From Capnocytophaga catalasegens (lineage in GTDB: Bacteria; Bacteroidota; Bacteroidia; Flavobacteriales; Flavobacteriaceae): a stretch of 39,855 nucleotides of DNA. A model generated the notes under the pieces. That model did not search any database. It was not told the DNA's origin and saw nothing but the letters and a program-made list of their open reading frames with translations. The position numbers and the translations under genes were made by a program. Positions 1 through 39,855 of the stretch are shown here, piece by piece. Where the stretch lies: positions 1 to 39,855 of the forward strand of contig NZ_BPMA01000022.1 of NCBI RefSeq assembly GCF_026005215.1. Reading direction: 5' to 3'. The stretch's first letter is position 1. Each line of letters opens with the position of its first letter.

Positions 1-183
1 TTGAAATGGGTGCATATTGTTATCAGTAATGCCAAGCGGAATTTATTATGTAACTATCACAAAATCAAACGGAAGTATTTACAATTATACTTAGACGAAT
101 TTGTTTACAAGCTCAATCGTCGTTACTTTGCAGAGCATTTATTTGACAGATTGGTTTTAGCCAATATTACAGCTTATGAGTGA
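1..183 (+). CDS. IS1595-family (ISXO2-like) transposase, C-terminal fragment
   Basis: The reading frame is open at the window edge and ends at 183. The 60 residues match the end of ISXO2/IS1595-type DDE transposases as I know them: a WVH-x-x-ISNAKR stretch, then a YH-x-IK-x-KYLQ stretch and a final CYKLNRRYF-like / LFDRL segment. The apparent first codon TTG is only the window edge; the catalytic DDE part lies outside. It converges on the truncated tape measure gene and overlaps its last 10 bases. A complete copy is likely present just left of the window. Confidence 0.8.
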   Translation: MKWVHIVISNAKRNLLCNYHKIKRKYLQLYLDEFVYKLNRRYFAEHLFDRLVLANITAYE

Positions 184-2831
184 TTACGGATATACAATAA
201 TTTTTTAAAAACTTCCGAGCTTTCACTTTGTTTTCTCAAAAGAACATCTAATGCTTTTTTCTGCTCTTTGTTTAGTTGAGCATACGCATTTTTTAGTTTT
301 TTTATTTGCTCTGGTGAATTTTCCGTTTTTAATTTTTCTTCTATTATTTTCCTTTCTTCATTGAATTTCTTAGTAATTTCGGCTTTTTCTTCTTCATACG
401 TTTTATATTTGTCTAATAATTCTTTAAGTAGTTTTTCTTCCTGTTGTTGGCGTACATCTTCATTGTTTTTGTTTCCTAACGTTCGGATATTGTCGGCTTC
501 TGTTACAAAAGCATCAAATTGTTGTGATGTAAGTTCGCCGTCTTTTTTCCGTTTTGTTAGTGAGGCTATTGTGTCTTCCCACCCTCTATCTATCATTTCT
601 GATTTTTCTTTGAAATGAAAATCAATCAAGGCACGTTCTTTCTCGTAGCCTTCCGCCATTGTTTCTATATAGTCTTTTTGCGCTTTGAGTTCGTTATCTT
701 TACGTAAGCGATTTAGTTCTGTTTCAGCTTTTGCGATTTCTTCTTGTCTATTTTTCGTTTTTTCAGCTTCTTTGCTTGAACTTCCTTTTTTATCTCCAAG
801 ATTTATGAAATCTTCATAGGCTTTTTTTGCACTTTCGTAGGCTTCTTGTCGTTTTTTTACTTCTTCACTTATTTGTACATCGGTTAGTCCGTCTTTTTCT
901 GTTGTGTTTCTGATGTCTTCAAGATGCTTTTTTGCTTCTTGCATTTTTTTAAACAAATCCTTTGAATTTTTCACGTATGAAGTTACGTGTTTTTCATCTG
1001 CTGTAATTTGTTTTTCTAAAATTGATGCTAAATAGCCGATGTTTCCTGTTGTAAATTTTTCATATTCTGATGTATTTATAAGCAAATTTTCTAACTGGCG
1101 CTTGTGTCCTGTCTGATTTGAATATACATTTTGGTCAGTAGCATTGTTTCTACGTTTTTGTAGTTCTCTGAGTTTTAACAATTCAGCTTTCTTTTCTTCT
1201 TGTGAAAGCCTATTGAAATTAGCCTCTGCTTGTTCTCTTTCTAAATATTGGATTCTCTTTTGATAGGCTTGTATTTTTGCTTGTTGTTTTTTAGCATCAT
1301 CGCTTTGTTGCTTTGCCAAAAGAGCCGTTGCTGCACCAGCTCCCGATGTATATACGAGGTTTTCTGTCTGTTTTGCGTATTCTTGAGATTCTGTTTGTGC
1401 TTTTTCTAATGCTTGTTTTACTTCTTTAATTTTTTGTTTATTTTCTGCTATTTCTCTTGCGTGAGCGGACAAAGCTACTGCTTTATTAGCTTCTTCAATA
1501 CCACGTAACATATCCATTTCTGTTTGGTATTTAGCAAACAAATCAGGGTATTTTTGAATTAAGGTATTGTAGGCTCTTGTGCGTAATTCACGAGCGTTGT
1601 TTTCGTCTTCAATTTTTTGTTTGATTTTGCCTTGTGATTCGTTAAATTCGCTAAGTGCTTTTTCGGCAGCGGTTGCCCGCGTTGCTAATTTGTAAAGCCC
1701 GTAAGCTAAGCCGGCAACGGCAGCAGCTACTAATACGTACGGATTTGCAAGTAACGTAGCATTGAGTGCGCGAGTAACATTTGTAAGCTGCATTTTTGCT
1801 ATTGACAATATTTTCGTCCTTGCTACTGCAACCGCCTCTGAATTAGATAATGTTATATTTGCAGCCGATGCTAATTTTTTTTCAACAACAGCCTGAGCAA
1901 GTACCACTCTGTTTAGTTTTTGCACCGCACTAATACTCATTAAAACAGCTTTGTAAGTACCATAAGTAGCAATAAGTTCTGCTATTGTTTTTCCGATAGA
2001 TTTATAGTTTTTAACTAATTCAGTAGTTGATGATATTGCTCTTGTAAAAACGCCTTCTCCTGATTTTCCTATATCGTTAAACATCTTGTAAATTTCAAGT
2101 TTTAATCCTGAAATCGCCCCTTTTACAGATTGACTTTGTTTTGCCATCAAATCGTTGAATTTTCCTCCTTCAGCACTCATCGTATAGAAGGCTTTTTCCA
2201 CTTCTGTAAAGCCAATTTTCCCAGCAGATACCATTTCCTTAATTTCTGCTTCGGCTACATTTAAGTTTTTTGCCAATTCTCCAATGATAGGCACCCCAGC
2301 GGCCAAAAAGTCTTTCAGGTCTATTGAACTCAATACCCCTTTGTTTTTCACTTGCGAGTAGTTCAAAATCAATCGCTCCATCGAAACGCCTGTTGCTGAT
2401 GCTACATCTCCCAATGCCTTTAAGGTTGGAATTACTTTTTCGGCACTTTCTCCAACCGAGAGGAGCATTCGCGTACTGGCTCCTATGTCTTTCAAATCAA
2501 AAGGAGTGTTCGAGGCAAACGCAACGACTTCGCTCATTAGTTTGTCGGCTTTGGCTTTACTTCCCAACATTGCATTAAAGGTAATTTCCAATTGCTGTAC
2601 TTCTCCTCTCACTTTTACTAACTGATTGATAAACACACCCGCTGAACTGGTTGTAAAAACAAATGCCAAGTTCCGCGAAAGGTTATGATACACATTGTCA
2701 ATGCGTTTCCCTTCATTAACCATCGTGTCACCAATGTTTCTAATTACACCTTTTGCCTGCTGAGCATCTCGCTGTAACGAACTATTATCAATCCCCAGCG
2801 AATACCAAATACTACCTAATGTATTATTCAT
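174..2831 (-). CDS. Phage tail tape measure protein, 3' end replaced by IS
   Basis: 885 residues. The N-terminal ~250 residues have the tape-measure domain signature (helical, with a FNAMLGSKAKA region, a PFDLKDIGAS region and a GVSMERLILNYSQVKNKG-like region). A hydrophobic Ala-rich stretch follows near residues 330-385, then a long charged coiled coil rich in K, E and Q. The protein sets tail length and lies inside the tail tube. It is the last structural gene visible, directly after the tail assembly chaperone, as expected. The final seven or so codons (…LYIRNHS) are encoded by the IS terminal repeat and transposase end, so the native C-terminus is lost. A late promoter with an inverted repeat sits at 2856-2892. 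Baseplate and lysis genes that should follow are not in the window. Confidence 0.9.
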   Translation of the reverse strand: MNNTLGSIWYSLGIDNSSLQRDAQQAKGVIRNIGDTMVNEGKRIDNVYHNLSRNLAFVFTTSSAGVFINQLVKVRGEVQQLEITFNAMLGSKAKADKLMSEVVAFASNTPFDLKDIGASTRMLLSVGESAEKVIPTLKALGDVASATGVSMERLILNYSQVKNKGVLSSIDLKDFLAAGVPIIGELAKNLNVAEAEIKEMVSAGKIGFTEVEKAFYTMSAEGGKFNDLMAKQSQSVKGAISGLKLEIYKMFNDIGKSGEGVFTRAISSTTELVKNYKSIGKTIAELIATYGTYKAVLMSISAVQKLNRVVLAQAVVEKKLASAANITLSNSEAVAVARTKILSIAKMQLTNVTRALNATLLANPYVLVAAAVAGLAYGLYKLATRATAAEKALSEFNESQGKIKQKIEDENNARELRTRAYNTLIQKYPDLFAKYQTEMDMLRGIEEANKAVALSAHAREIAENKQKIKEVKQALEKAQTESQEYAKQTENLVYTSGAGAATALLAKQQSDDAKKQQAKIQAYQKRIQYLEREQAEANFNRLSQEEKKAELLKLRELQKRRNNATDQNVYSNQTGHKRQLENLLINTSEYEKFTTGNIGYLASILEKQITADEKHVTSYVKNSKDLFKKMQEAKKHLEDIRNTTEKDGLTDVQISEEVKKRQEAYESAKKAYEDFINLGDKKGSSSKEAEKTKNRQEEIAKAETELNRLRKDNELKAQKDYIETMAEGYEKERALIDFHFKEKSEMIDRGWEDTIASLTKRKKDGELTSQQFDAFVTEADNIRTLGNKNNEDVRQQQEEKLLKELLDKYKTYEEEKAEITKKFNEERKIIEEKLKTENSPEQIKKLKNAYAQLNKEQKKALDVLLRKQSESSEVFKKLLYIRNHS
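183..200. repeat. IS terminal repeat, right end of the left IS copy
   Basis: The 18 bases attacggatatacaataa begin at the transposase stop codon. Their exact reverse complement forms the last 18 bases of the window (39838-39855). Sequence homology stops inward of these 18 bases on both sides. The most direct reading is the terminal inverted repeat of the same IS, present at both ends of the window. The exact IS boundary and the target duplication cannot be fixed because the rest of the element is not visible. Confidence 0.7.
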
Positions 2832-2855
2832 TTTATTATGCTTTTAATCAGATTA

Positions 2856-2892
2856 CAAAAATAAAAAAAACGTGCGATATATACACGTTTTT
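2856..2892 (-). promoter_or_regulatory. Late promoter of tape measure gene: -7 box plus inverted repeat
   Basis: On the minus strand a TATTTTTG box (2856-2863) fits the Bacteroidota -7 consensus TANNTTTG. No TTTG lies at the -33 position. Instead an inverted repeat AAAAACGTG / CACGTTTTT (2866-2874 and 2884-2892, 9-bp arms) is centred about 20 bp upstream of the box. It is one of four sites with the same geometry (others at 8151-8188, 12146-12181 and 18043-18080). It could also fold as a terminator-like hairpin after the chaperone gene, whose frameshift product ends at 2906. Confidence 0.65.
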
Positions 2893-2905
2893 AGGTAAAA
2901 TATTT

Positions 2906-3627
2906 TTACACTTGCCCTCTCATTATGTTTAAAAATTCAGACGGGCTTACGCTTTTCGATTTGATTTTCTTATCTTTCTTTTCTTTATAAGAATAAGAAG
3001 GTAAAACAGAGCTATACATTATAATATTTGCATAGCTAATATTGTTTAAAACATAATCGAAAGATAATTTATATTGTTTAGCAAAATTACCTACAAGTCC
3101 CCAAACGCTGTCGTTTCTTTCACCACTTCCGCCGTCTTGGTTGCTTTGGTCAGGTTCATCTCTATCAGGGAAGTGGTAAGCTGAAAAAAATCAGACAATT
3201 TCATAAATTTTAATAGCAAAAAAAATACATTCAATACTTCTTCAATGGGTGCATTATTTATTTTTTCTGCTAACAATTCTCCGTTACTTTTTTCTGAAAC
3301 TATAACCTTTTGTTTTATTATTTTTTTGAAAAGAAATTCACGTTTTACTTCTTCAAAGATAGTCTCTTCTTTTTTTTCAAATTCTTTGTTTCCAAGTATA
3401 ATACAAGCAAGCGCATATCCTACATTATGCAGTTTGTCCGAATGCAATAATAAAGATGCAACAGGTCGTTCTTGGTCTAATTCTTCTTTTGGAAATGCTG
3501 AAACATATTTGGAAAACTTGATTAACGTTCTGATTGTAGGAGGCGCTACATTGTATGTTTCTCCTTGTATTGTTATTTGTTTTTTTTCTTCAAGAATTGT
3601 TTCTGATACCCTCTCTTCTATATTCAT
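2906..3627 (-). CDS. Tail assembly chaperone, long form made by -1 frameshift (gpGT-like)
   Basis: The short form's frame contains T TTT TTT at 3190-3184, in phase for a canonical -1 slip (codons GAT TTT TTT CAG). The -1 frame has a stop (TGA) immediately before this site, so it opens exactly there, and then runs without a stop to TAA at 2906. Slippage gives about 148 residues of the short form plus 92 new residues, about 240 in all. The new part has a tryptophan-glycine segment (VWGLVGNFAKQY), a hydrophobic stretch and a Lys/Ser-rich tail, typical of the T domain that contacts tape measure protein. No independent start codon explains this frame. Position between tail genes and tape measure is the position of lambda G/GT. 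The slip itself is inferred, not shown. Confidence 0.75.
3091..3627 (-). CDS. Tail assembly chaperone, short form (gpG-like)
   Basis: 178 residues, mostly helical, no recognisable catalytic motif. It lies directly before tape measure and carries the slippery heptamer at codons ~146-148. Without slippage translation continues 30 residues to TAG at 3091. Its ATG overlaps the stop of the preceding gene as ATGA, so translation is probably coupled along the neck and tail genes. Assigned by position, by its frameshift architecture and by general similarity to Bacteroidota phage chaperones, not by a strong sequence motif. Confidence 0.7.
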   Translation of the reverse strand: MNIEERVSETILEEKKQITIQGETYNVAPPTIRTLIKFSKYVSAFPKEELDQERPVASLLLHSDKLHNVGYALACIILGNKEFEKKEETIFEEVKREFLFKKIIKQKVIVSEKSNGELLAEKINNAPIEEVLNVFFLLLKFMKLSDFFQLTTSLIEMNLTKATKTAEVVKETTAFGDL

Positions 3628-4031
3628 AAGAAATTATATTTAAAAGTTAATTGCATATTTACAAAATGTTGATTTATGTTTTCTTCTGAAAAACTTTGTA
3701 TCATTCTACTTAGTTTAAAATGATAATTATCCAAGGTTATGTTTTCTGCAAAAAGTTGACAAACTTGCTCTATTTCTCTACAACGTTTTATATCTTTTCT
3801 GTTTATTCCTGAGCTTTCTCTATCAGGAACATAAATATTGATATTTACTTTTCCTTCTTGGCTGAATGTATCAAAAATACCAGTCAAAAAGGAAACAATT
3901 ACATCTTCTTTTTGGCTGTTAGCTGGGCGTAATCCTTCACGATACACGTCCCCTTTAATAAATCTTGAAATGAAGCTGTTTTTTATTAGCTTATAAATAT
4001 CTGCTTCTATTTCGCTTGCTGTTTTTTTCAT
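3624..4031 (-). CDS. Putative tail terminator / tail completion protein
   Basis: 135 residues, unrecognised by motif. It begins with a short helical segment (ASEIEADIYKLIKNS). A GDVYREGLRPANSQKEDVIV-like segment follows that resembles small tail terminator proteins, in which a short strand-rich domain follows an N-terminal helix. It sits after the gp10-like gene and before the chaperone, the normal place for a tail terminator. Start and stop overlap both neighbours as ATGA. Function is inferred from order. Confidence 0.5.
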   Translation of the reverse strand: MKKTASEIEADIYKLIKNSFISRFIKGDVYREGLRPANSQKEDVIVSFLTGIFDTFSQEGKVNINIYVPDRESSGINRKDIKRCREIEQVCQLFAENITLDNYHFKLSRMIQSFSEENINQHFVNMQLTFKYNFL

Positions 4032-4471
4032 TTTTTAATAAAACCTAATCGTGTTAAAATAATTTGAGCTTGCTGTTTCGCATACAATTCAGAAGAACTA
4101 AGTACATTTCTTTTTGTTTCTAGATATGCAGCATAATTCATTCCTGCTACGACAATTAAAATAATACCATAATTGAAATCTGATGAAATATTTTTTATTA
4201 TTTCGTTTCCTTTTTCTTTTCCTTTCGTACCCTTTTTTATTGTTTGAAAAGATGATATTTTTTCTATTTTTCCATTATTGAGTATAGCATATCCAATACT
4301 ACTACGCAAGTTTCCAGTTCTATCTATATAATCACCACTATTGCGTGCCTCTGAAATACAAGTCATTCCTATGTAATTCAATACACGTATTAGTTTTTGT
4401 TCCCGTTTTTTTATTTCCGATTCAAGGTGTTTATCTATTTGCGACTTAGGTGTTATTCGTTTTGCAGGCAT
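4028..4471 (-). CDS. HK97 gp10-like neck / tail completion protein
   Basis: 147 residues. The middle has a TGNLRSSIGYAI segment and the C-terminal third a GMNYAAYLETKRN segment. The pairing TGxLRxSI ... YAxYxE is characteristic of the HK97 gp10 family that joins head to tail. The N-terminus is basic and helical. The start ATG overlaps the previous stop (TAATG at 4469-4473) and the stop overlaps the next ATG. Confidence 0.75.
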   Translation of the reverse strand: MPAKRITPKSQIDKHLESEIKKREQKLIRVLNYIGMTCISEARNSGDYIDRTGNLRSSIGYAILNNGKIEKISSFQTIKKGTKGKEKGNEIIKNISSDFNYGIILIVVAGMNYAAYLETKRNVLSSSELYAKQQAQIILTRLGFIKK

Positions 4472-4782
4472 TATAGTATAATTTTGGCTCTTCTTATATT
4501 TTCAAGTCGTTGCAAACTTTTACAATCTTTTTGACAAATCAATTTTTTTCTACTATCATAAAGAGCAAAATGTTTCCCAAATACATTCATATCCTTGGTT
4601 GTGATAATATAACTTGCCTGTATAAAATTTCCGCCTCCTACCTCAACAATATCGTTACGTGTGCCGTTATAATACTTGCAAGGTATTAAGCCTGTATCAA
4701 AAACAGACTCGTTTGAAACATCTTCGCCAAATTCGTTATAAATAGGCGTATTTTCGTATTTTACTTGAATATATCCTTTCAT
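4471..4782 (-). CDS. Putative head closure protein
   Basis: 103 residues from the ATG at 4782, which overlaps the preceding TAA as TAATG. A TTG six bases further upstream would add two residues and is less likely. The sequence is strand-rich (KGYIQVKYENTPIYNEFG, then a CKYYNGTRNDI segment), as in small beta-barrel head-closure proteins such as SPP1 gp16. Assigned mainly from its place between a connector-like gene and the gp10-like gene. Confidence 0.45.
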   Translation of the reverse strand: MKGYIQVKYENTPIYNEFGEDVSNESVFDTGLIPCKYYNGTRNDIVEVGGGNFIQASYIITTKDMNVFGKHFALYDSRKKLICQKDCKSLQRLENIRRAKIIL

Positions 4783-5102
4783 TACCAAAAATGACTTTTA
4801 TCTCTTATTTCGTTCTTTAACTCAATAGTTTCCAATACATTTTCTTTGCCTAATTCTTTACACAAAAGCCCATAATAAAGCTGAATACTTTTAATGTCCC
4901 ACGTTTCGGTTACATCACCCTCAGATATTTGTGTATGGATAGGTAACCAATCTGAAAAACTATTATAAATAGCAACTTTACACAAAGAAACATCAACAAC
5001 TGGAAGATTAACTAATTTGTTTTCAAGTATAATCAAATCAATCTGTTCTTCTGTAACCCCGAATTTTTGTAACTTTATTTGTAAATATTCTTTTGTTGTC
5101 AT
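4782..5102 (-). CDS. Putative head-tail connector (adaptor) protein
   Basis: 106 residues. It starts MTTKEYLQIKLQKFGVTEEQ, a helical pattern seen at the start of many Bacteroidota phage adaptor-like proteins, and is helical throughout, as gp6/gp15-type adaptors are. It is the first of the four coupled neck genes. A 73-base gap separates it from the tail tube gene. Position supports a connector; the sequence alone does not prove it. Confidence 0.45.
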   Translation of the reverse strand: MTTKEYLQIKLQKFGVTEEQIDLIILENKLVNLPVVDVSLCKVAIYNSFSDWLPIHTQISEGDVTETWDIKSIQLYYGLLCKELGKENVLETIELKNEIRDKSHFW

Positions 5103-5175
5103 AGATTTAGATGTTAGTTAATAGGCAATAGTATATTTGTATAAAAACAAAAATCTATTGCCTATTTCTATCCAA

Positions 5176-5676
5176 TTAAGCTGTTTGCCCGATAACTGCT
5201 TTTTCTTTTCCATTACCTGGGTCAAGTACTGTGAATTTGATTTCTAACAAATACCCGTCATCTTGTCCGAATGTAGGTTTTGCTGTTACAGAACAATATG
5301 CAGCAGAAAAAACCTCTGCATTTTGTACGGTATTGATGATTTTAACGGAGTACTTTTTACTTGTACTCATTTTTTTGATTTTGAGAGTGCTTGTTGGTCC
5401 GTCCTCCTCAATGTCCCAAAACTTCTCTAAGTTCGATTTGTTAAGGTTCTTTACGGTAACGTTCCATATTAGTTTCCCTTCTTGTGTTAATTCATCAACA
5501 ACATCTCCGTTAATATCCTTCCATTCTTTTTTATCCCCTTCCTCTGTTTCTAATGACATTTCTTTTATTCGCCCAATAGATGCAAAAGAAGTAGCCATAG
5601 CGTTATTTGCTCCTGGTGTGCCAACTTGAAATTCTATACCATTCCAAGCGGTTGCGGTTGTTTCTTTCCAAGCCAT
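5176..5676 (-). CDS. Major tail tube protein
   Basis: 166 residues. Features of tail tube subunits: an N-terminal MAWKETTATAWNGIEFQVG arm, alternating strands (GRIKEMSLETEEGDKKEW; LTQEGKLIWNVTVKNLNKS) and an insertion-type beta pattern with a closing LLEIKFTVLDPGNGK segment. It polymerises into the tail tube around tape measure. It lies directly after the capsid gene and before the connectors, although tail tube genes usually follow the connectors. It is separated from both neighbours by about 75 bases, with no clear promoter seen. Confidence 0.7.
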   Translation of the reverse strand: MAWKETTATAWNGIEFQVGTPGANNAMATSFASIGRIKEMSLETEEGDKKEWKDINGDVVDELTQEGKLIWNVTVKNLNKSNLEKFWDIEEDGPTSTLKIKKMSTSKKYSVKIINTVQNAEVFSAAYCSVTAKPTFGQDDGYLLEIKFTVLDPGNGKEKAVIGQTA

Positions 5677-5750
5677 TTTATATAATTTTATTAAGTTAAT
5701 ATTTCCTTTATAAAGCAGTAGGTTACTATTTCTAACCTACTGCTTACATA

Positions 5751-6827
5751 TTATATTACGCCTTCCAACAAGAACGTATTGTCAATCGCTTCAAATGCAG
5801 GAAATGCGTTCAATTCAACAGCAGTAAATTCTGCCCAAGGGTCGTTTTCTTGCCACTTAGAAATTAACGCTCTGTTAAATATAGCGTAATCTACATTTTT
5901 AACTGGCTGTAATTGTTCCATTGCCAAAGCATTTTTAATTACACCCAATTTCCCAGTCGGAACAAACGAAACGTTTTTCTCGCTGAAAGGTCTTAAAGGA
6001 GTGATAACACCATCTTTTTCAATACCTATCACTTCATCAACGATTTCAATGTAAGGTAGTTTTTCTTCCTGTAAATATTCATTTACATTGGTAAGTGTAG
6101 CAATACCTGCTCCTTTTTGGAGAATATGGAATGATACCAAACTATCAACTACCTCCTTACACTTACGGAACTGCATCCATACATTTCGGCTCATCAATAT
6201 TTTCTCAAACGAACGTCCTTTTTTGCTTGCATCTTCTACCACATCTGCAATGTCTTTCAACGGAGTTGCGGTTGCAGGTACGTTCCATTTTACTGACACT
6301 TGATGTTTGTTTCCTGCTGGCATCAACAAAGAAAGTTTGTCCGCAAGTACAATCCCGTCAGGATTATTCTCTAATGTAAGACTAATGTTTCCTGTTGAAA
6401 TAGCTTCCAAGACCATAATATCAAGGCGTTTGTGTGCAGAAACTCCTGCTTTTTTCAAGTCATTAAAGAGAATATCCAACAACTGAGCTTTTTTGGTTTT
6501 ATCGTCAATATTCAAAGCCTGTAAAGCTAAGAAATCGCGATAATCTTCTTCTCTCATTACGAATTTCTCTTTAATAGCAGGTATTTCTCCTTGATATTTT
6601 TCAAGTCCCGCACGACTTCTTAAAGGTGCCGAACTTGAACGATTTACAACCGAAGCAGCTGCTTCTATTCTACTTGCACCAATAGCTGATGTAAAAGTCA
6701 GCGTTTGTTGAGCAGGTGCAAAATCAAAAAATCTTTGATAAAAAGTAGGTGCAAATCTGTCATTTGTGGCATCTATTATAGCCTGCATATTTTCTGAATA
6801 TGCGCCAAAAACTGATTTTATCTTCAT
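5751..6827 (-). CDS. Major capsid protein
   Basis: 358 residues. It is the largest protein between scaffold and tail genes and fits a HK97-fold coat protein: N-terminal arm, a long central helix region (EEDYRDFLALQALNIDDKTK), a KILMSRNVWMQFRKCKEVVDS segment typical of the P-domain spine of many coat proteins, and a C-terminal strand region ending near FLLEGVI. The gene follows the scaffold and head fibre genes by short gaps. No protease gene is present, so the capsid probably uses the separate scaffold at 7448-8113. Confidence 0.8.
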   Translation of the reverse strand: MKIKSVFGAYSENMQAIIDATNDRFAPTFYQRFFDFAPAQQTLTFTSAIGASRIEAAASVVNRSSSAPLRSRAGLEKYQGEIPAIKEKFVMREEDYRDFLALQALNIDDKTKKAQLLDILFNDLKKAGVSAHKRLDIMVLEAISTGNISLTLENNPDGIVLADKLSLLMPAGNKHQVSVKWNVPATATPLKDIADVVEDASKKGRSFEKILMSRNVWMQFRKCKEVVDSLVSFHILQKGAGIATLTNVNEYLQEEKLPYIEIVDEVIGIEKDGVITPLRPFSEKNVSFVPTGKLGVIKNALAMEQLQPVKNVDYAIFNRALISKWQENDPWAEFTAVELNAFPAFEAIDNTFLLEGVI

Positions 6828-6859
6828 TTTTGTTTTGTTTTTTAGTTAATACTTGATTA

Positions 6860-7429
6860 TTAGTAACTTTCAGAGAAAATAATAGTTGGCATTTTCTCTC
6901 TTAGTTCTTGCAAAATTGGAGGTATTCTGCGAGCATATACTGTACCACGAATGGTAACAGCTACATCAGCAAGTCCATTGTTACCGATAGTTACCTCTTC
7001 ATACAACAAACCTTTGGGTTTAGAATAACCTTCATCATTCACAAACAAAACTTTATCTTTACCAACAGCAACACCTAACGTAGCTTGTAATGTGATTACA
7101 TCATAATCAGCATTAGTACGGTCTATTGCATCAATAGTTTGTTCGGTTGCTGTACCAAATTTCAATTTCATACCTACTTTAAGTACGTGGTTTTTCAGTA
7201 CTTTATAGGTTGTGTCTGAATTATTTGCATTGGCTTGCATTACTGCTACCTTTGCTACCTTCGCTTTACGTGTTGCCTCGTCAAAAGAAATTGGCGCACC
7301 AGCAGGAATTACATCACCAGAAACAAACGCTTTGTCTTCCAATGTGAAACCTCCCTGTGCGTTTTCAAGGTTTTTACCTTGCCAAATAGGCACTCCTGTT
7401 GAGGCTTTTTGTTTTTTGATGTCTAACAT
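6860..7429 (-). CDS. Head fibre / decoration protein
   Basis: 189 residues. It starts MLDIKKQKASTGVPIWQGK and has a FVSGDVIPAGAPISFDEATRKAKV segment typical of small capsid-associated fibre or decoration proteins (as in the head fibre family of phi29 gp8.5). Strand-rich central part (KVLKNHVLKVGMKLKFGTA; DVITLQATLGVAVGKDKVL) and a closing RRIPPILQELREKMPTI helix. It sits between scaffold and capsid. Similarity is from memory of the family, so the exact role (fibre or decoration) is uncertain. Confidence 0.6.
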   Translation of the reverse strand: MLDIKKQKASTGVPIWQGKNLENAQGGFTLEDKAFVSGDVIPAGAPISFDEATRKAKVAKVAVMQANANNSDTTYKVLKNHVLKVGMKLKFGTATEQTIDAIDRTNADYDVITLQATLGVAVGKDKVLFVNDEGYSKPKGLLYEEVTIGNNGLADVAVTIRGTVYARRIPPILQELREKMPTIIFSESY

Positions 7430-7447
7430 TTCTTTTTGTGTTTTAAA

Positions 7448-8113
7448 TTAAACATTGTTTTCTTTTTGAGCATTAGATTTTGCCCATTCTGCAATCTCTC
7501 CTTTAATTTCTTTATTGATTGATTGCGATGACGAATTTGTCGGATGTGGAAAACCTCGCAAACCACTATTAACAGCCTCTTGCTGTGCCTTTGCTAATTC
7601 AGCTTGCGTTTCTGTAACGAACGTATTAAAATCTTCATCATCAACAAACTGCAATCTGTCAAAAGTTTTTAAAACACTACTTTTCAACGCTTCAGGAATA
7701 TCTTTTAAGGCAGCTTCAAAAGTCTGTTTTCGTGTTTCGATAGTACGCCCTGCTTTCAATGTTTCTAACTCTTTTTGCAATGGCTTGATAGCTTGACTAA
7801 CTGTATTTGCAATCAAAGTAGCCATATCATTGTTGTCAGTTTGAGGTGTTTGTGTAGGAGTAGGCTGTTGAACTCCGCCTCCGTTTTGTCTTTCTTTGAA
7901 AGAATTTACACCTTTGGTAACTTCACTATCCACTTCCTTACGCCAATCTTTGATAAACTCAGTAACTTTATCTGATGTAAGTTTGTCAATAAGTGCCTGA
8001 GCTTCTGTTTCATCTGCAACCTGTAACGCATACGAACGTGCCAATTGTTGCAATCCGTCTTTTCGTGCCTGTGGGAATTTTGTCCCAAGTAACTCAACTA
8101 ATTTTTGATACAT
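7448..8113 (-). CDS. Capsid scaffold protein
   Basis: 221 residues, almost all helical and charged. A Gln/Pro/Thr-rich linker (residues ~77-95) separates an N-terminal helical domain from a coiled-coil half (ANTVSQAIKPLQKELETLKAG). The acidic-basic C-terminus ends with an EIAEWAKSNAQKEN segment. This layout and its place just before the capsid gene fit a scaffold. The gene heads its own transcription unit: a late promoter with an inverted repeat lies at 8151-8188, 38 bases before the start codon. Confidence 0.7.
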   Translation of the reverse strand: MYQKLVELLGTKFPQARKDGLQQLARSYALQVADETEAQALIDKLTSDKVTEFIKDWRKEVDSEVTKGVNSFKERQNGGGVQQPTPTQTPQTDNNDMATLIANTVSQAIKPLQKELETLKAGRTIETRKQTFEAALKDIPEALKSSVLKTFDRLQFVDDEDFNTFVTETQAELAKAQQEAVNSGLRGFPHPTNSSSQSINKEIKGEIAEWAKSNAQKENNV

Positions 8114-8150
8114 AGAATTCTATATTTTTAATATTAAAAATTTCCACGTG

Positions 8151-8188
8151 CAAAGATATAAAAAAACGTGTATTTATTACACGTTTTT
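8151..8188 (-). promoter_or_regulatory. Late promoter of head module: -7 box plus inverted repeat
   Basis: On the minus strand TATCTTTG (8151-8158) is a perfect TANNTTTG box. Upstream an inverted repeat AAAAACGTGTA / TACACGTTTTT (8162-8172 and 8178-8188) has perfect 11-bp arms and a 5-base spacer, with its centre 20.5 bp from the centre of the box. No -33 TTTG is present. The repeat also lies just after the stop of the HD gene (8205) and could act as a terminator hairpin. The spacing shared with three other sites argues for a regulator-binding site. Confidence 0.7.
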
Positions 8189-8204
8189 AAATATTTTTTT
8201 TATT

Positions 8205-8627
8205 CTACATTTTTTTACTTTTTAAAAAATGATACGCTCTGATGTATTTGTTAAGTCTTTCTAAATCTTTTTCGGTTAAAAATGAAAGTCTTTTTATGTC
8301 CATATTGTCTTCTAAATCGTTTATTTTAATTCTCGTAGCTATTGGATTTTTAGAAACTCTTTTTATGAAATCCATATATATCTCTCCGTTACGTTTAGTT
8401 ATACATTTTATAACGCTAACAATTTTATCAGAAAATCCTTCTTGTTTAAGTTTATCAAATGTCCATTCTGTATCTTCAACTATATCGTGAAGGAGACCGC
8501 ATATTTTTTCAGTTTCTGTTTGTCCTTTTTCAGAAACTCTTAATAAATGAAAAATATAAGGCATTCCCGCTTTATCGGTTTGCCCTTTATGCGCCTCAAT
8601 AGCTATATTTAAAGCCTTGTTTATCAT
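8205..8627 (-). CDS. HD-domain phosphohydrolase, (p)ppGpp hydrolase-like (MESH1/SpoT-HD type)
   Basis: 140 residues, the size of small alarmone hydrolases. Visible HD-family motifs: AHKGQTDKAGMPYIFH near the N-terminus (the H-x-GQ-x-K-x-G-x-PY-x-x-H pattern of SpoT HD domains), GLLHDIVEDT with the HD pair and following E-D, and RIKINDLEDNMD (metal-binding D and the N-D-x-x-DN motif). It therefore probably hydrolyses (p)ppGpp or a related nucleotide. It follows the 69-residue gene in a two-gene unit that has its own promoter, between the MuF-zeta gene and the scaffold. In a phage it could blunt stringent signalling or an alarmone-type toxin; that is inference. Confidence 0.75.
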   Translation of the reverse strand: MINKALNIAIEAHKGQTDKAGMPYIFHLLRVSEKGQTETEKICGLLHDIVEDTEWTFDKLKQEGFSDKIVSVIKCITKRNGEIYMDFIKRVSKNPIATRIKINDLEDNMDIKRLSFLTEKDLERLNKYIRAYHFLKSKKM

Positions 8628-8644
8628 TCACTACTGTTTTTGTT

Positions 8645-8854
8645 CTAATTAAAAAAAGTCTCATATCCTCCCTTTTCACGTAGATATTTCCCTTCTTTTG
8701 CCCATCGTTGTTCTTTCTTATTTTGTGGTTTTCTTTTCCCTTGCACCAAATAATTATAAATAATATCAGGGTCTAAATATGGAGAGTTGTAAAAATCCTG
8801 CAACGTTTCATATTCGTTACCGTATTCATCAATTATCTTTTTGTTTTCTTTCAT
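8645..8854 (-). CDS. Small protein, candidate antitoxin/immunity for the MuF-zeta toxin
   Basis: 69 residues, not recognised. It is charged and starts MKENKKIIDEYGNEYETLQD, then has a tyrosine-rich segment (PYLDPDIIYNYL) and a basic middle (QGKRKPQNKKEQRW). It immediately follows the gene encoding a zeta-type toxin domain and is followed by the HD gene. A constitutive-type promoter lies at 8862-8891, unlike the activator-like late promoters of its neighbours. Immunity genes of phage MuF toxins usually sit directly downstream of the toxin. That is the only basis for the antitoxin suggestion; it does not look like an epsilon antitoxin. Confidence 0.45.
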   Translation of the reverse strand: MKENKKIIDEYGNEYETLQDFYNSPYLDPDIIYNYLVQGKRKPQNKKEQRWAKEGKYLREKGGYETFFN

Positions 8855-8861
8855 TTTTAAT

Positions 8862-8891
8862 CAAAAATAAAATATGTTGTAAAGTTACAAA
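8862..8891 (-). promoter_or_regulatory. Ordinary -33/-7 promoter for the 69-residue and HD genes
   Basis: On the minus strand TTTG (8888-8891) is followed after 18 bases by TATTTTTG (8862-8869), close to the Bacteroidota vegetative promoter. No inverted repeat of the late type is present. It lies in the 60-base gap between the MuF-zeta stop and the 69-residue gene, so these two genes can be expressed without late transcription. Confidence 0.55.
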
Positions 8892-8914
8892 AAAAAATAA
8901 TATATATGCAAATT

Positions 8915-10705
8915 TTATTCAGCTTTTTGTAAAAATCTAATATAAAGCGACTTGTCTATTATTTTAATTTTCCCTTCTATCTGTTGAAGTATTAAACGTG
9001 GTTTGTCTTCAATATTTGTGTCCCATAAATAAAGTTCATCAAAAGATTTGTTTTTCAATATTTTAGAAAATTCTTTACTTATACTTTTATTCATATCAGA
9101 TATAAAACTTAATTGAACGTATCTACCTGTTTTTTCTGCTCGCATTTTAGCTAATTTAATACTTAAATCAGTATCTAACGAAACATAATCGGCGCGTATT
9201 TTTTTTCCTGAAAGTTTTTTGACAAGTTGAGCATTACTATGAATTTTATCTGCTGTACCGTCGTTTATTCCGTCAATAATAGTTCCCCAATTCTCTGTAA
9301 GAGCTTTTTCTCGTATCTTTTTACTTAAATAACTACTTTCTTCATGTACGAAATTAGCGGCTAACATAATAAGTTCTTTATTATGTGAATGCAATAATGT
9401 TTTATATTCAGGTATCATTGATTTTATTTTATCGGGGTCTATAACCAATAATCCATTAGGATATGATAATAACCCACTTTCAGTAAGAGTTGATTTGCCA
9501 TTAGCAGGAGCACCTCCTAACATATACACTTTATCAGATTCTGTTTTTTTTATAGAGAAATATTCTTTTATTATTTTTTGGTGTAGTATTTTTCTATCAA
9601 ATATCCATTCTTCATTTTTCTTGAATATGTCCTCTGTTGTTTTATATTGTCTTATATAATCTTTTATTTCTTCAATCGTTAATATTTTTTCTTTCGGAGT
9701 GAATTTTTCATTTTCTTTCAACCATAAAGGCAAACTTTGAGCGTTATCTATTCGTTCTTTATTATCACTAACCCATTGTTTAAAGTTATCAGGAACATCT
9801 GTAATGTATTCTTTTTCGGTTTCTTTTCCTTGCAAATCTTTGATAAAATCATCAACATTTTGAAGAATAGGGACGGTGTAACAACGGCATTGCGGGTGCC
9901 AACCAAGAAACTGAAAATCTTTTGGATATTTTCCTTTAAGATTTTCACATACGGAACAACCAAATACATTATTGCTGCGTTTGATTTCATAACCAAGTAC
10001 AAAATCAAATTGTTTATATTTTTCCATATCAGACGCACGATACGCCATATTTACTTCGGTACGAGCCACACGTATAGCGTTTTTGTAACTACTACGATAC
10101 ACACCTTGACCTACATTGTGTTTTTGAGCCCGTTTTGATAAATGTAAATTACCCCGTTTGTCCCGAACTCTACGAAATAATAAATTAGGTTCTTGCAGGT
10201 ATTTACGTATATCTCGGCTAATTTGTTGTGCAGAACGCCCTTCTGAAAGTCCTAAATCAAGGCTCATTTCGATTTCATTACGAAATTGATTGGTGTATTT
10301 CCATATCCTATCTGAAAGGTTTAATCCGTTTGTTTTTCGTGTTTGAAATGCTTGTAGAGCTTCATCGTTGCGATTTGTGTAAGCTGTTATTTGTTCTTTG
10401 GTAAGCAGTTTTCGTTTTAGGTAAGGTGTTACTATGCTATTATTTTTTTTCACAGCCTCTAACCATTCTTTTTTAGTTGCTTGGTTGATAATTTCTGTTG
10501 CTTTTTCAGAAAAAGATTTAAGCAATATATCTACCTGTTTTTTTATCTTCGGGTACTTACTAAAATCAAATGGTTTTTCATCGTCAAAACCTTTAATATC
10601 GGAAGACAACACACTTACCTTCTTAATTATTTGATGATATAGCCTATTTATTTTTTTTGTCACCCTGTCAGCAGACGATATTTGTTTTTTGTCAATTATA
10701 TTCAT
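8915..10705 (-). CDS. MuF-domain minor head protein fused to zeta-type toxin kinase
   Basis: 596 residues. Residues ~130-280 form a MuF/SPP1 gp7 domain: ARTEVNMAYRASDMEKYKQ, then C-SVC (two cysteines) and a HPQCRCYTVP ending, the usual Cys/His signature. From about residue 390 comes a zeta-toxin-like P-loop kinase: MLGGAPANGKSTLT (Walker A), VIDPDKIKSMIPEY (Asp catalytic region), VHEESSYLSKK, DGINDG, and MRAEKTGRYVQ with the expected arginines. All key positions appear intact. Zeta toxins phosphorylate UDP-sugars such as UDP-GlcNAc and block wall synthesis. MuF proteins are packaged in the virion head, so the toxin could be delivered on injection. It lies straight after portal, the normal MuF position. 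The link between the domains holds ~100 residues of charged helix. Confidence 0.85.
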   Translation of the reverse strand: MNIIDKKQISSADRVTKKINRLYHQIIKKVSVLSSDIKGFDDEKPFDFSKYPKIKKQVDILLKSFSEKATEIINQATKKEWLEAVKKNNSIVTPYLKRKLLTKEQITAYTNRNDEALQAFQTRKTNGLNLSDRIWKYTNQFRNEIEMSLDLGLSEGRSAQQISRDIRKYLQEPNLLFRRVRDKRGNLHLSKRAQKHNVGQGVYRSSYKNAIRVARTEVNMAYRASDMEKYKQFDFVLGYEIKRSNNVFGCSVCENLKGKYPKDFQFLGWHPQCRCYTVPILQNVDDFIKDLQGKETEKEYITDVPDNFKQWVSDNKERIDNAQSLPLWLKENEKFTPKEKILTIEEIKDYIRQYKTTEDIFKKNEEWIFDRKILHQKIIKEYFSIKKTESDKVYMLGGAPANGKSTLTESGLLSYPNGLLVIDPDKIKSMIPEYKTLLHSHNKELIMLAANFVHEESSYLSKKIREKALTENWGTIIDGINDGTADKIHSNAQLVKKLSGKKIRADYVSLDTDLSIKLAKMRAEKTGRYVQLSFISDMNKSISKEFSKILKNKSFDELYLWDTNIEDKPRLILQQIEGKIKIIDKSLYIRFLQKAE

Positions 10706-10733
10706 TTTATATTTTTAGACAAATACATTACTT

Positions 10734-12128
10734 TTATTCAGTCGGTTCAAAAGCTGAAAAACTATCTTCTCTTTGGATATTTTCAAACTCCTCATCTGCA
10801 TTATCAACCAATCCTGCAAGTTTAATTCCTGATTTTTGCGACAATACAGGTTTGTTCCCTGTGGCTGTCATTACAAACTCTAATTTATCAGTATAATCAT
10901 CTACCATAAAAGGCGTGATTTCGGTTTCAATAGTCAATGCTTGTGCTTCTTTTGCTAAGGAAGTATTGAAAATTCCGATGTATTTTTTCAAAATAGCCAT
11001 TCGTCTTTGCAAATATTCATCAAAAACTTCCATATGGTCGGCGACTTTCAAGTGAGCATCTAAAAACAACATACGCAAAGCTTTTCCACTTGCGCCATTA
11101 CCCAATCCTTTCACACTTTCAAAAGAAATATCAGGAGTTTGTGTAAGGGTGTATATCATTCGCAAAAGAGTGTCTATTTCCAGTTTTACACTTTCAGGGG
11201 CGTGTGTCCAAGTCAGATAATGAGCTTCTGTATTAGCATCTCCTTCAATAATAGCCCCTGACTCTCCTTTCTTTGAAAATCCTTTGATGTTGCCTTTAAC
11301 AAATATTTTAGGTGACCCGTGATAGTCATTGGTGTCAGCAAAGTTTGAAAGGAGTTTTTCTAAGCGGTCAATAATATCCTGCACTTCGGCAAATTCCGTT
11401 TGTTCCTGACGTCCATACACTACAGGTATTTTCCCTAAAACATTGGCTACAGGAAAGCCATTCATTAACACAGGGACACCATCTGAAATATCGTATTTCA
11501 AAATCAGATTGCTTGTATAGGTTTCAAAATATGTACTTTTCTTGTCACCTTTGGCTATGGAATACTCACGTGAAAAAGCTACCATATCTCCATAGTCATC
11601 AAAGTATGGATAGAGCTTATCGCCTGACATCGGACTGAGTATTTTTACTCGCAGTTTGTTTTTGGCATCAATGCCGTAACGAGGTACTTCATCAGGAGCT
11701 AATTCCATCGGATACCAAAGCTCTGCCACTTCGGTACAAGAAAACAATTCACGTGCTATCTTTCGGTTATGTGAATTTATTTTCACATCGTTAAGAATGG
11801 ATTTGACAGCTACTAATATCTTCATTTGCGTGTCGTTCTGCGTGTTAGCTGTTACATCAATCGGGTTGCCAAACAGAAACGAAACCGCCCGTTTGACAAT
11901 CAACTTCTGCAACGACAAAGCAATACGTGCAACTGGTTCTTTTCTTTTATCCCCATTACCTTTATCTACCATTTTGTCTGGTCGTTCTTTTTCATCAAAA
12001 ATAAGATGTTTTTTAGGGTTGAGTTGCTTTTTAATTTCTTCAATATCAGGACTATCAGAGAGCCTTCCGCTTTTAAGTTCCTTAATTCTGTCCACATCGG
12101 ACAATGATAAAATTTCTTCTATGGTCAT
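10734..12128 (-). CDS. Portal protein (SPP1 gp6-like)
   Basis: 464 residues from the ATG at 12128. The frame extends upstream to 12176, but that would run through the -7 box and inverted repeat at 12146-12181, so MTIEEILSLSD is the likely start. Family-like features: KELKSGRLSDSPDIEEIKKQ near the start, KMVDKGNGDKRKEPVARIALSLQKLIVKRAVSFLFGNP (about residues 54-90) typical of SPP1-type portals, and TQTPDISFESVKGLGNGASGKALR in the tunnel/crown region. It forms the dodecameric DNA gate at one capsid vertex. It follows terL and precedes the MuF gene, the usual order. Confidence 0.9.
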   Translation of the reverse strand: MTIEEILSLSDVDRIKELKSGRLSDSPDIEEIKKQLNPKKHLIFDEKERPDKMVDKGNGDKRKEPVARIALSLQKLIVKRAVSFLFGNPIDVTANTQNDTQMKILVAVKSILNDVKINSHNRKIARELFSCTEVAELWYPMELAPDEVPRYGIDAKNKLRVKILSPMSGDKLYPYFDDYGDMVAFSREYSIAKGDKKSTYFETYTSNLILKYDISDGVPVLMNGFPVANVLGKIPVVYGRQEQTEFAEVQDIIDRLEKLLSNFADTNDYHGSPKIFVKGNIKGFSKKGESGAIIEGDANTEAHYLTWTHAPESVKLEIDTLLRMIYTLTQTPDISFESVKGLGNGASGKALRMLFLDAHLKVADHMEVFDEYLQRRMAILKKYIGIFNTSLAKEAQALTIETEITPFMVDDYTDKLEFVMTATGNKPVLSQKSGIKLAGLVDNADEEFENIQREDSFSAFEPTE

Positions 12129-12145
12129 AATTATAAAAGTTTTTG

Positions 12146-12181
12146 CAAAGATAAAAAAAACGTGTAATAAACACACGTTTT
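12146..12181 (-). promoter_or_regulatory. Late promoter of portal operon: -7 box plus inverted repeat
   Basis: Minus-strand TATCTTTG (12146-12153) with inverted repeat AAAACGTGT / ACACGTTTT (12157-12165 and 12173-12181) centred 19.5 bp upstream. The start codon of portal follows 18 bases after the box. The repeat abuts the terL stop at 12184. It is the third member of the set of four. Confidence 0.7.
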
Positions 12182-12183
12182 AA

Positions 12184-13701
12184 TTAAAAAAACAATCCTT
12201 CCAAATCTTGCGAATTTATGTTCTGATTTGGATAAAACGTATTTGCCAACGCATCGAATTTGTCAGTAGAGCGTCGCAAACGCTTTTTTATATCCTCTTT
12301 GGCTTCAATCTGTACGCTTCCATTCGAGGCAAATTTCCAACGTATGGCGGTAGCCTCTTCCAGAAAATCATCATCTTTGGGCAAACACGGGTTGTTATTG
12401 TTTTTTGGATTTAACCAATCACGCACCGCCCAAAACAGATATGCTCGCATATTAGCGAACGTATAAACACCATTCACGTCTTTTAAATCTTTTGCTCCCT
12501 CGCTAAACTTACAAGAAACGGCATTGTCAAATCCTAACTCCTGCAAACGAGAAAACACCCCCGCACCCTCGCCAATGGTGTCTATGTAGGCTTCTGTTTT
12601 AGGATTTTTAAGTTCGTTAGCCACAATTCCGCTGATGTGCATATGGTCAGCCTTTCCTGCCGATTGGTGCAGTATAAACGGATGTACATAATGATTCTGC
12701 CGAATGCAAATCACACTGCTATCACGCCCCATACCTGCCACGTCCACGCCTAACTTTTTTTCATGGAAATTGTGCGGATTTTCCTGTTGGTATTTCTCCC
12801 AATTGGCAAAGGCTTTTTCTATCCATTCGTAAGGAATGAGCGTATCTTCGGAAGCCTTTGGGAACATTCCCAATACTTTCACTCGAAACAAATCATTGGG
12901 GCGGTATCGCTGATTTTCAAACGTGAAATCGCCCTCTGCTTCGTTAAATTCACTATCGGAAATAGATACGCACCACGTATCAATTTTATCTTTCACCCAA
13001 TTGTAATCCACTTGACCAGGTATAATGATTTTCTTCTGCAATACATTTTCTGCATTGAGCGAATTAAGACGGAATTTCTTAAATCGTGCCGACTTCATCG
13101 CATTGGCTGCGTATCCTGACGTCGTATTCGGATTGAAAACAATCAAAAGCCGAGAATTCCCTTGCAAGTTTCCCTCAATGGCGTTAAATGTTACTTCTGA
13201 AATACCTGACGCTTCGGTAACAACAAACATTGTGTTGGTTGCGTGAAACCCTGACCACGCTTCAGTAGCGTCGTCTCCTGCCTTAAATCCAGTCAAAAAC
13301 CATTCTTCGTAATCGGTACGTATGTCGTTTGCTACCAATCTGCCAGGTAGTATTTTCGCTGAACGGTATAGCCTACGTACCTCTGGGGTCATAATGTTGG
13401 TTACTTGTCGCCCTGTGGGAGCAGTCATTGCTACTTTGGTATTTTCAATCATATTTCCGAATTTGTCAAACTTCGGAGTAAGATACAAAAAACAAAGCGA
13501 AGCACACGCCGAAACAAAATCTTTGCCTCGTGCCGTGCCACTCGCTACCGCAGTCATTGGATTGGTTTGTACAGATGTAATAATATCTTGCTGTTCTTTA
13601 TCTAAGCGAGCTTTTAGTACATCACGCACGAATTTGTTCCAATCAGATTGCCACGATTGAAAAGTTTGTATAACCTTATTTTCTATTTGTAAGTTACTCA
13701 T
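12184..13701 (-). CDS. terL: Terminase large subunit
   Basis: 505 residues from the ATG at 13701, which overlaps the terS stop (ATGAGTAA). The frame is open a further 15 bases. ATPase motifs: VASGTARGKDF (Walker-A-like, near residue 55), LLIVFNPNTTSG (coupling motif) and FVVTEASGI (Walker B and catalytic Glu). Nuclease motifs: LGVDVAGMGRDSSV, AYIDTIGEGAGV and the C-terminal RSTDKFDALANTF. It packages DNA into the prohead through portal. Length is normal and no disruption is seen. Confidence 0.9.
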   Translation of the reverse strand: MSNLQIENKVIQTFQSWQSDWNKFVRDVLKARLDKEQQDIITSVQTNPMTAVASGTARGKDFVSACASLCFLYLTPKFDKFGNMIENTKVAMTAPTGRQVTNIMTPEVRRLYRSAKILPGRLVANDIRTDYEEWFLTGFKAGDDATEAWSGFHATNTMFVVTEASGISEVTFNAIEGNLQGNSRLLIVFNPNTTSGYAANAMKSARFKKFRLNSLNAENVLQKKIIIPGQVDYNWVKDKIDTWCVSISDSEFNEAEGDFTFENQRYRPNDLFRVKVLGMFPKASEDTLIPYEWIEKAFANWEKYQQENPHNFHEKKLGVDVAGMGRDSSVICIRQNHYVHPFILHQSAGKADHMHISGIVANELKNPKTEAYIDTIGEGAGVFSRLQELGFDNAVSCKFSEGAKDLKDVNGVYTFANMRAYLFWAVRDWLNPKNNNNPCLPKDDDFLEEATAIRWKFASNGSVQIEAKEDIKKRLRRSTDKFDALANTFYPNQNINSQDLEGLFF

Positions 13702-14038
13702 CGGTTGTACTTGCAATCTTCATCAATTCAAAGAAAGGATTTACTGTTACTTCTTGCTCGACTTTTTCAACGTAGCCTCTGTGTTTGCCTTTCGTTTTTA
13801 AGAAGAAGATAAGACTTGTTGTATCTCCTTCTTGTATATTGCTTAACAATTTACTTTCAGCAAAATCAATTATACTTTCTTCTGCTTCTTTTAAAAGCTC
13901 GTTCAGCTTTGGACGTTTCTCCCTCCAAGAATAAAAGGTTTTGCGAGTAATATTTAACGCAGAGCAAGTTGCTGAAATATTACAGCTTTTTTTCGCGTAA
14001 ATATCTGCGATAATTTCATCTTTTATTTTCTTGCTCAT
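13694..14038 (-). CDS. terS: Terminase small subunit
   Basis: 114 residues. The N-terminus has a helix-turn-helix (IIADIYAKKSCNISATCSALNITRKTFYSWREKRP) as in DNA-recognition domains of small terminases. It is followed by an oligomerisation-type helix (LKEAEESIIDFAESKLLSNIQEG). KTKGKHRGYVEK and the C-terminus then probably bind the large subunit. Stop and start overlap with terL. It starts four bases after the ATP-grasp stop, so the enzyme cassette and terminase appear to be one transcription unit. Confidence 0.85.
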   Translation of the reverse strand: MSKKIKDEIIADIYAKKSCNISATCSALNITRKTFYSWREKRPKLNELLKEAEESIIDFAESKLLSNIQEGDTTSLIFFLKTKGKHRGYVEKVEQEVTVNPFFELMKIASTTDE

Positions 14039-14042
14039 TTTT

Positions 14043-14912
14043 TTATTGTTTATTTTGTTTATTTTGTCTGTTCGTTTTAAGAATTAAATGTATCATTTCT
14101 TTATACGAAATATTAGAGTTTAATTCAAAACATTTGTATAAATATCCATCTTTCTTTCCTAATCCTGCACATAGGTTAATTTCCAAAACATAGGCGTTCC
14201 CTTTTGCGTCTATTCTGAAATCAATCCGAGCGTATGAGTTTGCTTTTATAACATCAAAAACTTTAATTGCAGTCTGTATGGTTTTGGATTCATTAAAGGG
14301 GGTATATATTGCATTTCTTCCTAATTTGGTTTGAAAATCTAATATATTTGTATCAGCATTAATTTTCATTCCATAAGCATACACTTTCTCGTGATTCTTT
14401 ATTACCGCTATTGAGACATCTTCCCCATCAATATATTCCTCTATCAGATTGCAGCAAGAATGATATTTTTCTTTTAATTCTATGAGTTTGCTAAACACTT
14501 CTGTTTTGTTTTTACAAATAGAATTTTTATCAACACCTATACTGTCTCCTAATGAAAGAGGTTTTACAAAATAGGTAATTCCGTTGTCTTTCACTTGTGT
14601 ATAAGTAAAAGACTGAGGCACCAAAATATTATATCTTCTTAAAATTTCTTTTAATGCTTCTTTATTGTCATCGTATTTTATTGTTTCGGACTTTTCTCCT
14701 ATAATGTTAATGTCCAAAGTATACAGATAGTCAATGATTACATTGTTTTTTGTACGAATAAACGCAGTATCTCCTTTTTGTATTTTTTTTAAACATTCCA
14801 ATTTATCTACAAAAATAACATCAAAATCAATCACACTTTTTAAATCGTTATGATGTGTTTTATTGAAAAGTCTAAACTCTTCTTGCTTAGTTGTTACTAT
14901 CCAAGTTTTCAT
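14043..14912 (-). CDS. ATP-grasp ligase (D-Ala-D-Ala ligase-like) of the enzyme cassette
   Basis: 289 residues. C-terminal ATP-grasp motifs: ITYFVKPLSLGDSIGVDKNS (~131-150, nucleotide-binding Lys and the S-x-GV loop), NLIEEYIDGEDVSIAVI (adenine pocket strand), and SYARIDFRIDAKGNAYVLEINLCAG (~232-256, metal-binding Asp, Glu and Asn). The N-terminal ~90 residues are a Rossmann-like preATP domain (DVIFVDKLE; TAFIRTKNNVI). Such enzymes join a carboxylate to an amine or thiol through an acyl-phosphate. Its start lies inside the preceding ParB-like gene (26-base overlap), so the two are co-translated. Substrate is unknown; a second amide-forming enzyme (17225-17614 / 15584-17197) in the same operon suggests a common product. 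A small tail (NRQNKQNKQ) is low complexity. Confidence 0.8.
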   Translation of the reverse strand: MKTWIVTTKQEEFRLFNKTHHNDLKSVIDFDVIFVDKLECLKKIQKGDTAFIRTKNNVIIDYLYTLDINIIGEKSETIKYDDNKEALKEILRRYNILVPQSFTYTQVKDNGITYFVKPLSLGDSIGVDKNSICKNKTEVFSKLIELKEKYHSCCNLIEEYIDGEDVSIAVIKNHEKVYAYGMKINADTNILDFQTKLGRNAIYTPFNESKTIQTAIKVFDVIKANSYARIDFRIDAKGNAYVLEINLCAGLGKKDGYLYKCFELNSNISYKEMIHLILKTNRQNKQNKQ

Positions 14913-15594
14913 ATTCCAAAGCCTTTTTTGCTAATTGTAAAATTTTACTAAAACAAACATTTGAAGATTTTATGTGATATTTTCTCCCTATTTCTTTTAT
15001 TAGTTTTAATAGCATTTCTTCGTTATTGTCTTGATTTGCTAAAATAATCAATTCGTTTTTTTGCATATCTTCTTTAACGTTTCCAATAAGTTCATCGAGT
15101 GTGTCTAAATCTTCTTTATAAAGAATTATAGAAATAGAATAATGCTCTGATATTGGCACTATGGAAGCTGAAAAAGTGTCAATAGTTCCAATTTCTTCTG
15201 TGTCAATGTGAGCAAATTCTTTAAAATCAATACTTGCTATTTGTTCAAAAAGTCGTTTTAAAATGCCTTTATCATCTTCTCCGTGTAACGAATTATGAGA
15301 TAATTGAATGGCTATAATTTCATCTTTTGACAAATTTTCCTCGTTAGCATAGATGCAGGGTATTTTTGTATATCCGTTTCTAACACAAGCCTCATACCGA
15401 TGATGACCTCCTATGATTTGATATTTTCCATTTTCAGAAAGTTTTACACAGGTAATTGCTGTGCTTAACCCACTCTTTTTTATATTTTGTGTTAGCTTAT
15501 TAAAACTTTCCTCCGACATCTTATTTGCATTGAGAGGAGCAGGAATAATATCCTCTACACTAACGTATTCTAATTTCCATTTATTACTTTTCAT
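14887..15594 (-). CDS. ParB/Srx-fold protein of the enzyme cassette
   Basis: 235 residues. The first ~100 are a ParB/sulfiredoxin domain: YVSVEDIIPAPLNANKMSEE, then TQNIKKSGLSTAITCVKL, and IIGGHHRYEACVRNGYTKIPCI, with the GG-x-HRY-x-A nucleotide-binding box (here GGHHRYEA). The fold includes CTPases of ParB proteins, a free-serine kinase and sulfiredoxin. The remaining half is helical and unrecognised (LSKDEIIAIQLSHNSLHGEDD; KNELIILANQDNNEEM). Single ParB-domain proteins next to terminase genes are common in phages, often without known function. The start overlaps the end of the upstream gene by 11 bases. It could be a kinase or DNA-binding adaptor for the cassette; neither can be decided here. 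Confidence 0.75.
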   Translation of the reverse strand: MKSNKWKLEYVSVEDIIPAPLNANKMSEESFNKLTQNIKKSGLSTAITCVKLSENGKYQIIGGHHRYEACVRNGYTKIPCIYANEENLSKDEIIAIQLSHNSLHGEDDKGILKRLFEQIASIDFKEFAHIDTEEIGTIDTFSASIVPISEHYSISIILYKEDLDTLDELIGNVKEDMQKNELIILANQDNNEEMLLKLIKEIGRKYHIKSSNVCFSKILQLAKKALEYENLDSNN

Positions 15595-17197
15595 TGTTTT
15601 TTTTCATTTTTTGATAGGCTTTTATTATTTCTTGGTTCTCTTTGTAAAGTCCAAAGTCTGTTTCATACATCAAAACGCTTTCTTTTTCAAGTTTTACTTT
15701 TTTGAAAACACCTCTGTATTTCATTGAAACAGGTTGATTGGTGTAAACTTTTGTATAACAATTATTTACTTCCATTTTTGTTTTTCGTTGCAGAATTTTC
15801 TTAACAACTTGACTTTGGATACATAATAGAATTAATTTTGATAATCTAAACACTTGATTATTTGTTGAAAAATCAGACAACAGCCATAAATCGTAATTGG
15901 TTTCTGAACCTTTTGGAAAATTAAATCCAAAACCTCCTAAACAATAGTTTTCATAAAAAACGAGAAAACTAAAATAAACACCACTTGTTTTATGTACTTT
16001 TTTAACGTATTCCCTTTGAATTACGCTAAACTCCGATGGTTTTACAGGAATTATTTTTAGTTTGTTGTGGTTTGATATATCTAAATCATTAGGAGGAATT
16101 TCTATACTTATGCACTGCTGTTTTTCTTGCTTTTGTGTTATTTTTGTTTTCGCTTTTTGCGAAGAATAAAAAATGCTCTTTCCTTGCTTGGCTATTTTAT
16201 TAACTTTTTTAAAGTAAGCGTTTTCACTTACAAACATAAATTTTTGATTCTCTCTTAAACCATCTAAAACACCATAATAGCTAACATTAAAAGGATTTGT
16301 TTTTTTTGAATAATCAGAATATTTGACCAGTGAAACAATAACACTTCGTGTTTTAGAGTTGTTCCCGTTCTGCCAAAATATGTTTTCTTCATTTTGTAAA
16401 GCCTCATATAATGTTCCAAAAACATATGTTGAATTTTCAAAAAGGTGTATTAATTTCTCGGTAACCTTTTCAGCCTTTTCTAAACTCTCATTTAATTTTT
16501 CTATACGACTTTGTAGCTCTTTTTTTGCATACTGCGTATTTCTTGCGTATTTGTGCATTTTGAAAAACAACAATAAGCAAGTTATTTGCCTTGCAGGAGT
16601 TTCATTGTTAAACCCTTCTAAAAAATCAAAAGTTTTACAGTATTTAATTTTTAATTTATTCTTCCAAATTCTGTAAATAATATCGTTAAATTCATCTACA
16701 TTATAAATGGTTATTTTTGTTTTTTGATACATATTTAGCTCTGTATGAAAAAGAAACGGATTAATACACGCTAAATTATTTGAGCATTGTTCCGATAAAA
16801 TTTTAATCATCTTAGAACTTAATGGTTTGGCTTTGGCTACGAATGCCTCGCGTGGGTGATGTTGATTTCCACTAAAAATTAAAGGTTCTGTTTTCTTGGG
16901 TAAAGGTCTGCTAAATTTTAATGCCTTTTGGAATTTTTCAAAACTATCAATTTGTTTAAAATCTTCCTCTGTATGAGTTAAAGCGTATTGTATGAATTTG
17001 TAGGAAAATAATATTGCATTCTCTACCTCTGAAAAATCATCAGTATTGTTGTAAGCTCTAAACTCAATGGTTTTTCTTTTAAAAAAACTTGGTATGTTTA
17101 TCAAATGCCTGATATAACCTTTGGTCATTGAGTTGGCAAAAACATTAAAAAGGTCTTTTTCAATTTTAGCTTCCTTAACTCTTTGCAGGTATTCCAA
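15584..17197 (-). CDS. Second half of split amidoligase, fused to GNAT (Mom-like) acyltransferase domain
   Basis: 537 residues from a TTG at 17197. It is the in-frame continuation of the gene at 17225-17614, separated only by TAA at 17225-17227 and nine sense codons. The first ~130 residues complete an amidoligase: LINIPSFFKRKTIEFRAYNN (the TxEFR strand) and a helical FSYKFIQYAL segment. A coiled-coil linker lies near 205-235 (KKELQSRIEKLNESLEKAEK). The last ~170 residues look like a GNAT acyltransferase: SGVYFSFLVFYENYCLGGFGFNFPKGSE, LWLLSDFSTNNQ and VYTNQPVSMKYRGVFKK, resembling the Mu Mom group that modifies adenine. Without the stop the product would be about 676 residues. The Mom likeness is moderate. 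Translation of this half requires readthrough or an internal start (TTG, or ATG at 17128). Confidence 0.6.
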   Translation of the reverse strand: MEYLQRVKEAKIEKDLFNVFANSMTKGYIRHLINIPSFFKRKTIEFRAYNNTDDFSEVENAILFSYKFIQYALTHTEEDFKQIDSFEKFQKALKFSRPLPKKTEPLIFSGNQHHPREAFVAKAKPLSSKMIKILSEQCSNNLACINPFLFHTELNMYQKTKITIYNVDEFNDIIYRIWKNKLKIKYCKTFDFLEGFNNETPARQITCLLLFFKMHKYARNTQYAKKELQSRIEKLNESLEKAEKVTEKLIHLFENSTYVFGTLYEALQNEENIFWQNGNNSKTRSVIVSLVKYSDYSKKTNPFNVSYYGVLDGLRENQKFMFVSENAYFKKVNKIAKQGKSIFYSSQKAKTKITQKQEKQQCISIEIPPNDLDISNHNKLKIIPVKPSEFSVIQREYVKKVHKTSGVYFSFLVFYENYCLGGFGFNFPKGSETNYDLWLLSDFSTNNQVFRLSKLILLCIQSQVVKKILQRKTKMEVNNCYTKVYTNQPVSMKYRGVFKKVKLEKESVLMYETDFGLYKENQEIIKAYQKMKKNNEK

Positions 17198-17224
17198 AGA
17201 AGGGGCTGGACACCACCAAGTCTC

Positions 17225-17614
17225 TTATTTCCAACTATCGATGTATGCTATTTCTTGGATATATGGAGCTGTATAATAGCTCAAATAAAAAACTTTTTTC
17301 AAATCGGAAAGAGAAAAATCACCAGCGTAAATATGAACGTGCAGGGCTTGAATCCAAGTAACTTTTCCCCCTTTTTCTTTAAGATTTTCAAAAACAGATT
17401 TTAGTAATTTTCTATCCTCTTGACAAAGTTTTAATGGAGGAGAATTAACCTCTCCTCCATATTCCATTGAAAAAGTAGAACGTTTGCCATCTGTGTTTGT
17501 TATGGTTTCTTCTTTGCTCCAACTAAATCCCATAGGCAAAGAAACCGCTTTTTTATTCACATCGGCAAATTCAAATTCTACTCCAAATGTCCTTTCTGTT
17601 ATTTTTTTTTGCAT
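17225..17614 (-). CDS. Amidoligase (COOH-NH2 ligase), N-terminal half, ended by an in-frame stop
   Basis: 129 residues, about half the family's usual ~300. Family-like motifs: TFGVEFEFADV at the start (the GxExE strand), FSMEYGGEVNSPPL (the E-GGEV-x-S-PP region), and ALHVHIYAGDFSLSDLKKVF (the conserved H-V-H strand). It ends in TAA at 17225. Downstream codons in the same frame continue the family pattern, so a single nonsense change is the simplest explanation. Amidoligases of the glutamine-synthetase fold form amide bonds. It directly abuts the DUF488 gene (TAAATG) and is expressed from the late promoter at 18043-18080. Confidence 0.7.
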   Translation of the reverse strand: MQKKITERTFGVEFEFADVNKKAVSLPMGFSWSKEETITNTDGKRSTFSMEYGGEVNSPPLKLCQEDRKLLKSVFENLKEKGGKVTWIQALHVHIYAGDFSLSDLKKVFYLSYYTAPYIQEIAYIDSWK

Positions 17615-18028
17615 TTAAAACAAAGTTAATTGTTCAGAATTACAACTACAATTGCCTTTCTTTTCTGTTCCGTCAAATTCTGTTACTTTAATCCCTAATT
17701 TTTCTTTTATCCAATCGGCTACCAAATGCCGATGACAAAAATCATTTGGTCTTTCAAAGCAAAGCAAAGCAATGTCTTTTCCTTGTGAAACAAGATTGAT
17801 GATTTGCTTTATTTCGTTAGGGTCTAATCTTCCTAATATTTCGCTGTTAAATCTTCGTGTGTACTCCTCTTTTCCTGATGTATTAAAAAGAATGTCTTTC
17901 GTTGGAGCAAACATTTTTAAATGCACCCATTTTCTCCAACGAGGAGGATACAATGATATATTCACTGGCAGTACTCCTGCTTCTTCTAATTTTTTAATGT
18001 TTCCAAAATAAGATGTATATACTTTCAT
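17615..18028 (-). CDS. DUF488-family protein, first gene of the enzyme cassette
   Basis: 137 residues. It shows the family pattern: VYTSYFGNIKKLEEAG at the start, ISLYPPRWRKWVHLKM with aromatic/basic residues, and LLCFERPNDFCHRHLVADWI, where two cysteines (C-x8-C-H-R-H) mark the conserved pocket. The C-terminal tail has a CSCNSE cluster ending LTLF. The family is widespread, its chemistry is unknown, and it often lies near nucleic-acid-modifying genes. Its late promoter with inverted repeat is 15 bases upstream, so this gene opens the operon that runs through terL. Confidence 0.75.
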   Translation of the reverse strand: MKVYTSYFGNIKKLEEAGVLPVNISLYPPRWRKWVHLKMFAPTKDILFNTSGKEEYTRRFNSEILGRLDPNEIKQIINLVSQGKDIALLCFERPNDFCHRHLVADWIKEKLGIKVTEFDGTEKKGNCSCNSEQLTLF

Positions 18029-18042
18029 TGTTTATTATTTTG

Positions 18043-18080
18043 CAAAGTTAATAAAAAAAGTGTAAAAAATACACGCTTTA
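18043..18080 (-). promoter_or_regulatory. Late promoter of enzyme cassette and terminase: -7 box plus inverted repeat
   Basis: Minus-strand TAACTTTG (18043-18050) fits TANNTTTG. The inverted repeat AAAAAAGTGTA / TACACGCTTTA (18054-18064, 18070-18080) matches the other three sites with one substitution per arm and the same 5-base spacer as the scaffold site. Centre-to-centre distance from the box is 20.5 bp. The arms are less perfect than at the other sites. Confidence 0.6.
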
Positions 18081-18100
18081 AACTAAAAAAATTAAAGGGG

Positions 18101-18391
18101 TTATTGTGGTAATTTACTTTTTATATAATCGTAAATTTCCTTATTTATCTGATACCCGTCGCCTATATCAATGCGGATTTTGTTAATTATTTTTCCATTT
18201 ATAATTTCTTCGACAAAGAATTTAAAATACCCAGCTTTTGCCTTCTTTACCACTTCTTCAAATTCTATCATCTTTTGTAAAATTTCACTTGTAATGGTTT
18301 GTCCTTTGAAGCTGAGTATGCCTAATTCGGTGTCTGTTTCGTTAAATTCAATGACAAAGGTTGTCATATTTTCCTTACCTTGATTATTCAT
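18101..18391 (-). CDS. Hypothetical phage protein
   Basis: 96 residues, not recognised. The frame starts MNNQGKENMTTFVIEF; the second Met (residue 9) is an equally good start. Sequence alternates strands (TTFVIEFNETD; YFKFFVEEIINGK) and a helix (SEILQKMIEFEEVVKKAKAG). It ends 21 bases before the inverted repeat at 18080. Downstream of it the late cassette begins with its own promoter. Confidence 0.6.
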   Translation of the reverse strand: MNNQGKENMTTFVIEFNETDTELGILSFKGQTITSEILQKMIEFEEVVKKAKAGYFKFFVEEIINGKIINKIRIDIGDGYQINKEIYDYIKSKLPQ

Positions 18392-18405
18392 AATATTATT
18401 ATTTT

Positions 18406-18636
18406 TTATCGTAGAGTTTTTTTTACAATTGATAATGCATTTTGTTTGATTTCGGAAGTATTTATGCCCAGCTTTTTATAAAATTCTTCATTTCCTGTTA
18501 AGCATTCATAAGCGATTTGTAGAGTGTGTTTTTCTTGTGGAGAAAACCCTAATTTGAAGTCTTTAAAAATCTGTAATGCTTCTTTTGTTTTTCCTGAAAG
18601 GAAAAGTTTTTTTGCTTTTTCTGTTTTTGTTTCCAT
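18406..18636 (-). CDS. Small helical protein (TPR-like), unknown
   Basis: 76 residues from the ATG at 18636. The frame is open to 18672, but that extension would overlap the preceding gene and has an unlikely hydrophobic start. The sequence KAKKLFLSGKTKEALQIFKDFKLG is a TPR-like helical pair, followed by EKHTLQIAYECLTGNEEFYKKLGI. Similar short proteins occur in Bacteroidota phages and conjugative elements as far as I recall. No function can be assigned. Confidence 0.6.
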   Translation of the reverse strand: METKTEKAKKLFLSGKTKEALQIFKDFKLGFSPQEKHTLQIAYECLTGNEEFYKKLGINTSEIKQNALSIVKKTLR

Positions 18637-18656
18637 ACTATAAAAAATAATTGATG

Positions 18657-18875
18657 CTATAATGATATCCATTTTCTGAAATCAATTCGCCGTTTTCGGT
18701 TGCCCATTTGATAATGCCTGTTTACGGTTTGTAAATCACTGTCAATTACGATACTTTTCATATAATGTAAAAACTCACAAGTTTTGGTTTTACCTTTGAT
18801 TTGCACCAATCTTGCCAGTTCTTTGGTGCTTGAAATATTGTATTTACCTATTTTTAAGATTTTTGATGTTTTCAT
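18657..18875 (-). CDS. Small basic hypothetical protein
   Basis: 72 residues, unrecognised. It starts MKTSKILKIGKYNISSTKELARLVQ and ends with a basic, aromatic segment (NRHYQMGNRKRRIDFRKWISL). Basic character and size suggest nucleic-acid contact, but no motif supports that. It stands 101 bases after the next upstream gene; that gap holds only a short in-frame remnant without a good start. Confidence 0.5.
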   Translation of the reverse strand: MKTSKILKIGKYNISSTKELARLVQIKGKTKTCEFLHYMKSIVIDSDLQTVNRHYQMGNRKRRIDFRKWISL

Positions 18876-18975
18876 TTTGATGTTTTTTTAGTTGAAAAAA
18901 TAGTTAGAAATCTCTTTAAAATCTTGAAAATTCATCTGTTTTACACTTTCAGTGATTAGAATATTTTCGACCTCT

Positions 18976-19176
18976 TTATCGTTTTTCGTTTTCTACTTCT
19001 TCAATATCACTTTCATTGATACTTCCGAATGTATATCCATTATCATTATTGAAATATACAAGAGATTCTTTATCATATTGTTGTAAAATTTCTATCAATT
19101 CAGCAACTGATAAGGTTTTTCCGCATTGTTCAGGTGAGTATCCGTTTTTGTGTGGTGTTATTTCTATTCGTGTCAT
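18976..19176 (-). CDS. Small acidic hypothetical protein
   Basis: 66 residues. It contains KTLSVAELIEILQQYDKESLVYFNNDNGYTFGSI, a pattern (L-L-x-x-x-D-x-x-x-VYF-x-x-DGYTYGSI) that recurs in small conserved Bacteroidota phage and chromosomal proteins of unknown role. The C-terminus is acidic. It is between the 50-residue gene at 19265 and the basic 72-residue gene, in the same direction. Confidence 0.6.
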   Translation of the reverse strand: MTRIEITPHKNGYSPEQCGKTLSVAELIEILQQYDKESLVYFNNDNGYTFGSINESDIEEVENEKR

Positions 19177-19264
19177 TTTTGATATATTTTAAATTTTTGA
19201 TTTTTAAATATTTAAGCAGTTTTACAACTTGCTTAGGTTGTTAGGTTTAATAGACAAACTCTAC

Positions 19265-19417
19265 TTAATAGATATTTACATCTGTTTCGACCCCGTCAAT
19301 ATCAATCGTTATAACTTTGCCCACTTCGTTTATTGGTTGTGTGGTTAGTATTCTAAATATTTTACCATTGTGCTTTGCTAAATAACTTGCTTTGTTTACT
19401 TTTAATTTTTCCTGCAT
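19265..19417 (-). CDS. 50-residue hypothetical protein
   Basis: ATG at 19417, stop TAA at 19265. The product starts MQEKLKVNKASYLAKHNG and has a strand pattern KIFRILTTQPI then KVITIDIDGVETDVNIY. Clear coding character: an uninterrupted frame with alternating hydrophobic residues in both halves and a short distance to the next gene. It is the first gene of the leftward group, about 50 bases after a possible -7 box TATCTTTA (minus strand, 19466-19473) that lacks a clear -33. Unrecognised. Confidence 0.6.
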   Translation of the reverse strand: MQEKLKVNKASYLAKHNGKIFRILTTQPINEVGKVITIDIDGVETDVNIY

Positions 19418-19567
19418 AACTCTATTTTTTTATTTGTTAATAATAAATGTTTCATTTTTACGATGTAAAGATATAAATTATTTTTGAAATATAAAAATAT
19501 AAGCACTTTTATTTTTGAAAATATCTACACCTCTAAAATATTGAATATTAAACTTTTATAAAAAATG

Positions 19568-19598
19568 TTGATTTTTTTTGAAAAAATAATTACATTTG
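19568..19598 (+). promoter_or_regulatory. Near-consensus rightward promoter
   Basis: TTG (19568-19570), 20 bases, then TACATTTG (19591-19598), a close match to the Bacteroidota vegetative consensus. The first codon of the rightward 73-residue gene follows 25 bases later. It is the best-formed rightward promoter in the prophage left of the immunity region. Confidence 0.7.
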
Positions 19599-19623
19599 CA
19601 CTTTTATTTTTAATCTTATTTCG

Positions 19624-19845
19624 ATGAATTACAGGATAAATAATATTTTTTTACTCATAAAAAATAACAAAGTTGTTTCCTGTGAGAGTAACTTAAAGGA
19701 CCTTATAAACCTCCTACCTGAGGAAATAAAAGGTATCCGTTCGTATGATTATTTTTACAGAAATTTCAAAAAGACTAATTATTTTCAGTTTAAATTCAAT
19801 AAAGATTTTTATTTTCAGAAAATAGACTATAATCAGGATGTCTGA
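19624..19845 (+). CDS. Lone rightward 73-residue protein, unknown
   Basis: 73 residues, not recognised, rich in aromatics and lysine (IRSYDYFYRNFKKTNYFQFKF). Its N-terminal part alternates hydrophobic and polar residues (YRINNIFLLIKNNKVVSC). It runs against all neighbouring genes, sits between the late cassette and the early module, and has its own strong promoter. That arrangement is common for genes expressed in the lysogen or for regulators. It lacks a recognisable DNA-binding motif. It converges on the 159-residue gene with an 18-base gap. Confidence 0.65.
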   Translation: MNYRINNIFLLIKNNKVVSCESNLKDLINLLPEEIKGIRSYDYFYRNFKKTNYFQFKFNKDFYFQKIDYNQDV

Positions 19846-19863
19846 GTTTTTTGTCTGTTGTCA

Positions 19864-20343
19864 TTACAATAAAGGTTTTGCTTGTTCTATTAAATCTATT
19901 TGTTCTTCTAAAAATTTATCTCTGATTTCAGCTGTTGGAAAAGCTAAGAAACTATGTGATGCTCTATAACTACTTTTATAAAGTTCATTTTCATGAACAT
20001 TTACACAATGTTTAAAATCATCTGAAATATTCCAATAAGGCTTCCAATTAGGATTTTCAGGATAATATCTTTTGATATATTCATCTCTTAACCATTCCAA
20101 TTGTGCTAAGGCAATTACTGCTTCTGCTATCTCCTTACTTTTAAAAACATCTTTATTACTTGGCATACTATGTAAATCTTTCTCAAAATATACCACTGCA
20201 TCTTCTATTATATAACCTTCTTTATCGAAAGCCTTTTTCCAAGTAATCTTTTCTTCTACTTTCTTAAATACAATCTTTTCAAAAGTAGACTTCTCTTTGT
20301 CTATTTCATACCCTTGTGGTACTTCGATTTTTAATTCTTTCAT
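19864..20343 (-). CDS. Conserved phage protein, unknown
   Basis: 159 residues. It starts MKELKIEVPQGYEIDKEKST, a beginning I recognise from many Bacteroidota phage proteins, followed by a FEKIVFKKVEEKITWKKAF segment. A helical part (AEAVIALAQLEWLRDEYIKRYYPE) follows, with an aromatic NWKPYWNIS region. The C-terminus resembles the RDKFLEEQIDLIEQAKPLL ending of that group. Often found near replication genes; role unknown. Its start overlaps the end of the next upstream gene by 38 bases. Confidence 0.65.
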   Translation of the reverse strand: MKELKIEVPQGYEIDKEKSTFEKIVFKKVEEKITWKKAFDKEGYIIEDAVVYFEKDLHSMPSNKDVFKSKEIAEAVIALAQLEWLRDEYIKRYYPENPNWKPYWNISDDFKHCVNVHENELYKSSYRASHSFLAFPTAEIRDKFLEEQIDLIEQAKPLL

Positions 20344-20746
20344 TTTTATAAATTTCTATTAGTTTTAAAATTAGTTGTTCACGGGCTTGTTTGTAAGTTT
20401 CATTAAACAGATTAATGCAAATATGTTTATTTTCATATTCTATTTCAATTTCATACCCATTCTTATTCTCTGTCATATAAACTATACTAAACAATCTTTT
20501 CTCTCTAAACCACTTGAAAACTTGTTCGTAAGTGGGAGCTGAGCAAAAAGGCTCTTCACTTTCGTTAGTATTGTGAGCCCATATCTCCTCAATATCTAAC
20601 ACACTAGTTTGTTCTGTTTTATTATGAGTTAGACAATGTATTTTTTCAGGATAGGAATAATAAAACAAACATTCCTGATCAAACCCTATTTCTTTTAATT
20701 TTTCCGCTATTTCGTACGAAACGAAAATGTCTTTTAAGGTATTCAT
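20306..20746 (-). CDS. Conserved phage protein, unknown
   Basis: 146 residues. The middle contains CSAPTYEQVFKWFREKR, and the C-terminus has a YKQAREQLILKLIEIYKN segment. This combination recurs in a family of small Bacteroidota phage proteins of unknown role. The N-terminus (FVSYEIAEKLKEIGFDQECLFYY) belongs to the same family. It is in tandem with the 159-residue gene, and the two families often co-occur. Confidence 0.65.
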   Translation of the reverse strand: MNTLKDIFVSYEIAEKLKEIGFDQECLFYYSYPEKIHCLTHNKTEQTSVLDIEEIWAHNTNESEEPFCSAPTYEQVFKWFREKRLFSIVYMTENKNGYEIEIEYENKHICINLFNETYKQAREQLILKLIEIYKNERIKNRSTTRV

Positions 20747-20747
20747 A

Positions 20748-21008
20748 TTATTTTTTAATTTTTCTTACTTCATTGTCTTTAATACAGAACCAGTAGCAGC
20801 CCCATAGTACATAAATGCCCCCGTCTTTATTGAACCCTAAAATTTCACTTTTATATAAAATATGACCATAATAACCTCCAAAAAAATCTATAACATCGCC
20901 TATCTTATATTTTTCGTGACTTTCTGTAAAACTATGATAGGTTCTTATATTTTGAATTATCTCTGCTTTTTTGTGCTGATATTTATATCTTAAATCTATT
21001 GCTTTCAT
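20748..21008 (-). CDS. Small protein, unknown
   Basis: 86 residues. An SH3-like strand pattern is visible (YKIGDVIDFFGGYYGHILYKSEILGF; GGIYVLWGCYWFCIK) with many aromatics. It overlaps nothing and is one base from the next gene. No family recognised. Confidence 0.55.
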   Translation of the reverse strand: MKAIDLRYKYQHKKAEIIQNIRTYHSFTESHEKYKIGDVIDFFGGYYGHILYKSEILGFNKDGGIYVLWGCYWFCIKDNEVRKIKK

Positions 21009-21044
21009 ATGTTATTTTTTTTACTTTCATTATTCTATTTGTTT

Positions 21045-21398
21045 TCATTTTCTTTTCAAATACTGGTTTATTTCCCTCTCAAACTCCTCAAACGAACGGC
21101 AAACAACATACTTATTTCCGTTTTCTGTAACGGCTTTTTGCCACGCTTTCTGCTTGTCGGTTTGCTTGTTCTTGCCGACTTTCATTTCGATACAAAGTGC
21201 CGAATGTTCTTTGTTGGCTTTGAGCAAAATCAAATCCGATACACCCGATGTAACACCTTGTTTTTTGAGATTTGCTGCCTCTGTTGCGTTGCGACTGCCT
21301 CCGTTGGGAACGGCAAATAATAACGGCTGTAAGTCAGGGTATTGTAACCGAAACCAACGCAAACACTCCTGTTGTAATAAACTTTCTTGTTGTTTCAT
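21045..21398 (-). CDS. VRR-NUC domain nuclease
   Basis: 117 residues. It shows the VRR-NUC pattern: LLFAVPNGGSRNATEAANLKKQGV, then GVSDLILLKA and ALCIEMKVGKNKQTDKQKAW, giving the catalytic Asp (SDL), the E-x-K pair and a downstream Gln. VRR-NUC enzymes are restriction-like nucleases of the PD-(D/E)XK class, often Holliday-junction or flap-processing in phages. It ends the early replication cluster after DnaB, with a 122-base gap that contains a degenerate TTCAAGGTTCCAAG-type repeat. Length is normal for the stand-alone phage form. Confidence 0.8.
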   Translation of the reverse strand: MKQQESLLQQECLRWFRLQYPDLQPLLFAVPNGGSRNATEAANLKKQGVTSGVSDLILLKANKEHSALCIEMKVGKNKQTDKQKAWQKAVTENGNKYVVCRSFEEFEREINQYLKRK

Positions 21399-21520
21399 TT
21401 TTTTTTATTAAAAGATTAAAATATTCAATGATTAAATGATTAAAAAAATTCAAGGTTCCAAGTTCCAAGTTCTTAGTTACTTGGATTTTGTTACTTGCTT
21501 CAAGGTTCTATTCGCTACCA

Positions 21521-22939
21521 CTAAAATGGCACGTCATTATTAAACGCCTGATGCGTATTTATCATTGGCAAAGGCTTAAATTCAGGTTTTTTGGCTTGAA
21601 TTTTATTCGATGTATTTTCAATATCAGAAAATTCCATATATTTCAAATTACAATTAACAACTGTAGCTCCAACCATTCCATTGCGAAACTTACCGACAAT
21701 AACTTCAACTTGCCCTTCGGTAGGCGTACCTTCTTCATCGTCCCATTGAGTGATTCCGTAATATTCAGGGCGATACAGAAACATCACTATATCGGCATCT
21801 TGCTCAATAGCTCCTGATTCTCGCAAATCAGATAACATCGGGCGTTTATGTCCTGATCTGTTTTCTACACTTCGCGATAATTGCGACAACGCTACAATAG
21901 GCACGTTTAATTCTTTGGCTAATGCTTTTAATCCTCTGGAAATTTCGCTAATTTCTTGCTCCCTATTCTTGCCCTTCCCTGATGTATTCATTAGTTGTAG
22001 ATAATCAATGTAAATTACTTTTACGCCTTTATCTCTAACTAATTTTTTTGTCTTAATCTTTAATGTCAAAGGTGAAATAGCCGGCTCGTCTTCAATGTAA
22101 ATAGGAAGCTTTGAAAAAGTTTCTCTTGCATATATCATTTTGTGAATATCATCATCAAGCAAATTACCTAATGCCAAATTATTAGCGTCTATTTTTGCAT
22201 AATTTGCCATTAAGCGTGCTGTACATTGTCGAGCAGACATTTCTAATGAAAAAACAGCAACAGGAATACCTTTTTGCGCCTGAAAAAGTGCATCATTAAG
22301 CAAGTACGCTGTTTTTCCCATTGCAGGGCGTGCAGCCAAAATGATTAAATCACTATTTTGATAACCGTTGAGTTTCTTTTGCATCTTTTTTAATGCAACA
22401 GGGACGCTACATACTCCATTTTCCCTACCATCGTTAAATAATTCGTCTACGTGGTCTTTAAAATCTTTACTCGGTTTGATGCTCAACCAATCGGAAATGA
22501 TATCAAGTTGTCTGTACGCGTGATTGAGTAGTTCAAACGGATTACTATCATCTTCATATGAAGTCTGAATGGTTTGTGAAAAAATTTCAATAATTCTGCG
22601 CTTAATGTAAAACTGCGTTAAAATATGACAATGTGCCTGATAGTGAGCAGAAGAACTTACTTTTTGTGTTAATTCTATGATATAAAATTCTTGACCAGCC
22701 AAATGCAATTTCTTTTGCTCCCGCAATTTATCTATCAAAGTAAGCAAATCGATATTTTTGCTTTCGTTGAAAAGACTTACCATTGCCAAATAAATCACTT
22801 GATGCTTAGAATTATAAAAAACATTTTCGCTCTTGAAAAGACTAATAATATCCCCGATACACTTTTGCCCATCAACTAACATCGCACCTAAAACGGCTTG
22901 TTCTATACCCTCATCGTGAGGCTGTTTATTTGCGTCCAT
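21521..22939 (-). CDS. dnaB: Replicative DNA helicase, DnaB-like
   Basis: 472 residues. N-terminal primase-interaction domain (DEGIEQAVLGAMLVDGQ), then a RecA-type motor: ILAARPAMGKTAYLLND (Walker A, ~205-215), IPVAVFSLEMSARQCTARL, KVIYIDYLQLM (Walker B), VALSQLSRSVENR and MLSDLRESGAIEQDADIVMFLYRP. All motifs typical of DnaB are intact. It unwinds phage DNA at the fork. The prophage has no obvious primase, so host DnaG is probably recruited. The upstream DUF6291 protein may be its loader. Confidence 0.95.
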   Translation of the reverse strand: MDANKQPHDEGIEQAVLGAMLVDGQKCIGDIISLFKSENVFYNSKHQVIYLAMVSLFNESKNIDLLTLIDKLREQKKLHLAGQEFYIIELTQKVSSSAHYQAHCHILTQFYIKRRIIEIFSQTIQTSYEDDSNPFELLNHAYRQLDIISDWLSIKPSKDFKDHVDELFNDGRENGVCSVPVALKKMQKKLNGYQNSDLIILAARPAMGKTAYLLNDALFQAQKGIPVAVFSLEMSARQCTARLMANYAKIDANNLALGNLLDDDIHKMIYARETFSKLPIYIEDEPAISPLTLKIKTKKLVRDKGVKVIYIDYLQLMNTSGKGKNREQEISEISRGLKALAKELNVPIVALSQLSRSVENRSGHKRPMLSDLRESGAIEQDADIVMFLYRPEYYGITQWDDEEGTPTEGQVEVIVGKFRNGMVGATVVNCNLKYMEFSDIENTSNKIQAKKPEFKPLPMINTHQAFNNDVPF

Positions 22940-23004
22940 TTTTTTACTTTCTTTTTTTTGACAATACTTTACTTATTTTTTAAAAGAAAATCGAAATTTA
23001 CCCA

Positions 23005-23763
<759 letters not shown>

Positions 23764-23840
23764 TTTTACTCTTTTTTAAATTTGTAATACTTCCATATTT
23801 TAATGATTTTAATTAACGTTAATTTTATTTTGAATATTCG

Positions 23841-23896
23841 ACCTTTGAAATGGTTTCGCTCCATACCTCACGGCGTTATCTTATAACTTCAAAGGT
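23841..23896. other. Compact three-way-junction inverted repeat
   Basis: A 9-bp perfect outer stem (ACCTTTGAA 23841-23849 with TTCAAAGGT 23888-23896) encloses two small hairpins that start directly at its ends. One is ATGG-7-CCAT (23850-23864). The other is GTTAT-3-ATAAC (23875-23887). Ten unpaired bases lie between the hairpins. The same fold can form in DNA or in RNA of either strand. It lies in the noncoding gap before the DUF6291 gene, with a perfect 14-bp palindrome AATTAACGTTAATT at 23811-23824. Could be an origin element or a structured leader; no family is recognised. Confidence 0.5.
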
Positions 23897-23932
23897 GTTT
23901 ATATATGAAAGATTTAAAAAAGTGTTATCGCT

Positions 23933-24049
23933 TTATATCATTGAAAATAAATGTTGCCCCGCTTTATCTAATTCCGTTTTTGCAAATCCGTACTTATCAA
24001 TATCTTCTTTTCGCTGTTTTATTGTTTTTATCCAATTATCAGTAGTCAT
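23933..24049 (-). CDS. 38-residue protein, unknown
   Basis: ATG at 24049, TAA at 23933. Sequence MTTDNWIKTIKQRKEDIDKYG then KTELDKAGQHLFSMI. It is helical and charged, with clean codon use and the same direction as its neighbours. It starts 22 bases after the helicase-methyltransferase stop, so it may be translated from the same message. Too short to assign. The 169 bases after it hold the three-way-junction element and no other gene. Confidence 0.45.
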   Translation of the reverse strand: MTTDNWIKTIKQRKEDIDKYGFAKTELDKAGQHLFSMI

Positions 24050-24070
24050 TGATAAATGTTTGGTTATCCT

Positions 24071-26593
24071 TTATAATTCGTGTTTTAAAATATCCTCCAA
24101 ATCAAATAATGTTGGTGTGTTTATTTTATATTCTATCGATTTTAAGTAAAAAAGCCCATCATCATAGTATTCTGGATTTAATTCAAAACTGATAGCTTTG
24201 CGTTTGAATTCTAATGCTTTGTAGGCAGTGGAAAACAACCCGCCAAAAGGGTCTAATATCGTATCTCCTTCATTGGTAAATCTGTATATCAGACGTTCTA
24301 TAATATCAAATTGTAAAGGGCAAATATGCTTTTCTTTTTTACGATTCACTTGATTAGCATTTAGGGTGAGCATTCGGTTTATATCGTCCCAAACTAAATT
24401 GCTGTTTGACTGTGGTGGCAAGGTCATAAATAACTTACTTAGTTTGCCCTGAGCTTCTAATTCGTTTGATATTTCCAAATGCTTTTGAAAATCGTAAATG
24501 GTTTGCTTATCGTAATTTTTCCAAGAATTAAAAACGGTTTTCATTTCGGCAATGTTTAATTCTTCGGGCGTTAAAAAACGATTTCCGTTTGATTTCCAAT
24601 AAGCGTGAGCGTCCAACTGCCAACGAGCCAAATCGTATTCTTCTTTGCTTTTTGTTACGGGAATATCGGCGTAAGCGTTGTTATCCTCGGTAGGTGCTTT
24701 TCTGAATAGCAATACATATTCAGGAAGCCCAACGCCCATTTTGGTTGCGTCTTTGCATTGCTCTCCCCAAGTGAGGCGATATGTTTGATTATTTTCACGC
24801 ACTACGTCGGTAGTAATGGTTATTTTCCCAATCAAATAAAATCCGTGCTTTTTGAAGTGAGCTACCGTTTCGCCCGAAAAATCATCAATGGTAGTAAAAC
24901 ACGTTCCGTTTTGGTGCGAATATCGGATTCTGTCCTTTACGTGGATAGCTGCAATTCTTCCAGGATTTAACACTCTTAGCAGATTAGGGGTTAAAAAATC
25001 CATTTGTTTGAAAAATTCATCGTTGCCGTCATTATGCCCGAAATCATTATAATTGTCCGAATATTCGTAATGGTCTCCAAACGGAATAGATGTTAAAATC
25101 ATATCCACTGAATTGTCTGAAAGGCGTTCGGTCGCCACAACACAATCTTGATTCCAAACTTGAGCATTGCCCACTTTATGATGTCGTTCTTTGTTAAAAA
25201 TTTGTCTTTTCATATCTGATGTAATTTTATCGTTATTAAGTCCGTAATTACGTACAAGGTCAATCATTTGGGTTTGTAACTCGATGTGTTTTCGCCATTT
25301 TTCTTTTAATGTTTTTAGTACTTCTTCTTCATTTTGAGTATATAAAATGTAGATATGCACCTCTTTATTTTGTTTAAATCGATAAATACGATGTACTGCC
25401 TGAATGAAATCATTAAATTTGTAATCAATTCCTACGAAAATAGCTCTGTTACAAGCATGTTGGAAGTTGCATCCAGAACCTGCGATTTTGGGTTTTGTAG
25501 CCAAAATTTGATATTTTCCATTGCTGAAATCAATTAGCAAATTTTCTTTCTGCTCGTTGGGTTGCGAACCAAATACACTCTTTACGTTAAAATCTTTAAA
25601 TTTCCTTTCTATTTCTTGTCTCTCACTCTCCAAATGATGCCAAATAATATACCTCTCATTGGGGTTTTCTTGTACAATTTCAAGAGCTTTTTTTACTCGA
25701 ATTTCTATACTTTCTCTCTTTTCCTTTGAAGTTTCCAAAAGACTCTTAGTGGTATTCTTAAAAAGCACAAGATTTCCCTTTTTATCAAAGATAGGTTCAT
25801 CTGATAAGTTTTCTATTAATATCTGGTGAATATGCATTTGTGGCAGGTTGTAGCCATCGTCAGCATATCCCAAATCAGAGGGTTTGTTCAAAAACACCGC
25901 CCAAGTACTTACCCATTTCCAAAACTCATCTTTTTTGTTAGGATATAAAGTAAGTTTGCCCGCCTTTGTGCTATCTCGTTGGAAAAATCGAGTAAGAGCG
26001 TGTCCTCTATCAATTACACCCAAAAACGAAGCATAATTTAAGATTTCGATAAAATCATTTGGTGTTGGGGTAGCCGTAAATACAAACCGATAGGGTACAT
26101 TAGCAAAATGATTTAATATGTAATCCGTGGTTTGTGTTTTTAGATTTCTGATAGCCGAAGCCTCATCAAAGGATACTCCTGCAAATAAACTACTATCAAT
26201 ATCGCCTTTGCGAACACGTTCGTAATTTGTTAGGTAAATTCCGTTATCCTGAATATCTGCCGTTTCGGTGTCGGTGATGTAGTGCATTGGATATGGAACG
26301 CCTATCATTTGAGCATCACGTTTGAACTCTCCTACTACGCCCAAGGGCATGCAGATAAGAAAAGGTTTGTTTTCTTGCTTAATCACTGCGGTTGCTATTT
26401 GCAGTTGCATTACCGTTTTGCCCATTCCGAACGAAGCAAAAACTGCCCTGCGACCTCCTTGCAACGCCCAATGACAGATGTCTTTTTGATGAGGAAGTAG
26501 GTCATTAAACGATGTTTCCTTATCAAAATTAAATCCGAAAGATTGAGCCGATACGGTTTTGTTTTCTAAAAATGTTTTGTAATCGTTATTCAT
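24071..26593 (-). CDS. SF2 helicase fused to DNA methyltransferase
   Basis: 840 residues. Residues ~1-450 form an SF2/Snf2-like helicase: VFASFGMGKTVMQLQIA (Walker A), SFDEASAIRN (DEAx box, here DEAS), FTATPTPNDFIEI (motif III) and the C-terminal QAVHRIYRFKQ (motif VI). From ~470 a beta-class amino-methyltransferase follows: MILTSIPFGDHYEYS in place of the usual TSPPY catalytic motif, and ILDPFGGLFSTAYKALEFKRKAISFELNPEYY (SAM-binding FxG). The motif IV variant S-I-P-F keeps a small-Pro-aromatic core. It probably methylates adenine or cytosine amino groups in phage DNA, possibly coupled to translocation. No nuclease domain is present. The start ATG is 60 bases after the tRNA-like element. Confidence 0.85.
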   Translation of the reverse strand: MNNDYKTFLENKTVSAQSFGFNFDKETSFNDLLPHQKDICHWALQGGRRAVFASFGMGKTVMQLQIATAVIKQENKPFLICMPLGVVGEFKRDAQMIGVPYPMHYITDTETADIQDNGIYLTNYERVRKGDIDSSLFAGVSFDEASAIRNLKTQTTDYILNHFANVPYRFVFTATPTPNDFIEILNYASFLGVIDRGHALTRFFQRDSTKAGKLTLYPNKKDEFWKWVSTWAVFLNKPSDLGYADDGYNLPQMHIHQILIENLSDEPIFDKKGNLVLFKNTTKSLLETSKEKRESIEIRVKKALEIVQENPNERYIIWHHLESERQEIERKFKDFNVKSVFGSQPNEQKENLLIDFSNGKYQILATKPKIAGSGCNFQHACNRAIFVGIDYKFNDFIQAVHRIYRFKQNKEVHIYILYTQNEEEVLKTLKEKWRKHIELQTQMIDLVRNYGLNNDKITSDMKRQIFNKERHHKVGNAQVWNQDCVVATERLSDNSVDMILTSIPFGDHYEYSDNYNDFGHNDGNDEFFKQMDFLTPNLLRVLNPGRIAAIHVKDRIRYSHQNGTCFTTIDDFSGETVAHFKKHGFYLIGKITITTDVVRENNQTYRLTWGEQCKDATKMGVGLPEYVLLFRKAPTEDNNAYADIPVTKSKEEYDLARWQLDAHAYWKSNGNRFLTPEELNIAEMKTVFNSWKNYDKQTIYDFQKHLEISNELEAQGKLSKLFMTLPPQSNSNLVWDDINRMLTLNANQVNRKKEKHICPLQFDIIERLIYRFTNEGDTILDPFGGLFSTAYKALEFKRKAISFELNPEYYDDGLFYLKSIEYKINTPTLFDLEDILKHEL

Positions 26594-26653
26594 TTCTTAT
26601 TGATTTAGGATTTAGGTTTAGTTCCGTACGCTAACTAAATGCTAAATCAGTTT

Positions 26654-26738
26654 GCTACAAGTCGGGAATCGAACCCGATACAGCCCTGATGCTCTTGTAT
26701 CCGTTGTGTAAGGGCGTAAGCATTACACCCCTACGGAT
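26654..26738 (-). ncRNA. tRNA-like structured RNA, mini form
   Basis: On the minus strand, from 5' to 3': a bipartite hairpin ATCCGT/ACGGAT and GTGTAA/TTACAC (26699-26738), then a stem TACAAG/CTTGTA (26694-26699 with 26656-26661; it shares base 26699 with the first hairpin). A canonical T-arm TCGGG-TTCGATT-CCCGA (26662-26678) is contiguous with that stem. Between stem and T-arm only 15 bases exist, with a 3-bp AGC/GCT hairpin, so D and anticodon arms are missing. An alternative 6-bp GATACA/TGTATC pairing is possible. A tRNA T-arm next to an acceptor-like stem is clear; a normal tRNA is not. No CCA is encoded. Confidence 0.5.
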
Positions 26739-26747
26739 TTTAATTAA

Positions 26748-26957
26748 CTAACTAATTTTATAAGTTCTTGTTTCAAAATGAATAGGTGAAATGCGTTCTA
26801 ATTTGCCTTTGTATGCAATTTTCAATACATATTTTATATAAAGTTTTCCCCAAAACAGAATTCTTAATCTATTAAGAAAAGAAGGCTCGTGTCTCTCAAC
26901 ATTAGTGGTTAATGTATAGGTACGGATTATTTTTTTGCGTTTGTTTTTTATAGTCAT
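26748..26957 (-). CDS. Small basic protein, unknown
   Basis: 69 residues, highly basic (MTIKNKRKKIIRTYTLTTN; RLRILFWGKLYIKYVLKIAYKGK). Its central hydrophobic/aromatic stretch (LFWGKLYIKYVL) is amphipathic rather than a clear membrane helix. It follows the DUF4494-like gene by 14 bases and precedes the tRNA-like element. No family recognised. Confidence 0.5.
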   Translation of the reverse strand: MTIKNKRKKIIRTYTLTTNVERHEPSFLNRLRILFWGKLYIKYVLKIAYKGKLERISPIHFETRTYKIS

Positions 26958-26971
26958 AATGCTTTGATATT

Positions 26972-27742
26972 TTAATCCAATACCTCGTTTTTTCTCTCAT
27001 TTTCAAGGTACTTCGTCCAAAAAGAACGTTCTATGATGGCTTCCACATTGAGCTTTTTAGCCGATAGTAATTTCATTGTAAACTGTTCGTCTGTTCCGTA
27101 CTGCTGATAAAAGGCTTCACATAATGCCTTTGCTTCTTCGGCATCGGACGCTTTGACAATGAACTCTTTTTTGTGAGAAACTTGGTCATCTTCAAGTTCA
27201 ATGGTTATTTCAACATCAATTTTGTAATGAAAGGCTTCCTTGTCGTTAGGTTCTGCTTTGGAAAATGAAACCAAATCAACGTAAGACAAGGATTTAACAC
27301 TCACAATGTGAAACACTCCATCATAATTTTGCTCGATGTAGTCGATTGCAATTTCCTGTGCTTGATTTACAGACACAGCCCCTAAATAGAAGTTTTTGTT
27401 TTTGCCAAGCATTTCGGCGGTAACTACCCAAAGTGAGCCTGTTCCATTGGCAAATGTTCCCATTCGTTGTATGTTGGAGACCTCCACTTCCTGAATGTCA
27501 CCACTTTGCAGGAAAAAGTTAATCTCTGAAAGTTCATCACTTCCTAAGAGAGTACCTTTATCCATAATGAGTTCTTTGCGTTCGATATTAACGGCTTCGC
27601 CTGTGTCCTCATCGATAAATTCTTCCTGCCAAGTGCGGAGCAGTCTTTTGGCTAAAAACTTTCCTCTCATCTGCGAAATATCCGATGTCGTGATGATTTC
27701 TTCTTCAAATCGTGGAGTTAGATTTTTTCTTTCTGTGTTCAT
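26972..27742 (-). CDS. DUF4494-like protein of the recombination module
   Basis: 256 residues. The middle and C-terminus resemble DUF4494: LWVVTAEMLGKNKNFYLGAVSVNQAQEIAIDYIEQNYDGVFHIVSVKSLSYVDLVSFS (split here by short turns) and a closing AKKLNVEAIIE. The N-terminal ~90 residues (ISQMRGKFLAKRLLRTWQEEFIDEDTG) are less familiar. The family is restricted to Bacteroidota and its phages; role unknown. It adjoins the 128-residue gene by one base and probably belongs with the SSB/RecT genes upstream. Confidence 0.6.
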   Translation of the reverse strand: MNTERKNLTPRFEEEIITTSDISQMRGKFLAKRLLRTWQEEFIDEDTGEAVNIERKELIMDKGTLLGSDELSEINFFLQSGDIQEVEVSNIQRMGTFANGTGSLWVVTAEMLGKNKNFYLGAVSVNQAQEIAIDYIEQNYDGVFHIVSVKSLSYVDLVSFSKAEPNDKEAFHYKIDVEITIELEDDQVSHKKEFIVKASDAEEAKALCEAFYQQYGTDEQFTMKLLSAKKLNVEAIIERSFWTKYLENERKNEVLD

Positions 27743-27743
27743 T

Positions 27744-28130
27744 TTAATATCCTGTTTTTGCTATTCGTAATTCTTCTTTTGCCATTGAAATAAGTGTTCG
27801 CAAGGCTTCGATTTGATGATAACACGTGCGGTTAATGCGTTCGAGCCAATCCACTACGTATTGTTCCTCTTCAGCGATGGACTTCACAAGTGCATTTTGT
27901 GCCGTTGCCGATAAACAATTCTCTTTGGCTATTTTGATGATGGTTTTGCCAATTTGCGAGGTTACTTTATTGTTATACAACCGCTTGGCATCGGCTAACA
28001 TCTGACCACTTCGAGCCATATATACCGACAAGGCTTTAATACGTTCGGTGTATTCATCAGGATTGTCCGATGTATGAATTTCCAAATACGATTGGATTTC
28101 TTGGGCTTCTTGTTTTAATTTTTCAATCAT
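27744..28130 (-). CDS. Helical protein of the recombination module, unknown
   Basis: 128 residues, entirely helical by pattern: EKLKQEAQEIQSYLEIHTSDN, KALSVYMARSGQMLADAKRLY, AQNALVKSIAEEEQYVVDWL. I have seen this type repeatedly next to SSB and RecT genes in Bacteroidota prophages, but I cannot name it. Its ATG overlaps the stop of the 52-residue membrane gene (ATGATTGA). Confidence 0.55.
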   Translation of the reverse strand: MIEKLKQEAQEIQSYLEIHTSDNPDEYTERIKALSVYMARSGQMLADAKRLYNNKVTSQIGKTIIKIAKENCLSATAQNALVKSIAEEEQYVVDWLERINRTCYHQIEALRTLISMAKEELRIAKTGY

Positions 28131-28281
28131 TTTTGTTTTTCATTCCAATTATGTAGTTAAACATTCCTAATAATAAGTAAAATGTGGCTCTTGGGTAGTC
28201 TTTTTCTACGAGGTAATAAGTCGAAAGGCACATACATGGAATGAATGTTATAAAAGCGATTATTGAAGTGTATTTTCTCAT
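28123..28281 (-). CDS. 52-residue membrane protein
   Basis: ATG at 28281, TGA at 28123, overlapping the next ATG by 8 bases. Two hydrophobic helices are visible: YTSIIAFITFIPCMCLSTYYL, and RATFYLLLGMFNYIIGM, joined by a charged VEKDYP turn and ending in MKNKND. Coupling to the next gene and codon regularity support a real gene. Function unknown; small two-helix proteins in phages include exclusion proteins and holins, but its place in the early operon argues against a holin. Confidence 0.6.
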   Translation of the reverse strand: MRKYTSIIAFITFIPCMCLSTYYLVEKDYPRATFYLLLGMFNYIIGMKNKND

Positions 28282-28313
28282 TTTAAATCGTGTTTAAATG
28301 GTTTTTAAATTGT

Positions 28314-28427
28314 GAAGCGGACAGGATTCGAACCTGTACGGATTGTCCCTTTCTGTTAGCCGTCGCTATCGTACTTGGTAAGTGCGTCCACGCCCTGATT
28401 AGTGTCTACCAATTCCACCACCGCTTC
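28314..28427 (-). tRNA. tRNA-Leu-like RNA with an expanded, rearranged anticodon domain
   Basis: Minus strand. A perfect 7-bp acceptor stem (GAAGCGG at 28421-28427 with CCGCTTC at 28314-28320), a D-arm almost identical to tRNA-Leu (TGGTGGAATTGGTAGACAC) and a perfect T-arm (ACAGG-TTCGAAT-CCTGT, 28321-28337) are plain. Between D-arm and T-arm lie 64 bases instead of about 33 in tRNA-Leu, with several short hairpins (ACTT-ACC-AAGT, TAGC-GACG-GCTA) but no normal 5-bp/7-base anticodon arm. A T-CAG sequence could represent a Leu CAG anticodon. No CCA encoded. It sits between the 52-residue gene and the SSB-like gene. Confidence 0.6.
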
Positions 28428-28439
28428 TTTGCTTTCATA

Positions 28440-28904
28440 TCAAAATGGCAATTCAAGTTCGTCCTCTTGTTGATTTGTTGGTGCGTTGCCGTAATTATCA
28501 AACATTTGCCCCTGTGTGGGTTGTGGCTGTTGGTAATTAGCGGTCTGCGGTTGCTGAAAAGAGTTCGGCACTCCTGCATTAGCCACATTCGTAGTTTGGA
28601 TTAACTCAAAGCTGTAAGCATTTAAGTTTTGTGCGTGCGATTTTTTTGTTTGTTTGGTTTCTTTGTCCTCAAATTCAAAGAAACGTCCGTTAATTCCAAA
28701 AGACACTTTCAAAATGTCCCCAGCGTTGAACGGTTGCAGTTTGTCAATGCTTGAATTTGTTACTTGGAATTTCAATATATTTTCTCTTCTTTCGCCTGTG
28801 TATTGGTCGAACGTGGAACAATCCAAATAAAACTCTTGCACTCGGAAACTATCCGTTTTTTGCTGAATGTCTGATTTTTTTAATAATTTGCCTCTGATTT
28901 CCAT
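28440..28904 (-). CDS. ssDNA-binding protein, DUF3127-type
   Basis: 154 residues from the ATG at 28904 (MEIRGKLLKK, the typical family start). The frame extends 33 bases upstream, but that part is poor in coding character. An OB-like domain (FRVQEFYLDCSTFDQYTGERRENILKF; DILKVSFGINGRFFEFEDK) is followed by a Gln/Pro/Asn-rich linker and an acidic-aromatic tip EDELELPF, the equivalent of the SSB C-terminal peptide that recruits partners. It probably coats phage ssDNA during RecT annealing and replication. Confidence 0.75.
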   Translation of the reverse strand: MEIRGKLLKKSDIQQKTDSFRVQEFYLDCSTFDQYTGERRENILKFQVTNSSIDKLQPFNAGDILKVSFGINGRFFEFEDKETKQTKKSHAQNLNAYSFELIQTTNVANAGVPNSFQQPQTANYQQPQPTQGQMFDNYGNAPTNQQEDELELPF

Positions 28905-28963
28905 TTGTTTTTTTTGTTTAAATGTTAAAAGATTCAAGGTTTTGGGTCAATGTTTGATGTTTG

Positions 28964-29593
28964 CTAATAAAACATCGAACTTTTGTGTAACTCCAAAACT
29001 TGGCTATTTTCGTGAGCATTTGCTCTAATAAAAGCTCGTGCTTGTTGCCAACTCAGGTGTGTTCGTTCGCTTCCGAAGGCGTGGGTAAACGTGCCGTATC
29101 TCTGACTTTCCTCTTGTGCCTCTTGTACTTTCATTTCATCGTAATTGTGTTCGATAGCATACAAATCATATCCTTTTGCCGTGATGCCTTTCAGATGTGC
29201 CGTGTCAGTAATATGAAATATTTTCTTATCATCTTTAAAAATTCGCCAACCACAATTCGGCACGTCGTGATATGCTTTTACGGGCGAGATTCTAAAATCT
29301 CCATAGTCGTAAAGTTTCCCGATTTCCAAAACATCAATGTTTTTAAGGTTTGGCAACTCTTCAACCAGCCAAGAGCAACACGCAATGCGTAAGGTCGGGC
29401 GATGGCTTTGCAATATCTGTAAGGTTCTTAAATTCAAATGGTCGGAATGTTTATGAGTTAAAAGGACGATTTTAATTTCTTTCAGATAAGGTTGCAAAGC
29501 CTTGAATGATACGCCACAATCCACGAGGATTTTTTTATCGTAAATTATGGCGTTGCCACTACTGCCCGAACCGATTACGTTTGCTATTCCCAT
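28964..29593 (-). CDS. Metallo-beta-lactamase-fold hydrolase
   Basis: 209 residues. GSGSSGNA near the start, LLTHKHSDHLNL (the H-x-H-x-DH metal motif, ~55-66), a conserved Asp (HITDTAHLKG) and late histidines (YAIEHNYDE; LELHKSS). The layout matches the exonuclease/phosphodiesterase branch found next to RecT in many phages, where it is thought to supply the nuclease partner of the annealing pair. Its place between the SSB-like protein and RecT supports that role. It overlaps the next upstream gene by 10 bases. Confidence 0.8.
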   Translation of the reverse strand: MGIANVIGSGSSGNAIIYDKKILVDCGVSFKALQPYLKEIKIVLLTHKHSDHLNLRTLQILQSHRPTLRIACCSWLVEELPNLKNIDVLEIGKLYDYGDFRISPVKAYHDVPNCGWRIFKDDKKIFHITDTAHLKGITAKGYDLYAIEHNYDEMKVQEAQEESQRYGTFTHAFGSERTHLSWQQARAFIRANAHENSQVLELHKSSMFY

Positions 29594-29802
29594 TTGTTTT
29601 CTGTTAGATTATAAATACCTCTTGGGAAGAATTTCATTTCGGGCTTTTCTTCATATTGAAAGCCCCACGCTAAGCCAAAGTGTTTTACCATTTCTTCTCT
29701 CGGATTTTCAGCGGTTATCATAACTACGCAATCTTTATCCAAAGTGTATCCGTTAAATCGGTACACGTGCATTTGACAAAAAGTGAAATAGTGTGTTTTC
29801 AT
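29584..29802 (-). CDS. Small protein, unknown
   Basis: 72 residues. It starts MKTHYFTFCQMHVYRFNG, with a VVMITAENPREEMVKHFG segment and an aromatic end (KFFPRGIYNLTENKWE). It lies tightly between RecT and the metallo-beta-lactamase gene, overlapping the latter by 10 bases. No family recognised. Probably part of the recombination operon. Confidence 0.55.
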   Translation of the reverse strand: MKTHYFTFCQMHVYRFNGYTLDKDCVVMITAENPREEMVKHFGLAWGFQYEEKPEMKFFPRGIYNLTENKWE

Positions 29803-29804
29803 TT

Positions 29805-30539
29805 TTACAAGTCTTCAAAATTGATTTGCTTTTGTTGTTGTGGGGCTACTTGTGAGGGTTGCTCCGTTTCTGCGGGATCAGGTTGATTGATAACCTCTTT
29901 ATCAACAACTTCTCTATGAGAAATATCTATAACATTCTGTTGCTCTTCTTGCGTGTACATCGCTCCGAGTTGAGCAGGGAACGCCTCTCGTAATGCCTGA
30001 ACCTTTGCTACCTTTGCAATCATTGTAGCTCTCTTATCATTCCAACTGGACTGTTTTTTGTCATACTCTTCAATATTGACTTTTGCAACAACGGGCTTTA
30101 ATCGGTCTTTTCTATACACTTTTGCCCAAGCTCCTAAAATCTCATCTGTTTTTAGATAAAAATTACCCTCAACTTCGATAACTGCTTCGTTTCGTTTCAA
30201 AATCAAACCCGCTTCCAATCCGTTATATTGTTCGTTGGCTTCGGCACGTTTCATTAACGCCTCTTTACTGACAATCATTTGTGCGGGTGTGCTTCCAAAT
30301 TTGATTAGATAGGCTTCATTCAAAAAAGGATTTAACTTATTGAATTTGCAAATGCTCATAAATTGCATCAAATCTTGGTCGGTAACTGCTCCGTTGCCTT
30401 TGGTCAAATAATCTCTGATAATTTGATACGAAAGTTTTATGTTTTCTCCTGCTACCTCGTACTCTACAACAGGATTTTTTTCTTTTGTTGCTACTGCTGA
30501 TGTGTTTACTTGTGCTTCCATTTTCTTATAAAATTTCAA
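29805..30539 (-). CDS. RecT/Bet-family ssDNA-annealing recombinase
   Basis: 244 residues. Family-like stretches: LSYQIIRDYLTKGNGAVTDQ, LMQFMSICKFNKLNPFLNEA and AYLIKFGSTPAQMIVSKEALMKRAEANEQYNG (split here by short turns), and GLEAGLILKRNEAV, which together mark Bet/RecT proteins. The tail is Gln/Pro-rich and disordered. Start choice: the frame begins at 30539, 14 bases inside the DUF1351 gene; the second Met at 30521 is the alternative. It anneals single strands in phage recombination together with the SSB-like and metallo-beta-lactamase proteins. Confidence 0.85.
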   Translation of the reverse strand: MKFYKKMEAQVNTSAVATKEKNPVVEYEVAGENIKLSYQIIRDYLTKGNGAVTDQDLMQFMSICKFNKLNPFLNEAYLIKFGSTPAQMIVSKEALMKRAEANEQYNGLEAGLILKRNEAVIEVEGNFYLKTDEILGAWAKVYRKDRLKPVVAKVNIEEYDKKQSSWNDKRATMIAKVAKVQALREAFPAQLGAMYTQEEQQNVIDISHREVVDKEVINQPDPAETEQPSQVAPQQQKQINFEDL

Positions 30540-31404
30540 TATTATTACTGATGATAAATTGTTTTAATGCTTTAAGTTGCTCCATTGTGCCTCTGACTTT
30601 GAAACTTGTTTCAACAAGTTCGTTATTTGGATTTTGCTCACTTGAAACTTGATTACTTGGCACTTGCTTAACTTCTTGCGGAGCTTGTAGCACCTCTTTT
30701 TCTTTGGCTTCTTGCTCGGCTTGTAGTTTTGCTTGTCTTTCGGCTTGGACTTGTTTTTCAGCCTCAATTCTTGCCAATTCTCTTTGTTTTGCTTCTTGTC
30801 GTTCTTTGACTATTCGCAAAGAATGATTAGCATCTAAACTTTTTTTGTACTCAAACAAAACTTCACTTTTGTACTCATCGCTTTCGGGAATGCCATTGAT
30901 TAAATCAACGTCATTAACTACTTTTGTGATGAACTCTTCAACTTGTTTTCTGAGTTGATTTTCAGTAACTGAAAGCGTAACATTTAGCCCTAATCTTTCG
31001 TAAGTAACAAAGTCTATTTTTTCGGCTTGGCACAACTCTTCAAAAAAGGCTTTTACCCGCTCGGCTTTTTCTTCTTTGAGTTGGTTCTCGAAAAAGTCGA
31101 TTTTGTCTTTCAAAACCTTATCCGCATTTTGGTAATGTTGAGCTATGAAATTCTTGTAATTGGCTTCAAACTCATTGTAAGGAGCTAAAACACTCTCTTT
31201 AATGAACTTTTTTCGCTCTTCAAAGGCTTTAAACTCTTTATTGAGGTCTGCCCTTGTGTTTTTTGCCGATTGCTTAGTATGCTCTGTGATTACCTGACTT
31301 TCCAAATTCAAATCAGCAATGCGTTTTTGTACTTTTTCGCCCACTTCTTTGATTTTATCGTATGTAATGATTGGGGCTTGTTTTAAAATTATTAATTCGT
31401 TCAT
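30526..31404 (-). CDS. DUF1351-family protein, RecT partner
   Basis: 292 residues. N-terminal part (TYDKIKEVGEKVQKRIADLNLE; NTRADLNKEFKAFEERKKFIKE; APYNEFEANYK) fits DUF1351. It is followed by a long coiled coil and a Gln/Glu/Lys tail (KERQEAKQRELARIEAEKQ) that ends in a small folded part (FKVRGTMEQLKALKQFIISN). DUF1351 genes lie next to RecT in many Gram-positive and Bacteroidota phages. The exact role is unknown. It starts the recombination cluster and overlaps RecT by 14 bases. Confidence 0.75.
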   Translation of the reverse strand: MNELIILKQAPIITYDKIKEVGEKVQKRIADLNLESQVITEHTKQSAKNTRADLNKEFKAFEERKKFIKESVLAPYNEFEANYKNFIAQHYQNADKVLKDKIDFFENQLKEEKAERVKAFFEELCQAEKIDFVTYERLGLNVTLSVTENQLRKQVEEFITKVVNDVDLINGIPESDEYKSEVLFEYKKSLDANHSLRIVKERQEAKQRELARIEAEKQVQAERQAKLQAEQEAKEKEVLQAPQEVKQVPSNQVSSEQNPNNELVETSFKVRGTMEQLKALKQFIISNNIEIL

Positions 31405-31413
31405 TGGTTTTTA

Positions 31414-31502
31414 TTATTAAAAGATTTAATGTTCAAGGTTTAATGTTTAAGGTCATTGTAACTTGTAACCTGAAACTTGGTTCTTGGCTCTTGGTTCTTG
31501 AT
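31414..31502. repeat. Intergenic degenerate repeat (TTAAAAGATT ... GTTCAAGGTTT type)
   Basis: Words ATTAAAAGATTTAA, TTCAAGGTTTAATG and ACCTGAAACTTGG run in the gap before the DUF1351 gene. The same set recurs at 32231-32310 in near-identical order, and in looser form at 21407-21512 and 28917-28990. All lie between leftward early genes. Spacer repeats of this composition are known in Flavobacteria as far as I recall; function unknown. Confidence 0.5.
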
Positions 31503-31738
31503 TACTGATTCTGAACGCCCAACTCGCTACTTTTGCTTGCAATGGGTTGTACTCGCCGAATTTCTATCTGAAACTTCGTGCTTAAATCCATTGCGTGGCG
31601 ATGTTTTCTATAAAACCCTCGCAAGTGATATTCTGCATTGAAGGCATTAAAACCTGATACTTCCATACTCTTAATAGTATGCTCAATGCCTCTGTCTTTT
31701 ACTACAAAATCTATTTTATAAATCGGATAAAATTTCAT
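31502..31738 (-). CDS. Small protein, unknown
   Basis: 78 residues. Strand-helix pattern YPIYKIDFVVKDRGIEHTIKS and NAEYHLRGFYRKHRHAMDLS, closing with FQIEIRRVQPI. Basic middle with three histidines. Separated from the 159-residue gene by three bases. No family recognised. Confidence 0.55.
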   Translation of the reverse strand: MKFYPIYKIDFVVKDRGIEHTIKSMEVSGFNAFNAEYHLRGFYRKHRHAMDLSTKFQIEIRRVQPIASKSSELGVQNQ

Positions 31739-31741
31739 AAT

Positions 31742-32221
31742 TTATTGATTTAAAAGGTTGTACAAAAAGTTAATTAAATCTTCTGATTGGTCTTTGAGAT
31801 AGGGTTTCGATAAGTCCCAACCATTATGATGTAAGTATTCTAATTCATTAGCATCTTTATAGTTAAGATATGTTCTATAAAATTCCCCATCAGAACTTAA
31901 GTAAATTTCTTCAGAATAATATCTATTTTCAGGTGGTAATAACTTAGGTAGCACTTCCAAAACATCATTAAGCATTGGCTCTTTGCCGATGATTTCAAAT
32001 TCAGATAAAGTTAGATATTTTAATTCTTTAATCTCACCGTATGGTAATAATACTCCGTAGCTTACAATATCATCTAAACCTAAACAATTCTCTATATCTA
32101 CTATAACTCCCTTATTATTATGCAAAGCTCTTACTATACATCCTTTTTCTACATCAACCAATCTCGGAAGTGCTTTTCTAATTGCCTTTGTTACTGCTTG
32201 GTATTTTTGTTCTGTTGTCAT
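31742..32221 (-). CDS. Conserved hypothetical protein
   Basis: 159 residues. The sequence has a charged N-terminal helix (EQKYQAVTKAIRKALPRLVD), a strand region (VIVDIENCLGLDD; LKYLTLSEFEIIGKEPMLNDVLEV) and a C-terminal aromatic-acidic part (YYSEEIYLSSDGEFYRTY; LEYLHHNGWDLSKPY). I recognise the general type from Bacteroidota phage early regions but cannot name it. It starts the group just before a repeat-rich gap (32222-32310). Confidence 0.55.
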   Translation of the reverse strand: MTTEQKYQAVTKAIRKALPRLVDVEKGCIVRALHNNKGVIVDIENCLGLDDIVSYGVLLPYGEIKELKYLTLSEFEIIGKEPMLNDVLEVLPKLLPPENRYYSEEIYLSSDGEFYRTYLNYKDANELEYLHHNGWDLSKPYLKDQSEDLINFLYNLLNQ

Positions 32222-32230
32222 TTTTTTAAT

Positions 32231-32310
32231 TATTAAAAGATTAAAAGATTTAAGGTTTAAGGTTCAAGGTTTAATGTTTAATGTCCTTGAAACTTGAAAC
32301 CTGAAACTTG
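32231..32310. repeat. Second copy of the intergenic degenerate repeat
   Basis: Contains ATTAAAAGATTTAAGG, GTTCAAGGTTTAATG and ACTTGAAACCTGAAACTTG, the same word order as at 31414-31502. It fills the 89-base gap between the genes at 31742 and 32311. Confidence 0.5.
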
Positions 32311-32667
32311 TTAATAGGAATAATCCCATATATACTCTCTTGGCATAGATTGCGCTGCTAAAACTTCTACCGAAAAACTATTTTTAAAATGCTTTTGGAA
32401 AATCAATTCTTGCTCTGTTGTAAATTCATATTCGTTGCAATCTTCGTCAATTATACGTGTTATGAATAATTCGTAATGCTCTTTGCCTGTTCTTTCTTTA
32501 TATTCAAGATATATATCAGCCTCAACGTTAAACACTTCGCCTTCTACAAGCAAATAATCACGACAACTACACCAATAAACGTCCTTTTGGCATTGTTCCA
32601 TTTCAAAATTCAAATGCAAAGGCTCTTTCAACAAATCATTGAATTGTTGGCTGGTTAAATTTTTCAT
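32311..32667 (-). CDS. Hypothetical protein
   Basis: 118 residues. Strand-rich, with VYWCSCRDYLLVEGEVFNVEAD, then YELFITRIIDEDCNEYEFT and a closing VLAAQSMPREYIWDYSY. Three cysteines are present (QKDVYWCSC; DEDCNE) but no zinc motif. It overlaps the end of the 104-residue gene by 32 bases. Early gene of unknown role. Confidence 0.55.
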   Translation of the reverse strand: MKNLTSQQFNDLLKEPLHLNFEMEQCQKDVYWCSCRDYLLVEGEVFNVEADIYLEYKERTGKEHYELFITRIIDEDCNEYEFTTEQELIFQKHFKNSFSVEVLAAQSMPREYIWDYSY

Positions 32668-32950
32668 ACTTTTGAAGTTTAATTTTAAAATTGAAGTTTT
32701 CTTTTTGCTTGGGTGTTAGGTCCTGATAAGGTAGCCCACCGAATAATACTTGCCCGTTTATGGCCTGAATAGGTGTGTCAATAAACGGCGTTTGTAGTCC
32801 AAGTGTCATTGACAAATACACCAATCTACGGCGCCTATCTGCATTTTGTGTCTGGTTGTATTCTTTGAAAATACGACGTTCTAAAAAATCTTTGGTTTTT
32901 TCGTTTAATAATTTGGTAGTTCCAAAATTTCGTTGTAATTTTGCCATCAT
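32636..32950 (-). CDS. Hypothetical early protein
   Basis: 104 residues; the second Met (32947) may be the true start. Sequence LQRNFGTTKLLNEKTKDFLERRIF and QNADRRRRLVYLSMTLGL is basic and helical, followed by QVLFGGLPYQDLTPKQKENF. Basic and arginine-rich, it could bind nucleic acid. No family recognised. The ATG lies 20 bases after the preceding gene's stop. Confidence 0.5.
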   Translation of the reverse strand: MMAKLQRNFGTTKLLNEKTKDFLERRIFKEYNQTQNADRRRRLVYLSMTLGLQTPFIDTPIQAINGQVLFGGLPYQDLTPKQKENFNFKIKLQKYEKFNQPTIQ

Positions 32951-32970
32951 AATAATGAATTTTAAATTTT

Positions 32971-33228
32971 TTAATTTAGTCCGCTGGAAAGCGGGCTTTT
33001 TTGTTTGTATTGTTCAAATTCTGCATTGTACTTAGTTATGTATTTTGAAATATCAACGCTCTTTTTTTCCTTCTTTAAAACCTTGCCTGCTTCCACACAA
33101 GCAAGGTCTTTCTTTACAGATAAAATTTCATTTGTAATATTGCGTATTGCTCCTTCAAGGCTCAATTTTAGCACTTGCAGGTCCGCAAGTTTCTTTTTCA
33201 AACTACGTCTTTCCTTTTCCTTATTCAT
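32971..33228 (-). CDS. Small coiled-coil protein
   Basis: 85 residues. It is a helical, lysine-rich protein: EKERRSLKKKLADLQVLKLSLE, AIRNITNEILSVKKDL and AGKVLKKEKKSVDISKYI. A coiled coil in the first 45 residues is likely. It lies directly after the promoter-proximal 77-residue gene, 11 bases away. No assigned role. Confidence 0.55.
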   Translation of the reverse strand: MNKEKERRSLKKKLADLQVLKLSLEGAIRNITNEILSVKKDLACVEAGKVLKKEKKSVDISKYITKYNAEFEQYKQKSPLSSGLN

Positions 33229-33239
33229 AAGTTACTTGC

Positions 33240-33473
33240 TTAATTTGCCTCTTCGAATAATTCCTCTTTTGTTAGTCCTGAAACTTTTACAATAGCCTTT
33301 AATCTTGATTTTGAAGCCAAAAAACGTTCAGGCGTTTTTTTAATCCATCTACGCATTGTTTCAATAGTCTTTCCATCAATAAGCAAACCTAATTCTCTAC
33401 GCTTTTCTTGCGTACGTAATTTTTTTTGTGCTTCACTTGTAAGTCTGATTTTTTTTTGTACTTTTGTCTCCAT
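33240..33473 (-). CDS. First early leftward gene, small DNA-binding-like protein
   Basis: 77 residues. METKVQKKIRLTSEAQKKLR is followed by a basic helical pair (ELGLLIDGKTIETMRRWIKK; KSRLKAIVKVSGLTKEELF), compatible with a helix-turn-helix of a Cro- or excisionase-like protein. As the first gene of the early leftward operon, with promoter at 33510-33541, it is where a Cro-type regulator would be. The first eight codons and the promoter are duplicated at 33978 (see findings). Confidence 0.55.
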   Translation of the reverse strand: METKVQKKIRLTSEAQKKLRTQEKRRELGLLIDGKTIETMRRWIKKTPERFLASKSRLKAIVKVSGLTKEELFEEAN

Positions 33474-33509
33474 TGATAAATATTATTTTAATGTTTAATT
33501 TTCACGATG

Positions 33510-33541
33510 CAAAGATATAGAGTATATTCTGTAAAAACAAA
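33510..33541 (-). promoter_or_regulatory. Early leftward promoter
   Basis: On the minus strand TTTG (33538-33541), a 20-base spacer and TATCTTTG (33510-33517) make a close match to consensus. The ATG of the 77-residue gene is 37 bases downstream. A 6-bp palindrome TAACGA / TCGTTA (33547-33564) lies just upstream and could be an operator shared with the divergent XRE gene. Confidence 0.75.
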
Positions 33542-33601
33542 TTTATTAACGATTATTTTCGTTATATAGCTAATTTAGAATTATTTTAAATAATATTACT
33601 T

Positions 33602-33940
33602 ATGGAATCCTCTGTAAAAGAACGAATTATAAAGTTTTTAGCCTACTTAAAGATAGGTCAAAATAAATTTGAAAAGCAAATAGGTCTTTCAAATGGGTAT
33701 ATAAATAATGTTAAATCTATTGGTTCTGATAAGTTAAATAAAATACTTAAAGAGTATCCTCAATTAAATTTAGAGTGGCTTATCACCGGCGAAGGCGAAA
33801 TGCTCAACGCTGATAAAAGCAAAAAAAACACACCCATTATGGTAGACAATGAGACAAAGGAAGCCCTCAACTTGTTACGTAAGCAATTGGAACAAAAAGA
33901 CAAACAAATAGAAAGCCTTTTAAATTTATTAAATAAGTAA
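33602..33940 (+). CDS. XRE-type regulator, small phage repressor-like
   Basis: 112 residues. The N-terminal helices (ERIIKFLAYLKIGQNKFEKQIGLSNGYINNVKS) form a helix-turn-helix, followed by LNKILKEYPQLNLEWLITGEGEM, the standard repressor continuation in Bacteroidota phages. The last 45 residues form a Gln/Lys-rich coiled coil (EALNLLRKQLEQKDKQIESLL) for dimerisation. It is divergent from the early leftward promoter. No S24 peptidase domain. It is flanked by a duplicated promoter and start segment. Confidence 0.8.
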   Translation: MESSVKERIIKFLAYLKIGQNKFEKQIGLSNGYINNVKSIGSDKLNKILKEYPQLNLEWLITGEGEMLNADKSKKNTPIMVDNETKEALNLLRKQLEQKDKQIESLLNLLNK

Positions 33941-34013
33941 TTCTGTTCTTGTAATTTTTTTTGTACTTTTGTCTCCATATTAAATATTATTTTGTTGTGT
34001 AAATTTCACACGG

Positions 34014-34066
34014 CAAAGATATAACTATTTTTGTTATAAACAAAATTTAATAACCAAAAAAGTTAT
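34014..34066 (-). promoter_or_regulatory. Second leftward promoter with two operators
   Basis: Minus-strand TTTG (34041-34044), a 19-base spacer and TATCTTTG (34014-34021). A 17-bp operator (ATAAC-N7-GTTAT) occupies the spacer (34021-34037) and a second copy lies just upstream (34050-34066). A repressor bound there would block this promoter. The transcript would start into a truncated copy of the 77-residue gene start (33978), running antisense to the XRE gene. Confidence 0.65.
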
Positions 34067-34106
34067 ATTTAAATATGTTAAAGTTTTTAATTAGTTGGTT
34101 TTCAAT

Positions 34107-34577
34107 ATGATTTTTATTTCAAAATATAAAGATTTACGTAAATCTTTTGAAGAAAAACTCCGAAGGTCTAAACTGATTTATCGAAAAAACGCAATACATT
34201 GTGGGCTTTTTTCTGCTCTTTCATCTTTGGGCAAAATTGATATTTGGTCATTAGGGGAGTTTCTAATGGCAAATGACCTCTATCTTGCGTATGAAATTCC
34301 TGCACAAGAGTTAGGGGCAGAGTTGTCTCGATTTGAAAAATTAGGGCTTGTAGAAAAGCAACAGGAAGGCAATTTATTTGTCTATGAATTAACGGAAAAA
34401 GGAAAAGATTTTTATAATAGTGGCACTCTTCAAAGTCAAGTAACACAATCTGCTCAAAACGTTTTGCTTGTTGAAATACAAATAGCAGGGCTTGTTATCT
34501 CAGCAGGGTTGTTAGTTGTTGGAGTTTTGTCAGTATTAGTATCGTTAATAAACATAATTGTAGGCATAGTATCATAA
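34107..34577 (+). CDS. Winged-helix-like protein with C-terminal membrane helix
   Basis: 156 residues from the ATG at 34107; the frame is open 12 bases further to a TTG. The first half has a basic helix (YKDLRKSFEEKLRRSKLIY), then a winged-helix-like part: LSSLGKIDIWSLGEFLMANDL, EIPAQELGAELSRFEKLGLVEK, YELTEKGKDFYN (the helix-helix-wing order of MarR-type domains). The last ~35 residues are one long hydrophobic segment (AGLVISAGLLVVGVLSVLVS), presumably membrane-bound. It is preceded by two operator copies. Role unknown; membrane-tethered regulator or exclusion protein are the main options. Confidence 0.6.
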   Translation: MIFISKYKDLRKSFEEKLRRSKLIYRKNAIHCGLFSALSSLGKIDIWSLGEFLMANDLYLAYEIPAQELGAELSRFEKLGLVEKQQEGNLFVYELTEKGKDFYNSGTLQSQVTQSAQNVLLVEIQIAGLVISAGLLVVGVLSVLVSLINIIVGIVS

Positions 34578-34794
34578 TAAAAAGAATTGCCCCCCACCAT
34601 TTAGCGATAAAATTAAAGAGTTTGTAATAAAACATACGCCAAAAGCGTTCCTTAGGAGTTTCCCAACGTTGATGTTCTTTAAAAAATATTATTTCATATA
34701 GGGTTCCGTCCCTATCATAGAAATTAGGAAGATTTTCGTCTATGTGCTCCTTAGTAAAAAAAGTTGATTCTACAATATTTTTGTTGATATTCAT
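34495..34794 (-). CDS. Small membrane protein, overlapping the previous gene antisense
   Basis: 99 residues. A soluble N-terminal part (VESTFFTKEHIDENLPNFYDRDG; HQRWETPKERFWRMFY) is followed by a membrane segment (WWGAILFIMILCLQLCLLTIL). The last 83 bases run antisense to the membrane part of the gene at 34107-34577. A -7 box TATTTTTG (34821-34828, minus strand) lies 27 bases before its start, and an operator copy covers the -33 area, so it is probably repressed in the lysogen. No family recognised; exclusion protein possible. Confidence 0.5.
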   Translation of the reverse strand: MNINKNIVESTFFTKEHIDENLPNFYDRDGTLYEIIFFKEHQRWETPKERFWRMFYYKLFNFIAKWWGAILFIMILCLQLCLLTILILTKLQQLTTLLR

Positions 34795-34827
34795 AGCAAA
34801 TGAATTTTAATATTAAAGTGCAAAAAT

Positions 34828-35709
34828 ATGAAAAAAAATAACACAAATAACCAAAATAGTTATATGAATTTATATTTAATAGATGCTTTTGCTAAATTAG
34901 GAAAATCACAAAAAGAGGTAATAGAGGATTTAGGAAAATCACAGCCTTACGTTTCTGCTTTGATGAGTGGAAAAAAGATAGTGGGGAAAGATATTGCAAA
35001 AGAACTTGCTGATTTATATGGATTTGATGAGGGGAGTATTTTAACGGGAAAAATGCTCAACATTCCCAATTCCGAAGAAGAAGACAATTTTGAAGATGAA
35101 CAAAAGAATTATTTACAATCCGAACGCAATAAATATAACATATCATTATCTGATATATCAGAAAAAACACAAATACCTTTAAGCAAATTAAAACAATACG
35201 AAGATAATAAAAAAATTTCAAATAAACATTTAAACATTTTAGAGCAGTTTTTCGAAAATCTGGAAAATCAACAATATTCACATAACGATATTAGCGAATA
35301 TGAAGAACCAGAAAACGGAAAATACATACCTCTTTTACCTCTTTCAGCAGTTGGAGGTAGTTTATACGGATTTTCAGGGTCTATAAATAATTACGATTGT
35401 GAAAAAATTATTAGTCCTATAAATAACGGAGAACTCGCAATAACAATAACAGGTGATAGTATGCATCCTGAATATCCGAATGGATCTCAGGTTATTATAA
35501 AAAAAATAAACGAACGTGCTTTTATTGATTGGGGCAATGTTTTTGTGCTTGATACCTGCAATGGCGTTATTATAAAAAAAGTACTCCCAAGCGAGAATAC
35601 CAATAAAATTAAATGTGAATCAATAAATGCAAAATATCCATCATTTGAAGTAAATTTGTCGGATATTTACGGATTTTACAAAGTTTTACTTTGTCTTAGT
35701 AGAAAATAA
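34828..35709 (+). CDS. S24/LexA-type phage repressor with two XRE-like domains
   Basis: 293 residues in the longest frame; an ATG at 34864 would start at MNLYLIDAF and leave the operator in the leader. First HTH: AFAKLGKSQKEVIEDLGKSQPYVSALMSGKK (~17-50). Second XRE-like segment: NISLSDISEKTQIPLSKLKQYED (~105-130). C-terminal S24 domain: ITITGDSMHPEYPNGSQVII with catalytic Ser in GDSM, and GVIIKKVLP with the catalytic Lys. The self-cleavage site expected before this domain reads LSAVGGSLYG rather than a plain Ala-Gly, so SOS-type cleavage is uncertain. Most likely the lysogeny repressor acting on the three ATAAC-N7-GTTAT sites. It runs toward the toxin-antitoxin genes. Confidence 0.85.
   Translation: MKKNNTNNQNSYMNLYLIDAFAKLGKSQKEVIEDLGKSQPYVSALMSGKKIVGKDIAKELADLYGFDEGSILTGKMLNIPNSEEEDNFEDEQKNYLQSERNKYNISLSDISEKTQIPLSKLKQYEDNKKISNKHLNILEQFFENLENQQYSHNDISEYEEPENGKYIPLLPLSAVGGSLYGFSGSINNYDCEKIISPINNGELAITITGDSMHPEYPNGSQVIIKKINERAFIDWGNVFVLDTCNGVIIKKVLPSENTNKIKCESINAKYPSFEVNLSDIYGFYKVLLCLSRK
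34847..34863. promoter_or_regulatory. Third repressor operator, in the S24 repressor's leader
   Basis: ATAACCAAAATAGTTAT differs from the copy at 34050-34066 by one base and matches the copy at 34021-34037 (read on the other strand) by all but one base. It lies immediately before an in-frame ATG (34864) of the repressor gene, and over the -33 area of the leftward promoter for the gene at 34495-34794, so it could serve autoregulation and repression together. Confidence 0.65.
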
Positions 35710-35780
35710 TAACATATTGAATTTAAAATAGAAAAAATTAAAAATAAAAACTATGGACACAAAACAAAAAAATATTTATT

Positions 35781-36353
35781 ATGCAGACACGTTCTTATGT
35801 TAAATTTTCGGATAGCCAAATAGAAAAAATAGGGAATACAATGCTCTATTTGGCTGAAAAAATAGGAGGTATTTCCAAAACAAAACTCCTAAAATTACTA
35901 TATATTTTAGATGAAATTTCCATAAAAAAATATGGTATTCCTTTGCTAAATTTAACCTATAAAGTCTGGAAATATGGTCCAGTATCCGAAGAACTTTATA
36001 TAGATTTGTCTTCTGAAAATGAAATTGGTAAATTCAAAAAATATCTAAAAAAACAAAACGATAAATTTTATCCAATAACCGCTTTCAATGATGATGAATT
36101 TTCAGAAAACGATATTGAACTAATGAATTTCGTAATACAAAAATACGGAAATGAAACAGCCACCGAACTGGTAAAATATACTCACAGAGAAACAGGGCTA
36201 TGGCATCAAACAGCAAAAAAACACAATGTGTTAGAACTACTTGAAAATGAAGATATAAACAATACAGAATATGTGATTGATATGAAAAAATTATTGGAAC
36301 ACGACCCAAAAAAACAACAAATGTACCTTGATTATATAGAATTTTGCTCGTAA
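35781..36353 (+). CDS. Panacea-domain antitoxin (PanA)
   Basis: 190 residues. The first ~90 residues carry the Panacea/SocA-like (formerly DUF4065) pattern: KISKTKLLKLLYILDEISIKKYG-type segment (here GGISKTKLLKLLYILDE), IPLLNLTYKVWKYGPVSEE and LYIDLSSENEIG. The C-terminal half is helical with FVIQKYGNETATELVKYTHRE. These proteins neutralise toxins of many folds. Its stop is three bases before the next gene's ATG, which fixes the pairing with the downstream 152-residue protein. It sits next to the immunity region, a common place for prophage defence modules. Confidence 0.8.
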   Translation: MQTRSYVKFSDSQIEKIGNTMLYLAEKIGGISKTKLLKLLYILDEISIKKYGIPLLNLTYKVWKYGPVSEELYIDLSSENEIGKFKKYLKKQNDKFYPITAFNDDEFSENDIELMNFVIQKYGNETATELVKYTHRETGLWHQTAKKHNVLELLENEDINNTEYVIDMKKLLEHDPKKQQMYLDYIEFCS

Positions 36354-36356
36354 AAA

Positions 36357-36815
36357 ATGTTTGAAGAAAGTTATATTATCTATTTTACGCCGTTCTTTTT
36401 TAAAAACGGAAACACTTCAAAAAATAAATATTTTGTGGTTTTGAAAAATAATCAAGGAAAAGGTATAATTGCTTCATTACCAACCAGAAAAGACTTTGTC
36501 CCTACAAATGTCGCTACCGAATTTGGTTGTGTAGAAATCCCCGAAGCAAACTTCAATTGTTTTGTTATTTCTCAAAATATTGAAGTTACAGAATGTGGAA
36601 AAAGTTTTGATTTTCCTACATTTTTATACGGACATTTGATAGATGAATATAATATACAAAAAATGCAAGAAATTTATCCAAATCAGGGAACTGATTATGT
36701 AGTTTGGGGCAAAATGAAAGCAGATTTGTTTAATAACTTGATTGATTGCTTGAAAAAATCAAAATCTGTAAAAAATAAATTTAAAAAAATGTTTGAAATC
36801 AATAGAAAAAATTAA
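36357..36815 (+). CDS. Probable toxin partner of the Panacea antitoxin
   Basis: 152 residues. A strand-rich N-terminal half (SYIIYFTPFFFKNGNTSKNKYFVVLKN; GIIASLPTRKDFVP) and a further strand region (CVEIPEANFNCFVISQNIEV) recall the SH3-barrel MazF/PemK-type toxins. The helical C-terminus (KMKADLFNNLIDCLKKSKS) is basic. It directly follows the Panacea gene. The toxin class is my inference; no catalytic residues can be identified with certainty. Confidence 0.5.
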   Translation: MFEESYIIYFTPFFFKNGNTSKNKYFVVLKNNQGKGIIASLPTRKDFVPTNVATEFGCVEIPEANFNCFVISQNIEVTECGKSFDFPTFLYGHLIDEYNIQKMQEIYPNQGTDYVVWGKMKADLFNNLIDCLKKSKSVKNKFKKMFEINRKN

Positions 36816-36826
36816 AATAACAAATT

Positions 36827-37042
36827 ATGATAACAACCATTCAATTAGAAAAAGCAATCACTGACGAACAATACAAAAAAGTAATTGAATTGCTTAAAAG
36901 CATCAATATTTCAGTGAAAAAAGACGACACCAAAATGAGCAAAGAAGAATTTTTTGCGAAAATTGAAAATTCTAAAAAGCAAAAAGGTACTATTTTAAAA
37001 TCAAAACAAGAAGTAGATAAATTCTTTTCGCAATGGATATGA
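36827..37042 (+). CDS. Antitoxin of a YoeB-type module
   Basis: 71 residues. It starts MITTIQLEKAITDEQYKKVIEL, has a SKEEFFAKIENSKKQKG segment and ends with a QEVDKFFSQWI helix, the usual antitoxin shape: strand-helix N-terminus and an extended C-terminus that wraps the toxin. Identified through its overlap (10 bases) with the YoeB-like gene. The DNA-binding fold is not obvious. Confidence 0.65.
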   Translation: MITTIQLEKAITDEQYKKVIELLKSINISVKKDDTKMSKEEFFAKIENSKKQKGTILKSKQEVDKFFSQWI

Positions 37043-37317
37043 TTTACTCAATTGATTTTAAAGATTCTGTTAAAAAAGATATTGATAAATTAGCTAACTC
37101 AGGTCAATTAAAACTTGTTAAAAAAGTAAAGCAGTTCATTGAAGAATTACAAACGCACCCCACCACAGGAACGGGGCAAGTAGAGCCGTTAAAAGGGTTC
37201 GGCGAAAGGCAATTATATTCCCGAAGAATTGACAAAAAACACCGACTTATTTATGAAGTTCTCGAAGACCAAAAACGAGTTGAAATTTTATCTGCTTACG
37301 GACACTATGAGGATTGA
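37033..37317 (+). CDS. Txe/YoeB-family mRNA interferase toxin
   Basis: 94 residues from 37033; an ATG at 37039 overlapping the antitoxin stop (ATGA) is the likely start. Typical features: KKVKQFIEELQTHPTTGTGQVEPLKG, then FGERQLYSRRIDKKHRLIYEV (arginine/histidine catalytic region) and the end VEILSAYGHYED with the His-Tyr pair of YoeB. It cleaves mRNA in the ribosome A site. It is the last rightward gene before the attachment site. Confidence 0.85.
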   Translation: MDMIYSIDFKDSVKKDIDKLANSGQLKLVKKVKQFIEELQTHPTTGTGQVEPLKGFGERQLYSRRIDKKHRLIYEVLEDQKRVEILSAYGHYED

Positions 37318-37491
37318 CCCTTAAAAAAATGAAATCGAAACTGCTATACTATAATGAACAACCTAACATTCATAATATAAATAATTTAATTTATTTAAAA
37401 TGAGTATAAAACCGAGTATTTTTTAGGTAGTTATAAGTAAAAAATATTTCTTAAATAATTGATAATCAAGAATATATTTTTTAATTTTAAA

Positions 37492-37533
37492 TTGTGGTTC
37501 CGAAGGTCGTGGGTTCGAGCCCCATACTCCACC
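37492..37533 (+). other. 3' half of tRNA-His (GTG): prophage attachment site remnant
   Basis: The sequence begins in the anticodon loop (TTGTGGT, anticodon GTG), then has the anticodon-stem 3' side TCCGA, variable bases, a T-arm GTGGG-TTCGAGC-CCCAT, the acceptor 3' strand ACTCCAC and discriminator C, as in histidine tRNAs. No D-arm or 5' acceptor precedes it: upstream is AT-rich noncoding DNA. This is what a prophage end looks like when integration occurred in the anticodon-loop region of a tRNA. It also fixes the right border of the prophage. No CCA is encoded. Confidence 0.75.
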
Positions 37534-37551
37534 CGTATTTATAACTACTTG

Positions 37552-37579
37552 AAAAATACGCTTTTAGCGTATTTTTTTT
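37552..37579 (+). terminator. Intrinsic terminator after the tRNA-His fragment
   Basis: Hairpin AAATACGC-TTTTA-GCGTATTT (37554-37574) followed by TTTTT. It is about 20 bases after the tRNA fragment, as a native tRNA terminator would be, which supports that DNA to the right of the fragment is host sequence. Confidence 0.7.
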
Positions 37580-37585
37580 GATTAA

Positions 37586-37618
37586 AAAAAGCTATCTCCT
37601 ATACAGAGATAGCTTTTT
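37586..37618 (-). terminator. Bidirectional terminator of the ROK kinase gene
   Basis: Stem GCTATCTC / GAGATAGC (37591-37598 and 37606-37613) with an A-run on the left and a T-run on the right, so it can terminate from both directions. It lies 17 bases after the ROK stop. Confidence 0.7.
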
Positions 37619-37634
37619 CTGTTTTCAGAAAAAA

Positions 37635-38546
37635 TTAAACGTTGGGTAGGTTTTTACTTATTTTTTGCCAGAAACTTTTTTCAAAAAGACGTGAAGCACC
37701 TACCATAGCAGCCTCTTCCATAAGTGAAGAAACCACAATAGGAATATTTATATTATTCGTTTGTAGTGTTTGATTGAGTTTCTCCTCAAAATAGGCATAT
37801 GCTAAAGAAATATTTCCTCCTAAAACCAGAATATTGGCATCGAATTTTTTCAGCCAAGGAGCTAAAAAAGAACCCAAATTTGTTGCAAATTCGTCAAATA
37901 ATTCATCTCGAAATGAGGTTTGAATAAGTTCTTTTACTCCCTTGATTGATTTGCCTGTTTTTTGTTCAAAAGCACTGACAAACCAACGCGTGCTAAAATA
38001 TTCGTCAGCAATACCTTCTTTAAAGGGTAAATGCCAGAAACAACCCTCGGGAGCTACTTTTTCGCCTGTAACAACAGGAACTCCGTCTTGGATATAAGCA
38101 GAACCAAAGCCTGTACCAAGTGTTATAACTACTACATTATCAAATCCTTTTGCTTTGTCAATCCACGATACACCCACGGCAAAAGCCGAAGCATCATTCA
38201 GAAAACGCATAGGAAGTGGTGTAAGAAGAAAAGGTTGTAATTGGGTAGGAATGTGTAAGTTGTACAAACTGGGATATTTGTGTTGCATAAGCGAGATACC
38301 GTCTTTGTAGTTAAAAGGACCAGGAATAGCAAATCCTAATCCACTAACGTTTTCTATGCCCACAACTTGCATACATTCGTTTATGGCTTTTGCCCACGAT
38401 TTGAATATGTTTTGGGCTGTATCGGTATGTGAAAGATGTTCTCGCTTGAATGAGTCTTTGACAAGTGTATGTGTTGTCATATCCATAGCAATACAACTGA
38501 TATGGCTACCGCCTATATCTACTCCAAGAGTATATTTTTTATTCAT
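37635..38546 (-). CDS. ROK-family sugar kinase (polyphosphate- or ATP-glucokinase-like)
   Basis: 303 residues. The N-terminal phosphate motif LGVDIGGSHISCIAMD, LGFAIPGPFNYKDG, the catalytic-base region RFLNDASAFAVG and the second phosphate motif VVITLGTGFGSAYI identify the hexokinase/ROK fold. The zinc-binding C-x-C-G-x-x-GC motif of most ROK proteins is absent; its place reads APEGCFWHLPFKE. Bacteroidota have many such variants, so this may be a glucokinase. Host gene beyond the attachment site, transcribed toward it. A -7 box TAAATTTG (38575-38582) precedes it. Confidence 0.8.
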   Translation of the reverse strand: MNKKYTLGVDIGGSHISCIAMDMTTHTLVKDSFKREHLSHTDTAQNIFKSWAKAINECMQVVGIENVSGLGFAIPGPFNYKDGISLMQHKYPSLYNLHIPTQLQPFLLTPLPMRFLNDASAFAVGVSWIDKAKGFDNVVVITLGTGFGSAYIQDGVPVVTGEKVAPEGCFWHLPFKEGIADEYFSTRWFVSAFEQKTGKSIKGVKELIQTSFRDELFDEFATNLGSFLAPWLKKFDANILVLGGNISLAYAYFEEKLNQTLQTNNINIPIVVSSLMEEAAMVGASRLFEKSFWQKISKNLPNV

Positions 38547-38635
38547 AAATGAAAAATGCTAATATTAAACTAGGCAAATTTACAAAAAAACAAACAAAAC
38601 TTGAATTTGTTTTTTGAGATTTTTTTGTTTGGTTA

Positions 38636-38661
38636 TCCTTGCACCCTACAAGGTGCAAGGA
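38636..38661. other. Palindromic hairpin upstream of the ROK gene
   Basis: Perfect 10-bp arms TCCTTGCACC / GGTGCAAGGA with a 6-base loop. No T-run follows on the strand of the ROK gene, so it is probably an operator or a structured spacer rather than its terminator. The stretch 38547-38773 otherwise holds no gene that I can see. Confidence 0.45.
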
Positions 38662-38773
38662 AAAACACAAACAAATTACACAAAATTAAATGAAACAAAA
38701 ATTTTTAAAAAAACCAATAAAAAGATAACTACATATTTTCTTTTGTTACAAACCTAATGGCTAAGTATTTATC

Positions 38774-39135
38774 CTACATATTTTTCCAGCTACTTTGGAA
38801 AGGTTTAGGTCCATACAAATATCTACTAGAAGAGTGTAAAAAATAGTCTTGTTTGTTTCCAATTACTTTCAGAAGGAAACCCAGATCCGATAATAATTTT
38901 ACTAGTTTGCTTTTGATTCACTGATATGCTTTGCCCCAACCTTCGCTTGATTTAATATAATATTGCATGGTTATTTGATTGATATACAAATCATTAGTGA
39001 TACCGATATCGGGATTGGGCGACTCTATCCCAAGATAAAAAACTCTTGCTTGGGTTACTATTGTTTGTTGTAATTCTATTTCGCCTTTGCTACAACCTAT
39101 AAACAAAAACCTATTAAATATAAAACGTGTTTCAT
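38774..39135 (-). pseudogene. Decayed lipoprotein gene (frameshift in signal peptide, internal stop)
   Basis: ATG at 39135 begins MKHVLYLIGF, then the frame breaks in a run of five T (39105-39109). One added T would give LFIGCSKGE, a perfect lipoprotein signal and lipobox. The continuing frame reaches TGA at 38918, but the next codons in frame keep protein-like character (KLVKLLSDLGFLLKV; then YLYGPKPFQSSWKNM) to TAG at 38774. So the gene is broken twice. Product about 120 residues if repaired. Not recognised. Sequencing error at the homopolymer cannot be excluded for the first lesion. Confidence 0.6.
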
Positions 39136-39190
39136 TTATAGTTATTTTTTATTTAAAGATTTTTTAGGATATAGCCAATAGTAGTTAGTG

Positions 39191-39219
39191 ATTAGTGGAT
39201 AGTGTAACTATCCACTAAT
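39191..39219. repeat. 12-bp inverted repeat at the end of the second lipoprotein gene
   Basis: Perfect arms ATTAGTGGATAG (39191-39202) and CTATCCACTAAT (39208-39219) with a 5-base loop. The right arm contains the last codons of the decayed lipoprotein gene (stop at 39208). It could act as a factor-dependent terminator; it lacks a T-run. The 55 bases left of it hold no gene. Confidence 0.55.
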
Positions 39220-39752
39220 TTCTGTTAATTTATCAATTAAAGTTCTATCAAATTGCCATTGCCCATAATATACACGCCAGCCTTTGTCTTTGACTAATTT
39301 AGTAGCATCTGAACCTAATGAACTATGGTTTCCTTCTGCTCCCATTACATCTGCAAAGACTGTTATTTCACCATCTTTATCATAGTCATTATATTATTAG
39401 AAAAAGTATATTTTTGATATAAACCTCCAAATACACTTACTTTTTCGTTGTCTTGGCACATTACGTCGTTGTTCAGGTCAATCCATACGCCGTTTTGGTC
39501 GTTTTTGTCTGCTTCAATATACAATTCGATTTGTTCAGAAGAGGGCTTCTTCTCTGTAATTAGGATCATATACTCTTTTTGAGCTTCTTGTTTGTTAATA
39601 TTAGCTCCCCATGTATTCTTTTCAATAATAGGTTTTTCGGGTGTTGGACTCTCAGGTGTTGAATCGTTGTTATTTTTGGAGCAACTATTCATAAGCGATG
39701 CAGTGGATATCATCCCAATAGCTAACATACTGCGGAAAATCATTTTTTTCAT
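39208..39752 (-). pseudogene. Frameshifted surface lipoprotein gene
   Basis: ATG at 39752: MKKMIFRSMLAIGMISTASLMNSCSKN is a lipoprotein signal peptide with lipobox LMNSC. The frame contains WIDLNNDVMCQDNEKV, as in Flavobacteriia surface lipoproteins where a calcium- or strand-rich opening follows. It stops at 39363, but the neighbouring frame continues smoothly from about 39390: DYDKDGEITVFADVMGAEG, then GWRVYYGQWQFDRTLIDKLTE, to TAG at 39208. The missing piece is a single base near 39393-39396. If intact the product would be about 180 residues, exported and anchored in the outer membrane. Confidence 0.65.
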
Positions 39753-39837
39753 TTTTTTAATTATTAAGGTTTAAACTATTTATGTATTATGATTTTATTT
39801 TTATCAAAATGTTTTACTTTTGTCTGAAAAAATAATT

Positions 39838-39855
39838 TTATTGTATATCCGTAAT
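39838..39855. repeat. IS terminal repeat at the window end
   Basis: The last 18 bases (ttattgtatatccgtaat) are the exact reverse complement of 183-200. They mark the start of a second IS copy, or the same IS in an assembly that stops at a repeat. The gap 39753-39837 holds nothing else that I recognise. Confidence 0.65.

Follow-up and report, generated by a model that had tools for sequence, protein, structure and literature searches.

Within a contig of Capnocytophaga catalasegens (NZ_BPMA01000022.1, positions 1 to 39,855, the whole stretch analysed and hereafter called the window), an amidoligase, Dam-like and GNAT-like domains, a ParB-fold protein and an ATP-grasp ligase are encoded directly ahead of phage terminase genes, which raises the question of what such a gene set could make and to what acceptor the product could be joined. 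The answer proposed here, with a probability of about 0.5, is a phage system that ligates an amino-acid- or opine-like group, probably onto phage DNA around the time of packaging, and that is encoded together with the packaging genes. The order on the minus strand is DUF488, the amidoligase/Dam-like/GNAT-like protein, ParB, ATP-grasp, terS and terL, with the following features:

17615..18028, minus strand: DUF488 (N3a) protein of 137 aa, the first gene of the cassette (Pfam PF22751 5e-13, DUF488 1e-7)
17225..17614, minus strand: Amidoligase_2 N-terminal part of the fused protein, 129 aa, ending at an in-frame TAA (Pfam PF12224 3e-12)
17225..17227, minus strand: in-frame TAA stop within the amidoligase domain, from reading of the frame
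15584..17197, minus strand: rest of the fused protein, with amidoligase C-terminal part, Dam-like-phage2 and GNAT-phage-like domains, TTG start, 537 aa (PF22556 2e-18, PF22559 6e-30, PF12224 0.003; phrog_2443 'amidoligase enzyme' 1.5e-48)
14887..15594, minus strand: ParB/Srx-fold protein of 235 aa (ParB_N 8e-9; phrog_7405 5e-52; phrog_498 6.5e-17)
14043..14912, minus strand: ATP-grasp ligase of the D-Ala-D-Ala ligase type, 289 aa (Dala_Dala_lig_C 1e-19; best PDB match a D-Ala-D-Ala ligase, 5.7e-9)
13694..14038, minus strand: terminase small subunit, terS (phrog_309 6e-13)
12184..13716, minus strand: probable terminase large subunit, terL (position and length; sole family match phrog_5902, of unknown function)

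The profile matches of the DUF488-N3a protein (49.8 bits for a cut-off of 27), of the amidoligase N-terminal part (47.4 for 22) and of ParB_N (35.8 for 26.3) all lie above their cut-offs. DUF488 residues C90, E92 and C98-H99-R100, which reach at least 85% conservation over 119 aligned rows, are present in the window copy; for the P-motif arginine R66 of ParB, conservation is likewise at least 85%, over 153 rows, and by alignment the amidoligase part keeps the conserved R8, T9, G11, E13, E15, G53, G54, E55, N57 and H94. Residues 4-135 of ParB match phrog_498, a DNA methyltransferase family. The GNAT-phage-like domain forms the C-terminal end of the 537-aa ORF (5.6e-30), and Pfam DAM-like-phage2 matches residues 100-274 of the same ORF, a Dam-methylase-like middle domain that an earlier, sequence-only reading of this DNA had overlooked. 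The DUF488 gene abuts the amidoligase, and the ParB gene overlaps its neighbours on both sides, the 537-aa ORF and the ATP-grasp gene. The contiguous cassette described in that reading is thus borne out in gene set and order, and so is its running into terS; terL is a probable assignment by position and length, its sole family match being of unknown function.

One part of that description that fails concerns the amidoligase, which had been regarded as continuous with a GNAT/Mom-like domain and is not so here because a single in-frame TAA, following codon 129, separates the two, the next ORF beginning at the TTG at 17197. Of the 64 other fused loci read, 63 encode the fused protein in a single uninterrupted frame; in the remaining one, L111, it is likewise split, at a different place. 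The idea that the TAA might be read through as a coding device was set aside, given these 63 relatives with no stop in the fused gene. The search of the window contig for racemase-like, opine-dehydrogenase-like or saccharopine-dehydrogenase-like genes found none. The stop codon and the lack of such genes in the contig together suggest that the window copy of the cassette probably does not work.

A first viral scan with a single window protein as query gave no relatives. Scans of viral contigs yielded 304 relatives and those of genome contigs 126, the best 80 of each being examined, and two forms of the cassette were distinguished. The core form consists of the Dam-like-GNAT protein and ParB, usually with DUF488, and is spread over many phyla, while the fused form is the core form plus the amidoligase; its named hosts are of Bacteroidota type except for one MAG. 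Complete neighbourhoods of the fused form (n=55) hold ParB in 55, DUF488 in 53 and terS in 54, and those of the core form (n=71) hold ParB in 70 and DUF488 in 54. All 37 fused relatives scanned match Amidoligase_2 (PF12224) at E up to 10, the best at 1.5e-21. The co-occurrence of these genes in other genomes, on which the sequence-only reading had made its proposal depend, is therefore strong, and since phages only distantly related to one another share the gene order, the cassette is beyond chance. The loci are related to one another and nine pairs of fused loci have identical proteins, some being one contig present in two collections, so that the locus counts are not numbers of independent events; a 95% identity cut leaves 49 fused proteins. 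The tree of these proteins is a quick one with long branches, above all that of L060, and the window and L036 have an unusual letter make-up. A gene cluster of the neighbourhoods, C5, had been labelled 'CysCl' from appearance only; it mixes different things, since three of its seven tested members match canonical acetyltransferase families and four match nothing.

What sets the fused form apart is a slot occupied by exchangeable genes. A separate gene from one recurrent set is present in 64 of the 65 fused loci, the remaining locus being cut off upstream (48 of 49 after removal of near-copies). The slot holds an opine dehydrogenase with an ATP-grasp protein in 22 of the 65, a racemase-like protein with a small companion in 21, a saccharopine-dehydrogenase-like protein in 13, a racemase-like protein with an ATP-grasp protein in five, and an ATP-grasp protein alone in three, the window among them. 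L036, which was counted as fused, is cut upstream, and its sole slot match lies inside its own fused ORF, whose 5' end is open. Such supply genes occur in none of the 88 core loci whose gene is uncut by a contig end; this number follows from 100 core-type loci after dropping 12 of uncertain form, in which the gene is truncated at its 5' end and of which four (L047, L048, L051 and L109) carry supply genes and resemble cut fused loci. The opine dehydrogenase of the relatives is assigned by PDB 1bg6 (E 2e-32) and a Pfam Octopine_DH match, and the saccharopine-type protein by PDB 8dda (E 8e-61, across the whole length); the two belong to different families with the same type of chemistry. The racemase-like assignment is weak, with a Pfam Ala_racemase_N match of 4e-5, just under the cut-off, in one of five proteins tested, no Pfam match at all in the other four, and a PDB match of 0.025.

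The presence of these three kinds of genes within the operon of relatives lends support to the earlier idea of an amino-acid- or peptide-like group. It also suits a scheme in which the product is a small molecule, an opine-like conjugate set free to serve as nutrient, signal or exclusion factor, with the Dam-like and ParB domains in a regulatory role, since the opine- and saccharopine-type dehydrogenases, like the racemase-like protein and the ATP-grasp ligases, are enzymes that act on small molecules. That scheme is very unlikely: none of the 88 core loci with an uncut gene has any such enzyme, yet the core form retains ParB and mostly DUF488, and a small-molecule pathway is therefore not what the constant part encodes. 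It is even harder to believe that these genes are passengers with no joint function. Phage accessory genes do cluster at sites such as that beside the terminase, and the copies in the window and in L111 are broken, but the same arrangement of genes is found in many phyla, the two forms of the cassette differ from each other as whole units and the slot is almost always filled; the passenger hypothesis was set aside on the gene-order and slot data.

The DPPY motif (motif IV of Dam/D12) is present in one of the 66 core proteins with a readable motif and absent from 65, a further 23 of the 89 being unreadable by pattern, and no PP motif or DPPY was seen by eye in the alignment of the fused form; the Dam-like domain may therefore have lost its DNA chemistry. 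Canonical GNAT proteins bind acyl-CoA through a Gly-rich loop, RxxGxG/A. This loop was not seen by eye in the alignments, where RLSKL lies near the place at which it would be expected. The 'Mom-like' label given earlier to this domain finds no backing: none of 57 family members matches Pfam Mom (PF25680) at E up to 10, in a search whose HMMER filters drop most weak matches, and hhalign against Mom gave 28-30% probability over 25-29 columns for the core form, 0.15% for the fused form and 8% for both together, with 0.11-0.21% for five other cassette families used as controls. A canonical GNAT profile built from three sequences reached only 5% with Mom and 1% with the GNAT-like domain of the core form; the hhalign test is thus of low power even where true GNATs are compared. 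With no significant match in the Pfam search and the two hhalign runs, Mom kinship finds no support in sequence. Searches of solved structures gave nothing meaningful with the Dam-like-GNAT and fused-protein profiles, and nothing with the DUF488 profile.

The terminase neighbourhood pointed out earlier holds in the relatives although TerL belongs there to at least three different clusters. The fused form is consistently found in it, with relatives of the window terL-sized ORF present in 45 of 65 fused loci, and it recurs in the core form, for which ten neighbours from eight loci, picked by eye as terminase-like, were tested and therefore show the range of families and not their frequency. This context can be interpreted in several ways. 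Peptides are common substrates of amidoligases and ATP-grasp enzymes, and the cassette adjoins terminase and portal genes; the same enzymes might thus place the amino-acid-derived group on a protein (terminase, portal, capsid or host protein) rather than on DNA. In the same direction, a jumbo-phage survey predicts phage GNATs and one ATP-grasp family to be protein modifiers (PMC7824862). A protein acceptor is nevertheless unlikely: the Dam-like domain and ParB are constant partners and fit DNA better, and since the linked large terminases fall into several clusters no single terminase substrate is conserved with the cassette. Slightly less likely still is that the core (DUF488, Dam-like-GNAT and ParB) modifies or caps the DNA ends made by the terminase, the amino-acid group being an end cap and not a base modification. 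The steady terminase context would agree with this, and Burroughs and Aravind are said to have predicted DNA-end processing for some DUF488-clade enzymes in NAR Genomics and Bioinformatics in 2023, but a base-methylase-like domain is unexpected for an end-only reaction and no end-binding domain was recognised in the cassette.

The Dam-like domain, the kinship of ParB to a DNA methyltransferase PHROG, the ParB fusions to DNA methyltransferases known from phages, the position of ParB beside Mom-type genes in some phages and the terminase linkage through three TerL clusters point, indirectly, to the phage's own DNA as the most likely acceptor. In the proposed pathway, the supply enzymes would provide an amino-acid-derived building block, which in two subtypes would be an opine- or saccharopine-like N-carboxyalkyl amino acid and in the others probably a D-amino acid or one otherwise processed through PLP. 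Where there is an ATP-grasp ligase, it would extend or activate this building block, and the amidoligase half of the fused protein would form the amide bond at the expense of ATP. The Dam-like half, having lost DPPY, would present the acceptor, for which a flipped-out DNA base is the most likely candidate, while the GNAT-like end would complete or add an acyl transfer. ParB may be an NTP-dependent factor for loading onto DNA or targeting to it, and DUF488 may be a cysteine-dependent processing enzyme. The outcome would be phage DNA that bears the group at many bases, or around the packaging site, by the time it enters the head, presumably gaining protection from nucleases. More tentatively, and with the odds against it, Bacteroidota phages may decorate their DNA with amide-joined opine-type conjugates (N-carboxyalkyl amino acids and relatives), swapping the supply enzyme (opine dehydrogenase, saccharopine-type dehydrogenase, racemase-like or ATP-grasp) while keeping the attaching enzyme, perhaps in order to outrun modification-dependent nucleases. 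If so, the exchangeable slot predicts different products in different phages, and a reason is given for the amidoligases and ATP-grasp ligases found beside phage terminases. To our knowledge, opine-like groups on DNA would be a chemistry undescribed for genomes.

Parts of this system have been named before. The core phage DUF488-N3/Dam-like/GNAT-like/ParB neighbourhood (Pfam PF22751, PF22555, PF22556 and PF22559) comprises the same domain types, matched above Pfam cut-offs, both Dam-like types being already named in Pfam, and phrog_2443, of 801 positions, already carries the name 'amidoligase enzyme' and is matched by the amidoligase and GNAT parts alike. As judged from the sequences, what differs appears to be that the fused form has an exchangeable slot for amino-acid enzymes, which the core form lacks; the slot goes unmentioned in the literature searched, which consisted mostly of titles and abstract openings. 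The window ATP-grasp protein shares with D-alanine-D-alanine ligase the C-terminal ligase domain, but is shorter, lies in a phage operon and scores far under each listed NCBIfam Ddl cut-off. The adenine-modifying Mom of phage Mu resembles the cassette in being a phage-encoded GNAT-type enzyme with DNA as the target, which is the proposed target here, and ParB adjoins Mom-type genes in Microbacterium and Arthrobacter phages; unlike Mom, the cassette GNAT is fused to a Dam-like domain and an amidoligase and is accompanied by extra amino-acid enzymes. The prophage ParB-DNA methyltransferase fusions also link a ParB fold to a methylase-type domain, whereas in the cassette the two are separate genes and the methylase-like domain is degenerate. 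According to one study, phage ParB folds are often fused to DNA methyltransferases, and one bacterial ParB-acetyltransferase fusion binds GTP (PMC12704722).

The window spans contig 22 of a 2.9 Mb genome (99.98% complete) in full and reads by its gene content as a temperate-type phage, with genes for a tape measure, major head protein, DnaB-type helicase, CI-like repressor, RecT and portal, besides head genes. The cassette is transcribed in the following order:

17615-18028, minus strand: DUF488 protein, first in transcription order
17225-17614, minus strand: N-terminal part of Amidoligase_2, second
15584-17197, minus strand: 537-aa ORF with Pfam matches to the Amidoligase end, DAM-like-phage2 and a GNAT-phage-like domain
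14887-15594, minus strand: ParB, after the 537-aa ORF
14043-14912, minus strand: ATP-grasp ligase, after ParB
13694-14038, minus strand: terS, after the ATP-grasp ligase
12184-13716, minus strand: terL-sized ORF, whose sole family match is phrog_5902 (unknown function)

Searching viral contigs with an alignment of five sequences gave 304 relatives, and a scan of genome contigs gave 126; the best 80 of each were kept. The GNAT-like family is rare, being present in 1 of 100 near-relative genomes sampled (the window's own) and in 4 of 395 sampled genomes of the phylum, own genome counted. Among the relatives the cassette occurs in two forms. In the core form, a Dam-like and a GNAT-like part make up one protein of some 440 aa, which is accompanied by ParB and usually by DUF488; its sources include, by title, Deltaproteobacteria, Streptomyces, Bacillus, Planctomycetota and Chlorobiaceae, and also Gordonia phage Clawz. 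In the fused form, an amidoligase is added at the N-end of the Dam-like-GNAT protein. The host range of the latter rests on titled genomes, as viral contigs bear no host name; the named ones (L097-L112) are of Bacteroidota type, save for a MAG titled "Clostridia" (L104), and L108 bears the title of a Candidatus genus. Lak-group Prevotella phages also encode a DUF488 protein (L007, 8001-8399) with 42-46% identity to that of the window, and no other cassette genes were found in the one Lak-C1 stretch examined (standard code; code-15 ORFs by eye).

The sequence-only reading had proposed looking for the same gene order in other genomes, and this order is indeed shared. In those of the best 80 of 304 and best 80 of 126 relatives with enough flanking DNA (71 core and 55 fused loci), ParB lies within 3 kb in 70/71 core and 55/55 fused loci, DUF488 in 54/71 and 53/55, a window-like terS in 5/71 and 54/55, and ATP-grasp in 0/71 and 27/55. 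The cassette is a real, conserved system. Terminases of other families occur near ParB in core loci: all 10 proteins from 8 loci chosen by eye match PHROGs terminases. The large terminase is window-like in 45 of 65 fused loci. Two further clusters account for 9 and 7 loci, and representatives of both match terminase families; in 4 loci no large terminase was found. The cassette is therefore kept while the terminase changes. In one fused locus (L045, 4866-5591) a DUF4417 gene (Pfam 9e-33) stands between DUF488 and the amidoligase, and PMC12704722 reports DUF4417 fused to ParB folds in phages.

The new element is an exchangeable amino-acid/opine slot. Clustering of neighbouring ORFs revealed four families nearly confined to fused loci. 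The first (C2) is an opine dehydrogenase, matching Pfam Octopine_DH (7e-28 and 8e-32) and, over nearly its whole length, PDB 1bg6, an N-(1-D-carboxyethyl)-L-norvaline dehydrogenase (E 2e-32). The second (C8) resembles saccharopine dehydrogenase/lysine-ketoglutarate reductase, matching over its whole length the alpha-aminoadipic semialdehyde synthase PDB 8dda (E 8e-61), besides a Pfam AlaDh_PNT_N match. The third (C0) is, tentatively, racemase-like: one protein matches Ala_racemase_N just below the cut-off (4e-5) and four others do not, the PDB match is D-3-hydroxyaspartate aldolase (E 0.025), and a lysine, K30, invariant in 14/14 sequences, would be the PLP lysine. The fourth (C5) comprises mixed small proteins, 3 of the 7 tested having a canonical acetyltransferase match.

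When same-strand genes at up to 4 kb are counted in the 65 fused loci (window included) among the best 80 + 80 relatives, the slot holds C2 with ATP-grasp in 22, C0 with C5 in 21, C8 in 13, C0 with ATP-grasp in 5 and ATP-grasp only in 3 (the window, L044 and L045). A separate supply gene is found in 64/65; in L036, which is cut upstream, the sole slot match is C5, inside its own ORF. Among the core loci of the same relatives, supply genes were found in 0/88 whose gene is uncut by the contig end and in 4/12 that are cut there. No locus of this set has both C2 and C8, and none of the four families has a match anywhere in the window. On a tree built from 49 fused proteins after a cut at 95% identity, slot type needs 9 changes versus a shuffled mean of 26.5: C8 forms one clade, C2 shows three changes inside one clade of 20, and rows bearing C0 are scattered over deeper branches. 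The window's neighbour is L011 (C0 with C5; support 94), its exact placement being unsure because of long branches. These changes indicate that one attaching enzyme stayed conserved while its slot content was replaced several times.

Opine- and saccharopine-type dehydrogenases, although from different families, both reductively join an amino group to a keto acid, and amidoligase and ATP-grasp enzymes make amide bonds. Two dehydrogenases of different families with the same chemistry in the same operon suggest that the building block is an N-carboxyalkyl amino acid. The original guess of an amino-acid-type group was a good one. In the proposed pathway, the supply dehydrogenases would make this compound and the amidoligase and ATP-grasp enzymes would engage it in amide bond formation. 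DNA is favoured as the acceptor by the constant partners, the Dam-like domain and ParB, and by the terminase position. PMC12704722 describes phage ParB folds as frequently fused to DNA methyltransferases and able to bind NTPs, GTP binding by one bacterial ParB-acetyltransferase fusion and CTP binding by an archaeal DUF488-HTH fusion.

The first half of the core-form protein keeps a CSGNF-type motif and NDVSLYS. Methylase motif IV, readable in 66/89 core proteins, is DPPY in one only (L009); the other forms are FLPT (25), FPPF (21), FPPT (7), FAPT (5), YPPF (4) and three singles. L009 (protein at 9214-10563) has its DUF488 gene on the other strand. Neither CSGNF-type/NDVSLYS nor motif IV is visible by eye in the alignment of the fused form, although Pfam DAM-like-phage2 and DAM-like-phage1 match 29/37 and 20/37 proteins. 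The simplest reading of these motifs is that the Dam-like domain would bind a base without methyl transfer.

The label "Mom-like" given earlier to the GNAT domain was not borne out, as no significant similarity to Mom was obtained (profile-comparison probability 28-30% for the core form, 0.15% for the fused form); no canonical acyl-CoA loop was seen in it by eye either. Mom-type acetyltransferase genes do overlap or abut ParB in Microbacterium phage MenE (L178, 3469-4621) and Arthrobacter phage Sicarius2 (L187, 1-864), and adjoin it in further listed Microbacterium phages, which speaks for DNA as acceptor, whereas the results for the GNAT-like domain speak against it.

Nor is the amidoligase continuous with the GNAT domain in the window, as had been supposed: a single in-frame TAA (17225-17227) parts the Amidoligase_2 part from the 537-aa ORF, both being in the same frame. 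When 49 relatives and the window were aligned, the latter kept, with three exceptions, the residues at least 90% conserved on both sides of the TAA, so that the damage looks recent or may be a sequencing error. Judged from sequence, the window copy is probably inactive. Among the other fused loci of the best 80 + 80 relatives, 63/64 have a single open frame and L111 alone is split, at another place; there (7563-9621, goat omasum MAG) the break falls between the amidoligase and Dam-like parts.

The core domains were grouped by others before, as the Pfam names cite phages and DNA adenine methylase. For some DUF488-clade enzymes, DNA-end processing was reportedly predicted in 2023 in work on the rhodanese-phosphatase superfamily. 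In the part of the literature listings viewed, no description of the cassette or its slot was found; the consulted parts of a jumbo-phage survey (PMC7824862) and a polyvalent-protein survey (PMC5512222) place phage GNAT, ATP-grasp or ParB domains in other contexts.

Elsewhere in the window, a head-morphogenesis-type protein (8915-10705) matches the Zeta_toxin family in its C-terminal part (Pfam 3e-16), one 840-aa ORF (24071-26593) is a fusion of a SNF2-type helicase and an N6_N4 DNA methylase, and a beta-lactamase-fold protein (28964-29593) adjoins the RecT gene (29805-30539), resembling a recombination pair.
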